NCBI RefSeq assembly: GCF_041381155.1
Contig: NC_091147.1
Span: forward strand, 36,856,553-36,920,552
Origin: Argopecten irradians
Taxonomy: Eukaryota; Mollusca; Bivalvia; Pectinida; Pectinidae
DNA: 64,000 nucleotides
Direction of reading: 5' to 3'
The position numbers were made by a program, and so were the translations under genes. Below, piece by piece: positions 1 to 64,000 of the stretch. The notes below the pieces were generated by a model that was given only the letters and a program-made list of their open reading frames with translations, was not told the origin of the DNA and made no database searches. The first letter of the stretch is position 1; every line of letters starts with the position of its first letter.

Positions 1-442
1 AATGGGGAAAACTAATATAAAAGGCATGTTTAGCGAACTAAGTAAGAAGTTACCCTCAACGTGTATTGCTTTTATCATTATATCAATATTTGACATTCCC
101 TATATATACCAAGTTATAGTCTCAATCCGTCTAATGGACATTCCTCTACATGTCACTAGTTATATAACCTTTTTCATCTGATTTACTTAAAAAATCAGCC
201 TGACCTTACATCTAAATTTCATGTGTATTTTCATATGTGTATGTATATTTTATGTATATTATTCTAAGCAAAACCTTACATATACATTGTAGACCTATGT
301 TTGCCTAATAATGTAGATGTACACATGTATTCATGTATAATATATTATGGGTGAAAATACCTCTCACTTCCTGTCATATTTCCATCAAATACTCTAAAGC
401 TTCATGGAACGTATGCTGTTTTATTTGGCAATGATGTACGTA
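1..442. other. AT-rich stretch, no gene recognised
   Basis: AT-rich sequence with no open frame, splice-bounded exon or repeat family that I recognise on either strand. Confidence 0.5.
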
Positions 443-568
443 GATACAGGGGCCTAGGAAGAGGGGGAGGGGGAAGGGGTGGGGCGTGATGGGGTCTGGG
501 GAGGGGGGCAATTGCCTCCCCGTTCCCCAGGACGGGGGCAAACATGTCTTTTTGCCCCCCACCCCCCC
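443..568. repeat. G-run / C-run segment with hairpins
   Basis: A G-rich half (runs of 4-6 G, 455-506) is followed by a C-rich half (547-575). The segment GGGGGGCAATTGCCTCCCC near 503-521 is nearly palindromic, and GGGGGCAAA at 534-542 can pair with TTTGCCCCC around 551-559. The open frames across it are low-complexity (Pro/Gly-rich) and are not credible genes. Confidence 0.6.
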
Positions 569-591
569 ACCCCCACTTGTGCGGCACATTT

Positions 592-795
592 CCTAAAAGA
601 TGCTCCACCACTGACAAATGGTATTTTTTTCACTATCAGAAACAGGAGCAGGCATTTAGTATTTTTCTTCGGTTACAAAGCTTCATATTTTATTTCAAGT
701 TAAAAATATGAAAAATAATTAATTGCAACCCGAAAAAATTCCGTGGCACTATATTCTCTATGGAAGTACTGATTTCGCAGGCACTAAAAGCAAAA
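592..795 (+). mobile_element. MITE family A, truncated copy
   Basis: It starts with AGATGCTCCACCACTGACAA and contains blocks (AACAGGAGCAG, TATTTTTCTTC, CCGTGGCACTATAT) that recur in the same order in the more complete copy at 24818-25088. The right terminal inverted repeat is not seen here. Other pieces lie at 4865-4985 (opposite strand) and 10045-10105. Confidence 0.6.
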
Positions 796-1093
796 GATTA
801 AACACCAATTAATGTTTAAATGTTGAATATCATTTATGCTCGTTTAACAGTAAAAATTCAATACACATAAACTAGACAAAAAAAAGTCTATCAAGGGATT
901 CTACGTACTATTTTAAAAAAATGTCTCTTAAAAGATTCATTTGTTTATATGACTAAGCAAGACAATTAATTCGTTATTATGTGTGTTTCACAACAATGTG
1001 CCGATGGTGTGAAGCCGGTATGTTCAGATCGATTTGTATAATGATATGAGGACATTCACAATTATCATTTCTAAATGCAGGTAACTTTAAATA

Positions 1094-1728
1094 ACAAGAG
1101 GCCCAGAGGGCCTGTATCGCTCACCTGGTTTGTAATGACAAGTAATGTTCTGAATATAAGTTTATTGTTCCTTTTCTGAAGGAATTTGAATATTTACCTC
1201 TAATTTTCCTATTGGGCCCCACTCTTTCTGCTCCAGGGGGTCAAAGCCAAAATTTATACGAATTCTGTTGACCTAAAGGATGTTTCTGGCCAAATTTGGT
1301 TACAATCAATGCAGAACTCTAGGACAGGTAGCGATTTATAGGATTTACCTCTATTACCCCTATTGGGCCCCGCCCCTCCTGCCCCAGGGGGGTCAGGGTC
1401 ACCATTTATGCAAAATCTGATCCCCTTCCCCTAAGAAAGTTTCTGGCCAAATTTGGTTGCAATTCATCCTAGGAAAAGCAGCGATTTATAGGATTTACCT
1501 CTATTACCCCTATTGGGCCCGACCAAGGGGGTCAGGGTCACCATTTATGCAATATCTAATCCCCTTCCGCTAAGGAAGTTTCTGACCAAATTTTGTTAAA
1601 ATGCAGTACTTTATGACAAGTAGCGATTTAAAGGAAATGTTGACGGACGGACGGACGACGGACGACGGACGACGGACGCCGCGCCATGGCAAAAGCTCAC
1701 CGGCCCTTCGGGCCAGGTGAGCTAAAAA
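1094..1728. mobile_element. Bivalve interspersed repeat with GGAC microsatellite
   Basis: The element opens with GAGGCCCAGAGGGCC...CGCTCACCTGG and closes with CTCACCGGCCCTTCGGGCCAGGTGAGCT, so its ends are inverted (CTCACCTGG / CCAGGTGAG). Inside are three diverged modules of about 150 bp, each with TTACCTCTA...CCTATTGGGCCC (near 1195, 1345 and 1497), then a GGACGGAC / GACGGAC microsatellite (1645-1675). I recall elements with these ends as abundant in bivalve genomes; this copy is non-coding. Confidence 0.8.
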
Positions 1729-1786
1729 GTATCATGTTAAGAACGTTTTAAAAAGCGTTAAAATACATCTTCGAACTCATCACAGC

Positions 1787-2090
1787 CATTCTAAATCGTA
1801 ATATTTTTACCCGGGGGAGACCCTCGGACCCCTTCAAACACCAAAATTTCGCGCCTTCGGGCGCTCCCACATTCATCAAAATGCATCGTAATGTTCTAAA
1901 TCGTAATATTTTCCCCCGGGGAATACCCCAGACCCCTCAAACACCAAATTCTCGCATCTTCAGCGCTCGCAAATTCATCAAAAAGCATCGTAAAACTCGT
2001 CTTAGCCATTCTACATAACATTTTTTTTTCTCGTTGCAGACTCTCGAACCCCCCAAACACCAAAATATCGTACCTTCGGCGCTCGCATGG
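1787..2090. repeat. Three tandem copies of a ~105-bp GC-patchy repeat
   Basis: Three diverged copies in a row share CATTCTAAATCGTAATATT, a CCCGGGG block, GACCCC..CAAACACCAAA and a CTTCGGGCGCTC-type end (around 1787, 1893 and 2008). The minus-strand frame across it is low-quality sequence and is not a gene. Confidence 0.7.
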
Positions 2091-2094
2091 CAAT

Positions 2095-2915
2095 TTACGT
2101 ATTCATTTATTTCCTTTTAGCGACGCCATTGTCAATAAATGTGTACGAATTGAGGACCTTTGCCCCCCTCCCCCCCAGGCCAATATAACCGATAAAATAT
2201 AAGTGATCTCATAGTGGTGTCATTAAATCTATATCCATTAGCCGGATGAGATTTTCAGCCACCTCGATTTCGAACTCAAAGATGCACTCGGTTCTTTCCG
2301 TCATAAATTTTTTGGGAAAGTCGTGTCTTATTAGCAAGCTTTTGATAACATCAAAGAATCAAAATGACGCAATAAAATGATGCACACAAATAATGATATT
2401 TTGAAAATGAACATCAAGGAATCATTAATATATTATGAGCTGTAAATGTAGTTAATTTTCTACGAATATTCCAAATTTGGTTAAAATCCATCAATAGATG
2501 AGTTCAGGAAAATTCGAAGAAATAAAAAGTAAAAAAAAATCATAGAATAATCAGAGAAAAATACCAGTGACGAAAACTTATGTCCCTTGACTGTAATCAC
2601 AGTTAGACCATATACTATTAAAACAGCAAAGTATGTGATTTAATATTGTCTGTCTTAATTCAATGTATATAATATAACACAATATGTCAAATTGTCCTTT
2701 TTTTTCAAAACAATATGATATTGTGTGACAAGCATGGCCTCCTTCACAACGTTTTACAACAAAATGTGTCTATACTGACCTACTGGCCGGTACTTCAGGG
2801 TGCAATAGGATAACTTGCATACAATATTTTTCTACATAAAATTTGTGATTAAAACATTATTGTTTGACAGTTGTGATTCTTAATTCATTGACAGACGCAA
2901 CGGTATGTCCGGGAA
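2095..2915. other. No gene recognised
   Basis: AT-rich DNA without a recognisable exon, RNA gene or repeat family. Confidence 0.4.
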
Positions 2916-2916
2916 T

Positions 2917-3030
2917 GGGGCCACGGTGGTCGAGTGGTTAGGTGTCCCGACTACAGTTTGGGGGAAGTAGGTTTCCGGAGGAACAGGTCGAGTTTGTATT
3001 TAGTATAATCCACGCCCCAAATTATCAGGT
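2917..3030 (+). mobile_element. tRNA-derived SINE head (truncated)
   Basis: GGGGCCACGGTGGTCGAGTGG followed by TTAGGTGTCCCGAC resembles a tRNA D-arm / A box. The same head begins the full-length element at 50668-50885. The B-box region here (AACAGGTCGAGTTTG) is degraded and the 3' tail is missing. Confidence 0.65.
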
Positions 3031-3054
3031 TGAAGTAGTGGAAGTGCATTTTAA

Positions 3055-3174
3055 GGTTACCCATTATTAAGATATGGAATTTCGAATACGGATGTATGTC
3101 CTGTTTGTGAACTGACAACGGAAACGTTATGGCACTTGTTTTTAGATTTTTCCAAATTTAATGAACTTTATGTG
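3055..3174 (+). pseudogene. Non-LTR retrotransposon 3' fragment (zinc-binding tail)
   Basis: Reading from 3055 gives RYGISNTDVCPVC followed by ETLWHLF. This is the pattern of the cysteine/histidine tail found after the reverse transcriptase of many LINEs (C-x2-C-x8-H; the usual fourth ligand is replaced by Phe). The sequence just upstream continues the homology only after a one-base frame change, and nothing recognisable follows. It is a dead fragment. Confidence 0.55.
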
Positions 3175-3509
3175 TTTTTAATGATTTTCTTATAATTTTT
3201 TTTCTGATACTAGTGCTGAAAATAGAAATGGTTATTATTATCTTTTTTCAAATTCACATTCAAACGTTTTGTTCGATATATTTTCAATTATTTCATAGTA
3301 CACATTAATGAGTTTTTTTTCATATTTCAAAAGTATTTCATCTCTTCAAATGATATTATCGTACTAAATGACTGCATGTGATATTCCAATTACCTGGAAA
3401 AAAAAAAATCCGAATTTATGAGTCCTGAGATTATGTATTGCATGTATTTACATTATTAGTGCAGATGCTTTTAGGAGGAACCTAGGGGTACCCAACTCCT
3501 GGGGCCCTA

Positions 3510-3665
3510 TTGACGGATAAAAAGGTGTCCCGACATATTACCACAAGCCCTCCACATCTGGTCGGTGATTTTTTCATTGTACTCCGGCTTTCCTCAAACC
3601 AATAAACCTGGCACGTCCTTAATGACCTTGTTTATTAATAGGGCGTAAAACTAACAAAACAAACA
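3510..3665 (+). mobile_element. tRNA-derived SINE, internally decayed
   Basis: It contains GGTGTCCCGACATATTACCA, CCCTCCACATCTGG, TACTCCGGCTTTCCTC, CCTGGCACGTCCTTAATGACC and TATTAATAGGGCG. These are the ordered blocks of the element at 50668-50885, ending in the shared 3' tail. Confidence 0.75.
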
Positions 3666-3669
3666 ACAA

Positions 3670-4700
3670 CAGTCCGGGATACTATCTTTATTTTGTAAAC
3701 TGTTTCTTTACTCTCTCTTAATGCAGTTTCCCATTAATTAAGCATAAGCTTGTTTCGTCTGCTTGAGTCACTTTGCCTAATGTACAATTCGTCCATACTG
3801 ATACTATATTTCCGATATATTAATATATTTCCCATGAATTGTATGCATACATATAGGATATTTAATCGGCTTTCATCGGGGATCTAAAACACATGTACGT
3901 ACAATAATGACCCAATAAACTATTACAGTTTAATATCAAAACATAAAGAGAAAATATTGAATTCGATTATCCAAAATAGTCCAGTTATTACATTGTACAT
4001 CTACAGTATGTTATCAGAACAGGTATAAAGTTTCACTTTGTCTGATTACCTTGAATAACCACGTGCATGCTACATAAACAACCCATATTGTTGCTATGCG
4101 AGACACGCTAACGTATCAAATGTCAACTGTGAATCAATCCACGCTAACGTAAAGCGGTCATTGTTTAATAGTGTCAACTCGTCCATGTAAATAACACGCT
4201 GGCGAGAAGTCTTTGTTTCAACATTCGTAACTTCTTCTTCGTTTACGTTTGTCAGTTGAATGAGGTAGAAGCATTCCGAATAGAGGAAGCTAATATCAAC
4301 CAATCAAAAATAAGCATCTCTGAAGTATGTAATGTGATATAGAAGGCAAACTGAAAAATAGGGTATTAAAAATCAAATTTGCTCTCGTACAAAATATCTA
4401 GAAAGGTTGTTTTTTTGGCAACATGCATATTACTAAAGCAGTCAACAATAAACAGCCCTACGGTATCAGTATACTTATATATGTCCTAATTACAGAGAAT
4501 ATTAATAAAAATGACGCGTATCCCGAAGTCCTGTATTTTTAAACTCCATATATACACGACTCGGTTTTCAAAATCATAAAAAAATATAATTGTCACTTCA
4601 TTTTGTAAAAACATGCTATGAACGATAAGATGGTACCCCATTGAAGGCTGCATAACGTTTTTAGTCCAAAAACATCATTAATTATATCTTTAAAATGTGA
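3670..4700. other. No gene recognised
   Basis: AT-rich sequence. The short minus-strand frame at 4094-4303 has no signal peptide, domain or splice context that I can support. Confidence 0.4.
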
Positions 4701-4707
4701 TCAAAAA

Positions 4708-4738
4708 ATTAGGGGGACAGTCTTTTTGTCCCCCTAAT
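4708..4738. repeat. Perfect 12-bp inverted repeat
   Basis: ATTAGGGGGACA (4708-4719) pairs exactly with TGTCCCCCTAAT (4727-4738) across a 7-base loop. A degraded echo of the right half (TTGTCCACCTAACTCC) follows near 4778, so this is probably the end of a palindromic transposon remnant. Confidence 0.7.
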
Positions 4739-4801
4739 GACGGTGTCTCCCTAAGTCATATATATCATAGGACTTTTGTCCACCTAACTCCTATTTGCGA
4801 G

Positions 4802-4824
4802 TATATATATATATATATATATAT
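4802..4824. repeat. (TA)n microsatellite
   Basis: An uninterrupted run of about eleven TA dinucleotides. Confidence 0.95.
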
Positions 4825-4864
4825 GTCTAATTAACACAAAAAAATAATATAAAATAATTTATTT

Positions 4865-4985
4865 CGCCTATGGTGCATGCGCAATCAGTACTTCTTTCCA
4901 TATAGGATATAGTGCCATGGAATTTTTTCGGGATGCAATTAATTATTTTTTCATATTTTCAACTTGAAGTCAAGTGTGAACAAGT
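4865..4985 (-). mobile_element. MITE family A, minus-strand fragment
   Basis: TCAGTACTTC, CCATATAGGATATAGTGCCA, TGGAATTTTTTCGGG and TTGCATCCC-type blocks are the reverse complement of 690-780 and match 24900-24960 of the fuller copy. Confidence 0.6.
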
Positions 4986-5254
4986 GCTCAGAAAGCATGG
5001 TGAACAGTGTTATTAAATAAATCAGGGCTAGGTTAATTTCCGGTTAGGCCTGTGATACTGTATTAGGAGTGTAATCACGTTCGTATGTCGCTACGAATAC
5101 CAGTGTCACTACTGTGTACGTTGCACCCAGGTTCAATGTCGTTCAACCCGGGGTTCTGTAGAGATATAGCGTGGTCAGAGAGTACACAACACAGAACTGT
5201 GGTACAGGGTATTTTATTGCACTCGCAGATGCTTAAATATCAACAATCAACATA

Positions 5255-8200
5255 ACAAGTGTAAAGTTAACAACAAGAAAGTATACACATGGACATAGAA
5301 GGACCTTACCGCTGGTTTAATTACGGAACTAATACTACACAACTACTAGCCTAATTATTTCCCCAACCCCACAGACAACAAAAAGTATACTCATGGACAT
5401 AGAAGGACCTTACCGCTGGTTTCAACTTACGGAACTAAATACTACACAACTACTAGCCTAATTTATAAAGGGACACAGATCCCCCAACCCCACAGACAAC
5501 AACAAAGTATACTCATGGACATAGAAGGACCTTACCGCTGGTTTCAACTTACGGAACTAAATACTACACAACTACTAGCCTAATTTATAAAGGGACACAG
5601 ATCACCCAACCCCACAGACAACAACAAAGTATACTCATGGACATAGAAGGACCTTACCGCTGGTTTCAGCTTACGGAACTATATACTACACAACTACTAG
5701 CCTAATTTATAAAGGGACACAGATCCCCCAACCCCACAGACAACAACAAAGTATATACATGGACATAGAAGGACCTTACCGCTGGTTTCAATTACGGAAC
5801 TATATACTACACAACTACTAGCCTAATTTATAAAAGGGACACAGATCCCCCCAACCCCACAGACAACAACAAAGTATACTCATGGACATAGAAGGACCTT
5901 ACCGCTGGTTTCAACTTACGGAACTAAATACTACACAACTATTAGCCTAATGTATAAAGGGACACAGATCCCCCAACCCCACAGACAACAACAAAGTATA
6001 CTCATGGACATAGAAGGACCTTACCGCTGGTTTCAACTTACGGAACTATATACTACACAACTATTAGCCTAATGTATAAAGGGACACAGATCCCCCAACC
6101 CCACAGACAACAACAAAGTATACTCATGGACATAGAAGGACCTTACCGCTGGTTTCAACTTACGGAACTATATACTACACAACTACTAGCCTAATGTATA
6201 AAGGGACACAGATCCCCCAACCCCACAGACAACAACAAAGTATACTCATGGACATAGAAGGACCTTACCGCTGGTTTCAACTTACGGAACTATATACTAC
6301 ACAACTATTAGCCTAATGTATAAAGGGACACAGATCCCCCAACCCCACAGACAACAACAAAGTATACTCATGGACATAGAAGGACCTTACCGCTGGTTTC
6401 AACTTACGGAACTATATACTACACAACTATTAGCCTAATGTATAAAGGGACACAGATCCCCCAACCCCACAGACAACAACAAAGTATACTCATGGACATA
6501 GAAGGACCTTACCGCTGGTTTCAACTTACGGAACTATATACTACACAACTATTAGCCTAATGTATAAAGGGACACAGATCCCCCAACCCCACAGACAACA
6601 ACAAAGTATACACATGGACATAGAAGGACCTTACCGCTGGTTTCAACTTACGGAACTATATATACTACACAACTATTAGCCTAATGTATAAAGGGACACA
6701 GATCCCCCAACCCCACAGACAACAACAAAGTATACACATGGACATAGAAGGACCTTACCGCTGGTTTCAACTTACGGAACTATATACTACACAACTATTA
6801 GCCTAATGTATAAAGGGACACAGATCCCCCAACCCCACAGACAACAACAAAGTATACACATGGACATAGAAGGACCTTACCGCTGGTTTCAACTTACGGA
6901 ACTATATACTACACAACTACTAGCCTAATGTATAAAGGGACACAGATCCCCCAACCCCACAGACAACAACAAAGTATACTCATGGACATAGAAGGACCTT
7001 ACCGCTGGTTTAAACTTACGGAACTATATACTACACAACTACTAGCCTAATTTATAAAGGGACACAGATCCCCCAACCCCACAGACAACAACAAAGTATA
7101 CTCATGGACATAGAAGGACCTTACCGCTGGTTTCAACTTACGGAACTATATACTACACAACTACTAGCCTAATGTATAAAGGGACACAGATCCCCAACCC
7201 CACAGACAACAAAAAAAGTATACTCATGGACATAGAAGGACCTTACCGCTGGTTTAAACTTACGGAACTATATACTACACAACTACTAGCCTAATGTATA
7301 AAGGGACACAAATCCCCCAACCCAACAGACAACAACAAAGTATACTCATTGACATAGAAGGACCTTACCGCTGGTTTAAACTTACGGAACTATATATTAC
7401 ACAACTACTAGCCTAATGTATAAGGGACACAAATCCCCCAACCCAACAGACAACAACAAAGTATACTCATTGACATAGAAGGACCCTACCGCTGGTTTCA
7501 CCTTACGGAACTATATACTACACAACTACTAGCCTAATTTATAAAGGGACACAGATCCCCCAACCCCACAGACAACAACAAAGTATACTCATGGACATAG
7601 AAGGACCTTACCGCTGGTTTAAACTTACGGAACTAAATACTACACAACTACTAGCCTAATTTATAAAGGGACACAGATCCCCCAACCCCACAGACAACAA
7701 CAAAGTATACTCATGGACATAGAAGGACCTTACCGCTGGTTTAAACTTACGGAACTATATACTACACAACTACTAGCCTAATTTATAAAGGGACACAGAT
7801 CCCCAACCCCACAGACAACAACAAAGTATACTCATGGACATAGAAGGACCTTACCGCTGGTTTCAACTTACGGAACTATATACTACACAACTACTAGCCT
7901 AATGTATAAAGGGACACAGATCCCCCAACCCCACAGACAACAATAAAGTATACTCATTGACATAAAAGGACCCTACCGCTGGTTTAAACTTACGGAACTA
8001 TATACTACACAACTACTAGCCTAATTTATAAAGGGACACAGATCCCCCAACCCCACAGACAACAACAAAGTATACTCATGGACATAGAAGGACCTTACCG
8101 CTGGTTTAAACTTACGGAACTATATACTACACAACTACTAGCCTAATGTATAAAGGGACACAGATCCCCAACCCCACAGACAACAACAAAGTATACTCAT

Positions 8201-8797
8201 GGACATAGAAGGACCTTACCGCTGGTTTAAACTTACGGAACTATATACTACACAACTACTAGCCTAATTTATAAAGAGACACAGATCCCCCAACCCCACA
8301 GACAACAACAAAGTATACTCATTGACATAGAAGGACCTTACCGCTGGTTTAAACTTACGGAACTAAATACTACACAGCTACTAGCCTAATTTATAAAGGG
8401 ACACAGATCCCCCAACCCCACAGACAACAACAAAGTATACTCATGGACATAGAAGGACCCTACCGCTGGTTTAAACTTACGGAACTATATACTACACAAC
8501 TACTAGCCTAATTTATAAAGGGACACAGATCCCCAACCCCACAGACAACAACAAAGTATACACATGGACATAGAAGGACCTTACCGCTGGTTTCAATCTA
8601 CGGAACTAAATACTACACAACTACTAGCCTAATGTATAAAGGGACACAGATCCCCAACCCCACAGACAACAACAAAGTATACTCATGGACATAGAAGGAC
8701 CTTACCGCTGGTTTCAGCTTACGGAACTATATACTACACAACTACTAGCCTAATTTATAAAGTGAACCAGATCCCCCAACCCCACAGACAACAGGAA
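5255..8797. repeat. 121-bp satellite array, about 29 copies
   Basis: The marker GGACATAGAAGGACC recurs from 5291 to about 8687, mostly at 121-bp spacing. The first units are shorter or irregular (104-123 bp), as expected at an array edge. Each unit includes TTACCGCTGGTTTCAACTTAC, TACTACACAACTACTAGCC and CCCCAACCCCACAGACAACA. Identity between central units is very high; variants such as CTAATGTATAA / CTAATTTATAA and CTCATGG / CACATGG occur in runs, a sign of local homogenisation. The right flank begins with GAAACCAGCGGTAA, the inverse of the TTACCGCTGGTTTC inside each unit. No frame is open through it. Confidence 0.97.
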
Positions 8798-8799
8798 AC

Positions 8800-10044
8800 C
8801 AGCGGTAATAAACAATACGGCAATATAGCATAGCAATTAAGCAGTACAAAACAAGATGACATAATATTATTTATTATTTATATTATACAAACCCACTTTC
8901 ACACACGACCGGCCGGTCATACAATTTACAAATATCAATCCTTTCACAATACAAGAGCGATTGGTAATGCCGCCATTTTACCTCCCAGGACTATGATGCA
9001 GTCACTGAGTCAGGAGGAAGTTAAATATGACCAAGTAAATGTAATCAAATCTTGACAGGAATTAAGCTTTGTCGTACAAAATAGAGATATTTTGTAATGT
9101 CAGATTGAAGTAAATGTGTATTGGATAAGACGTGGCACTATTGAATTTTGAATTCTTGGGCTGTAGTTCATTGAAAATCAGTAATTTTTATAAAAATATT
9201 CCATTTTTAGGTCTATTTACTAGCTACTATTTATAGCACATGTTGCAACGTTTTTGTAATGAACGCTCCAGACAGGGAGCAATTAAGCTATGAATAGTTC
9301 ACTACGCATGCCACTATAGACATGATATAAGCTTGTATATAAATACAGGACAAACATTTTATCAGGATTTTTCATTGTTTAGAAATGGTAACATTCCATG
9401 CTGACATTGAAGATGAATTTATAGAATATAAATCTTGTAGTGGTCCTATCTGTATGATACAGGTACTACGTCATAGAATTTAACCAGAAAATAGACATTA
9501 TTCTTATGTTGGTAATGCCAGATTGAAGGTAATGTGTAAGACGAGGCGCTATTAGAATTTTTGGTGGTAATATTGCACTAGTTCAATATTAATTAAAACA
9601 TTTTGATTAAAATCGACCCATTTTAGGCCTATATGTAGCGGAGATATTATGTAGTTAAATGTAGCCTAGCTGCATGTACTTACTCCAGCTGTCCTGATAC
9701 ATTGTACCTCAGCCAACCCAGATAGTATTTTAAAATACATCAATTTCATTTAGGGAATACGTATACCGATCTATATCAATAAATTTATACCTCTTTATGC
9801 CTTTTTATAGGATTTTCAGTGATCAATCAAAAAAATAATATAATTATAAATAATTGATTTGTGACCTCTTACAAAATGATTTATTGTTACTTATATCATG
9901 TGAATAGCCTCCTTCTTTGAGGAACGTGGTCGTATGCATTTTGTTATAATCGGCACAGAGACTCTAGCTTTGTAGGTTTTTAATTTGATCTTAGGCATCT
10001 GTTATTACAATATAATAAATATTTATATCAAAGTAAAAATGAAT
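8800..10044. other. No gene; one diverged direct duplication inside
   Basis: AT-rich DNA. Segments at about 9100-9230 and 9510-9645 share blocks in the same order (CAGATTGAAGTAAATGTGTA / CAGATTGAAGGTAATGTGTA, AGACGTGGCACTATT / AGACGAGGCGCTATT, CCATTTTTAGGTCTAT / CCATTTTAGGCCTAT). They appear to be an old duplication with a period of about 410 bp. No coding exon is recognised. Confidence 0.5.
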
Positions 10045-10105
10045 TTTAAAGATCCTCCACCGCTGACGAATGCTATTTTTTTCTCTAGCAAAAACGGGAA
10101 CTGTA
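10045..10105 (+). mobile_element. MITE family A, short fragment
   Basis: AAAGATCCTCCACCGCTGACG followed by a T-run and GCAAAAACGGGA matches the left end of the copies at 592 and 24818. Confidence 0.55.
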
Positions 10106-10275
10106 GTGTAGTGATACCTATATTCTATAAGTCAATTAGAGTTATCGCCCATGTTTATGTATGACGCGGTTTGGGGAACACTCGCACGCGAGCGTTTAGT
10201 CTTGAGTCGGTAAATAAAACACGTGGATTGAATTCGGATGTGTTTGTGTAGTTGAGTTGAATCCGGTCAGGACTA

Positions 10276-11972
10276 ATGTCCGACACAACATCTGGCGACG
10301 AGGATACAAACGAAATCGTCGAGGAATCTGAACAGAACGGCGAAAATTTTGAGGAGACGGAAAGTGAAAGTGAAACTGTTGTGAACATGGCTCAAAGTCA
10401 AACTATAGACTTGAATGGTCTGTCAAAATTTGAAACACGCGGTGATCAAAGTCGTCTACACCAAATGTGGGAAAGATGGATGAGAGGTTTTATATTGCAG
10501 GAAATATTGCAGACGCGTTATCAAGACTAGTTGACACTAGAGATATCAGTCACAGTAAACTTGAAACAGAAACTGAGAACTATGTTCGTTTCGTGGGAAG
10601 GGAAGCAACTCCTACAGCATTGTCCACTAAAGAAGTTGAAGAGGCTTCCAAGTTAGATAATGAACTTTCGGCTGTCAGAAACTGTTTAAACGTGGGTAGA
10701 TGGGACAAGTCATGTACTCGATATTATCCAATCAGAGATGAGATCTGTCAACTGGGATACCTAGTACTGAGAGGGACACGGTTAGTAATACCACAAGCAT
10801 TACAGCTGAAGTGCTTTCGATTGGCTCATCAAGGACACTTGGGTAGTGTTGGAACAAAACAACAACTTAGAACTAAAGTATGCTGGCCCCACATGGACAA
10901 AGATGTTGAAAAATATGTTAAATCATGTCATGGATGTCAAATCGTAGAGGGTTCGACACGTCCAGAAGAAATCACACCAACTCCGTTACCAACAGGACCA
11001 TGGCAAGATGTGGCTATTGATTATATGGGACCACTCCCATCAGGACATTTCGTACTTCTTGTAGTCGATTACTACAGTCGCTATTTCGAGATTGAGATAA
11101 CGAAGGACACATCTACCGAGAAACTTGTAGACATTCTTGAGAATGTGTTTTCGTGACATGGCCTACCATGTTCAATCACATCAGACAATCGCCCACAATT
11201 CAAGTCGCTGAGGTGTAAACAGTATGTTAATGAGAATGGCATAGAACACAGACGTATTACACCATTACACCCTGCAGCAAACGGTTAGGTAGAGAGACAG
11301 AATAGGTCACTACTTAAACGTATAAAGAGCGCGCACGCAGAGTCTAAAGACTGGAAGAACGAGCTTCGTACATATATATTAGCCAATAGAAGTACACCTC
11401 ATAATGTAACTGGAGTCTCGCCAGCTGAACTAATGTTTGGACGGAAGCTCAGAGAACCAAACTACCCCAGATAAAGAAAATTGGAAGGAAAGTATTGGAC
11501 GAAAGTGTACGAGACAGGGACACAGAGATGAAATACCGAAATAAACTGTATGTAGACAGGAAACGTGGTGCTAGGGATTATACCTAGAAGTTGGAGAGTC
11601 TGTACTTGTCAAAGAAAAGCAAACCGACAAGTTTTCGACGCCATTTTGCCCTGCTCCATATACATTGGTTGAGAAAAACGGAAACGTGGTGCTAGGGATT
11701 ATATCCAATGATGGTGTGTGTTACAGGAGTAACAGTACATTTGTAAAACCATTTAACACACCGGATGTCGATGTAAAGCCAGCAGTTAGCCTGATGTGTA
11801 TACAAGGTCATCAGAGGTCAAAATGAAGGACAACGCATTGAAGGTCATGGAGAACGATCCAAACGACACGGGCGATGAACCACCACAGGATGATGTATCC
11901 GAGGTTACGGTTTCCAGGACAAGGAGAGAACATAAACTTCCCGTGAAGTTTAAAGACTTTGTTATGAAATAA
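10276..11972 (+). mobile_element. Ty3/gypsy retrotransposon remnant, deleted between gag and RNase H
   Basis: The first 70 or so codons (from 10276, acidic, then RLHQMWERWMRGF) resemble the start of a Ty3/gypsy gag. At about 10490-10500 the frame switches directly to GNIADALSRL, the usual end of RNase H, so most of gag and all of protease and RT are missing. Then come the integrase H-H-C-C zinc domain (HQGHLGS...CHGCQ, ~10826-10940) and the integrase core. The core's three acidic positions can be located (DYMG, TSDN, VERQ), but stops at 11154, 11286 and 11472 break the frame. The glycine usual after TSDN is Arg. A pol-like C-terminus (REHKLPVKFKDFVMK) ends at 11972. I found no convincing LTR pair on either side. 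The copy is dead. Confidence 0.85.
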
Positions 11973-12265
11973 CTCGTTGTATATATACATGTAATTTCAG
12001 GCTTAGATTTGATTTATTAGAATATGTCAGCCAGACAGGATAGTATGCAAATGAAGCTCTGATGGATTGTGTTGTCGAAGTTTTGCGCATGCGCATTGTT
12101 ACGCACTTAAAGTAAACAAAATGGCTGAACTACAGTGTGTGAGAAAAAAATGTATCTGAATATGCAATAAAGAGGAGGAAATTAGAAGTAAAACCGCCTG
12201 ATTCGATACATTAAGCTTTGACAATAATTCAAATGGACAGACAAACATTTATGATGCCTTGTAAT
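11973..12265. other. No feature recognised
   Basis: AT-rich DNA downstream of the retrotransposon remnant. It was searched by eye for a 3' LTR matching the sequence before 10276, and none was seen. Confidence 0.4.
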
Positions 12266-12430
12266 CATTAAGGATTAACTTGAATAGATTTTTTATGTTA
12301 GTGAGATATAATACAAAATTCTGAATGTAATCTAAATAAACCGCGAAGCGGTTTATGATGAGAGTACACTCAGATGTTTGTGCTATATCCCCATAACATA
12401 AAAAATCTTTTCAAAGTAATCCTTACAATT
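12266..12430. mobile_element. Palindromic MITE family D
   Basis: The left arm AAGGATTAACTTGAATAGAT (12269-) pairs with the right arm ATCTTTTCAAAGTAATCCTT (to about 12424). The centre is AAACCGCGAAGCGGTTT, itself a perfect palindrome. A single arm of the same family is at 20880-20975. Confidence 0.7.
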
Positions 12431-12437
12431 CAATTTG

Positions 12438-12904
12438 CTAATCCTCACCTTCTGAACAATTTAATTAAAAAATAAATAAACTGTATGTACTTATTGCACT
12501 GCGATGTAGTTGTTAAGATTGTGTTTTTTGCAGTACTGACAAAATCATTTTCATCTCCTATTAGTTCTTTAAAACATATACATGTACATAGCAAGTATTA
12601 TAATTGTCACACTGTTGAATGAAATAGTAAAGGCCCACTATCTTTCCGAAACAGAAATCAAAAAATTCCTCAAAACATTACTAACCTCAGAGGACATATA
12701 TAGATGGCCTAAGATAAGGTTAAAACAAAAAACGAATGTAAGATCCAATGTGTTAACTATATTAACAATGAATAGTCGTTTCTACAACGTAGTGAACTAA
12801 CGTGCGGTAATTAAGTCGACGGCGGGAAGCATAAGACGACCCGCGTTATGAAAAATAACATTTTATTTATTTTTTAATTGAATTGTTCAGAAGGTGAGGA
12901 TTAG
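12438..12904. mobile_element. MITE family E with ~43-bp terminal inverted repeats
   Basis: The left end (CTAATCCTCACCTTCTGAAC, continuing through AATTTAATTAAAAAATAAAT) is the reverse complement of the right end (ATTTATTTTTTAATTGAATT, then GTTCAGAAGGTGAGGATTAG) with about one mismatch over some 43 bp. The 72-codon frame inside (12582-12800) has no recognisable domain and is probably chance. A decayed partial copy is at 27668-27815. Confidence 0.75.
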
Positions 12905-14071
12905 TGTTGTATTAACGGTAAGTTTATAATTTTTGCGACTCTATGAAATCATCATGCTCGTTTTACATTGTTGCTTATGCAAATAAAAGCTGTTTGGGAA
13001 TAAAAAGCTCTTTTTGAATCATGCATATAAAAACTACGTCACGTATGACTTTAAAGCGTTAGCACTATAGACGAGACAATAGTTATGAGCGTGCTGACAT
13101 CTCCAAAAATACACAAACATTCCACACTGAGCACACGTGAACGTGTCCTTGAATGACTGTATTAGCTGATAGCGATTGTGTGTCATTATTGCATTATTGG
13201 CAAACCCAACGGCAGGTGAAATGATAAAATGGGCTGTTTTATTTGTTTACTTTACTAAAAGTCATGTAAGACGGCTTCCCCGTTATGCAATGTGTTGCCA
13301 ACAGTGTTGTTGAAGATTTCCGAAAGTATCCACAGAAAACAATTGGTAGTTAGAATGATACTTTTTTACTGGGTTTTGGTATCAAAAAATCAAATCATTT
13401 CATGTATAAAGTTGAAATGCAATTTATAAATATACATATTTATACATAGAATAAATAAAATATAGGAAACAGCAAGATATATATTCAAGTGGAATGTTCA
13501 ATATATACAACTGTAGCAGCAATTTTAATTAGATAGAAAGAACGGTATCCGTTAATGTATCATTACCACAATGATAATTATACAAACACTAAGGGATCAA
13601 TTTGTTCCCGTACTTGTAAGATTTTTAAAACATTTTGAAATTAGCATCAACGATGCCACTTCATTGATTAATCCGGAAAGATGTAAAGTATTTATCAAAT
13701 TACCAAAACAATATACAACAATTAACCTGGGGGGAATATATATATATCACATAAAACTGAAAAAACATACAAATATATTTGATGGAGATATACTCGATTC
13801 GTATTTTAAGTTTATATAGATGCGTTGTTAATTTTTGGAATACAATACATTTTTATTTGATCAAAATAGCCTACGTAGATTCCAATTTAGTTTGCTAACT
13901 CATGTAGAAGAACACAGCGACATGCGATCATACACAGATATATTAAAAAATGGAAACACGTACATTATACATTGCCTCGAATGGTCTTACATTTGAACAT
14001 GCCCTTTGTAGTTTGCCTATCTGGCCGATGACCTATATGATATCCATATGTCGCTTCCCAAGACTCCAAAG
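12905..14071. other. No gene recognised
   Basis: AT-rich DNA. The small plus-strand frames at 13571-13819 and 13950-14237 show no signal peptide, repeat or familiar motif, and I do not call them genes. Confidence 0.4.
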
Positions 14072-14128
14072 TATATATACCAAAGTAACCAATCCTAAAG
14101 GCACGATTGTTACCGACCGTCCAGATAA
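14072..14128 (+). promoter_or_regulatory. Possible TATA box and 5' non-coding exon of gene A
   Basis: TATATATACC at 14072 is followed about 30 bases later by a short segment that ends at a consensus donor, GTAAGT, at 14129. Because the start codon of gene A sits 3 bases after an acceptor-like TTTTCAG, an upstream non-coding exon is expected; this is the nearest candidate I can see. TATA-like and GTAAGT-like strings are common in AT-rich DNA, so this is weak. Confidence 0.2.
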
Positions 14129-14129
14129 G

Positions 14130-14786
14130 TGTAAGTTATGCTTTCTCTATACGAATTTCTTTAATGCAACACTAAGAATTTGTATTTATCTAACATTGGG
14201 ATGCAGTCTTAAAGTAAATATACAAGCTACCAGGTAAAATTATTAATGTCAATATACAGTCTTCAGCCATGAATAAAACGGTTGTTCAATCATATCCCAT
14301 CCAAGTTATGCAGATTTAGAATGTGTCTTTAGTTTCTGTTGTCTGATATTGTACGATGTGTGAGGAAACAGTCCTGATAAAAGTACAATTATTTGTAGCA
14401 TATGCCGTGATCAGGTGGCCGTTAAGGACCTTTTGTTTTATGTTATTTTAAATCAATATTTCCAGCGAATATAATTTTTTCATGAAGAGATCATACAATT
14501 ATTGATAACTAAATAAATGAAATCATTTATAACAGAATTGGAGATTATTTGCATGCACGTGAAATGCATGAACTTCTATCAAAGAATGTGTTTTTTTATT
14601 CTTTGTTTGTTATTAGTGGGTGTTTAAACAGAGAGTAACTACGAGCGAACATTAAATGGTATAATAAGTTCAAATATAAAAATAATCAGTATAATGCAAA
14701 AACTTATCAGCCTATAATATGCATACATCCATACAAGTATATATTATGAAAATAGCTCATATCGAGCTCACGGGGGTAATTTTAGC
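14130..14786. other. No feature recognised
   Basis: AT-rich DNA, presumably 5' intron or upstream sequence of gene A. Confidence 0.4.
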
Positions 14787-15010
14787 TACTGTTTATTTAC
14801 CAATATTCGCGTGGGTTTTAATTTTGCAAAATTCGCGAAATAATCCTAACTCGCGAAATTTAAAACCTCGTGAAATTGTTCAAAAATCATGATTACATTA
14901 TGTCACATCATTTTCAGCGTCAAAAATGGTGATTCGCAAAAATAAAAACCCACGAATAAATTGCAAATTCACGAATTTTCACGCCCTCAAAGTTTAACAC
15001 CTATACAGTA
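14787..15010. mobile_element. MITE family B copy abutting gene A
   Basis: It starts TACTGTTTATTTACC and ends TATACAGTA. The interior is rich in TTCGCG / CGCGAA motifs in both orientations (TTCGCGAAAT, CTCGCGAAAT, TTCACGAATT). It ends about 20 bases before the splice acceptor of the first coding exon of gene A. Related copies are at 18196, 25343, 37793 and 50143. Confidence 0.7.
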
Positions 15011-15034
15011 TTATATATGCACCATTTTCAGACC

Positions 15035-18000
15035 ATGAAGATCTTCCTCCTTGCATGTCTCTTGGCTGGGGCCAACGCCAGTTTCTTGGACTCCCTGTCA
15101 GGGGCCATTTCCAGCGTCGGGGAAACTTTAACATCTGCAGCCTCTAGCACACTCAACACGCTCACCAGTGGTGACGTCGGAGCTATCGTCCAAAATGTCG
15201 TTTTGCCAGGTATTTGTTTGTTCCGTTGTTTGATTATTTTAACGTCCTTTTAACAGTTATGGTCATGTAAGGGCGGCCTCCCATGTATGCAGTGTGTAGC
15301 GTGTGTGATGTGCGAGGTGCGTGTTTTGGGAGATTGCGGTATGTTCGTGTTATGTCTTCTTGTATAGTGGAACTGTTGACCTTTTTATAGTGATTTATCA
15401 CTGAGTCATGCCGCCGAAGACACAAAGCAACACACCTCACCCAGTCACATTATACTGACAACGGGCGAGCCATAAATATGAATGCGTGGACAACTACAAG
15501 GCATTATGACGAGGTTAGATGTTTTATTAATCTTGATTTACGTATTATTAAATATCCAGGATCATGAAACAATCTTAGTCTTTTGACGTATATGTATCTA
15601 TTCATAAATGACATATCTTTTTGTAACGTCATCTATGATTGGCTAAGTCTAAAATTAAGACAGTTTTGGAGCCTGACACCATATCAACGAAATTCAAATT
15701 CAAATCATTCTTATTTAATAAGGCATGCATGTGCGTTATGAGTGTCTCCGTACTTGGATATTGCGTTTCATTCCAGCCATGCTTATTTGCTATACAAACT
15801 TGTTGTTAATTATGCCGACCACCTCAAACTCTGATCTTAAAAAGATACTAATAAAATAATAAAATTAAACTAATTTGTAAAGTTGATTTCTATTAGTTTC
15901 TCTATATGTTATTGATTGGTGAAATACATTTACAGCAAATACCATTCAGTAGTGCCCGTCTGCAATGCGGGATGTGTGTAATGAGCGATTAATTTGTTTT
16001 CCAAGTTAATTAAGAGGAAACTTCAGATGAAAATAAATCTTTAAATCTTACTATGCTAATGTGTTAGTAGAGTGCATGAATGGAGGACGTAACATAAAAA
16101 AGAAATACAAGCAATGACGCCATTGCATTGAGTATTATCAATCGACATGATCATGTAAAGCTAAACTTTTATTTCACAGTTGCTGAAAAGGTCGCTCTCG
16201 CCTCTTTATTGGGAAAACGTGAACAGTCGTAAGTTATTTATACTATTTATGAATATATCCGTCTCAATATCACAGGATCATGCCAGACAAATCTTCACCT
16301 CTACAAATCCTGATTTGGTAGCATTACAATTAATAGCTTCATCAATGTGTCCCCTTGTAAATGTTATGCGTAATAGGCCTAGAAAGTAAACTATTGCTTA
16401 CTGTATATTCGCAAAGTATTACCTTTGCTATGTTCACGGAGCATTACATTTCGCTATATTCGCGGATCATTACATTTTGCTATATTTGCGGGGTATAACA
16501 TTTAGCTATGTTCACAGGAGATTGCATTTTGCTATTCCGTATTTGCATATTACAGAGTTATCTGCCCTTGCGGGTAGATATCGATTGTGACTTTATGTGT
16601 TTACGAGCGAAACGTCATGATTTTATGAGAAAACGACGTGAATTGCGCTCAAAATAATGACAAATAATAACAAACGATCCCTACTCGCAAGAAAGTTAAC
16701 TGTATAACATGCAAGACGGAATATTCGCAGGGGATTATATTTTGTTATATGTGACGTAATGAAGTGACTTAAGCTTTAAAGACGGTGACTTCTCCCATCT
16801 TAAGCCTGTTGTACTCATGTGGCAATCGTAACATTACATACAGCCTTCTTTAAACCTCGTCTCATTCTTTTTTTCAAGTCTTGGCGAGACCACTAAATTG
16901 AAATTACAGTGGATATTGTCGGTATATTATGTCAGCTTCTTTTGAAACCTACCTATAAACTTATGTTTTGCAATCTAGACATGAGCCAACCGTCCAGGAA
17001 GTCTTAAGCCACGGCGCTCAAGCCGCTCAACACGTCCTTGGCCAGTATGCCTCAGAACTCCAACACTTCCATGAACAGATTGCCAGCCTGGACTTTCTGA
17101 AGGGAGATGTCGCTTCGTTTTTCCAGCAAATGCAACACTCAAAACGTAAGCTGATGTCAAACGTATTTATGCCATCTAAGAAATTCTCTATTTATGGATC
17201 ATCTAGGTACAAAGAATCGTGGAAATTATTTTTTATGTGTTTATTTTATTCGTGTGCTGTCGAATACAGAAACTATAAGCTATTTACACAGTCAGTCACC
17301 AGAACAAGAGAGAGCACTACAAAATTATATAACAAACACAGTAGGGCTACAATAACACATGACATGTTTAGTCGGCGAGTGGTGAATCTGTGGAACTCTC
17401 TTCCAAATTACGTAGTTGAAGCCCCAACTCTGAATGGTTTTTTAAACGTCGTTTAAATAAGAATAGAGCAAAACTCCTTTTAAATTTTACCAAAATTTGT
17501 ATACTGCGCAACCGGATAACAGTGAGTTATCGATACAAAAACGCACTAGACGTTAGATGACATCAGCTAACTATTGACGTCAAATAAGAGGTATGGATCA
17601 GGTATATCAGGTAACGGTTCATCACATTGCAATGGTGATGCAATTTAACGATTTAATGACGAAGAGTAGCATTCATTTGTACTGTAGTTCTTCCATATAC
17701 AGGTACAAAGTATATTTAGTTTCTTTGTTTTATACACGGATTCAAACAATTGCTTATCAATGAGACTAATACATGTTCCAGGTGATACACGATAACGTTG
17801 GTGTAGGACTACTATCTCCAGTGGTGACTGGACGTTGTAATCTTCCCTCTGCGCGGAACTTCATTCCGTCACCAATAGAAAAAAAACTGTCCCGCATAAA
17901 CTTGATCAGGTATCACGTGGTAAGAGAATTAGCTCGTCCATTCGCCATATAAAGAATTAAAACCAAAACATCCATGCTTAGAAAATTAATGAATACATTA

Positions 18001-19970
18001 CAGTTGTCCACAACACTGCCCTAGACAACATTGTTACCAGTGTAGAGAATGCGTTGACCCATCACCATAAGAGACAGGACAATGGACTCCTCTCTGGTCT
18101 GACTGGACTCTTTTCTTCTACTATTCAGGGACTAAAGGATGTGAGCATGCGCGTGATACCATAACTTTCATTTTGAGTTTGTAACTGTACCGTATTACTG
18201 TAAAGATGCTTATTTTCTCGGGGCTTTTAATTTCGCTAAATTTGTGGATCCATCAAAATTTGCTAAGTTAAAATCTCGCAAAATTTATCAAAATTATGGT
18301 TTTACATATTATAGTCTGTCATCTAAATGACGCTTTCAAAGTCTACTTAGATAATTCGTGAAAATAAACCCCCGCGAATAAAACTTCCAAACAGTAGATC
18401 GCGATAATATATATCCGCGAAATTATACAACTGTACAGTAATATCATGAAATATTTATGCCATTCAGATCAGATATTCCGTATTTGTATATATCAGTTAC
18501 TTCCCTTGCAACTAGGTATCGACTGTGACGTCATTATTTTGTGTGCGCAATTCACATAGTTTCTCTGAAATGTATGACGTTACCTTCGAAAATACATGAC
18601 GTCACGATAAAAACCTATACGCAAGGACAAGTAACTCTTTAAAATGTAAATACAGAATAACTTTATATGACGATATTTCTGTCATTCGGATCAGATATAA
18701 ATACAGTGATAATATTCTTGTCATTCCGATCAGATGTAACTTTTTTAAAAACTAACACAATAATCAATGAAAATAAAGAATTGAGATAGGAGAGAGAAAT
18801 TTAATCAAGTTCAAATTTTAAATTTGTCTAGGTTATCTCAAATACATATTGTAGGTCTATCTACGTGATTTAGTTCCATTGATGACGCTTGCCATTTCGC
18901 AAGTTTATAAGCAAAGCTGTCCAATAATTCATCTATGGTAAACCGGTCATACTAAAACACAATAACTTTACAATTGATTCCAACGCATTAAAACATCTAC
19001 TAGAATTTTACCTTGATTAATTTTTTACGAGAGAATTTTTTACTGTTTTTTTTCCAGCAATTTAACGGCGTCCACACCCAACTGTCCGGCGGATCTACTG
19101 ATATCCTTGGTGCTATTACTGGCCACATCGCACATCTGGGCGAGAGTCTGAGCCACATCAAGGATACCGGTGCAGCTCTACTGGCTAGTGGTCAGGAAAC
19201 TTTGGGCAATTTACAACAGACAGCCGGTACCCTGTTGCGTAAGTCGCTTCACATAGATCTCTATGTACTATTTTAAGTCAGATTGGCCTGGTTGTTTGGG
19301 CGGTTGATTATATGTAGTGTCCTCGATACCCCAGGGGTTACTTTCAATGCTGTTATATTCGTCCCTAAACTTATTCATAATGAAACAGTACAACTGACAA
19401 ATCCCAAGCCAATAATTTTAAATAACACCTTGTGTATGATACCATATGATTTTTATCAACTTGATTGTCCATATCAGAGCCTGGGATTAAATAATCAATA
19501 AATTGATTAATCAATTTTACACCAATTCCGCTTGATTTTGATAAATTGTTCTGAATCCTTTCGGAATCCATTAGATTAACCACAGCCTTTACTATAATAA
19601 CATTGATTTAGTAACCTCGAATGAAAGTGCTATTGATAATGTTCAAGTCCATGAGTTTAAAAATAGGAAACCAATATTTATCATATCATGGTCGTTACAA
19701 ATAACAAAGACAAAACCACTTACTCTGTTTTTCTTTCATGTCATTAATAGTAACAAATACTGTTGCACCTCATTGCTCCGGCCACCACTATTTACGGACC
19801 TCATACAGTCGCCGTTCTACCACTGTAGTTTTATTTGCGGATCGCCTTGATTAATCTTTAATTGTTCTGACGTTTCCTATTTGATTGCAGACCAAGCCAA
19901 TGCTGGGATACAAGGCCAGGCTGCCCAGGCTTTAGACACACTTCTCCATCCTGACCTCGGTTCCTCATAA
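15035..19970 (+). CDS. Gene A: secreted 262-aa precursor with two Lys-Arg sites
   Basis: Six coding exons join in frame: 15035-15209, 16180-16228, 16979-17145, 18004-18140, 19058-19238 and 19891-19970. The total is 789 nt, giving 262 aa plus stop; all introns are GT-AG, and AATAAA lies at 20022. The 49-nt second exon is required to keep the frame. The start follows an acceptor-like TTTTCAG, so a 5' non-coding exon is likely. Residues 1-15 (MKIFLLACLLAGANA) form a signal peptide. The rest has no cysteine and is rich in Ala, Leu, Ser, Gly and His in heptad-like, helix-forming stretches. GKR at 70-72 and KR at 153-154 (after HHH) are candidate convertase sites, dividing the protein into three parts; the last would begin with Gln, which could cyclise. 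I recognise no domain. Introns carry SINE, LINE and MITE insertions. The function is unknown; a lipid-binding or haemolymph/mantle secreted role is only speculation. Confidence 0.85.
15246..15480 (-). mobile_element. SINE-like repeat R1 in intron 1 of gene A
   Basis: On the minus strand it carries the R1 blocks in order: GTCAGTATAATGTGACTGGG, the ATAGTGGAACTGTT region, AACACGAACATACCGCAATC and CATGGGAGGCCGCCC. Sister copies are at 31405, 35945, 46395, 47870 and 53540. Confidence 0.75.
16533..16725. mobile_element. MITE family C in intron 2 of gene A
   Basis: The left end TTCCGTATTTGCATATTACA is followed by GAGTTATCTGCCCTTGCGGG. The right end contains CTCGCAAGAAAGTTAACTG and ATGCAAGACGGAAT, a diverged inverse of the left. 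Sister copies are at 18476, 26513 and 56346. Confidence 0.7.
17290..17500 (+). pseudogene. LINE 3' fragment in intron 3 of gene A
   Basis: The reading frame runs straight through the exon 3 donor into intron sequence and gives RVVNLWNSLPNYVVEAPTLN. This is the 'WN.LP..VV.APS.N.FK..L' signature that ends many non-LTR retrotransposon ORF2 proteins. A T-run slips the frame just after it, and the neighbouring frame continues as FFKRRLNK. It is intronic and dead, so the long open frame 16968-17456 is an exon plus read-through into this fragment, not a separate gene. Confidence 0.65.
18196..18440. mobile_element. MITE family B in intron 4 of gene A
   Basis: Bounded by TACTGTAAAGATGC and TGTACAGTA, with internal AATTTCGCTAAA, CTCGCAAAAT, CCGCGAATAAAA and CCGCGAAATT motifs. 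Confidence 0.75.
18476..18661. mobile_element. MITE family C in intron 4 of gene A
   Basis: The left end TTCCGTATTTGTATATATCA and the right end ATGTAAATACAGAATAAC are imperfect inverse repeats. The interior has CCCTTGCAACTAGGTA / TACGCAAGGACAAG and several TGACGTCA-like motifs. Three GTCATTC-GATCAGAT direct repeats flank it (18455, 18685 and 18720). Confidence 0.75.
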
Positions 19971-20879
19971 ATACGAAACAATCAATGGATTTATTTATGT
20001 ATTTATTATACTGAATTGTTAAATAAATCTATTAAATCCACTAGAACTTTGTTTCATTTTTTATGAAAAATTTTCGCTTTTGGTGAGGAAGTTTTTTTCT
20101 TATCTTGCCTGTGTATATATATCGAGTGCTATCTAAACGACTTTTCTCCAACAAGTGCAGCTTTTAACAAATATAATAATCAAGTATGATGCTTTCTGAG
20201 TTTTTCTATGATTTGTCGCATTGGCACAGAACTGGTCACCTTTATTAAAGTAACACTTCTGAGTTATCAGTCATACCTACTGATATCACAATCACAATAT
20301 CAAAATAAAACTGCTGATTTTTGGTATATATATATTCAGGTTACTGGAAGACCTTAGTTTAAACTATAGCTATGTACAGTTGTATGTATCCATACAATAT
20401 TTCTCTCATACGTTTTCTTTGTACAAAGCGTTTTATCTGTCATAAATAATGACAACATGGTATTTTGGTCTTCGAACCTTAGGAGGTAGGGGTCATATAC
20501 AGGATTTTCGACAATGTTTTAACGCGCGCCATTCAATATCTCTCTATTCAATTGCGTTCACGCCAACTTTAACGCGATAAAACACTGCTCAGTCCATATT
20601 TCGTCGTTGCTTAGTTGGAATGACTGAATATATAGTTCCGCGTATTGAACCTTATAAATGCTGTTTGTTTAATAATACAGAAGATCAACACTTTCAATTT
20701 TTTTGAAAATACATAAAGTCAATTAAAAATGATTATATATCAATAATTCAATTTTAATTGTAACAGGCATTTCAAATGGCTTAAAACTTACTTTATCAGC
20801 CCATGAAGGAAAAATGGCGTCAGCGTCTGTAATGTCGCTTCTGATTGGCTGATATAACGGTGTAACGATTTCATTGAAA
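19971..20879. other. 3' UTR of gene A, then intergenic DNA
   Basis: AATAAA at 20022-20027 marks the probable 3' end of gene A. Beyond it the sequence is AT-rich, with no exon or repeat family recognised. Confidence 0.5.
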
Positions 20880-20975
20880 AAGGCCTAAGTTTATTTAGAA
20901 TACACTCAGATTTTGGTTTCATATTCATCTCCATAATATAAAAATTCTATTCAAGTTAATCCTTAAATAATATTC
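20880..20975. mobile_element. MITE family D, single arm
   Basis: ATACACTCAGATTTTGG...CCATAATATAAAAATTC and TATTCAAGTTAATCCTTAAA match the right arm of the copy at 12266-12430. Confidence 0.6.
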
Positions 20976-22016
20976 ATTTAAAAAAACAATGAGGTATATC
21001 CTAAGCGGATAGGTAGAAAGCAGAATCTGTAGCAGTATAATTTTTCTTTTACCTAGCATTTATAATTTTAATGTAATGCATGTTAAATATATAAAAATGC
21101 ATTAAGTATAGAATTTGAAGGATTTTTTTAAAGAAAAATGTGACTTTTGCTTCTGAGCTGAACATATAAATCTTTGTTGACTGTACAAATGAAAAGACAG
21201 CTAATAGGTATATCAAACAGTATTAATTGACTTCTCATTATTTCCTGTATATTCGAACTCTGAGTACATACTCCCTATAAACTAAATGTAATTAAGTCAA
21301 CATCTGCTGGCTTTTATGAAAACAATGCTTTCAATTGTTGAATACAATATGCTCTTAAATATGTCCATGGGCAAACTGGTAAAACTTAAAATTATTTATA
21401 AAGTTTGCCTGTATAGACAATTCTTTTGGATTATTTATTTCTTTGAGTCTTACAGTCCATTAGAAAACTTGAGAAAATGTAATTAACTACAATCGATAAC
21501 GATTACCACATGCTTGCTTATATGTGACTCTAATATAACACAGTCACTTATACGACAGTAAAAGGTAACTTATGGGAGAGTTACACAATACGGGTGAGTA
21601 TGTCTCCGGGCATAATCCCATGATAATGTTATAGCACAACACACAACCAGAAATATTCTGTTATTTTTTACTCCAAATCACGAAAATAGTCCACACAATG
21701 CATACGAAAAGAATTTGATCCTCTATTAATACAGAATTAAAGTTTAATTAGAAAGCTGGTCCTCCTTTTTATAAGTTCACCATTTAACACATTTCCACAG
21801 CATTAGGGTAAAGTGTACCAATGCCCGAGTTATGCAGTTACAATTCAGGGCAGGGAAACCATTTGCTAATGCATCGTAAAATGCTATTTGTTCATTAATA
21901 AATATTTACTTGCATTGATAATTCCGACCTTTTTATTCAAATTTCATTTTTCCAATTTTTCAAAAAATTTAACTTTCAAAAAACCATGGTTAGGTATGTT
22001 TTTTTGTAATTTTTTT
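20976..22016. other. No gene recognised
   Basis: AT-rich intergenic DNA with no supported feature. Confidence 0.4.
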
Positions 22017-22171
22017 AAGCATTGATGTCACTATTTTTGAACTTCATCAGGTTATGAAGGAAATTTTGTTTGCAAACTGTGTTGATCCGCATAGGGGATT
22101 TTCGCAAAAGTTTGTAAACAAAATTTATTTCATAACCCAATGAAGTTCAAAAATAACTACATCAATGCTTA
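22017..22171. mobile_element. Foldback element, ~62-bp arms
   Basis: AAGCATTGATGTCACTATTTT (22017-) pairs with AAAATAACTACATCAATGCTT (to 22170). The middle of the arms, GAACTTCATCAGGTTATGAA / TTCATAACCCAATGAAGTTC, and AAATTTTGTTTGCAAACT / AGTTTGTAAACAAAATTT also pair. The loop is about 25 bases. No frame is present, consistent with a palindromic MITE. Confidence 0.8.
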
Positions 22172-23480
22172 TAATAAATTAATAAGACTATTTGATAATA
22201 TAAAATACGTTTAAACGTACGATTCCATTGATTTCCAATGGATTATTTTGTTATAAATCGATACGCGACGTCGACCCTGTTTTTGTACACCACTATGACT
22301 TTGACTATGATTTCCAAATCATCTAGTTTTACACTTATTTTTACATTGTATCTAATGTTTATGGCAACGTCTACTGTCAGCTTTCAAAATACAAGATGTC
22401 GACCAGTTGAATGCACAGCTAGGGCTCGGGTGATTTATCGGCTTAAACGTCCTGGATTTTCAATATACCCTATATTTTGTGACTCAATTTAGCATTGTAA
22501 ATAAATTCTAACATGATTGGACGGGATTAAGATTTTATTATCAAAGTAAAAGTCAATTCCAATGCTTTTCAGATTCCCGTACATCTACATGTATATGGCT
22601 TTGTTTACTTGTCTGTATTAGATAATGTCACATCAAAGTGTATAATCAGCCCATAAGCACAAGATGTATATTTTCAATGTATAGATTTCAAAATTATATT
22701 TTTTATATTAGATGAGTTTAATAGAAAAATGTTTATAGTGTACAAATACCACCGTAAAGACACCCGGATCTGATTTTTCAAGTTATATTTGCAGTAATTT
22801 TCATATTCACGAATCAAGAAGAGCTTTTGATACTGTATTCAACTCCAAAAAATGCCAACGATTTGAGAATTTCAAAACTTAGTATGCGATGGATTATGTG
22901 TTTTACTAAAGTTTATAATGCATCATACATGTTTGTCATTCCATGTGAAAGATTTTCACAGTTTAGTTCAACATTCCTAATGCTTTTTAATAGATTACTA
23001 AAGAAAAATTAACATGTCAACTTTTTCGCCCAATTATGTCACATATGATTTTAAGACCTTATGTTCTTTATGTGAACAATATAATTATTATATTTAAGAC
23101 CGATTTTTACTTTGTGTTGGGAGATCGGGGCCTGGTCACAATATAATGTCAACAAGAACATCAGTGGTCCCACTCCCTGTATGCTGAGCACTAACCTTTT
23201 TAACATGAACATACAAAATCACCGAATGATTACAGATTTGATCTCAGAACTTATAAATCAATCAGCGCTGGTACGAAATAAAACGTATTTCATTATTGTT
23301 TCCAAATTTAAAATGAACCGTTTCAACCTCCGACGGTGTGACAAAATTTCGTGATGAAGTGACGTATAGCATAACCTACATAAAACTGATAAGATAGTGG
23401 TTTTTTACCAACGAAATTTCATCATATTACGTTTGACCTTAAGATAAATGCTGAACCGGAACCGGAAACAAATATATATA
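22172..23480. other. No gene recognised
   Basis: AT-rich DNA. Plus-strand frames at 22238, 22827 and 23112 lack signal peptides, splice context or known motifs. Confidence 0.4.
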
Positions 23481-23570
23481 ATAACATTTATCCCACCTCG
23501 GACAGAAATTTCCGCAAATGAATGGGGGAGAGCTGGCACATAGTGACCCCCTTATATTAGTTATATAGCC

Positions 23571-23707
23571 AGTTACTGACTCCCTATAAAGGCATCGAGG
23601 GTCAGTAAGATGTATAGGGGGCGAGGGCGTAGTTATACAGTCAGTTACTGACTCCCTATAAAGGTATCGAGGGTCAGTAAGATGTATAGGGGGCGAGGGG
23701 TTAGCCC
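23571..23707. repeat. 72-bp tandem duplication upstream of gene B
   Basis: AGTTACTGACTCCCTATAAA begins at 23571 and again at 23643. The copies are nearly identical (GGCATCGAGGGTCAGTAAG / GGTATCGAGGGTCAGTAAG). It is bracketed by related sequences CACCTCGGACAGAAATTTCC (~23495) and CACCTCGGACAGAAATGTCC (~23944). Confidence 0.85.
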
Positions 23708-24170
23708 GAGTCTTTTATACTCATTACTTATCCTCTGACGAATGTATCGCATCGAGGAACATTGTTTTGTTTCATTAAGTCTTTGATTACAATTTTTTGT
23801 CAAGAATCGGAAATCATGTTGGCTAACGATACAAACAATCACCGCTTTTAAAATAATTCTTACGTGGGCCTATAAATAGGCCTAATGAAACAAATCATAT
23901 TGCATTATAATAAAATTTAATGACATTCTATAAAGTGTCATCGCACCTCGGACAGAAATGTCCCGAAATGATTGTCTTTAGACATAGACTGGGATGTGCG
24001 TTCCGGAATGGGATTATGATAAGTTTATGAATGCCTACTTATCAAATACACATTCCTTACCTTACACAATAGCATTTGAACAACATTAAAACAGTCTCAT
24101 GTTTTACACGTAACAAAATAGTATCTTACCGCCATAAAAGTCGTTATAAGCTGTTTACATGTTACACAAA
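23708..24170. other. No feature beyond the CACCTCGGACAGAAAT repeat
   Basis: AT-rich DNA upstream of gene B. The only recurring element seen is the short block at about 23944, shared with 23495. Confidence 0.4.
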
Positions 24171-24378
24171 ACTATTTAAAACCGGCTCAAAATTACGATA
24201 ACAATTCAACTTTAAAAAAAACATTATTCATATCATATCCGGGATATATCTAAGACAAGAGCCCACCGACATGTAAGATAGTACCTTGTGAGCTGTGAAG
24301 TATTCATTGGTGTTAAGTTTGGGCTTATCGACGACAACGTCGACTCTCCTTATCTCCTGGTGTACGATAGCGGTGGCA
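24171..24378 (+). promoter_or_regulatory. Probable promoter and 5' non-coding exon of gene B
   Basis: A TATA-like CTATTTAAAA lies at about 24172. About 200 bases on, a consensus donor (GGCA|GTAAGTAAAT) begins at 24379. The acceptor TTTGTTTCAG before the first coding exon at 24545 would define a 166-base first intron. The donor/acceptor pair is convincing; the TATA assignment is weaker, since CCATAAAAG at about 24131 is an alternative. Confidence 0.4.
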
Positions 24379-24556
24379 GTAAGTAAATATTTTATTTCCT
24401 AAAATAGCTACATAATTCAAGATTTACATGCTAACCTGTAAGGAAGACAAACACAGAGGTTATTTATAAAGTGTTGGTATGGGCAATTTCAGCAAGACTT
24501 AATTTATGTGAAAAAATGTAAATCAATTATATATTTTGTTTCAGTCTGATATTACC

Positions 24557-26854
24557 ATGATGAAATGGAGAGTTGTCTCCCTTTTACTACTAGTAATGTT
24601 GGTGAGTTGTAAGTTTGCTGCCTCCTCCTCCATACTTGATTACCTACAATCCCACCACGGATTGCCCAACTTTACTAAAGCTGAGCTCGAGCATTTGGAG
24701 GCTCAAATTGGCGGAGCTATAGCCGGTGAGTTCAATGAGCAGACAAGATGCTCTACTTCTATTTGGAAATTCTATGTTGTCAAATCATAAAAATTGCAAA
24801 TAAAATATGTTTAAATCAAGATGCTCCACCGCTGATAAATGGCAATTTTTTCTCTCTATCAAAAACAGGAGCAGACAAATATGTATTTTTCTTCAGTGAT
24901 AATTGTCCCGAATAAATTCCATGACACTATATCCTATATGGAATGGATCACTGAATCTGAATGCTTTAAAACCAAACTAAATGATATAAAATTATTAAGT
25001 GTGTTGATTCGACACATATATTCACAATTAAACATAAGTTATTTTTCAAATGATCGTTTATGCTCTGTCGGCGATGGAGCATCTTTAAGGAAATCAAGTG
25101 TAGATTAAGTCATTATAATATAAGCAAAAACGAGTTGAAAACATACCAGAGATAAAAATAGAAATGAGATTATATAAACAAAGTAAGTTTAGTGGTAGAT
25201 TATGTTAGCGCTTTCCTTGCTGTCATTGAAGCACGAATTCGTGAAAAGCGATATTTTTTGTAATATATATATATGGCATTTCTAAAATTGAAACACTTAA
25301 AAAGAGAAAATTAATCAGTTTATATTGATATATTAATTCACATACTGTAAACCAACGATCATTCGTGTGCAATTTAAATTCGACAATTTCGGGATCTACT
25401 AAAATCTGCAAAAGTTAATCTCGATATGACTTAGTATGATAGTATCAAATGAAAGTAGAACTATATGTTATATGTTCCGCGAAATTAATCTCCGCGAAAT
25501 TGTTTGAAACGGAATTTGCGAAATTTGATAGCCGTGAATAGAAGTTGGTTTACATTATTGTAAATATGATATCTGGTAAAAACAAATAAAATTATATTCC
25601 ACCTGAATACTGTTATTGATTGATAGGTCACATTCCTGATTCGTTAATTGAGTCGTTGGGCGGTGTCATTGGCAAACGGCATCAGGTACGTACTGAACAA
25701 TAAAGCTACCAGCTTGTATTCTATGGCTATGTATGTTTCACATTGGGAAATATAACTTCATAGCAGTTGGTTATCGTTTATGTTTACACAACCCATTGTA
25801 AAATACGGCGCTTTTTCTTTTTAATAGCATTGCATTTACTGCATAACAGGTAATTGCTTATTCCAAGTATAAAACAACAAAATATTGACTCTCTATTTAG
25901 GCAGCATATTGTGGTGTGTTGTGGTTATTCTCCCTGACTGCAGATGAGACATATAGCTAAAATTATGGGATAAACAAGTTCTCCAACACGTGCCTGTTAT
26001 TTATCATGTTAAGCTAAAGACTCTGTCTTTTTCAAATTTTGTAAACTCAACTCCACAACTCGAATTTGATAAACATGATAAAAAACAGACATATGTTGGG
26101 GAACCTCTATTTTAAGGACAAAAAGCACATTGTCTGTTATAACCAAGACATATACAATTATCAAATGCCAAGTGTCTCTGTTAAATCTTTTAAATCATTT
26201 ACATACATTGAATTATTTCTTAACATTTTTGTATCTTTCCTTCCTTAAATATTGTTTTCTGATGGATAGTTTTACCTACCACAATAGTCTTTGGTTTTAA
26301 ATCTTTGTGATACGCACAACGGTTTACACGACAGGATCAATGTTTAATCCCAATGCAAATCTAGTTTTCACTTTAAAGATACTAATTAATTTTGCCCCTA
26401 AACAACCTTCTCGGTGGACCGTGAAATTAGGACAAAGAAATACTGTTCTAAGTGGTAATTGTCTTGTCAACAGAACATTATAAAAATGAAAAAAATAGTC
26501 TATTTTATTACCACTTTTTGCATACTACAGATCCTCTGTGGGTAGATATAGATCGCGATGTCAGCATTTTGTGAGCGATTTCGTGTCGTATTTTTTCTGG
26601 AAAATATGACGTTACGCTCGAAAACACACTACGTCACACTCAGTACGTACCCAGAAGGGCAGATAACTATGTAATATGCAAATACATTATAACAACTTGA
26701 ATTCTTTTCAATACAGTGATTGATTATACTTATATGCGTTTTTCTGTATGCCAATTTCTTGTTGTTTCATTCTGAAGCGATATCTTTTTGTTTTCAGACG
26801 TTTCACGAAAACTCGAAGCACCACAACAAACTTCAACCGTTTGATAGCCAATAA
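24557..26854 (+). CDS. Gene B: secreted 94-aa peptide precursor with a Gly-Lys-Arg site
   Basis: Three coding exons (24557-24725, 25627-25685, 26798-26854) join in frame: 285 nt, 94 aa plus stop. Introns are GT-AG (donors GTGAGT and GTACGT), and AATAAA follows at 26881. A second ATG directly follows the first, so the protein may start one residue later. Residues 1 to about 22 (MMKWRVVSLLLLVMLVSCKF...) form a signal peptide. NFT at 38-40 is a possible glycosylation site. GKR at 72-74 is a convertase site whose Gly could serve C-terminal amidation. Cleavage would leave a segment of about 49 residues ending VI(G) and a 20-residue His/Asn-rich tail. The mature part has no cysteine. The SILDYL start, phase-1 first exon and short GKR exon match gene A, so I infer paralogy. 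No known family is recognised. MITE copies sit in both introns. Confidence 0.8.
24818..25088. mobile_element. MITE family A, most complete copy, in intron of gene B
   Basis: The left end AAGATGCTCCACCGCTGATA and the right end TGTCGGCGATGGAGCATCTT are inverse repeats (about 20 bp, few mismatches). Length is about 270 bp. The interior matches the copies at 592 and 4865. Frames inside are not genes. Confidence 0.8.
25343..25556. mobile_element. MITE family B in intron of gene B
   Basis: TACTGTAAACCAACGATC at the left and AGAAGTTGGTTTACATTA at the right are inverse repeats. Internal TTCCGCGAAATT, CTCCGCGAAATT and TTTGCGAAATTT motifs are typical of the family. Confidence 0.75.
26513..26690. mobile_element. 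MITE family C in second intron of gene B
   Basis: The left end is TTGCATACTACAGATCCTCT; the right end GGGCAGATAACTATGTAATA is followed by TGCAAATACA. Interior GTGAGCGATTTCGTG, ATATGACGTTACGCTCG and ACGTCAC match the other copies. Confidence 0.7.
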
Positions 26855-26886
26855 TTTCATTAAAGCTCAAATTGAAACTAAATAAA

Positions 26887-27667
26887 ATCAAGTGACAGTT
26901 TGTTTGGTTTTTTTTTTTTTTTTTTTTTTTAATTTGTGTGTGTTCGTGTGTTTTTGCACCAGCTTTTGTCTCCAACCACATGTTGTCAGGAAATTAAATG
27001 AACTTAACAAAGGATGTAATATGTACATATGATTGAAATTATAAAGAAAATTATGAATGAAAGCCATAGTTTCAATTTACAAAAATAGTTACAATGTCGA
27101 TTTGCAAGCTAATACCGATATCGGATAGACTCAGCTGAACAATTTATTGTCAATGCTTTCAATATTAGGCATTATCTGTTTAACATTTTCTTTTCCTTAT
27201 AACGTGTCCTTTTCGATCTTATCAATACGTCTTTGATGTACAGTTCCAGCGATCGCTTTTTCACATATTGCAACTCACATTCACATTGAACATGCAACTT
27301 CACATTGAACTTTTACTGAAGGCTTCCGAATATTTTCCTGTTTTGCTGTATAAAAATAAAAACAAATTATAGACATTTGTTAGAAAGATAGTACCACATT
27401 TAATGACTAACTTTTTCGAAAATGAGTATGTTACATGAAATAATCTTTCATTGCCTTGGTTTCTTTTATCTTTTTGTAAGTTTAAACACTATTCCCAATT
27501 TTGATTCATCAATATTGCTTTACTTAAACTCGTTCCGAAACAAATATTAAAATCTTCTTACATGTAGCGATAATAACAATACAATATATATATATATATC
27601 GATATCTGCATAATCTGTGTAATCTATTTGAAGATCCAATTCGCAGTTTTGTCGTCTGGCCCGGTGA
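26887..27667. other. Downstream of gene B; poly-T tract, no gene
   Basis: A run of more than 20 T at about 26909-26930 follows the poly(A) signal of gene B, and a (TA)n tract lies near 27583. Nothing else is recognised. Confidence 0.5.
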
Positions 27668-27815
27668 TAGACGGCGGCGGGAAATATAAGACGACCCGCG
27701 TTATGGAAATTAACACTTGCTTTATTTTAGTAAAAATGTTCAGAAGATAATGATAACTGTTGAATTTGCGTTAAGCTTATAACATTTGCGACTTTACAAA
27801 ACTATCAATCCCATT
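27668..27815. mobile_element. MITE family E, right-end fragment
   Basis: GGCGGGAAATATAAGACGAC, CCGCGTTATGGAAATTAACA and ATGTTCAGAAGATAATGAT parallel 12819-12900 of the complete family E copy. Confidence 0.65.
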
Positions 27816-28833
27816 TTAAATTCCCATTTTAAAAAATGAAAGGCAATTAGGAAGTTAGTGCATTGGCCTTTATTAAAAAACTAATTAAAAATAAATTATA
27901 GTGTAATTAGTTTGAAGTTTAACCCCTAGATTGACTGGACTATTGGTTAGAGGTATTTGTTCTGTAGATCAGTAGGGTCCGTCAGGGGACAACGACTAAT
28001 GAGCCCATAATTCTCTCCACATACAAACACAAATCTCATTCCATCTCTTCCAGTGGTCTGAACAAATCAATCGTGATGTGCCTGGCATTAATACATCGGT
28101 AATCTGCAGTTTTGTAGACTTCATTGTAACAGTGATGAATAGACCATCCTACGCTATCAGGAAAAGCAAAACGAACAGAAGTAAATATAAGATAATGTTG
28201 CATTAATGATAATACGTAATCTAAGACCGACTGTGTTCAAGTATGTCCTGAAAAAAGTCAGTTGCTTCAAATATAATGATCTTTTTGAGATCAAAGCTTA
28301 CAAACGTACTTTCTCTGATATATAATTAAATAAGACCTTACATTCCAATTACAATGTTGTTTTTTATCTCGATTTCATCAAACATGTTTCTATTTGAAGA
28401 GGCTGTTGATATGGTTTACTCTCGCACATGATTTCAAAAGGCATTTGGAATCAATGCGGACATTTCCATGTACTCTTTACATCAGAAGACCAGCATCCAT
28501 TTTGATATCTTTCTCTTTATATACTGTTCAGAGTCCGTATTTTATTTCTTCGATGTTTTGTTCATGCATTTTCGGTGTAGTTCCTAGTATTCATGGTGAT
28601 TTTTAATTTTGCTAAATCCGCGGATCTTAACGAAGTACTAGAGGTAGCCGAGTCTGGCATCAGGTATATGTGGACATGATTATTTCATGAAAAATATATA
28701 CATGTAATATATGTTTATCTATTAAGGATGGAATTTCGTGGTCGGGATGTATATTCATTGCAGTTGGTAAAAGAATCCGCAAGTCATGATAATCAAACAC
28801 CCATGGAATATCACGATTTATCCGTAGCAGGTA
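27816..28833. other. No gene recognised
   Basis: AT-rich DNA. The small frames at 28394 and 28728 are not supported by signal peptide, splice sites or homology. Confidence 0.4.
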
Positions 28834-28868
28834 CGGGGGGGTGGGGGGGGGGTGGGGGGGTGGGGGGT
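28834..28868 (+). repeat. G-tract, potential G-quadruplex
   Basis: Four G-runs of 6-9 bases are separated by single T, all on the plus strand (for example GGGGGGGTGGGGGGGGGG). By base pattern this can form a G-quadruplex. It is isolated in AT-rich sequence. Confidence 0.85.
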
Positions 28869-29790
28869 CATTTACTGTCAGTCTCTCAACTGAACAATAC
28901 TAATAGCCAGTTAATACGAAGATTCATCATGAATGTGGGTGGACATGTCATGCAGGTTTCAGAATGAAATCAAAACTACGGATCGTGGATAGGAGACTTG
29001 GTGATAATGCCCCAAGAGGGAATTAGTAGCAACACAAATGAATTTAATCCTTGAAAACAAGGAAATGGCTTTTACTTTAAGATCCAATGATAAAATAAGA
29101 AGTTAATAGAGAAAGAAAAGGACGTTATATAAGCCATTATTTAATCAAAAGGACTATAGTGAAAGAAGTACAGTATAAAATACCATATCAATAATCCGAA
29201 ATGAAAGGCCAGAATAAATTCAAAGTAAAATCAAAAATCATTTCTGTGGAATATTTAGGGCCTTCTTCAGTCCAAAATAACACTAACGTGTTCATCTGCA
29301 TGTTCGTTTTCTTATAGTAATGATAATCAAATATACAAACGATAAATTGTGGCCGAATAAATAATCCATAGAAACGATGTTTTATGTTACTTTGAATTCG
29401 GTTTTGCCTTTTATTTATGATTACTAATATACTAGCTTTTAAGCGTTATTATCTCATAATGATTACTCAAGCTAGCCACATGTTCAAACCCTGATAGTAA
29501 CAATGGAATGTCACAGCCATTTTAATTGTGATATGTTGCTGTTTCACGTCAACATGAGTGATGTCATAATTTTCACGTTTTAGATGTCAATTATTTCACT
29601 ATATACTTCACTTCATCTAGGTTGAAATTTATATAACAATAGTAACAAAACAAATGTAAATATTGTACATTATGAATCGCAACAAGACGTATTGATAACA
29701 TGGCAAATAAATGGACCCTAAATTACAGAATGCGTGCAAAATGGCATCATCACATTTTCAGGTTTTTGCATATGCCGAAAAGCACTATGG
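28869..29790. other. No gene recognised
   Basis: AT-rich DNA between the G-tract and the 49-bp minisatellite, with no supported feature. Confidence 0.4.
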
Positions 29791-29794
29791 TCTA

Positions 29795-30797
29795 TAACAC
29801 GAACATACCACAGTCTCCCAACACATACAGATATCCACACATACAACACGAACATACCACAGCCTCCCAACACATACAGATATCCACACATACAGCACGA
29901 ACATACCACAGCCTCCTAACACATACAGATATTCATATATACAACACGAACATACCACAGCCTCCCAACACATACAGATATTCATACATACAACACGAAC
30001 ATACCACAACCTCCCAAAACATACAGATATTTACACATACAACACAAACATACCGCAACCTCCCAAAACATACATATATTTACACATACAACACGAACAT
30101 ACCACAGCCTCCCAACACATACAGATATCCACACATACAATACCACAGCCTCCCAACACATACATATATCCACATATACAATACGAACATACCACAGCCT
30201 CCCAACACATACAGATATTCATATATACAACACGAACATACCACAACGTCCCAACACATACAGATATTCATACATACAACGCGAACTATCACAGCCTCCC
30301 AACGCATACAGATATCCACACATACTACAAGAACATACCACAACCTCCAAACACATACAGATATTCATATATACAACACGAACATACCACAACCTCCCAA
30401 CACATACAGCTATTCACACATACAACACGAACATACCACCAGCCTCCCAACAAATGCAGATATTCACACATACAACACGATCATACCACAGCCTCCCAAC
30501 ACATACAGATATCCACACATACAACACGAACATACCACAGCCTCCCAACACATACATATATCCACATATACAATACGAACATACCACAGCCTTCCAACAC
30601 ATACAGATATTCATATATACAACACGAACATACCACAACGTCCCAACACATACAGATATTCATACATACAACACGAACTATCACAGCCTCCCAACACATA
30701 CAGATATTCACACATACTACAAGAACATACCACAACCTCCAAACACATACAGATATTCATACATACAACGCGAACTATTACAGCCTCACTAAGCCAC
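29795..30797. repeat. 49-bp minisatellite, about 20 copies, derived from repeat R1
   Basis: Units of about 49 bp are built from CACGAACATACCACAGCCTC, CCAACACATACAGATA and TCCACACATACAA. The same string occurs once, in the same order, in the R1 repeats (for example CACGAATATACCGCAGCC... at 31546). Forty-nine is not a multiple of 3, so frames rotate. The 406-codon plus frame and several minus frames (His/Thr/Pro/Tyr- and Cys/Val/Trp-rich) are by-products of stop-free repeats. Confidence 0.93.
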
Positions 30798-30799
30798 AA

Positions 30800-31404
30800 C
30801 CTTCTAACATATGCTAATATTCTATTCTTGATTCGTGAATCTAAAAATCACAACATCTGGAACTGTAATTATTTCAACCAAATTATTACTTCTACTTTTA
30901 TTTCGTACTTCTGTGAATGAATGAAGGATTTACATGAAATATCACTTGTATCGCGTTACGTTACGTTTATAGTGTGGTTCATTGTAAAATACTGTCATCA
31001 AACTTTATGATTTTAATGGTGACGTTTATAAGGGTTTGGATATCACCCGCAGGTTTCTCATAAGGAACGCTCCATATGATGATTCAGAGTATGACAAAAA
31101 CACAAAGGTAAATTGATTTGTAACCTTGTTAACAATACACAGGTTACTATGTACACAATAGCATTCATTAACGTCACGCATAGTTTTTATAAAATCATGA
31201 GCACTTCCTGAATACCACATTAGAATTATGAGAAATGAAGCACTGAAAGAAAATTTCTTTTGTGACTTTTCTCGTATTATATAACTAAATTCCATCTTAT
31301 TTCCTTAATAAATTGCCGTATGACCCTACAGGTGAAGCGTTGGTGACACTTGCGCCTGTGAGGAAGACGCTGAGTTCTGTTCCCTGAACGAAACACATCA
31401 TAAA
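30800..31404. other. No gene recognised
   Basis: AT-rich DNA. A weak 3'-exon-like segment lies at 31333-31387 (CTACAG acceptor, short frame to a stop, then AATAAA), but no matching upstream exon was found. Confidence 0.35.
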
Positions 31405-31625
31405 CAATAAAAGTGAGAGATTCTGCTCCTATTTAGCGCTCAGTACAATGGGAATGGGACCACTAATTTGCCCTTTGTCAGTATGCTGCATGTGAAATAG
31501 CACTATAAAATGGCAAGAGTACCCGTAGCACAAGGAGACATATCACGAATATACCGCAGCCTTCCAAAACATACAGACATTCACACACCGCTATACATGG
31601 GAGGCCTTCCTTAAATTATTTTGAC
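31405..31625 (+). mobile_element. SINE-like repeat R1
   Basis: The ordered blocks TTCTGCTCCTATTTAGCGCT, TTTGCCCTTTGTCAGTATG, ATAGCACTATAAAATGGCAA, CACGAATATACCGCAGCC and CATGGGAGGCCTTCCTTAAA match the copies at 46395 and 47870. Confidence 0.8.
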
Positions 31626-31639
31626 TGTTTGATTGTCAT

Positions 31640-32305
31640 ATTGATGGACTTGCAGAAAAAACAGTCGAACATTTTATTCTATTCTATTAAGCATATGTTA
31701 TACTAAAGAGTTATGATGGTTGATAGATTGAGTATCTGCTTTTATCACGAACCTTAAGTTAAAGTATTCGTTGGTGGAACAGTTTTGATACAAAATTATG
31801 TGACGCCGTCACGATTTTCACCAGCCTCTATGGGGAGCTTCCAATGTTCTCCCACAGCGGGGGTCATTTCAGCGATATAAGGACAGTATGATCGAATTAG
31901 GCCATCAACGACGCCTTTAACGGTACAAGATCCTTTAAAGTGCCGCTTAATGTCGCTCTCTTACAACTCAGGGTCACCATAACATTAAATTAAGGAGACC
32001 CTGGCGGCATGAATATCTGTTTTACAATTTTCATCCCCATCTCCATCATGGTTGGTTCTCTGAAATGGTATGAACAATGATCAAATTTGCACTTAAATAT
32101 GATGTAAGGTTTTTGCTTTGTGTCAGTTTTGTTTTCATCAATTTTCATTATAGCTATGATTCTCTCTGAACACAACGTCATTGACACAATTATTTTTTTT
32201 ATGTCTCCGGAATGATATCATTTTGCCCTGAAGCCACATATGGTACTTATTAATAAGTCAACTTTTACGTCCAAATTACCATCCCCTGTTATTTGCATGA
32301 AGATG
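31640..32305. other. No gene recognised
   Basis: Mixed-composition DNA, including a slightly GC-richer patch at 31800-31990 that may be an old repeat. Nothing could be assigned. Confidence 0.35.
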
Positions 32306-32309
32306 ATAT

Positions 32310-33145
32310 TTTCGCGATTTCACGAGTGAGTTATTTTTTTTTTAATTTACAAAAGCCCGAACCTTAGCGAGTGTCTTTTGTAACTTTTAAAAAATAACTT
32401 ACGAGTGTGAACTAAATCTAATATTCAACAACCACGAGTAGTGTGACCTGTTTCTCCTATAATTATATTCGTTTTTAGTCGATAGAAATACGGCAGGAAT
32501 ACGGTAACGTGTATTTACCGAAATATGCAAATAAGGTGTAGTAATATCTTTATCAGAAATAGACACTAATTAGTATTCAAAAGTAATCGTTTGATAAAGA
32601 ATCCATTGATATAAAATTCATCTAATTGGGAACATAATTAATACTTATTTACCGTCTTATTGAGTTCATAGTTTAAATTTTCATAGTTGCTTCCAGAAAT
32701 TAAAACTCAATGTCGAACTACATGTATACATTTAAAAGCATTCGAACTACATGTATACATTTAAAAGCATTCGCAAGAGACGGCTTCGTTAATTTCCCGC
32801 CAGATAATCAGCAAGAACAAGTTCGTTTCATACACGTTAAATCTACGAAACTCATCAGTAAAATTCTTGTTCGTCAAGATGTATTATAAGTACTAAAGGT
32901 CATTTTAACATGTATAAAAACGTCACGTATTTCAATACAACGACCACGACGCTTACGCTCTTCAACAGCAGTTTTGGACGTCAAGCGGCGATCGCAACAT
33001 AGAATGACGTCATTTCATTATTGATGACGTTGACACTGAGAAATAAGTAGTTCGGTCTAAGTTTACCGTGTCAGCCAATCAGATGCCTACAGAGTTTATG
33101 CCACGTGTGGTATAAACAAATTGTTATTAATCAACAGCTGCAGTG
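32310..33145 (+). mobile_element. Long repeat family L, copy 1
   Basis: This segment recurs in reverse complement at 61812-62660. Shared landmarks in order are CACGAGTGAGTTATTTTTT with its inverse TTTTAAAAAATAACTTACGAGTG (an internal hairpin), the CAACAACCACGAG region, CGATAGAAATACGGC, ATAAAGAATCCATT, the CAACGACCACGACG region, GCGGCGATCGCAACATAG, ATTGATGACGTTGACACTGA, CCGTGTCAGCCAATCAGATG and GTGGTATAAACAAATTGTTA. Several TGACGTCA-like motifs lie at 33005-33030. A 29-bp direct duplication (CGAACTACATGTATACATTT...) is at 32714-32772, only in this copy. Confidence 0.8.
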
Positions 33146-33349
33146 TTTATCCAATGTCCTGAGACTTGAATAACAATAAAAATAGTATAAAAATATACAT
33201 TAGATAAATAAAAATACACACATTTACTCTGGTATTGCTCTTTGGATTTTTTATAAGACATTCACAATGATGTTTTTCATTTTCTCGTATAAAGACAAAA
33301 TTCATAGAATTGATTTTGTATTATGTTCTTTTTCTGTGAATGAACATTT

Positions 33350-33665
33350 ATTTTGTCAAGGCTAAAACATAATTTCAGGTGTTTAGTTATAAAGAACAGC
33401 GATGGTTCCAATAGATCTCCTTGTAGCATTGCTAGTCTCAGAGTTTGTGCCGTTTCCGTTGACCAATTCTGTTTTCTGTTTTTCAAGTGGGAACTGCACC
33501 ATCCAACTGACTAAATTCCTCTTATTTCGAGTTTTCCACATAGTATACAGGAATCAAGGGTGTCAAATGCATTCTTAGGTCGAGTAATATCATTCAAGTT
33601 AACAAAGTTTTAGCTGATTGGGACATTACGGGGTCAACTACTTGAATGAGACACAAATCAGTAGA
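33350..33665 (-). pseudogene. LINE reverse transcriptase fragment
   Basis: On the minus strand two frames together give RT-like blocks: LIQVVDP, then NAFDTLDSCILCGKLEIRGI (the 'KAFDT.DH.IL..KL...GI' region with the first catalytic Asp), then SHLKNRKQNW, then LQGDLLEPSLFFI (the 'PQG..LGPLLF' block). A stop and frame changes separate them, and nothing recognisable follows where YADD should be. The style is that of CR1/jockey-like LINEs. It is dead. Confidence 0.65.
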
Positions 33666-35212
33666 TTATGAAGCTTGATTGAAGCTCGTACAAATGCTGG
33701 AGGGACCTGCCTGACATTTCATATGTAGACTCATATTGGACACTGGTTATGCATTCCCATATACATACAACATGTTTGCGGCTACAAGACAACAGTTTTA
33801 TTACAAAGAGCCACGACATGAACATATCGCTGTCTTCCAAACATATTTTGACGCCATTATCATCTTGAGGTCCTAATGGTGGCGCGGTAATGTTTATGTG
33901 TTATTGTTGCGCACCTGTTGGCTTTTTCTCCTCATATGACATGTTATATCTTAGAAGACGCCTACATGCGATTTTAATTACAATAACATCAAGTATTACT
34001 TATGAACCTAAATTATCACACGAATAGCATCTTAGCAATAATCGTGATCCTAATGTGATATTTCACCAACACGTTCTCTGGCCCAAAAATAACCTCTTTT
34101 TAAGCTTGCGATGACACAGGCTAATTCGTTAAAACCTTATTTCATTAAAAACCCAATATCTTTGAACCGATGGAACTTACTATGGTCACAAATCCAATTA
34201 TGTTTAAATTGTATTCATTTACCAGTATTGTAGATCTGTCGCTTTCAAACCCAGTTCCCTATGGGTCTCGAAGCGCTAACAACTGTTGAAGAACACTGAT
34301 TCCTTAAGACGTTTACAAAGTTCTGTCTATCTCTATGAAATCTCCTCTCCCATGAGTCGCACGCAAAAGACGTTAGGTAAAGTTCACTTTTGGGTTGTTG
34401 TCGGAATGTTATTCTTTGCAAGTAGTGTGCCTTGGTCACGGCTTGATTCCCTCCTGGACCACGGATCTGGTTACATAAGACAGATGTTACCGAGTACGCA
34501 TATAGAGGCAAGGGAGTGTAAGCGAAAGGTCAGTAATTCTGCAGAGATGTATGTGCTTTAATTATAGTTACGACAGTGACAAGAAAGGTTGTGCGCACTT
34601 CATTTTAAACGAAATGTGTTCGTGAGAAAGAGTCAGATTTAGCTTTTTTGTCAGCCTAAAAATGAATTTGTAAATGAAAAATTGGATATTGTTTTTCATT
34701 ATTTATATTGATTTGCAGTATTTAAACGTTGTTCAAAGATGGAAATGGGTTAAAAAAATCGAATACAATGCTGTATCAAGAATATTCCAGTCAAAATGAT
34801 ATTTAAGGATCACTAAGTCGTTTTTGAAATGTAAGAAAGATTTTTTTTGTCAAACTCAACTCAAGTTCTATTATCTCATTATGTCCCCTACGCGACATTT
34901 TAATGGCAGTTTCTGTTCCTGGTTATCTCCCCTGGTCTAGATACCAATAATCCAAGATTTTTTCCTCTACTCACTAAGATTCAATAAAAATCAGTTTTTG
35001 TGAATGACTTGATGGTCTCTAAAATGGCGGCTTCTGTTCCTGTTTAGTCCTAAGCTTGGAGAGAAAAGGTACCTGGTTTGTCTGTACAGTCAGTACAATG
35101 CGACATGGCGGAATGTATTGATCAATGTTTTGACGTATTTTTTCATACTGCTAAAACTTTGAACTTATTGCATTCAGCCGCCGAAATCATACATCATATC
35201 GCATACCACGCA
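33666..35212. other. No gene recognised
   Basis: Frames on both strands at 34245-34561 are of similar length but show no motif that I can place. Two similar short segments (GGCAGTTTCTGTTCCTGGTT ~34902 and GGCGGCTTCTGTTCCTGTTT ~35025) suggest an old duplication. Confidence 0.35.
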
Positions 35213-35335
35213 AAGGGGGTCGCGGTGACTGGATAGTTAAGATGTCTTTACAGATTACCAAATATTCTTACCTCTGAGTTTTGAGTTCGAGTTCCATGTG
35301 GGAGAGAACTGTGGGGTTTTTTTTCCCTCCGGCTA
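35213..35335 (+). mobile_element. tRNA-derived SINE head (truncated)
   Basis: GGGGGTCGCGGTGACTGGAT followed by AGTTAAGATGTC, CCTCTGAGTT and GAGTTCGAGTTCCATGTGGG shows the A-box and B-box-like regions of the family seen complete at 50668. Confidence 0.7.
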
Positions 35336-35944
35336 TGCACCATCTCTTAAAACTGGCTCGTTCTAAAGGGTCCCTTGCCTTGATTGTTATTATGACGTTA
35401 ACGCTATCTAACCAAGTTCTTGTAGAGTATTGTATTCAGTATTGTAAGCTGTTGAAAAGATATTAGACATGGAAACTAAAATTAATTTCAATTATTTTTA
35501 TACACAATAACAAGTCTTCTAGTTCAAGAGGAATTATTGAAAGACTTTGTTTCGCTTTATCACTTTATTAGTCTAAAATATTCACATTCATCTTGTTTTT
35601 GCTTCAATCATCTTTATTTATCAACGTCATCCGCTGAAATAATTAAGATTTTAGTTATTATGCGGTGTGTTTCGTTTTCTTTTTACGTTTTCTAAATAGC
35701 TTTCATTTGAGTTTGGTATGCGAGTGATGAGGTTTGTTTAATTGTTTAGTACATCTTGTGTTACCGCTCAAACAATACAGACCTTCGGTTAGTATCATGC
35801 AACGACACGTAGGATTCAAATTCGTAACATAGAGGTAGGATTTTCACAACGCCATATCGGTCACAGCGGTCGGGGTCACTATGATATCGGCTGAGAGCAC
35901 TTGATATCCGGAGGTTGTTTATGTTGTGATGCGGTTGTTCTGTT
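35336..35944. other. No gene recognised
   Basis: AT-rich DNA without supported features. Confidence 0.4.
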
Positions 35945-36295
35945 TATTAGATTTAACGTCCCATTATCAGCCGGGTTCAGTTAAGGGCAGCCTCCACTGC
36001 ATGCAGCGTGTTACGTGTCAGACTGCTTCTGTGGGAGGCTGCGGTATATTTGTGTTGTGTCTCATTGTAGTAGTTGAACTCTTATAGTTTTATGGTGCTA
36101 TCTCACTGAAAAACACTGAACCAGACACGAAAATAGCATACCCACACGGTCAGAGAACACTGAAAACAGACACGAAAATAGCATACCCACACGGTCAGAG
36201 AACACTGAAAACAGACAAACCAGTCGTCTCACTCCCTTTATTCTAAATGCTACGAAGGAGCATAAATTACCACTTTATAGAACATCGTGTTGTGT
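35945..36295 (-). mobile_element. SINE-like repeat R1 with internal 45-bp duplication
   Basis: The minus strand reads TATAAAGTGGTAATTTATGC...GGAGTGAGACGACTGG, then the GGGAGGCTGCC end, then CCCGGCTGATAATGGGACGT, the tail shared with the tRNA-derived SINE. Two adjacent 45-bp copies containing ACGAAAATAGCATACCCACA (36126-36216) interrupt it. Confidence 0.75.
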
Positions 36296-36394
36296 CTCGA
36301 CCTGGGAACAAAACATCACCAAAATTAGTAAACAGACACCATTTATTATCACACAATAGGGGCAGTAGGTACAATTCTAAAACACAACATTGAT

Positions 36395-36780
36395 TCCAAA
36401 AGAAATGCTTGTAAAACAAACCTCATTAGTAAGAACTTTATCAAACCAATTTATACACTAATTCTTTGAAGTCGCCATTCCCTAAATAAATGGTATGTCA
36501 AACGAACTTTATTGGTAAGTACGTTTTCAAACCAAATTTTGTAATAATGTAGTAATTACAATAATGTAATTCTTCGAATAAAGTCGCCATTCCCAAACTA
36601 AATTGTATGTCAATCAAACTTCATTGGTAGTACGTTATCAAACCAAATATAAAATAATTCATTGAAGTCGCCATTCCCAAAAGAAATGGTATGTCAAACG
36701 AACGTCATTGGTTCGAACGTTATCAAGCAAAATATACAACCCTGTGTAGTTGTCACTCCCAAAAGAAATGTCAGCCCCCA
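36395..36780. repeat. Four tandem ~95-bp repeats upstream of a candidate promoter
   Basis: Each unit has a GTCGCCATTCCCAAA-like block, GGTATGTCAAACGAAC, then CATTGGTA and TATCAAACCAAATA (units near 36400, 36480, 36590 and 36665). ATTGG, the inverse of CCAAT, recurs at about 36510, 36624 and 36706. The array ends about 150 bases before the TATA box at 36932. Confidence 0.75.
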
Positions 36781-36931
36781 AACTTCGTGTGACGTAGTTC
36801 TGACATGTACTCGCGCGCATGCTAGTAACGCTGTTGACACACACCCAGGTCCGTTCACCATACGCTCGTACATCGTGCGTTATGAGATATTCATATGGGA
36901 ATATCCAGCGGTTGTTTGACTATCGTGATAA

Positions 36932-36967
36932 TATATAAAGCCCGCTGTCCTTACCATGCTGTCATTC
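36932..36967 (+). promoter_or_regulatory. Core promoter: TATA box plus initiator
   Basis: TATATAAAG at 36932-36940 is followed by TCATTC at 36962-36967, which fits the TCAKTY initiator. Its A (36964) is 32 bases from the start of TATA, the canonical distance. A CRE-like TGACGTAG lies at about 36789. No coding exon follows nearby, so the gene served is uncertain; gene C is the next plus-strand gene I can support. Confidence 0.5.
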
Positions 36968-37076
36968 CAATAATGAGTGTGTACCTGTACCGTTCGTCTT
37001 TCATTTGATCCCTTTTTTATTATATTTCACAGCAGGCCTTTCGCTTTGGAATACAAAAAGATTTGACATCAGAAAG
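36964..37076 (+). other. Candidate 5' non-coding exon (possibly gene C)
   Basis: From the initiator A, the segment runs to AGAAAG|GTAAGC, with the donor at 37077. It has an ATG (36973) that opens only an 11-codon frame. An acceptor-like TTATTATATTTCACAG at 37017-37032 means it could instead be two exons. If spliced to the acceptor at 55352, the intron would be about 18 kb. A GTGAGT donor near 54618 is a rival for the exon preceding gene C. Confidence 0.35.
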
Positions 37077-37077
37077 G

Positions 37078-37792
37078 TAAGCAATCGGAATGATTATTGT
37101 CTACTTTCCTACCATTTGTATTTTATGTGATGCCTTTTAGCTTGAAGTAAAAGTAATAATCATGACAATTTAAAATGCCATTAATATTTATTTTTATTTA
37201 ATTTTGGTTGATCACAAAGAAATATAATTCTCATAAAATTTGCATTTTAATAATAAGACTTTTGGCATACACATTAAATTATATTTCAACTTATGATATC
37301 AAACGTGTTTGAGCAAGTTTTGATTCCTGTTCACATTTCTCGTTAATCCTAGAATCATTATTCATTGTTGTTCTCAAGTCTTCTCAAACATCAATGGAAA
37401 TACGTCGTTCTCCGCAAATTATCAAATGTATTTAAGACCTATGATAACAAACATGTTTGAGTCAATTTTTATTCCCGTCGCACATATCTCGTTTTTTCCT
37501 AGAATCATTTGCATTTTATAAAAATAGAAATATAGAAAAAGAATCGAATCACATAAATTCTGAAAGCTAGATCGTAAAAATATGAATTCGTTGAAATTTG
37601 ATTAATTAGCTTTAAATTAATATCGATAATTTGCGACATAAAGGAGGTCATTTTATGTCCATTCCATTCCTTAGACTTACGGATTGTTTTAACATAAAGA
37701 GAAAAAAAAACAGACATTAAATTGACAGAATTATTCTGTTTAAAACACGACAAATTAGAAATATACATGGTGTTACATATCTGTTCATTAGA
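37078..37792. other. No gene recognised
   Basis: AT-rich DNA without supported features. Confidence 0.4.
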
Positions 37793-37990
37793 TACTGTAA
37801 ATTTACGCTAATTACGCGACAGCTGTTTGATAGCGATTTTTCTCGTCGCTAAAGATTTTGTGTATATAGGATAATATGTTGCAAATTAAAGGTTAAAAGT
37901 TATATTGATGTCGAAAACAAAATTGTCGCGAAAAATTTGAAATTCAAATCGCGAAATTAAAAACTCACGAATATATTTACGTTTACAATA
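37793..37990. mobile_element. MITE family B
   Basis: TACTGTAAATTTACGCTAAT on the left and ATATATTTACGTTTACAATA on the right are inverse repeats. Interior motifs ACGCGACAG, CTCGTCGCTAAA, TGTCGCGAAAAA and ATCGCGAAATT are present. Confidence 0.75.
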
Positions 37991-38570
37991 CTAGTAGGTA
38001 AGTGGTTCAAAAGGTGGTCAGGCTATTCACAGTGTAACGACAATTATCAAATCAAGATAAATTTATTTCTTGTAATACAAATTCTACAAAATTTTATCAG
38101 AATCTTGAGAACTTCATTCTTTACTTACTTGCTGATTTTAGTGAAGATATACTCACAAATTTTGCAGTAAATGAGAAATGAAAATTCCACTTATCACGTG
38201 ATTAAACTAGTCATGCTCTGAACAACCGGGCCCTGAATTTTGTCACTGCATCGATATCTGTTTTGATCCTAAACGTTAAGAAAATATTATTTCCTTTCCC
38301 TATTTAATTGGTCTTACGTTCTTTAAAAAGGTTGATAATCAGCATATCCTCTTCAATTTCGTTGGCGTTATAATTTTGGATAGCGCGGTCATTGGTGACC
38401 GACATGCTTATGTTTTAAATGGTGTAATCTAAATTATTAGTAATTTTAAAACTATGCATTTTTTTGGAAAAAAAGTATTTGTTTTGCCAATGTCTGCCCT
38501 TTATTAAAACTAATAATTAAATTTTTGGGAAGCTTTTGTGTCTGAACATCAATATTAAAGGTCAAGCCAC
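37991..38570. other. No gene recognised
   Basis: AT-rich DNA without supported features. Confidence 0.4.
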
Positions 38571-38574
38571 TGGT

Positions 38575-38760
38575 GTATCTCCGAATTAAGAGCGCTCGTT
38601 GGCCCTAGCATCACAGACGTTCCAGGTTCGAACAGTGGGTTACGTACGATAAGATAATAGGCCAACATAGTCGCCTCCAATAACACGGATAGAGCTGTCC
38701 TTAACAGCTTAAGCTGTTGATTGGACTTAAAACAGAATTAAATCGAACAGGACACTGTCT
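38575..38760 (+). mobile_element. Decayed tRNA-like SINE
   Basis: GTTCCAGGTTCGAACAGTGG resembles a B box, preceded by an A-box-like region (AATTAAGAGCGCTCGTTGG). GCTGTTGATTGGACTTAAAA near the end resembles the GCTGTTAATAGGACGTTAAA tail of the other SINEs. Confidence 0.45.
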
Positions 38761-38835
38761 CTACAAAGGTACTTGTTTTAGTTGACGACTCCACTTGTAA
38801 AATGATAATGTAAATATTGAAAAGGACAATAGGTC

Positions 38836-41800
38836 GTGTCTGATTTCATGAATAATACATGTATATCGGAATTGTCACATATCGTGTCTGATTTCGTGAA
38901 TACCACACTCAGAAAGGAACTCTTGCTATCTTGTCTGATTTCGTGAATACCACACTCAGATAGGAACTCTTACTATCGTGTCTGATTTCGTGAATACCAC
39001 ACTCAGATCGGCACTCTTACTATCGTGTCTGATTTCGTGAATACCACACTCAGATAGGAACTCTTACTATCGTGTCTGATTTCGTGAATACCACACTCAG
39101 ATAGGAACTCTTACTATCGTGTCTGATTTCGTGAATACCACACTCAGATAGGAACTCTTACTATCGTGTCTGATCGTGAATACCACACTCAGATAGGAAC
39201 TCTTACTATCGTGTCTGATTTCGTGAATACCACACTCAGATAGGAACTCTTACTATCGTGTCTGATTTCGTGAATACCACACTCAGATAGGATCTCTTAC
39301 TATCGTGTCTGATTTCGTGAATACCACACTCAGATAGGAACTCTTACTATCGTGTCTGATTTCGTGAATACCACACTCAGATAGGATCTCTTACTATCGT
39401 GTCTGATTTCGTGAATACCACACTCAGATAGGATCTCTTACTATCGTGTCTGATTTCGTGAATACCACACTCAGATAGGATCTCTTACTATCGTGTCTGA
39501 TTTCGTGAATACCACACTCAGATAGGAACTCTTACTATCGTGTCTGATTTCGTGAATACCACACTCAGATAGGATCTCTTACATCGTGTCTGATTCGTGA
39601 ATACCACACTCAGATAGGAACTCTTACTATCGTGTCTGATTTCGTGAATACCACACTCAGATAGGATCTCTTACCATCGTGTCTGATTTCGTGAATACCA
39701 CACTCAGATAGGAACTCTTACTATCGTGTCTGATTTCGTGAATACCACACTCAGATAGGATCTCTTACATCGTGTCTGATTTCGTGAATACCACACTCAG
39801 ATAGGACTCTTACTATCGTGTCTGATTTCGTGAATACCACACTCAGATAGGATCTCTTACTATCGTGTCTGATTTCGTGAATACCACACTCAGATAGGAT
39901 CTCTTACTATCGTGTTGATTTCGTGAATACCACACTCAGATAGGATCTCTTACTATCGTGTCTGTTCGTGATACCACACTCAGATAGGATCTCTTACTAT
40001 CGTGTCTGATTTCGTGAATACCACACTCAGATAGGATCTCTTACTATCGTGTCTGATTTCGTGAATACCACACTCAGATAGGATCTCTTACTATCGTGTC
40101 TGATTTCGTGAATACCACACTCAGATAGGATCTCTTACTATCGTGTCTGATTTCGTGAATACCACACTCAGATAGGATCTCTTACTATCGTGTCTGATTT
40201 CGTGAATACCACACTCAGATAGGATCTCTTACTATCGTGTCTGATTTCGTGAATACCACACTCAGATAGGATCTCTTACTATCGTGTCTGATTTCGTGAA
40301 TACCACACTCAGATAGGAACTCTTACTATCGTGTCTGATTTCGTGAATACCACACTCAGATAGGATCTCTTACTATCGTGTCTGATTTCGTGAATACCAC
40401 ACTCAGATAGGAACTCTTACTATCGTGTCTGATTTCGTGAATACCACACTCAGATAGGATCTCTTACTATCGTGTCTGAATTCGTGAATACCACACTCAG
40501 ATAGGAACTCTTACTATCGTGTCTGATTTCGTGAATACCACACTCAGATAGGATCTCTTACCATCGTGTCTGATTTCGTGAATACCACACTCAGATAGGA
40601 ACTCTTACTATCGTGTCTGATTTCGTGAATACCACACTCAGATAGGATCTCTTACCATCGTGTCTGATTTCGTGAATACCACACTCAGATAGGATCTCTT
40701 ACTATCGTGTCTGATTTCGTGAATACCACACTCAGATAGGATCTCTTACTATCGTGTCTGATTTCGTGAATACCACACTCAGATAGGATCTCTTACTATC
40801 GTGTCTCCAGATTTCGTGAATACCACACTCAGATAGGATCTCTTACTATCGTGTCTGATTTCGTGAATACCACACTCAGATAGGATCTCTTACTATCGTG
40901 TCTGATTTCGTGAATACCACACTCAGATAGGAACTCTTACTATCGTGTCTGATTTCGTGAATACCACACTCAGATAGGATCTCTTACTATCGTGTCTGAT
41001 TTCGTGAATACCACACTCAGATAGGAACTCTTACTATTATGTCTGATTTCGTGAATACCACACTCAGATAGGATCTCTTACTATCGTGTCTGATTTCGTG
41101 AATACCACACTCAGATAGGAACTCTTACTATCGTGTCTGATTTCGTGAATACCACACTCAGATAGGAACTCTTACTATCTTGTCTGATTTCGTGAATACC
41201 ACACTCAGATAGGAACTCTTACTATCGTGTCTGATTTCGTGAATACCACACTCAGATAGGATCTGTTGATTTCGTGAATACACACTCAGATAGGATCTCT
41301 TACTATCGTGTCTGATTTCGTGAATACCACACTCAGATAGGACCTTACATCGTGTCTGTTTCGTGAATACCACACTCAGATAGGATCTCTTACTATCGTG
41401 TCTGATTTCGTGAATACCACACTCAGATAGGAACTCTTACTATCGTGTCTGATTTCGTGATACCACACTCAGATAGGATCTCTTACTATCGGTCTGATTC
41501 GTAATACCACACTCAGATAGGACTCTTACTATCGTATCTGATTTCGTGAATTCACACTCAGATAGGATCTCTTACTATCGTGTCTGATTTCGTGAATACC
41601 ACACTCAGATAGGATCTCTTACTATCGTGTCTGATTTCGTGAATACCACACTCAGATAGGATCTCTTACTATCGTGTCTGATTTCGTGAATACCACACTC
41701 AGATAGGATCTCTTACTATCGTGTCTGATTTCGTGAATACCACACTCAGATAGGATCTCTTACTATCGATCTGATTTCGTGAATACACCTCAGATAGGTC

Positions 41801-42200
41801 TCTTACTATCGTGTCTGATTTCGTGAATACACACTCAGATAGGATCTCTTACTATCGTGTCTGATTTCGTGAATACTAATTGTTTTCACACTCAGATAGG
41901 ATCTCTTACTATCGTGTCTGATTTCGTGAATACCACACTCAGATAGGATCTCTTACTATCGTGTCTGATTTCGTGAATACCACACTCAGATAGGATCTCT
42001 TACTATCGTGTCTGATTTCGTGAATACCACACTCAGATAGGATCTCTTACTATCGTGTCTGATTTCGTGAATACCACACTCAGATAGGACTCTTATATCG
42101 TGTCTGATTTCGTGAATCCACACTCAGATAGGATCTCTTACTATCGTCTGATTCGTAATCCACCTAGATAGATCTCTACTATCGTCTGTTCGTGAATACC
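38836..42200. repeat. 47-bp minisatellite, about 70 copies
   Basis: The 47-bp unit contains CGTGTCTGATTTCGTGAATA, CCACACTCAGATAGG and a variable AACTC/ATCTC before TTACTAT. Early units are the A type and later ones mostly the T type. Between about 40310 and 40640 they alternate strictly, giving a 94-bp dimer. Near 39170, 39590, 39900-39975 and 41260-42190 many units carry single-base losses. It is not a CRISPR array: units abut without unique spacers. Confidence 0.97.
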
Positions 42201-42204
42201 ATAT

Positions 42205-42282
42205 GGACCCTCTTGCTATATCTTGTCCCTCTTGGATATATCTGTGTCCCTCTTGGATATATCTGTTCCCTCTTGGCATATC
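42205..42282. repeat. Detached start of the 21-bp minisatellite
   Basis: Four units of TGTCCCTCTTGGATATATC type begin right where the 47-bp array ends. They are separated from the main 21-bp array by about 310 bp of unrelated sequence. Confidence 0.9.
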
Positions 42283-42593
42283 ATAGTCGAAATTCCTACA
42301 TGTATAGGTGGAAAAAGAAAGTGCCACTTTTATATGGTTTATGAAATACCCTACACATTACAACATTGTTTCCAGCGTACATGTATACTGTATCGCCCTC
42401 TGCCTTATGTATATATCTCCCCTAAAAACTATTACCAGATCTTTGGAAAAATTCGGTTTCTACGTTGTTTACGGAAAACAGCATTAACCATCTCTCTATA
42501 AAAAATTTCTAAATGGGCTAATTGTTTTCAAGCGTTCAAGGTTATTTGCAGGCTAAAAATGTAGCATTGGTAAACTTACATGTGTATGAATAT
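42283..42593. other. Unique island between minisatellite blocks
   Basis: About 310 bp of AT-rich, non-repeated sequence without a gene. It separates two blocks of the same 21-bp repeat, as an insertion or a local rearrangement would. Confidence 0.6.
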
Positions 42594-45356
42594 ATCTGTG
42601 TCCCTCTTTGATATATCTGTGTCCCTCTTGGATATATCTGTGTCCCTCTTGGATATATCTGTTCCCTCTTGGATATATCTGTGTCCCTCTTGAATATATC
42701 TGTGTCCCTCTTGGCTATATCTGTGTCCCTCTTGGATATATCTGTGTCCCTCTTGGATATATCTGTTCCCTCTTGGCTATATATGTGTTCCTCTTGGATA
42801 TATCTGTATCCCTCTTGGATATATCGGTGTCCCTCTTGGATATATCTGTGTCCCTCTTGGATATATCTGTTCCCTCTTGGATATATCTGTATCCCTCTTG
42901 GATATATCTGTGTCCCTCTTGGATATATCTGTGTCCCTCTTGGATATATCTGTGTCCCTCTTGGATATATCTGTGTCCCTCTTGGATATATCTGTGTCCC
43001 TCTTGGATATATCTGTGTCCCTCTTGGATATATCTGTGTCCCTCTTGGATATATCTGTTCCCTCTTGGATATATCTGTATCCCTCTTGGATATATCTGTG
43101 TCCCTCTTGGATATATCTGTTCCCTCTTGGATATATCTGTGTCCCTCTTGGATATATCTGTGTCCCTCTTGGATATATCTGTGTCCCTCTTGGATATATC
43201 TGTGTCCCTCTTGGATATATCTGTGTCCCTCTTGGATATATCTGTGTCCCTCTTGGATATATCTGTGTCCCTCTTGGATATATCTGTGTCCCTCTTGGAT
43301 ATATCTGTGTCCCTCTTGGATATATCTGTGTCCCTCTTGGATATATCTGTGTCCCTCTTGGATATATCTGTGTCCCTCTTGGATATATCTGTGTCCCTCT
43401 TGGATATATCTGTTCCCTCTTGGATATATCTGTATCCCTCTTGGATATATCTGTGTCCCTCTTGGATATATCTGTTCCCTCTTGGATATATCTGTGTCCC
43501 TCTTGAATATATCTGTGTCCCTCTTGGCTATATCTGTGTCCCTCTTGGATATATCTGTGTCCCTCTTGGATATATCTGTGTTCCTCTTGGCTATATCTGT
43601 GTCCCTCTTGGATATATCTGTGTCCCTCTTGGATATATCTGTTCCCTCTTGGATATATCTGTATCCCTCTTGGATTTATCTGTGTCCCTCTTGGATATAT
43701 CTGTTCCCTCTTGGATATATCTGTGTCCCTCTTGAATATATCTGTGTCCCTCTTGGCTATATCTGTGTCCCTCTTGGATATATCTGTGTCCCTCTTGGAT
43801 ATATCTGTGTCCCTCTTGGCTATATATGTGTTCCTCTTGGATATATCTGTGTCCCTCTTGGATATATCTGTGTCCCTCTTGGATATATCTGTGTCCCTCT
43901 TGGATATATCTGTGTCCCTCTTGGATATATCTGTGTCCCTCTTGGATATATCTGTGTCCCTCTTGGATATATCTGTGTCCCTCTTGAATATATCTGTGTC
44001 CCTCTTGGCTATATCTGTGTCCCTCTTGGATATATCTGTGTTCCTCTTGGCTATATCTGTGTCCCTCTTGGATATATCTGTGTCCCTCTTGGATATATCT
44101 GTGTCCCTCTTGGATATATCTGTGTCCCTCTTGGATATATCTGTGTCCCTCTTGGATATATCTGTGTCCCTCTTGCTGATATATCTGTGTCCCTCTTGGC
44201 TATATCTGTGTCCTCTTGGCTATATCTGTGTTCCTCTTGGCTATATCTGTGTCCTCTTGGTATATCTGTGTCCCTCTTGGCTATATCTGTATCCCTCTTG
44301 GATATATCTGTTCCCTCTTGGATATATCTGTGTCCCTCTTGGATATATCGGTGTCCCTCTTGGATATATCTGTGTTCCTCTTGGCTATATCTGTGTCCCT
44401 CTTGGATATATCTGTATCCCTCTTGGATATATCTGTGTCCCTCTTGGATATATCTGTTCCCTCTTGGATATATCTGTGTCCCTCTTGAATATATCTGTGT
44501 CCCTCTTGGCTATATCTGTGTCCCTCTTGGATATATCTGTGTCCCTCTTGAATATATCTGTGTCCCTCTTGGATATATCTGTGTCCCTCTTGGATATATC
44601 TGTGTCCCTCTTGGCTATATCTGTGTCCCTCTTGGATATATCTGTGTCCCTCTTGGCTATATCTGTGTCCCTCTTGGATATATCTGTGTCCCTCTTGGAT
44701 ATATCTGTGTCCCTCTTGGCTATATATGTGTTCCTCTTGGATATATCTGTATCCCTCTTGGATATATCGGTGTCCCTCTTGGATATATCTGTGTCCCTCT
44801 TGGATATATCTGTTCCCTCTTGGATATATCTGTATTCCTCTTGGATATATCTGTGTCCCTCTTGGATATATCTGTTCCCTCTTGGATATATCTGTGTCCC
44901 TCTTGGATATATCTGTGTCCCTCTTGGCTATATCTGTGTCCCTCTTGTCCCTCTTGGATATATCTGTGTCCCTCTTGGATATATCTGTGTCCCTCTTGGA
45001 TATATCTGTGTCCCTCTTGGATATATCTGTGTCCCTCTTGGCTATATCTGTGTTCCTCTTGGCTATATCTGTGTCCCTCTTGGATATATCTGTGTCCCTC
45101 TTGGATATATCTGTGTCCCTCTTGGATATATCTGTGTCCCTCTTGAATATATCTGTGTCCCTCTTGGCTATATCTGTGTCCCTCTTGGATATATCTGTGT
45201 CCCTCTTGGCTATATCTGTGTCCCTCTTGGATATATCTGTGTCCCTCTTGGCTATATCTGTGTCCCTCTTGGCTATATCTGTGTTCCTCTTGGATATATC
45301 TGTGTCCCTCTTGGATATATCTGTGTCCCTCTTGGCTATATCTGTGTCCCTCTTCA
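42594..45356. repeat. 21-bp minisatellite, about 130 copies
   Basis: The unit is GATATATCTGTGTCCCTCTTG. Variants have GAATATATC, GGCTATATC, GTTCCTC, GTATCCCTC or a 19-bp form lacking GT (CTGTTCCCTC). The same ordered runs of variants recur (for example 43050, 43415, 43650 and 44455), so a higher-order repeat exists. Since 21 is 3 x 7 and no frame of the unit holds a stop, all plus frames and one minus frame stay open. The 825-, 580-, 375- and 358-codon frames are therefore seven-residue echoes (LDISVSL, GYICVPL, WIYLCPS, KRDTDIS), not genes. Confidence 0.97.
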
Positions 45357-45427
45357 TATAATTGTATTTTTAAAAACTTTCTTTATAGTTCTTAGTGGAC
45401 ACTGTCTTTATTTACATAGCATGATAA

Positions 45428-45905
45428 CCCGTGGGCTACCTGTGGGTATTTGAGTATCTGGAAGAACGGATTATCAGCAAATACGGGTTACCTGAAAGGT
45501 TGGGTTATCAGCAAGTACGGGTTTGCTGAACGTGTGGGTTATCTGGAAGTGTGGGTTATCTGAAAGTGCTGGTTACCTGAAAGTATTGGTTACCCAAAAA
45601 TGTTGGTTATCTGAAAGTTCTGGTTACCTAAAAGTTAGGGTTACCTGAAAGTGGTGGTTTCCTGAAAGTGGTGGTTTTCTGAAAGTGTAGGTTACCTGAA
45701 AGTGTGGGTTATCTGAAAGTACGGGTTACCTGAAAGTGCTGGTTACATTTTACCTGAAAGTGTGGGTTACCTGAATGTGTTGGTTACCTGAAAGTGTGGG
45801 TTATATGAAAGTGCGGGTTACCTAAAAGTGTTGGTTACCTGAAAGTGTGGGTTACCTGAAAGTGCAGGTTATCTGAAAGTGTGGGTTACCTGAATGTTAC
45901 CTGAA
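45428..45905. repeat. 17-bp degenerate minisatellite
   Basis: About 27 units of GGGTTACCTGAAAGTGT type, with GTTATC, GTGCTGG, GTATTGG and ATCAGCAAG variants. It is more diverged than its neighbours and so probably older. It starts about 70 bp after the 21-bp array. Confidence 0.9.
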
Positions 45906-46394
45906 AATGCGAATTATCAGCAAGTGTTGATATACTATGTTCCTTGCCTACAATACATTGCACTGTTCATGCATTTCGCTTCTATTCTTAACATAAATCC
46001 TATTGCGAAAGACATGACCTAGTGACGATTGTCATTTATAAAAATTATGTTTATGAAATAAGCCTTCAATATAGAAATAATCATAAAGCTACTAATAAGA
46101 TCAGGCTAATGTATGCCCCTAATTGCTTGTTTCTCCCTTGAAATTAATATCCAAATGCTAATCAAAAGGATCGGACAAAACAATAACAGTGGGGATTTTA
46201 CAGGCATAGTACTAATGACTCCAGGGAAATGTACATATTTTACATATGATATTCGACTTAATTTTTTTTGATGACGTACATTGTATCTGCATCGCAAGTC
46301 AATATTTTTTCTCCTCATTGCTTTCGAAATCAATAATTGAAATCGCTAAAACATGTATTAAATGCAGCCAAATCTATCCAATTGTAAGGGGGGA
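45906..46394. other. No gene recognised
   Basis: AT-rich DNA. Short frames on both strands show no motif. Confidence 0.4.
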
Positions 46395-46695
46395 TCTAGG
46401 GTCTGGCCTCTTGGCGAGACACACCAAAGTCTATAAAAGTGGTAATCTCTGCTCCTGCTTAGCGCTATGCGTAAAGGAAGTGAGACGACTGGTTTGCCCA
46501 TTACCAGTTTAATGTGATATGAAGGGATGTGTTTGTTCAGAGTCTTCGGCAGTATGTTTCATTATAAAGAGGGGAAGAGTTCTTTTAGGACACAGAGACA
46601 CAATATAATAAATACTGCAGCCTCCGAAGACAGTCACTCATTGCACACCTGGAAGGACGTCCTTAAATAACCCTGTCTGTTGATAGGATAAACCC
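46395..46695 (+). mobile_element. SINE-like repeat R1, near full length
   Basis: GTCTATAAAAGTGGTAATCT, CTGCTCCTGCTTAGCGCTA, GAAGTGAGACGACTGGTTTG, CAGAGTCTTCGGCAGTATG, ACTGCAGCCTCCGAAG and ACGTCCTTAAATAACCC run in order. The end, CTGTTGATAGGATAAAC, is the tail shared with the tRNA-derived SINE. Confidence 0.85.
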
Positions 46696-46751
46696 ACCCT
46701 TAAGATATACTGTAGAAATAAAAGCTTGATATGACAAAATCTGATTAACAA

Positions 46752-46876
46752 ACAGATCCTTATTACCATTATGTTTGATTAGAGGATCTGACAACATCCC
46801 ATTAGGGGTCACGTCACGACCCCTCATGGGATGTTATCAGATCCTCTATTGAACGGAGTAGTTATAAGGATCTGTA
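46752..46876. repeat. Nested inverted repeat, 30-bp hairpin core
   Basis: AGAGGATCTGACAACATCCC... (46781-46810) pairs with ...GGGATGTTATCAGATCCTCT (46818-46847), with 2 mismatches in 30 and a 7-base loop (ACGTCAC). Outside it ACAGATCCTTAT (~46752) pairs with ATAAGGATCTGT (~46864). Confidence 0.9.
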
Positions 46877-46893
46877 ATTTAATAAGATTGGTT

Positions 46894-47088
46894 ATGACAG
46901 GTCTAACAGTTTTCATCATGTGCCTCTACATTACTCTAAGTGTCAGCATTAACCAGTTCGAAAGATGTGAATCGAATATGTCTCGCCGTGGAGAACGAGC
47001 ATCTGTTTTAAATTCGGATTTCAAAGAAAATAATTCGGTTCAACATTCATTAAAGTTTGCACATATATCGGGAACAAACCATTTCTAA
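46894..47088 (+). CDS. Possible small secreted protein (64 aa), weak
   Basis: From the ATG at 46894 the frame gives MTGLTVFIMCLYITLSVS, a credible signal peptide, then 46 residues with one Cys and an Arg-Arg pair, ending at 47088. Codons show more C-ending choices than the surroundings. There is no recognised family, no clear splice acceptor, and no AATAAA close by; the longer frame upstream starts inside the hairpin. It may well be chance. Confidence 0.2.
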   Translation: MTGLTVFIMCLYITLSVSINQFERCESNMSRRGERASVLNSDFKENNSVQHSLKFAHISGTNHF

Positions 47089-47869
47089 TGGAAGCGAGAT
47101 TAGTTAGTTTTACTGTGAGATGCCGGAAAAGCTCACTGTGGTGAAATGTGTGGGAAATTCAAAGTAGCTTGTTCCCCACCATTACAAATTGTAGTTGGAC
47201 GTCTGGTATGTCGAAGCCAGGCCCTTACCAGTGGAGTAAAGCAACATTTGTCTAAAACTACTCAAATCCTCATACAGTAGTGTGTTTACCTGATAAGGTG
47301 CATGCTCCTATCTGAAAAAAATTCTTCAACTCCTCGGTGGTTATGCATTACATTTGTATAACTTACGTGACATTAGATCGGGTGTATGTACAGCGCACAT
47401 ATTGGATCTACTTAACCGTAATGCTATACGATTTGGAAATTCAACAGTATCAATTAAAATACTTATAATAATGTAATAATGTCCTAGAAGTTGTCAATAA
47501 TTGTCAATATTTTTAGTAATATGTTTCATAAGGAATGTAGAACAACGCATATATGCCATATAATGTTACATTGTTGTGTTACATAATTAACCTCACTGAA
47601 TTGTCCCTTTAAAAACTCAGTCATGTTATTTCTATTCAGTTCCCGATTCCGAGTTTAACTCAGATAATACATGTATGTATGGTGCAGTATATTGCTGCTG
47701 CCCTACAAATACGACTTGGGTTTGTACCTGTTGACCCCATCCCCTCTTCATGACGGTAAAAAGGCAATAAAATGCGGGATTTGTTCTCTTCTTTTAACGT
47801 CTCCCTTGATATTACTATACCTTTCGCCTTCGCGCATCTGAGAAAGCGTTGTATTTTTCCCCTGGCAGA
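47089..47869. other. No gene recognised
   Basis: AT-rich DNA without supported features. Confidence 0.4.
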
Positions 47870-48050
47870 GAAACTATTGTCTATAAGACTACTAGCTAGC
47901 TTCAACTCCTGTTTAGCGCTTACAAAAACGAGGTGGGACGACTTGTTCGCCATTTGTCAGTATAGTGTGATATGGTAGTGTCAGTGGGATAGCGCTGTAA
48001 AATAGTCAATAATTCCACTATTACAAAAAGACAACACGAATGTACCGAAA
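47870..48050 (+). mobile_element. SINE-like repeat R1, partial
   Basis: GTCTATAAGACTACTAGCTA, CTCCTGTTTAGCGCTTACA, GGTGGGACGACTTGTTCGCC, TTTGTCAGTATAGTGTGATA, GATAGCGCTGTAAAATAG and ACAACACGAATGTACC. The 3' tail is lost. The opposite-strand frames at 47660-47978 are shadows of this repeat. Confidence 0.8.
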
Positions 48051-50142
48051 CATTTCATTCATATACGGACCCATTACAATACATATTGCATAAGTCATTC
48101 TTAATCGACATTAAGTGTTAGAATGTCGTTCATAACCCATATATACATATAAATATTGTACATTACAAACATAAGATACATAGCTTTACCGGTTTATTAT
48201 TTCACTGTTGGATATATTCAGCTCTATACTAAAACATGTATCTCATTTTGACGGCTTGATAATGGATGCTGGTAAAACATTGTTCAAAGTTCTTAATTTT
48301 TACCTCTGCGCCTATTAGTTTATTTTATCTCTGTTAAACCTAGCAATCTACAAGATCCTCTCACTGAAGTCATTTGCTCCTTTACACTGCCTATTTGTTC
48401 TGATATTGAGTAGTACTTGTCTTTGATTTGTGACATGAGCTTCCAGTCGGCAGTATGAAATGCCCATTAAGTGACACTTACTTTATTAAACGGGTGTAAA
48501 TTTATTACTTGTACCAGGTGTCTAATTACGACACCAGAGGTTCAACGTCGAGTTCGCCATCATGGCTCTCATATGAATCAATGACTAAACTATCAAGCCG
48601 AGGCCCAACTGCACCCTAGGGAGATCCTACACCGTTACACTAGCGATATACAAGTGGGTCTCTGATAATAAATTCTCCACCGTTCCCATGGTTCAACTTA
48701 ATGTTTGCCTAACCTTACCAGGCTAAAAGACGATACAAAAGGTGTAACTTTCACGTATGTGTTACCATGATGTCGTTGATAGGGTTTCGTGGAGGTGTAG
48801 GGACCATAAACTTCACATTTATGTTAAATGAGCTGAAATCAGTTATATTTTATGAGGCTTTCATGGTTATATCAGCTATTAATTGCTGACCAAATCCTCT
48901 GAACAGGGCCCGTTATCCGATAATTGTTATCATGTTGTTTACCGTACACTTGTGATCCTGATCGTTGATATGTATCATTTAGAATTGTCGAAATTTACAA
49001 TGACTAATCGACCAAAAAATGATTTAATTATGACTTTGAAATTTTAAACTTTGAATGATATCAGCGTTACGCAAGTCGTGTATTTGAATTCAGATGTCTG
49101 CCGTTACCTTTCATAACAGGACTAGTGATAACTCAGTAACTAGAAACTGTCATTTTCATTCTGTTTTCCTCGATTTTCGAAAATAACTCGAAGCGTTTTT
49201 AACAAAAGGACTCAATTTAGCAAATGTCGAGAAAAAAATTGAAAGATTAAAATCGATCGAAAGGAAAAAAAAGGATAGGAACACAAAATAAATCCGTGTC
49301 GGTGAGTATGCCGTGGGTCACATCAGTTTCAATGCTTACTTACCTTGTAAAAAGATGAAGAAAAATATAAGATTTATACAATCTTAAATGATGTTCGAGC
49401 CACACAAGACCAGAATTTTAATTCAGATGTCTGCTATCAACTTCCATGACAGAACAAATGAAAACTCATAAAATAAACGAAAAGAAAAATGATTTTTTTT
49501 TGTCAAGCGCACTTAAAGTACAAGATAATGTGAACTCATCATGTGAATGTCTTGTGAACAGACAAAGAGGGCAAACGTCATGATTATTAACCAAAGATGA
49601 TTCGCGGATTTTTTGTTCCCGTAGTGACCCTGTGTTCGTGAGAATTATGGGTCAGCTCACAATATTCCTTCGTATATTGAAACTGCCATGTCCAATTGTC
49701 CTCGCCTGTCACATTGTCTGGCCTACCGTGAAGGTACGGTGATTGACAATATATTATTATACTTACAAACATAACACTTGGGTTAGCAAACAAACTAAAA
49801 ATACTATCAGTTTCGCACTATGATTCACATAAAATGTCGATGTCGTCGCTCTGTGTTTTGTCATATGTTCCAGCATTTTATATAAAAAAACCTTTGTCAA
49901 CTCAATACAAAATTATTATTTATCGCTTTTTACGAAATGGCTGCTTTACAAATATACATATAACTCAATAGTTGACTACGTCAGTCGAGCGCGGATATAA
50001 AAATCAATTCAGGTCATATAAAAATTAAAAAAACATTCTTCAAAACTAAATAACAAAAACAGCAGTTGAACAAATATTTGTCGTATTCAATTTCAAATAA
50101 AACAGAATATATTCGCATTCAAATTAAGTGACTTAAAGTGTA
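48051..50142. other. No gene recognised
   Basis: AT-rich DNA. Weak direct repeats near 49084 and 49415 (AATTCAGATGTCTGC) lie 330 bp apart. The minus-strand frame at 49587-49793 has balanced composition but no motif that I recognise. Confidence 0.35.
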
Positions 50143-50354
50143 TACTGTAGTCATGGATATTTTCGTGAGTGCTTAATTTTGCGGTTTGCCTAATAAGACT
50201 TCCGCGGCGTTGTTCGCTATGTATACACTTTCATATTATAAAGTTCAAGTAAAAAAAAAAAGAATCTTACGCGAATAGGGAAATTTCGCGATCAAGCGAC
50301 CTTCGCGTAGTTAGCGTAAATTTCCTCCTCGCGTAAATTCCCACGATCACAGTA
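50143..50354. mobile_element. MITE family B
   Basis: It is bounded by TACTGTAGTCATGG and CCACGATCACAGTA. The interior is rich in TTACGCGAATAGG, TTTCGCGATC, TTCGCGTAG and CTCGCGTAAA. Confidence 0.7.
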
Positions 50355-50667
50355 TTCACTTAGCTCATCTCTAAAATTGGTATGCTATATTTTAGAAAAG
50401 TCTTGATATGACCAACAGCAAAGGACTTGTTTTAGATAATAAACAAGATTCCTTTTGACGTATCTAATTTAGTTGTGATCTTCTAACCCATCTCTCGTGA
50501 AAACTTTCAAAGATCCCACCATAATGTATATGTCAACATTTGCAATTTAATATATTAACCGAATATATCGGGAAATGAATATTTATGTTATACAAGTCTC
50601 GCATTGTTAGCCTCCAGTGCTTTGGTACTCAGCATCATTTTAAGAATGCATATCCAACTGTATTGTA

Positions 50668-50885
50668 GGGGTCGCGGTGGAAGAGTAGTTAAAATGTTCC
50701 GACATATTACCACATTTCCTCCACCTCTGGGATGCAAGTACCAATCCCATGTGGGGCAGTTCCAAGGTACTGACCGCTGGTCAGTAGTTTTTCTCCGGGT
50801 TTGCCGGCTTTCTTCCACCAAGAAACCTGGAACGTCCTTTTATGACCCCGGCTGTTAATAGGACGTTTAACTAACAAAACCTAAA
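50668..50885 (+). mobile_element. tRNA-derived SINE, full length
   Basis: The head GGGGTCGCGGTGGAAGAGTA is A-box-like, with a B-box-like GGGATGCAAGTACCAATCCC. The body is TGTGGGGCAGTTCCAAGGTA, CTGACCGCTGGTCAGTAGTT, TTTCTCCGGG and CCGGCTTTCTTCCACCAAG. The tail is AACGTCCTTTTATGACCCCG then GCTGTTAATAGGACGTTTAAC. The opposing frames at 50588-50858 are repeat shadows. Confidence 0.85.
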
Positions 50886-51331
50886 CCTGTATAGTAAAAG
50901 TCAAGAAACACATGATACACTTGTGTCCAGAAAATTCTAGTATGGTCAGTATTACAACTGTAGAGCAAGATATTAGATTAACCTATATCTCACGTATATG
51001 ATTGTTATAAAATATTATTTTAGCAATGCTCAAGGATTATCAACACCATAACTCTGACCAATTTACCATCTGGTGGTCCGTTCTTACTCGTCTTACCGTA
51101 GACATGATTAGAACTCAGTTCGGTTTACATATCAGGTAATCCATATAGATTTCCCTTAGGATAACTGATTGCTGATAGGTTTAACAATGTCTCAGCTTAT
51201 TTTTACTTTATATCATCTATTGGTATCACCTTATATGTTATTCTATATCATGTAAGACATCACAGGAAATAAATCGCATTGTTAGCATATGTAGGAAAAC
51301 AGGGGGAAATATACATAGGTTACCTGTCGAG
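50886..51331. other. No feature recognised
   Basis: AT-rich DNA without supported features. Confidence 0.4.
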
Positions 51332-51402
51332 TGTCCAACCAGGAATCGAACCTGGGTCTCCGATGTGAAAAACTACGGCTATAGCGACTGAGCCAAAGAA
51401 GC
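51332..51402 (-). mobile_element. tRNA-like sequence (SINE head or tRNA pseudogene)
   Basis: The minus strand reads TTTGGCTCAGTCGCTATAGC (A box), a TTTTTCAC anticodon-loop-like stretch, then CCAGGTTCGATTCCTGG (a perfect T-arm and B box). The acceptor stem does not pair, so it is not a functional tRNA gene. Confidence 0.6.
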
Positions 51403-53139
51403 ATGCTCCATCAGCTGAGTAACAGAGACCGTATTTAACACTCTATACCAGATCTCACCGATCCGCTCCTTTTACACATACAAACTTTCTTTTTATTGAC
51501 AGGAAGCATTTATCTAAAATTATAAGACTCTTTCATATACGTCTATAAAGGACAGTGATATTCTAGCCGAGGGTCACAAAATTTCGTAAAACTCTAAGAT
51601 TGCCAAGCTTATTTCCCTCATCATTCGACGTTTTATTGCAATTGAATTATGCTATCCTGCTATTTTCAAATAAAAACCGAAACTGAAAGTAAATTCTCCA
51701 TACATGAAAATTGCGTGATTATATTAACGCATATTCCATTGTTTACATATAGATATTTACAGTAAAACCAACCTAGTTTCTGTAAAATTGTTAAAGTTTT
51801 ACGGAGAACATAGTAATTTTGGTAACGCAGTGACGTCACAAGGCTGTAGGGCATGAGTAGTATGGGAGAAAAAACAAAGAATACATGTATTGTTTTCACA
51901 CGAGATTTAACTATTTAACTACACATGTCTGCTAAACAACTCCCACTTTACAAAAAGTTGGGGGAAACATATACATTTGTATGCACCATATATGACATAC
52001 CAATAAGTTTTAATATTGTATCAGAAATAGAATTACCCAAAATTTAAAGATGGGATGTTGGGTTTCAGCTGCATTTTGCTTTTTTCAGAACAGGGGCAAT
52101 TTCGAGTTATAACTGGAGAACCGAATTCCTATTTTGTTATAATTCTGAATATCCAAATTACATTTATGGTTTCTTCATAGATTTTATTCAATGGACTTGT
52201 GGAAAATAACACAGTTTAAAACATGATTATATGGCGAAACACATTACAGTCAAAATTGGAAACACTACACCATAATAGCACTTTTAAAACTCGGTCTCGG
52301 GGATATATATAACAGAACACCAGTGTAATAAATAATATGACATGGTTTTATTGAATAAGAAAACACGGAAATCATGATAATATATACATCGAGACGATAT
52401 TCATAAAATCCCATAGAATGGACGTATTTAGATACGTTTAATGTCATAACTACAACAACCTTCATTTCGAAGAATTTTACGTTAAATATATTTCAAAAAT
52501 CTAGCGGATTACGTCGACAGAAAACGACGGCTTCCGCTGGAATTTTGCAAGCATGACGTCAAGCCATGGCGTCACAATATGCATACCAATGAAAACCGTT
52601 CAAGATTATATTGTACAAGAAACATATGCAAAAATATAACATGGGCAAAGTCTCATGATATCAGGGATATTAAGTGGAAAAATGTGATAAAAGACTTAAA
52701 GATTAGAACATTAACATAAATTATTACAATACAGTATGCCTCTGGTAATCCGAACACTCCAATTCAAACCGTCCGGATTGCGAAATTTTCGGTCTGCCGA
52801 ATTTTATTTACTTAAACAAGGATAAAATCCATTTCTGATATTACAATCCGGATTAAGAGTTTTCAGGACTATCCACTGTACCAAGCCCAACTGCCAAAGT
52901 AAGATTTATAAATATCCGGTGTATATGTAATTGCTATTGTACGTACTGCGTGTCATCAATCGTGAACATCCTCTATAAATAGACTCTATCACCCTCGCGG
53001 GTATTTAGTGCTACAAAGAATAATAAATACATGTGTGAATTGTAAGCTTTGTGAATCGAAGCAAAACCCCGAACATAAAGTACAGCTAGATAAACTAAAA
53101 GGCGACAGCGTGACTCTCACTGTAGGAACGTGACACAAT
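51403..53139. other. No gene; one possible palindromic remnant
   Basis: AT-rich DNA. A segment at about 52730-52880 opens TACAGTATGCCTCTGG, contains CCGTCCGGATTG / CAATCCGGATTA in inverse and ends CCACTGTA, suggesting another MITE remnant. Confidence 0.4.
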
Positions 53140-53140
53140 G

Positions 53141-53172
53141 CCCCACCCCCGGGGGATCACGGATCCCCGGGT
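53141..53172. repeat. GC-rich hairpin
   Basis: CCCGGGGGATC and GATCCCCGGG face each other across ACG in otherwise AT-rich DNA. Confidence 0.7.
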
Positions 53173-53539
53173 AATCAGTGTTGGCAAACTAAGGTTTTTA
53201 TCACGCTTATTTGGTGACATTGGATCTTTGTTTCATTTCTCTTCTCGTATTGAAATAATTAATGAAACGTCAGCTTAGTAAATAACAGTTAATTCGTTTG
53301 ATCACAGTGATTCCGTTCTACCTACGTCCACTGGAAACGTATTGTGAGGTTTTTACCAACAAAGTACTGTTTTAGTATTTCTCACATCAGTATTATTTTT
53401 GATAGATATCTAACAGCATTACTTGGTGACAGAGCAATAGATTAAAAAATAACTTTAAAAATGTATTTGAAAGCAACGATAGATGTTCTATTTATAAGTT
53501 AACATCAAATCAAAATATCAAATGGCCGAGACATATTAT

Positions 53540-53690
53540 AGTCTATAAACAATCGACTGGTTTGCCCTTGTCAGTATAATGTCAGTAAAATGAATATAGT
53601 TCAACTAATAAATTACAATCACGACAAGAACATACCTCAGCTCCCCAAATCATATAAATATTCACACATGCAACGTAATTAAATTGTCTT
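53540..53690 (+). mobile_element. SINE-like repeat R1, partial
   Basis: AGTCTATAAACAATCGACTG, GTTTGCCCTTGTCAGTATAA, CACGACAAGAACATACCTCA and GCTCCCCAAATCATATAAAT. The last includes the segment amplified in the 49-bp minisatellite. Confidence 0.7.
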
Positions 53691-54235
53691 AGATGTTAAC
53701 CATCATGGAGAATGTTGACGGAGCCGTAAGGGGGTAATGTCTATGTAGCCTTGAATTAGGAGGCGTTGTGACGGCGCCGGGGGAGTTTGTAGTAAGGGAA
53801 TTATCATTCACTGAGTATATGTCCATGGTAACCCACTTTACACAATCAGGGCCCGCCACCATAACACTTGATCAGACAGATATAATTATCTAATCAATTG
53901 TAATAGCTTTCTATCTAGTTAATAATAAATCATGTGGTTGGTCAGCCATATATTTCTTCATCCCTACAATTATCTTACAAATTTTAGATGTTTCAATATC
54001 GGCGTCAAATGGAAACAACACAACCTTTTCAACATTGTCAGTTAAATTCCATTTATCAGTATATTGAGATACGTAAGGAGTCTGATATTTTTCTGAAAAC
54101 CCTCTGTCTCAGCCAATAATATTATATCATATCTGTATACATTAACATAATTAAATGTTTGAAGAGTCATAGATGGAGAATTAACTGATAGAAAATGTAT
54201 TTCACAATAATGACATAAAGGGAAGTAAAATCGGT
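53691..54235. other. No gene recognised
   Basis: AT-rich DNA without supported features. Confidence 0.4.
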
Positions 54236-54239
54236 GATA

Positions 54240-54340
54240 TTTTTCGGCTTAGAACAATCCATTCGTACAGCAGAATTCCAATACAGAATTATGATAAAAC
54301 ATGTTAAACATTGTCTTTTTTCTATCGGTTTTAGTTATGT
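54240..54340 (+). pseudogene. Possible LINE fragment
   Basis: The frame gives IKHVKHCLFSIGFSYVWNHH, reminiscent of the 'LG(F)..VW' segment between RT and the C-terminal zinc region of some LINEs. The rest of the 101-codon frame is T-rich low-complexity sequence with TTTA repeats (54449-54472). It is too short to be certain. Confidence 0.35.
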
Positions 54341-54902
54341 ATGGAATCATCACTATCTGTATAGTCATAAGCATATTATGTTTGATAGAGTAACGACTCC
54401 TTCATTAGTTTTGTATTTTCTTTTATTGTATTTTTTGTTTGTTAATATTTTTATTTATTTATTTATTTATTGGAAGGGAGTATTCTTTCTGTATTTTTTA
54501 AATTATTTATTTACTGAATGGGGAGTGTTCTTAAAATGATCATTTAAGAAATGTTTGTTTGTGTAACAGAAACCAATTACTCAGCTGGAAGGTTAGTTAA
54601 TTAGCTGTGTTAACGGTGAGTTAATGACATAATAATTGACATTCATATCAACCTGGATGTACGAGTAATTCCATAATCTCATTTGGCAATGTTTTACATG
54701 CTACTTAATGGAAATTAAGAATTTTTATTGGTACTATTTACTTTTTATACCCAAAGATGTCGTTTTAAATTCCCCACTTTTAATAACAAATAAAATTGAG
54801 CATTATCATTAATCTTTTCTTTCTCATTGACTTTTTAATGCTAGTCATAATGTATTTTAACATCCGCCTTCATGTACACGTAGTACCATGATCTCAATTT
54901 AA
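54341..54902. other. No gene; (TTTA)n tract and a possible donor site
   Basis: A TTTA run lies at 54449-54472. AACG|GTGAGT near 54618 is a possible donor for a 5' exon of gene C, without independent support. Confidence 0.35.
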
Positions 54903-55207
54903 TACAGTGTAATCCCTCGAACTCGAACTCGTTTTTCCTAGAACACCCTCATTCGTCGAACATATTGCACGGTCCCGAATATTTTTTTGTATATTTCATG
55001 TAAGAAAATCCTGCCTGGCTCGAATCTCTCTTCGTCGAATACTCCTTATTTTCTTAGCAAACTTAATATATCCCCTTTCCATTTAGATGTCATTAACATG
55101 ACTTGTTTATCATATTTGATATTATAGTTTTGACTAGATGACTCGAATACAAAACCTCGTATTCCTCGATCTATTACATGTAACCAGGTCCCCTGCAGTT
55201 CGAGTAA
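54903..55207. mobile_element. MITE-like palindrome upstream of gene C
   Basis: It opens ACAGTGTAATCCCTCGAACT and closes CCCCTGCAGTTCGAGTAAAG. In between are repeated CTCGAAT / TCGTCGAA / CTCGTATTCCTCGA motifs in both orientations. The inverted ends are imperfect. Confidence 0.5.
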
Positions 55208-55354
55208 AGTTTTTTTTTTGCTGATATTAGACCTTTGTGCGTTCAGGTTTTATTTCCATGATGAAACACTGGGTAAATGTACTAAACCCATTTGTTCAAA
55301 CTAGTATTGATTAATGCAGCTGTCTAACAATGATTGTTTTTCTATGTTGCAGAA

Positions 55355-55927
55355 ATGATACGATCCCTAACACTAGTTGTTCTCCTTGTTGGGACTTGTC
55401 TTGCCTTCCCGCCATTCAGTAGAGGCTCCTACACGCTCAAAGTGAGCGGAGAACGTAACGGATATGACAATGCTGCTGCGCAAAATACAGAAAACGCTGA
55501 CGCACTTAGTCTTGGTGATGTTATGCTGCAAACCATTGGCGCCAACCAAGGAACGAACGTTGTGGTCAGTGACAGGTATGAATATACAACAAACCCTTCT
55601 GATGTAGATTGGGATCTGTTCAGGGGCGGACTACTTTCACAGCCGTCAGGATTACTACAACAGTGTATGTCGCTCTCTTCCACCGGTATGCATCAGCTGC
55701 TATACTGTATCAAGCTTCTATCGGATAAGGATCAACTACAGCAGACGAGCATTCAAACAAAACGAGGACCGCTTAAACTCAACCCAACGGGATGGAAACG
55801 CAAAAAGAGGAGTACAAACGATCAAGTTCAAAGAGAATTGGAAAACATCAGGATCCAATCAATGTTAAATCAGTTGCTACAAAAAAGACAAAATGCCAAT
55901 CCTCGTTTTAACCCTACTGGCTGGTAG
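55355..55927 (+). CDS. Gene C: neuropeptide-type precursor with two NPTGW peptides (190 aa)
   Basis: A single coding exon starts 2 bases after a strong acceptor (TTTTTCTATGTTGCAG, AG at 55351-55352), so a 5' non-coding exon is expected; AATAAA is at 56006. The in-frame extension before the Met is intron read-through. Residues 1 to about 17 (MIRSLTLVVLLVGTCLA) are a signal peptide. An acidic, Asn/Asp-rich spacer follows, then two cysteines 14 residues apart (104 and 118), which could form one disulphide. Two peptides are cut out by basic sites: GPLKLNPTGW (138-147), between KR 136-137 and KRKKR 148-152, and QNANPRFNPTGW (179-190), between KR 177-178 and the stop codon. Both lack a Gly donor, so they would end in a free Trp; the second may start as pyroglutamate. 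This is classic prohormone layout. I cannot match NPTGW to a named molluscan neuropeptide family. Confidence 0.9.
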   Translation: MIRSLTLVVLLVGTCLAFPPFSRGSYTLKVSGERNGYDNAAAQNTENADALSLGDVMLQTIGANQGTNVVVSDRYEYTTNPSDVDWDLFRGGLLSQPSGLLQQCMSLSSTGMHQLLYCIKLLSDKDQLQQTSIQTKRGPLKLNPTGWKRKKRSTNDQVQRELENIRIQSMLNQLLQKRQNANPRFNPTGW

Positions 55928-56011
55928 TCAGACTTAAGCGGAACGGAATCCTCTGTGAATTCGTCATCTCTTTGCATTCTCTCTTTTTTCTCTGTTTCTG
56001 TTTTCAATAAA

Positions 56012-56345
56012 TGGGTAAACAAAGTATCGTTAATTGTGAGTCATTTCTTCATTTGTCATTTTTACAAGAAGGAACCTTTAAAGGAATTCGTCGATATCAT
56101 GCCAGTTACTATGTACCTTTACATTATAGCCATATATTGCATGATTAAGATATGATTACGTTTTTGTTTATCTTAAATATGTAGGCCATGTAAACATCAC
56201 CTGGACTGTCAGAACTAGGTACATTTGCTGTATATTGAGTTTATGTACCATTTTGTTAGTCCTCTCTCTTAACAATGTAACTTTACATTAGTCGCCGAGA
56301 TCATATAAAAACTAGCAGCCAGCTGAATACTCGTGTTAAGCGTCA
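56012..56345. other. Downstream of gene C
   Basis: 3' flank following the poly(A) signal. AT-rich, nothing recognised. Confidence 0.5.
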
Positions 56346-56548
56346 TACTATTCTGCATTTGCAAATTACAGAGTTATCTACCCTTGCCGGTAGGTATTGA
56401 TTGTAACGTCACGTGTTTCTGGGTGTTACGTCATACTTTTAGGGAAAACGACCTTAATTTCGAATAAAACATAAAATAAAATAGTTCAAATGACGTCAAA
56501 ATGGAAACCTATTCGCAAGGGAAGCAACTCATTAAGAAAAACGAATAT
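56346..56548. mobile_element. MITE family C
   Basis: The left end TTCTGCATTTGCAAATTACA is followed by GAGTTATCTACCCTTGCCGG. The right end TATTCGCAAGGGAAGCAACTC is followed by AAAACGAATATAC. It contains several ACGTCA motifs. Confidence 0.8.
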
Positions 56549-56940
56549 ACATAACCGGCCTACTATACCTTTCGGCCGGGTACGAATTGGTCACTATGTG
56601 TCGTAGTGGAGCACTGCCTCCGAAAATCACTCGGGCATAGTTTTCTATACTTTTTTGTAGGTTTCCAATTATTTTATGCGTATACATGCATTTACATATT
56701 ATTTTTGTCCAAAACAAACGTAACTACCATTCTTAATATCTACCGTACCGCTCAAAAGACGTCAGATTCACAATTTGTGGGCTTGCTGTATAAATTCTCT
56801 TCAGAAAGACCTTCATATGTATTGAAGAATATTTAAAAATAATGCCTCGATGAGAATTCGATATTTTATGTGGTTCAGTTTTATTGCTTAGTAGGTAAGC
56901 GATATCAAACAAGTACGATAAATACGCAATAATACGCGAA
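56549..56940. mobile_element. Repeat family F, long copy
   Basis: GCCTACTATACCTTTCGGCC then GGGTACGAA opens it. GACCTTCATATGTATT, AAAAATAATGCC and TAAGCGATATCAAACAAGTA close it. A shorter version with the middle missing is at 63680-63870. Confidence 0.7.
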
Positions 56941-57885
56941 AACCGCAAAAATATCATCACCGCGAAAATAACCGGCTATGCGGTATATTGTACATTTCTT
57001 TAATATCACTTTAGGTTTCCATTATGATTTAGAGTATTACGCCTACAGATCGGAATCATCATTAATATATACTAACAACAAACCTAACCAGAAATAGCAT
57101 GCCTATTAATAATCCTAAAATAACATCTGATCTGAATACCATCGGATTATCTGGTATGTGTTATATATCATGTTACAAACCAAACCCGGAAGGTCATGCC
57201 ATTCAATTGATCTAAAATAAACTAATGAATAAACGCCATTGATACTTGTCATGAAAAGAAAATGAACATTATTATTTGGGGTCAAGTGTATTACAACGAT
57301 AATGAGAAAAAGACAAATCTAATGACGGCTTAATGTCAATAAAGATTACTTTGTAATTTGTAATTTTAGAGCCATGCTAGGGTTTATATACCGAATGCAT
57401 TCGCATTTCAGCAGAACGATCGGTTATATAATATACATGGCACCCGTAAATTTCTATGATAGTCATAGTCGTCAACACTACAATAGATATGTTCATATAT
57501 ATATGATACTTAAAACGCTTAAATCGCTTGAACTCCTCAGGTTAACCAGTAATTAGTACAGGTTATGTTCAAACAATCTTTTAAAAGGGTTGGGTTTTTT
57601 GTTTTTTTGTTGTTTTTTTATCGACTTATTGTCTTTATGTACGTGTATTTGTAAATATCATTTAATAATTCATTGAAATATAATCTATATTCATTTCACT
57701 TTTAGATACAGACAAAACCTCAGCAATAGACCAAATATACGGACAATAAATATATTATTGAAGAATAAAACAAGACATTACCATGACTTTTCTTTACCTT
57801 TGGTAAAGTATAACTTTTTATGTCATATGCTCATGAAAGCTCAAAATTAGAGTAATGTAGACATGTTCCATCGATATTTTAAGTT
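56941..57885. other. No gene recognised
   Basis: AT-rich DNA, including a T-rich tract at 57590-57620. Confidence 0.4.
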
Positions 57886-57889
57886 TTGC

Positions 57890-58190
57890 CTGCTTTTTAT
57901 ATAGATGCATCATCTGCATATTTTGAATGTTAACATTATTTAGAGCAGAGGGGGAGTTCATTTACATAATTATAGTAAAAACATTTAGAGCCATGAAATG
58001 AATCCTTGAGGAACACCATATTTAATTTCTGGGGATTACTAAGAACATAATAAAATATAACTTCTGACATTGATGTATGAGGTGGGAAAAACTAGATGAA
58101 TAACATTTTAAGAACAAATATATAATTTCGTTTTTGTTTGTGATTGACTAGGTAAAAAGCCTATCAAAAATCAATACGCATAACTGCTTT
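57890..58190 (-). pseudogene. LINE reverse transcriptase fragment with YADD
   Basis: The minus strand carries RT blocks in order across several frames: AFYLVNH (~58140-58120; the catalytic Asp position reads Tyr), YGVPQG (~58020-58004), YYNYVNELPLCSK and YADDAS (57919-57902). Stops and frame changes interrupt it throughout. The pattern is that of CR1/jockey-type LINEs. It is dead. Confidence 0.65.
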
Positions 58191-58194
58191 AAAG

Positions 58195-61100
58195 TATGAG
58201 CGTAATGAAGTAATAAACCAGTGCTCCCACATTATAGTTACACATTCAAGTTCAGATTCAACAAACACTGGAAAAGAAAAACTACGAAGTTGAACCAAGA
58301 TTGTTTTTATTTTACTTATGTTCCATCCTCGGTAACCACAGTGTACGGCATTCTAGTGCAGGCTGATACAGGTGTCAGACCATGTATACTTATAACAACT
58401 AGAGACATCCGTGTTTTAAATGTTTTAACAACATGTACATACACTATATACCTGTAAAATATTTATAAATGTGTCATATAAATATGAAGTGATAACAATT
58501 TCAACATACGCAACCCGAATACATTCCAATTTATACCTGATGCATGTTCATACAATGTAAGTTATATAGGGGAAGAAGCTATGAACATGTTTCGACATTA
58601 CTTGTAGCGAAACCAATAAGAGGGGGGAACCTGCAGCTGGATGTCATCCCTGTACGAAAACCGTCTGACGAATCACAGGTTTGCTCGCAAAGTTTTTTAA
58701 ACCATGCTTCTTGTCTAGCTCCACCAAGGAGTCATTGAACACTGTACCATTAACGTAATTATATCTTTCAATAGTTTTACAGCACATCATGTGTTCTTTT
58801 TACGTTTCATCAATTAATAAGGGGTCTTCTATGCGATGCTCCTCTACCACTGCCGGAAACTATTCACTGATGCCAAACTTGAAACCGCGTATACATATAG
58901 TAGGTAACCTCTTTCAGACACTGCTTGCCTGTCTGATTAGTATCTCGCCACTATAGGACGGTCCTTCCTTAGATTCGTACTTGAAAGCGGTGAACATTAC
59001 CAATTTTCTATTGTTGACGGAATACCCAGTTCGTTGTAAATGAACACATGGAGTTTGTTTTTAGTGCTCCCATTGCGCTGCTCTCGAAGGCTAATAAGAC
59101 TAAATTGATTTCCTGGAACGACACTTCAGATCCTCTACAGCTCTATGTAGTTCAGTACATTCCTGCCTGAAAGATTAAGTTCACTTTCAACAGTACCTTT
59201 ATACTGATGATGCGCTTTCATTCCACAATTCAATTTACTTCCGTTCTCGTTTGCATTATGTCATAATATATATTATGTGCTGAACTCACCTGTTTTCTGT
59301 CTGACGGTTTTTTTTTTTAAATTATTATTTCACTCTTGTATGCCAATGAGGTCTCTATCATATCTATTATCTTTACTGGTGATTGTATTGCTGCTAACCC
59401 ATTTTTCAAGCGACTGTCCATTTTTAGATCATTACCATAACGTCTGCCAACGTAGTGGTAGTGTTAACATGTAGGGCCTTTTGTAGAATAACAGAAACTG
59501 TTGGCATATCCAATAGAGCGTGATGATTATGTGGCGATACAAGACTGCCACTGTGTCCTTTCAATTGACCAATAGTAAAATTGGATTTATCATACTAGGT
59601 AAATATACCTGCATGAGAGAGAGACATCTTGCATACAGAAAATGTCCAAAAATATCAGCGCGAAAGAGCAGGTTCTTGTTTTGTCTCTCTGTTATTAATT
59701 TCTTCTTCTTATCTTTTCTGTCCTTCTTTGCTCTCTTTTACTTCCCCTTTAAGTGCAATACACACGTATTTATTTTATATATCTATAAACTTGTTAAACT
59801 TTTTGTTATAAATATTCATTTAATCCAGACATTGAAGAAAAATAATTTCCGAAATTAAAGATATGAGTAATGTAGTTGAAAATATAGGATTGATTGTGAA
59901 GATCATAAGATCAAAACTATATTAGTGCCGAGTTATTATATGGATGAAGATATAATGTGGGTGCTGAATGAATGAATTCGAATGACGAATGTGGTTTGGA
60001 GATGTGATATTGATTTGAGGATGTTTGAAATACTGAGGATAAAATAAATTATAAACAAAGGCAGGCACACATATAAAAGTTCCTTAATGGTTCCTAACTA
60101 CAAACAGTATGTTACATCTTTGTTTTAAATATATTGCGTGATAATGAATAAAATTTCTTTATTTCATTTAATTTGTATTTGGAGAAGTAATCCCAAAACA
60201 TAGTGATTTTTCATTCATTGAATTATGATAAACAAGATATCAAATAGAGATTCAAATCTCTCGAAGTAAGATTTAACTTCAACACATCCCTACAAACAAT
60301 CTGATATTGTTTCGTTTTCCATAGAACAAAATAAGCAAATGGACAATGATATAAATTAATTAAAACGATAATGTTATTTGTTACTGAAATGATACATAAT
60401 TCCCACAGTTAGGAACGTTTTATTACACTGCAAGGACTTCTGTTGACATCGCGGTGTTTATTTTATTATTTTCTATTTTTTTTATTTTTTTTGAGGTATT
60501 ACTTCGCCGCTGACACAATGACATGACAAGACAAGATTTAGATAGATAAGAACTAATTGAGTGTGAGAAAGGTGAATTCATCCTTGATAAGTTCATTAAT
60601 TAATAAGCACATGCATTGTAACAGTTTGGATCAAAATGCAATTATTTCCAATTTTTTATATCGCTTTTGTGTAAAAACGCTGTTTTAATATGGATTCACT
60701 TTTGAAAGTGGTTTGTCTTAATTCTAAACAATTATTCAATCTAGTCAAGCTTCTGTGTATCTGAGCATCTTCCCAAAATAAATCTGACTGACAAAGTGTA
60801 ATATATTCTGATTCACATTTTCACATATTTTTTTTTTACATTTATAACCAGTTGACCATTTTTTCCATCTACCCGAAGATTAGACAATTCTCCTAATCTA
60901 GCGTTAGAGACCTATAAAGGGTTTATGTTTAATATTGTAGACTTATTTACCAAGAGAAAATCCAATTGATGTGAATTAGTGAATTTAACTTTAAAGGGAA
61001 CTTACATCATGGGTTTGGCATGATGAATAGTCAATTGAGTTCCGTAAAAAGTAACGATTTAAGACTCATTGGGTATTTCTCTATGATGAAGATCTTTAAA

Positions 61101-61811
61101 TGCCCCGACCCCACCACTTCACACCAAGGACGCACCTCTCTTAACTAAACATACTAGTATTAACAAAGATAATGGGGCGACGGGTCGATCTGAAAGCATC
61201 CGCGTTCTAATTAAAGGCCCAATATCCGTATCTTTCTTATTTTTAATGTTGAAAAAAAACCTGTTGTAAATCATACAGAGACAGGACTAAATCGAATTCA
61301 AGATGAGCGATTATGATTCGGAATATTTTTTTAAAAGTCAAATAAATACAAAATATCGCTAGGTGGGTCCCACTTAGTCAAGCAAGCCGAAGTTAGCCGA
61401 CATCGTAACGTCGTTGCCGAGAACGTCATGTTACTACCGTAACTGCGTTACGTCTGTCCGAACTCTTCCGAAAACGGGTCATGAACTTTCCGACTTCCGT
61501 TCGGCAATAATCGTAACTTCTATGGCGACCAGTTTAAAATGAAGGCACGTTACATGTATCGACTTTCAACACCTGCTGTACCAAAGTATTTAAAAAAAAA
61601 CATTATAAATATTCTTTAATATATCTTAATTTCAACTACGTCTATTATAAAATACTAACAATATCGGAGTCGAATTTAACTTGAATTTTTGTTGCTAGTT
61701 ACGTATAGTGTAATTTAAACCTGTTCGAATTTGAAGATAAATAACACCAGAGGTAATTTTTTCTATCGCAATAGACGCTGTTACTCAACTCTCAGGGTAT
61801 CAGATAAACGA
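58195..61811. other. Long AT-rich intergenic stretch, no gene recognised
   Basis: Short frames (58221, 58544, 59277 and 59520-59858) show no supported motif. A slightly GC-richer patch at 61350-61530 with many CG dinucleotides is the only compositional feature. Confidence 0.35.
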
Positions 61812-62660
61812 TACAGCTGTTGATTAACAATTTGTTTATACCTAACGTGGTATAAACTCTATACGCATTCTGATTGGCTGACACGGTGAAATTTGACAGA
61901 ACTACTTTTTTCTCAGTGCAACGTCGTCATTTGTCAACGTCATCAATAATCGAGTGACGTCAACCCACAACTTATGTTGTGATCGCCGCCTGACGTCAGA
62001 ACTGCTGTTGGAAAGTGTACAGTATGTGTCGAGGTCGTTGTATGCGTCAAAAACGTGAAATTTTTGTGAAGTATAATAATCTGTGTAACTCGTTTTGACG
62101 GAAAAGGATCTTAATACTGGTAGAGTAAATTAGTATAACACGGACTTGAACTTGATTACAATGGCTTGATGATTATTTGGCGGGAAGTAAACGGCACGGC
62201 TCTGACGTGCGCATACTTTTTACAGTCCGACAAAGAGTGTTATATTTTAAGTAACCTTGAAAAATAACTTTAATATAACGTTATGAGAAATATTTCAACA
62301 TAAAGTTGTTCACAATTTAAAGACCTTTATATGAATGGATTCTTTATCCAAATATCACTTTTGTATAGTAATTAGTGCCTTTTTGCTGATGAAAATATCA
62401 CTACATCTTATATGCATATCTTGGCAAGCACACGTTACCTTATCCTCGTCGCTTAATATTTTTATCGACTAAAAAAGGATATAATTGTGGTAGAAACCTG
62501 TCACACGACTCGTGGTTATTGGATATGGAATCTATTCCACACTCGTAAGTTATTTTTTTTAAGTTACAAAAGGCACTCGGTAAAGCTTGTGTATTTTGTA
62601 ACTTTTAAAAAATAACTCACTCGTGTGAAATAAATTCCATATCCAACAACCAATCATTGT
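61812..62660 (-). mobile_element. Long repeat family L, copy 2
   Basis: This is the reverse complement of 32310-33145. CAGCTGTTGATTAACAATTT, ATACCTAACGTGGTATAAAC, TCTGATTGGCTGACACGGTG, AACGTCATCAATAATCGAGT, GTGATCGCCGCCTGACGTCA and the hairpin end (CACTCGTAAGTTATTTTTTT ... AAAAAATAACTCACTCGTGT) are present. TGACGTCA-type motifs cluster at 61930-62000. Confidence 0.8.
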
Positions 62661-62689
62661 GTGACCTCTAAATATAAACTATTTAAAAG

Positions 62690-63415
62690 AGTGATCGGTC
62701 TCCAGTTTCACTAAATGGTGTGGATTATCTCCCTTTGGTAAACAGCGATAAAAAGTTATGTTTGAGTAACATAATATTTGCGAGTTGCGAAACTCTCATT
62801 CATTGACCGCAAAACATCTGTCCCTAGCTTTCCCCAATTTTTTCCATAAAATTCTGCTGTAAAGTCGTCAGATCCTGGGCGCTTATCATTTTTCATATTT
62901 GTAACGCATCACTTGCTTCCTCTTATGTTATCTTAGTTTATAAACTCTCTGATTCTGAATTGCTTAGTTTAGCAACCCCTCAGCCATGAAGGTAATGATT
63001 CAGATAGATATAGTCCACCTCTCTAAAAATAATAGATCTTTGTTAAATGATTTACTTCATATAAAACATCATTCTGATTTGTAATAATATTACCGTTTTC
63101 CTTTTAAATTTATGGGAATATGTTTTATGTAAAAATAATTATTCACAATATCTAAGACATATATGATATATGGTTCACTCCTACTCGATCCATTTTGCCC
63201 TTGATCTAATCACACACTGCCCTTTTCCACCATACGCAATAACTCTAGTTCTTTATTCTTATTTTCCAGCTCAACCAAATCTGGGTCATCATCATCTTCC
63301 AATGCTTCTATTATTTTCTTATAGTTTTGTTCTACAAGATTATTCTGTTTTTTTCTCATATGATATTGATTAACCGCGTATTTCCATACGTAAGGTTCTT
63401 AAAGATATATGTAGA
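62690..63415 (-). pseudogene. L1/Tx1-like LINE fragment (endonuclease-RT linker and RT start)
   Basis: On the minus strand, from about 63405: WKYAVNQYHMRKKQNN, a Glu/Lys-rich helix ending NKNKELELLRMVEKGS, then (after a frame change) VIRSRAKWIE, ITNQNDVLYEVNHLTK, RPGSDDFTAEFYGKNWGKL, LRSMNESF, then LPKGDNPHH and NWRPITL. These are consecutive landmarks of L1/Tx1-type ORF2 just before and at the RT N-terminus ('PGSDGFT.EFY', 'WRPI.L'). Stops and frame slips show that it is dead. Its truncated end lies against copy 2 of repeat L. Confidence 0.75.
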
Positions 63416-63679
63416 TTGTCATCAATACATAATTATTGTTACAACTGAAATATTACTACGAGGGACATCAGAGAGAGAGGTTATACACAGGTAGAGTACA
63501 TTGTTGCTCAATAAATCTTTTACTAATCCTTAATATTAAGGCTCTCGAATAATAAATTGTTCAGATTCCAAAGACCTCTTCCTCTTTAAAATTCATTTAA
63601 CGTAATCTGTATTAACCTTGGCTGAATAATTTGGTCTGTAATTATGTTCTATCCTGGAATGAATAGAACGAATATACGT
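63416..63679. other. No feature recognised
   Basis: AT-rich DNA without supported features. Confidence 0.4.
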
Positions 63680-63870
63680 ATTCTGCCTACTATACCTTTC
63701 GGCCGGGTACGAAATAGTACTTGCCATATAATTTGCCTTCGAAAAGACCATCATATTTATATGTATTAAGAAAAAATAATGTCTGGCTGTTGATTTCATA
63801 TTTTCTACGGTTTAGCTTGATTGCCTGATAGGTGAGTGATATAAAAGAAGTACGATAACATACATACAAT
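63680..63870. mobile_element. Repeat family F, internally shortened copy
   Basis: GCCTACTATACCTTTCGGCC and GGGTACGAA, then GACCATCATATTTATATG, AAAAAATAATGTC and GATATAAAAGAAGTACGATAA, in the same order as 56549-56940. Confidence 0.7.
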
Positions 63871-64000
63871 CGTTTTAGTAATGATTTGTACAATCATTTC
63901 TTTGCTCCATCATCAGTAATAGGCACCAAGTGTAGCTCTAACGACACCACCATTATCTGTCTGTAAGTCTTTTGAGCTACGATATTGCAGCTACCAGCCA

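Follow-up and report, generated by a model that had tools for sequence, protein, structure and literature searches.

Most short molluscan neuropeptides are amidated. In the AKH/RPCH/GnRH superfamily, a single peptide lies directly behind the signal peptide and carries a tail such as FSPGW-amide or FSTGW-amide. This position has been described for scallop GnRH (PMC5996578; this and the other surveys are cited here from part of their text). The Wamide/MIP family (allatostatin B) comprises multiple amidated peptides with a C-terminal Trp (PMC7270403), and luqin/RYamide precursors release peptides ending in RF-, RY- or RW-amide and possess a Cys pair in their C-terminal portion, the exact place of which is not given (PMC5576490). 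Conchiferan PXRX precursors are characterised by four conserved Cys together with P[FM]R[WY], the latter being missing from two Dreissena members, and GNXQN/prohormone-2 precursors display a GN[QHR]QN motif towards the N-terminus (PMC6425005). For bivalves, a scallop survey has proposed 13 new families, GWamide among them (PMC5996578), and the scallop GW precursor is reported to retain just the GW motif of oyster GWE (PMC8398477).

In this paper we describe a bivalve gene whose best explanation, in which we have fairly high confidence, is a secretory prohormone releasing two neuropeptides by cleavage at basic sites. It is a well-formed candidate neuropeptide gene with an apparently unnamed motif, and the most probable reading is that of a prohormone yielding two non-amidated neuropeptides that belong to an unnamed family. 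The chances lean slightly towards its being the first representative of a bivalve neuropeptide family that is so far unnamed, in which a non-amidated, receptor-active [K/R][L/F]NPTGW end occurs twice per precursor, apart from all amidated Trp families that we tested.

Coding anatomy and gene setting

The window, i.e. the whole stretch of 64,000 nucleotides that was analysed, contains an open reading frame (ORF) of 190 residues that runs from ATG to TAG at exactly 55355-55927 on the forward strand, where a sequence-only reading had placed a coding feature. The prohormone architecture claimed by that reading is present in the translation, which begins with a signal-peptide-like start and continues with a spacer, a Cys segment and bounded peptides (Table 1).

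Table 1. Features of the candidate prohormone gene, with positions in the window
Feature	Position	Strand	Basis
3' splice acceptor-like site, a pyrimidine-rich tract with a terminal CAG, two bases 5' of the ATG	55338..55352	+	sequence
Signal peptide MIRSLTLVVLLVGTCLA, predicted cleavage A17/F18	55355..55405	+	hydropathy and -3/-1 rule
Spacer, residues 18-135, first part mildly acidic, Cys segment within	55406..55759	+	
Cys104-x13-Cys118 segment (CMSLSSTGMHQLLYC)	55664..55708	+	
KR cleavage site (predicted), residues 136-137	55760..55765	+	
Peptide 1, GPLKLNPTGW, predicted free acid	55766..55795	+	no Gly before KRKKR
KRKKR cleavage site (predicted), residues 148-152	55796..55810	+	
Linker peptide STNDQVQRELENIRIQSMLNQLLQ, predicted helical	55811..55882	+	single-sequence structure model
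KR cleavage site (predicted), residues 177-178	55883..55888	+	
Peptide 2, QNANPRFNPTGW, free C-terminal Trp at the stop	55889..55924	+	
TAG stop	55925..55927	+	
AATAAA polyadenylation-type signal, about 80 bases 3' of the stop	56006..56011	+	sequence

The signal peptide was predicted from Kyte-Doolittle hydropathy and from the -3/-1 rule for signal cleavage, on which the A17/F18 call is based. Residues 4-16 have a mean hydropathy of 2.42, against 1.12 in the best later window of 13 residues, and the peak at the start (2.82) compares with 3.45 and 2.54 in the GnRH and APGWamide precursors of the same genome. The spacer had been called acidic, which holds in a mild form and not as strong acidity, as residues 18-103 include ten D/E and five K/R. 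Cysteines occupy positions 15 (within the signal peptide), 104 and 118, with 13 residues between the latter pair; the helical moment of residues 95-120 was attained by 304 of 20,000 shuffles.

Basic runs of at least two residues are confined to KR, KRKKR and KR, and all three border the two peptides, which are located at residues 138-147 and 179-190 with NPTGW at 143-147 and 186-190. Two dibasic-bounded peptides with a common C-terminus, as previously suggested, are thus set off by these runs and the stop. None of the basic runs is preceded by an amidation Gly (T, W and Q occupy that position) and the final W stands directly before the stop; neither peptide carries an amidation signal, in agreement with the earlier proposal of a free C-terminal Trp. 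To our knowledge, a free-Trp ending is unusual among short molluscan neuropeptides, and this predicted absence of amidation, together with a copy number of just two, speaks against the neuropeptide reading.

A signal peptide and KRKKR are by themselves no proof of neuronal use, and the window contains another secreted-protein gene; the product might instead be a secreted non-neuropeptide, such as a host-defence peptide or an adhesive or shell-matrix precursor, cut by furin-type enzymes. We regard this as unlikely, since two short linear products that have a common end, lack Cys and carry little net charge would be unusual in such a role.

A single-sequence structure model leaves the precursor mostly unstructured (mean pLDDT 42.5), which would be expected of a prohormone and equally of any orphan protein. 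With low confidence, the same model predicts a helix at residues 154-181, with ten-residue pLDDT means of 60-75 over residues 151-180 and values below 50 over residues 1-152. This predicted helix spans the internal KR and would suit an active product consisting of one 38-residue helical peptide, STNDQVQRELENIRIQSMLNQLLQKRQNANPRFNPTGW, acting like helical hormones of the CRF, ELH or PTH type, in which the internal KR stays uncut and NPTGW forms the tail. Such a product is very unlikely, however, because no Pfam family was matched at E up to 1, the helical moment of residues 153-176 is not above that of shuffles (18,022 of 20,000 attained it), the peptide would be devoid of a C-terminal amide, and this reading would leave unexplained why a decapeptide with the same end has boundaries of its own.

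Under the preferred reading, a prohormone for two short peptides, the signal peptide would direct the precursor into the regulated secretory pathway, prohormone convertases would act on the three basic runs (KR, KRKKR, KR), whose residues would then be removed by a carboxypeptidase. The products would be GPLKLNPTGW and (pyro)QNANPRFNPTGW, the N-terminal Gln of the latter, which could stand as pyroglutamate, being probably cyclised. The common [K/R][L/F]NPTGW end with its free carboxyl would be the part read by a receptor, most likely a G-protein-coupled one on target neurons or muscle. We infer these steps, as well as neuronal expression, from the sequence.

The acceptor-like site just 5' of the ATG points to an upstream first exon that is untranslated, and the simplest gene model would comprise this exon and a single second one harbouring the entire coding region. 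A matching layout of acceptor followed by ATG is found in this genome's GnRH gene (tttattttgtag, then AAAGA-ATG). GC content is 45% in the ORF, compared with 31% and 35% in the flanking 1-kb stretches. An Rfam scan of the window gave nothing at gathering scores, and a scan for bacterial-type promoters and terminators, which is not meaningful for animal DNA, gave 9 and 1 vs 8.3 and 1.0 in shuffles.

Several other features were recorded in the window. Exons at 15035-15209, 18004-18140, 19058-19238 and 19891-19970 (+) join in frame to encode a secreted protein, likewise of 190 residues; the frames with its first and third exons have no Pfam match above the cut-off, and an exon-like ORF at 16980-17145 is out of phase with its exons. 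At 24557-24787 (+), an ORF with a signal-peptide-like start (MMKWRVVSLLLLVMLVSC...) and no Pfam match probably represents exon 1 of a further gene for a secreted protein. An integrase zinc-binding domain (PF17921, E 4.2e-16) at 10446-11153 (+) probably marks a retrotransposon remnant. Large tandem arrays extend over 5361-8793, 29796-30787, 38880-42201 and 42590-45354, with units of 122, 49, 47 and 21 bp, respectively, and several frames of the 21-bp array are open, with stop-to-stop ORFs of up to 844 aa.

Length of the reading frame and divergence of the NPTGW copies

All chance and silent-change tests, whether of length, motif or codons, are post hoc, as they followed the recognition of the motif. 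In second-order Markov sequence, modelled on the non-repeat DNA of the window with the 190-aa ORF itself included, ATG ORFs with 190 aa or more numbered 24 per 180 Mb, i.e. about 0.007 per 52 kb, and 3 Mb of first-order simulated sequence contained none. Among the ATG ORFs of the non-repeat DNA the candidate ranks second in length; the longest, of 226 aa, has the length expected for the integrase frame. Although chance ORFs of such length do arise, at about the above rate per window, a chance ORF or a decaying gene is an extremely unlikely explanation, since the length is here combined with a signal peptide, a splice acceptor, a poly(A) signal, a rise in GC and a repeated bounded motif.

The occurrence of the NPTGW end at both cleavage sites exceeds chance. 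In tests made after the motif had been seen, a common end of at least five residues at cleavage sites appeared in 0 of 200,000 free shuffles and, with the basic runs kept in place, in 16 of 2,680,085. Elsewhere in the window NPTG, PTGW and N[PA][TS]G[WYF] are absent from all six frames.

At the DNA level, each of the three fourfold-degenerate sites of NPTGW differs between the two copies, without any amino-acid change. Three random changes over 15 sites would hit precisely the fourfold positions in 1 of 455 cases (4 of 455 if the third codon position of Asn is also counted as silent), odds that were likewise calculated after the fact. Because no direct DNA repeat of at least 12 bases links the two peptide regions, a fresh duplication is unlikely, and in combination with the silent-only divergence this agrees better with selection on the peptide than with recent duplication.

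Searches for relatives and other neuropeptide genes of the genome

DNA and protein searches of the assembly to which the window belongs (845,758,899 bases; protein E up to 10) returned one match each, namely this locus on contig C14, and a codon pattern that spells NPTGW, then lysine, then AGN or CGN has a single occurrence in the genome, although these searches score only the best candidates and a very distant paralogue could escape them. The 190-aa protein has no relative in Pfam at E up to 1, in NCBIfam, or in the PDB at E up to 10, where one chance match was obtained (acetyl-CoA acetyltransferase, E 0.98). Viral and prokaryote contigs yielded 10 and 66 stretches with the pattern, none of which was confirmed as a relative.

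Text searches of 5.39 million open-access papers found NPTGW solely in two, as part of an unrelated CD44 fragment and of an equally unrelated bacterial Rhs consensus (PMC6542040, PMC7170923, from part of their text). NPTG in combination with neuropeptide and precursor produced nothing relevant, one case, from a paper on RF-amides, lying inside rat kisspeptin-52 (PMC4183120, in the portion consulted); PLKLN, NANPRF and GPLKLNP gave no relevant match, as judged by the listing, and variants of the motif together with neuropeptide gave no match. NPTGW is absent from the open-access text, supplementary lists aside, of the scallop (PMC5996578) and oyster (PMC8398477) surveys, which counts against the neuropeptide reading and suggests that the gene was overlooked, bears a different name in the supplements, or is lineage-specific. 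Nor is the motif described in the accessible parts of surveys of molluscs (PMC6425005), of nemerteans, brachiopods and phoronids (PMC8557429) and of annelids (PMC3890597), or in those of PMC7270403, PMC10730642, PMC5576490, PMC4772807 and PMC4200219.

The candidate could be orthologous to a molluscan precursor that has been listed already, e.g. to scallop GWamide or to a member of the remaining 13 new scallop families; the family would then be known by another name, which would be compatible with the prohormone mechanism. The scallop survey names GWamide without a sequence in the main-text portions consulted (PMC5996578), the scallop GW precursor and oyster GWE have only the GW motif in common (PMC8398477, in part), and the present genome is scallop-like in its APGWamide and GnRH precursors. 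The name GWamide, however, implies amidation, of which the candidate has no signal; the described oyster GWE traits, N-terminal G/AWE-starting peptides and a C-terminal Cys-rich peptide, are missing from it (PMC8398477); and the open-access searches with NPTGW, NPTG, PLKLN and NANPRF gave nothing relevant. We therefore consider such an orthology possible but doubtful. The earlier proposal of an undescribed family accords with the lack of a match in Pfam, PDB, NCBIfam, open-access text and six named families, yet falls short of demonstration.

The same genome harbours known genes of this kind. Its APGWamide precursor (locus L004, 1330-1977; contig C11, 19256768 onward) encodes six RPGW-GKR and three APGW-GKR in one reading frame. 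In Patinopecten yessoensis, six RPGWamide, two APGWamide and one SPGWamide have been found, and such variation among the tetrapeptides is given as a trait of bivalves (PMC5996578, in part). A GnRH precursor exon (locus L007, about 1429-1620; contig C5, 35479061) encodes QNFHYSNGWQP-GKR, and the peptide is the same as in P. yessoensis (PMC5996578). A query with the scallop NKY peptide, GKR appended, matched one locus (79% over 38 residues), which makes P. yessoensis itself an improbable source of the genome. The APGWamide and GnRH precursors place the genome among bivalves, perhaps close to scallops. We count the presence of these loci in favour of the neuropeptide reading, as they indicate a lineage with known genes of such kind.

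Comparison with described precursors

Like members of the AKH/RPCH/GnRH superfamily, the candidate encodes short peptides that carry G-W terminally or close to the terminus, with a possible pyroglutamate on peptide 2; unlike them, it has two copies at the opposite end of the precursor from the signal peptide, and no amidation Gly. We rejected membership on layout and amidation; GnRH is a separate gene here, with the superfamily layout. With APGWamide/RPGWamide it shares a molluscan origin, the GW ending and basic sites on either side, but it is without PGW-G-KR: the xPGW-G-KR repeats and PGWG are absent, and a separate nine-copy precursor is present in the same genome. Unlike Wamide/MIP precursors, with their multiple amidated peptides, the candidate has no amidation Gly. 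Short peptides and a Cys pair recall luqin, from which the candidate differs in having no RF/RY/RW-amide (R[FYW]G[KR] is absent from the sequence); its Cys pair, Cys104 and Cys118 of 190, lies ahead of both peptides, and the luqin definition gives no exact place for the pair. PXRX is likewise excluded, with P[FM]R[WY] absent and two Cys, not four, beyond the signal peptide, and so is GNXQN/prohormone-2, GN[QHR]QN being absent. A G-W motif, a bivalve origin and a secreted precursor are shared with scallop GWamide and oyster GWE, the latter differing in its reported G/AWE-starting peptides and C-terminal Cys-rich peptide (PMC8398477).

If true, a new peptide family would provide one more ligand for the orphan receptors of molluscs, and the prediction, two peptides of known mass, is precise and cheaply testable; the calculated MH+ values are 1082.599 for GPLKLNPTGW and, for peptide 2, 1384.639 with pyroglutamate and 1401.666 unmodified. 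Such families are common, with 13 in the scallop survey alone (PMC5996578, in part), so that the find, though useful, is hardly startling. Compared with neuropeptide and peptide-hormone precursors in general, the candidate stands apart in its two copies only, its free C-terminal Trp and a motif that text search located in no neuropeptide paper. It resembles them in an N-terminal signal peptide, as judged by hydropathy and the cleavage rule, in short peptides delimited by basic cleavage sites, and in the repetition of related peptides with one C-terminal motif.
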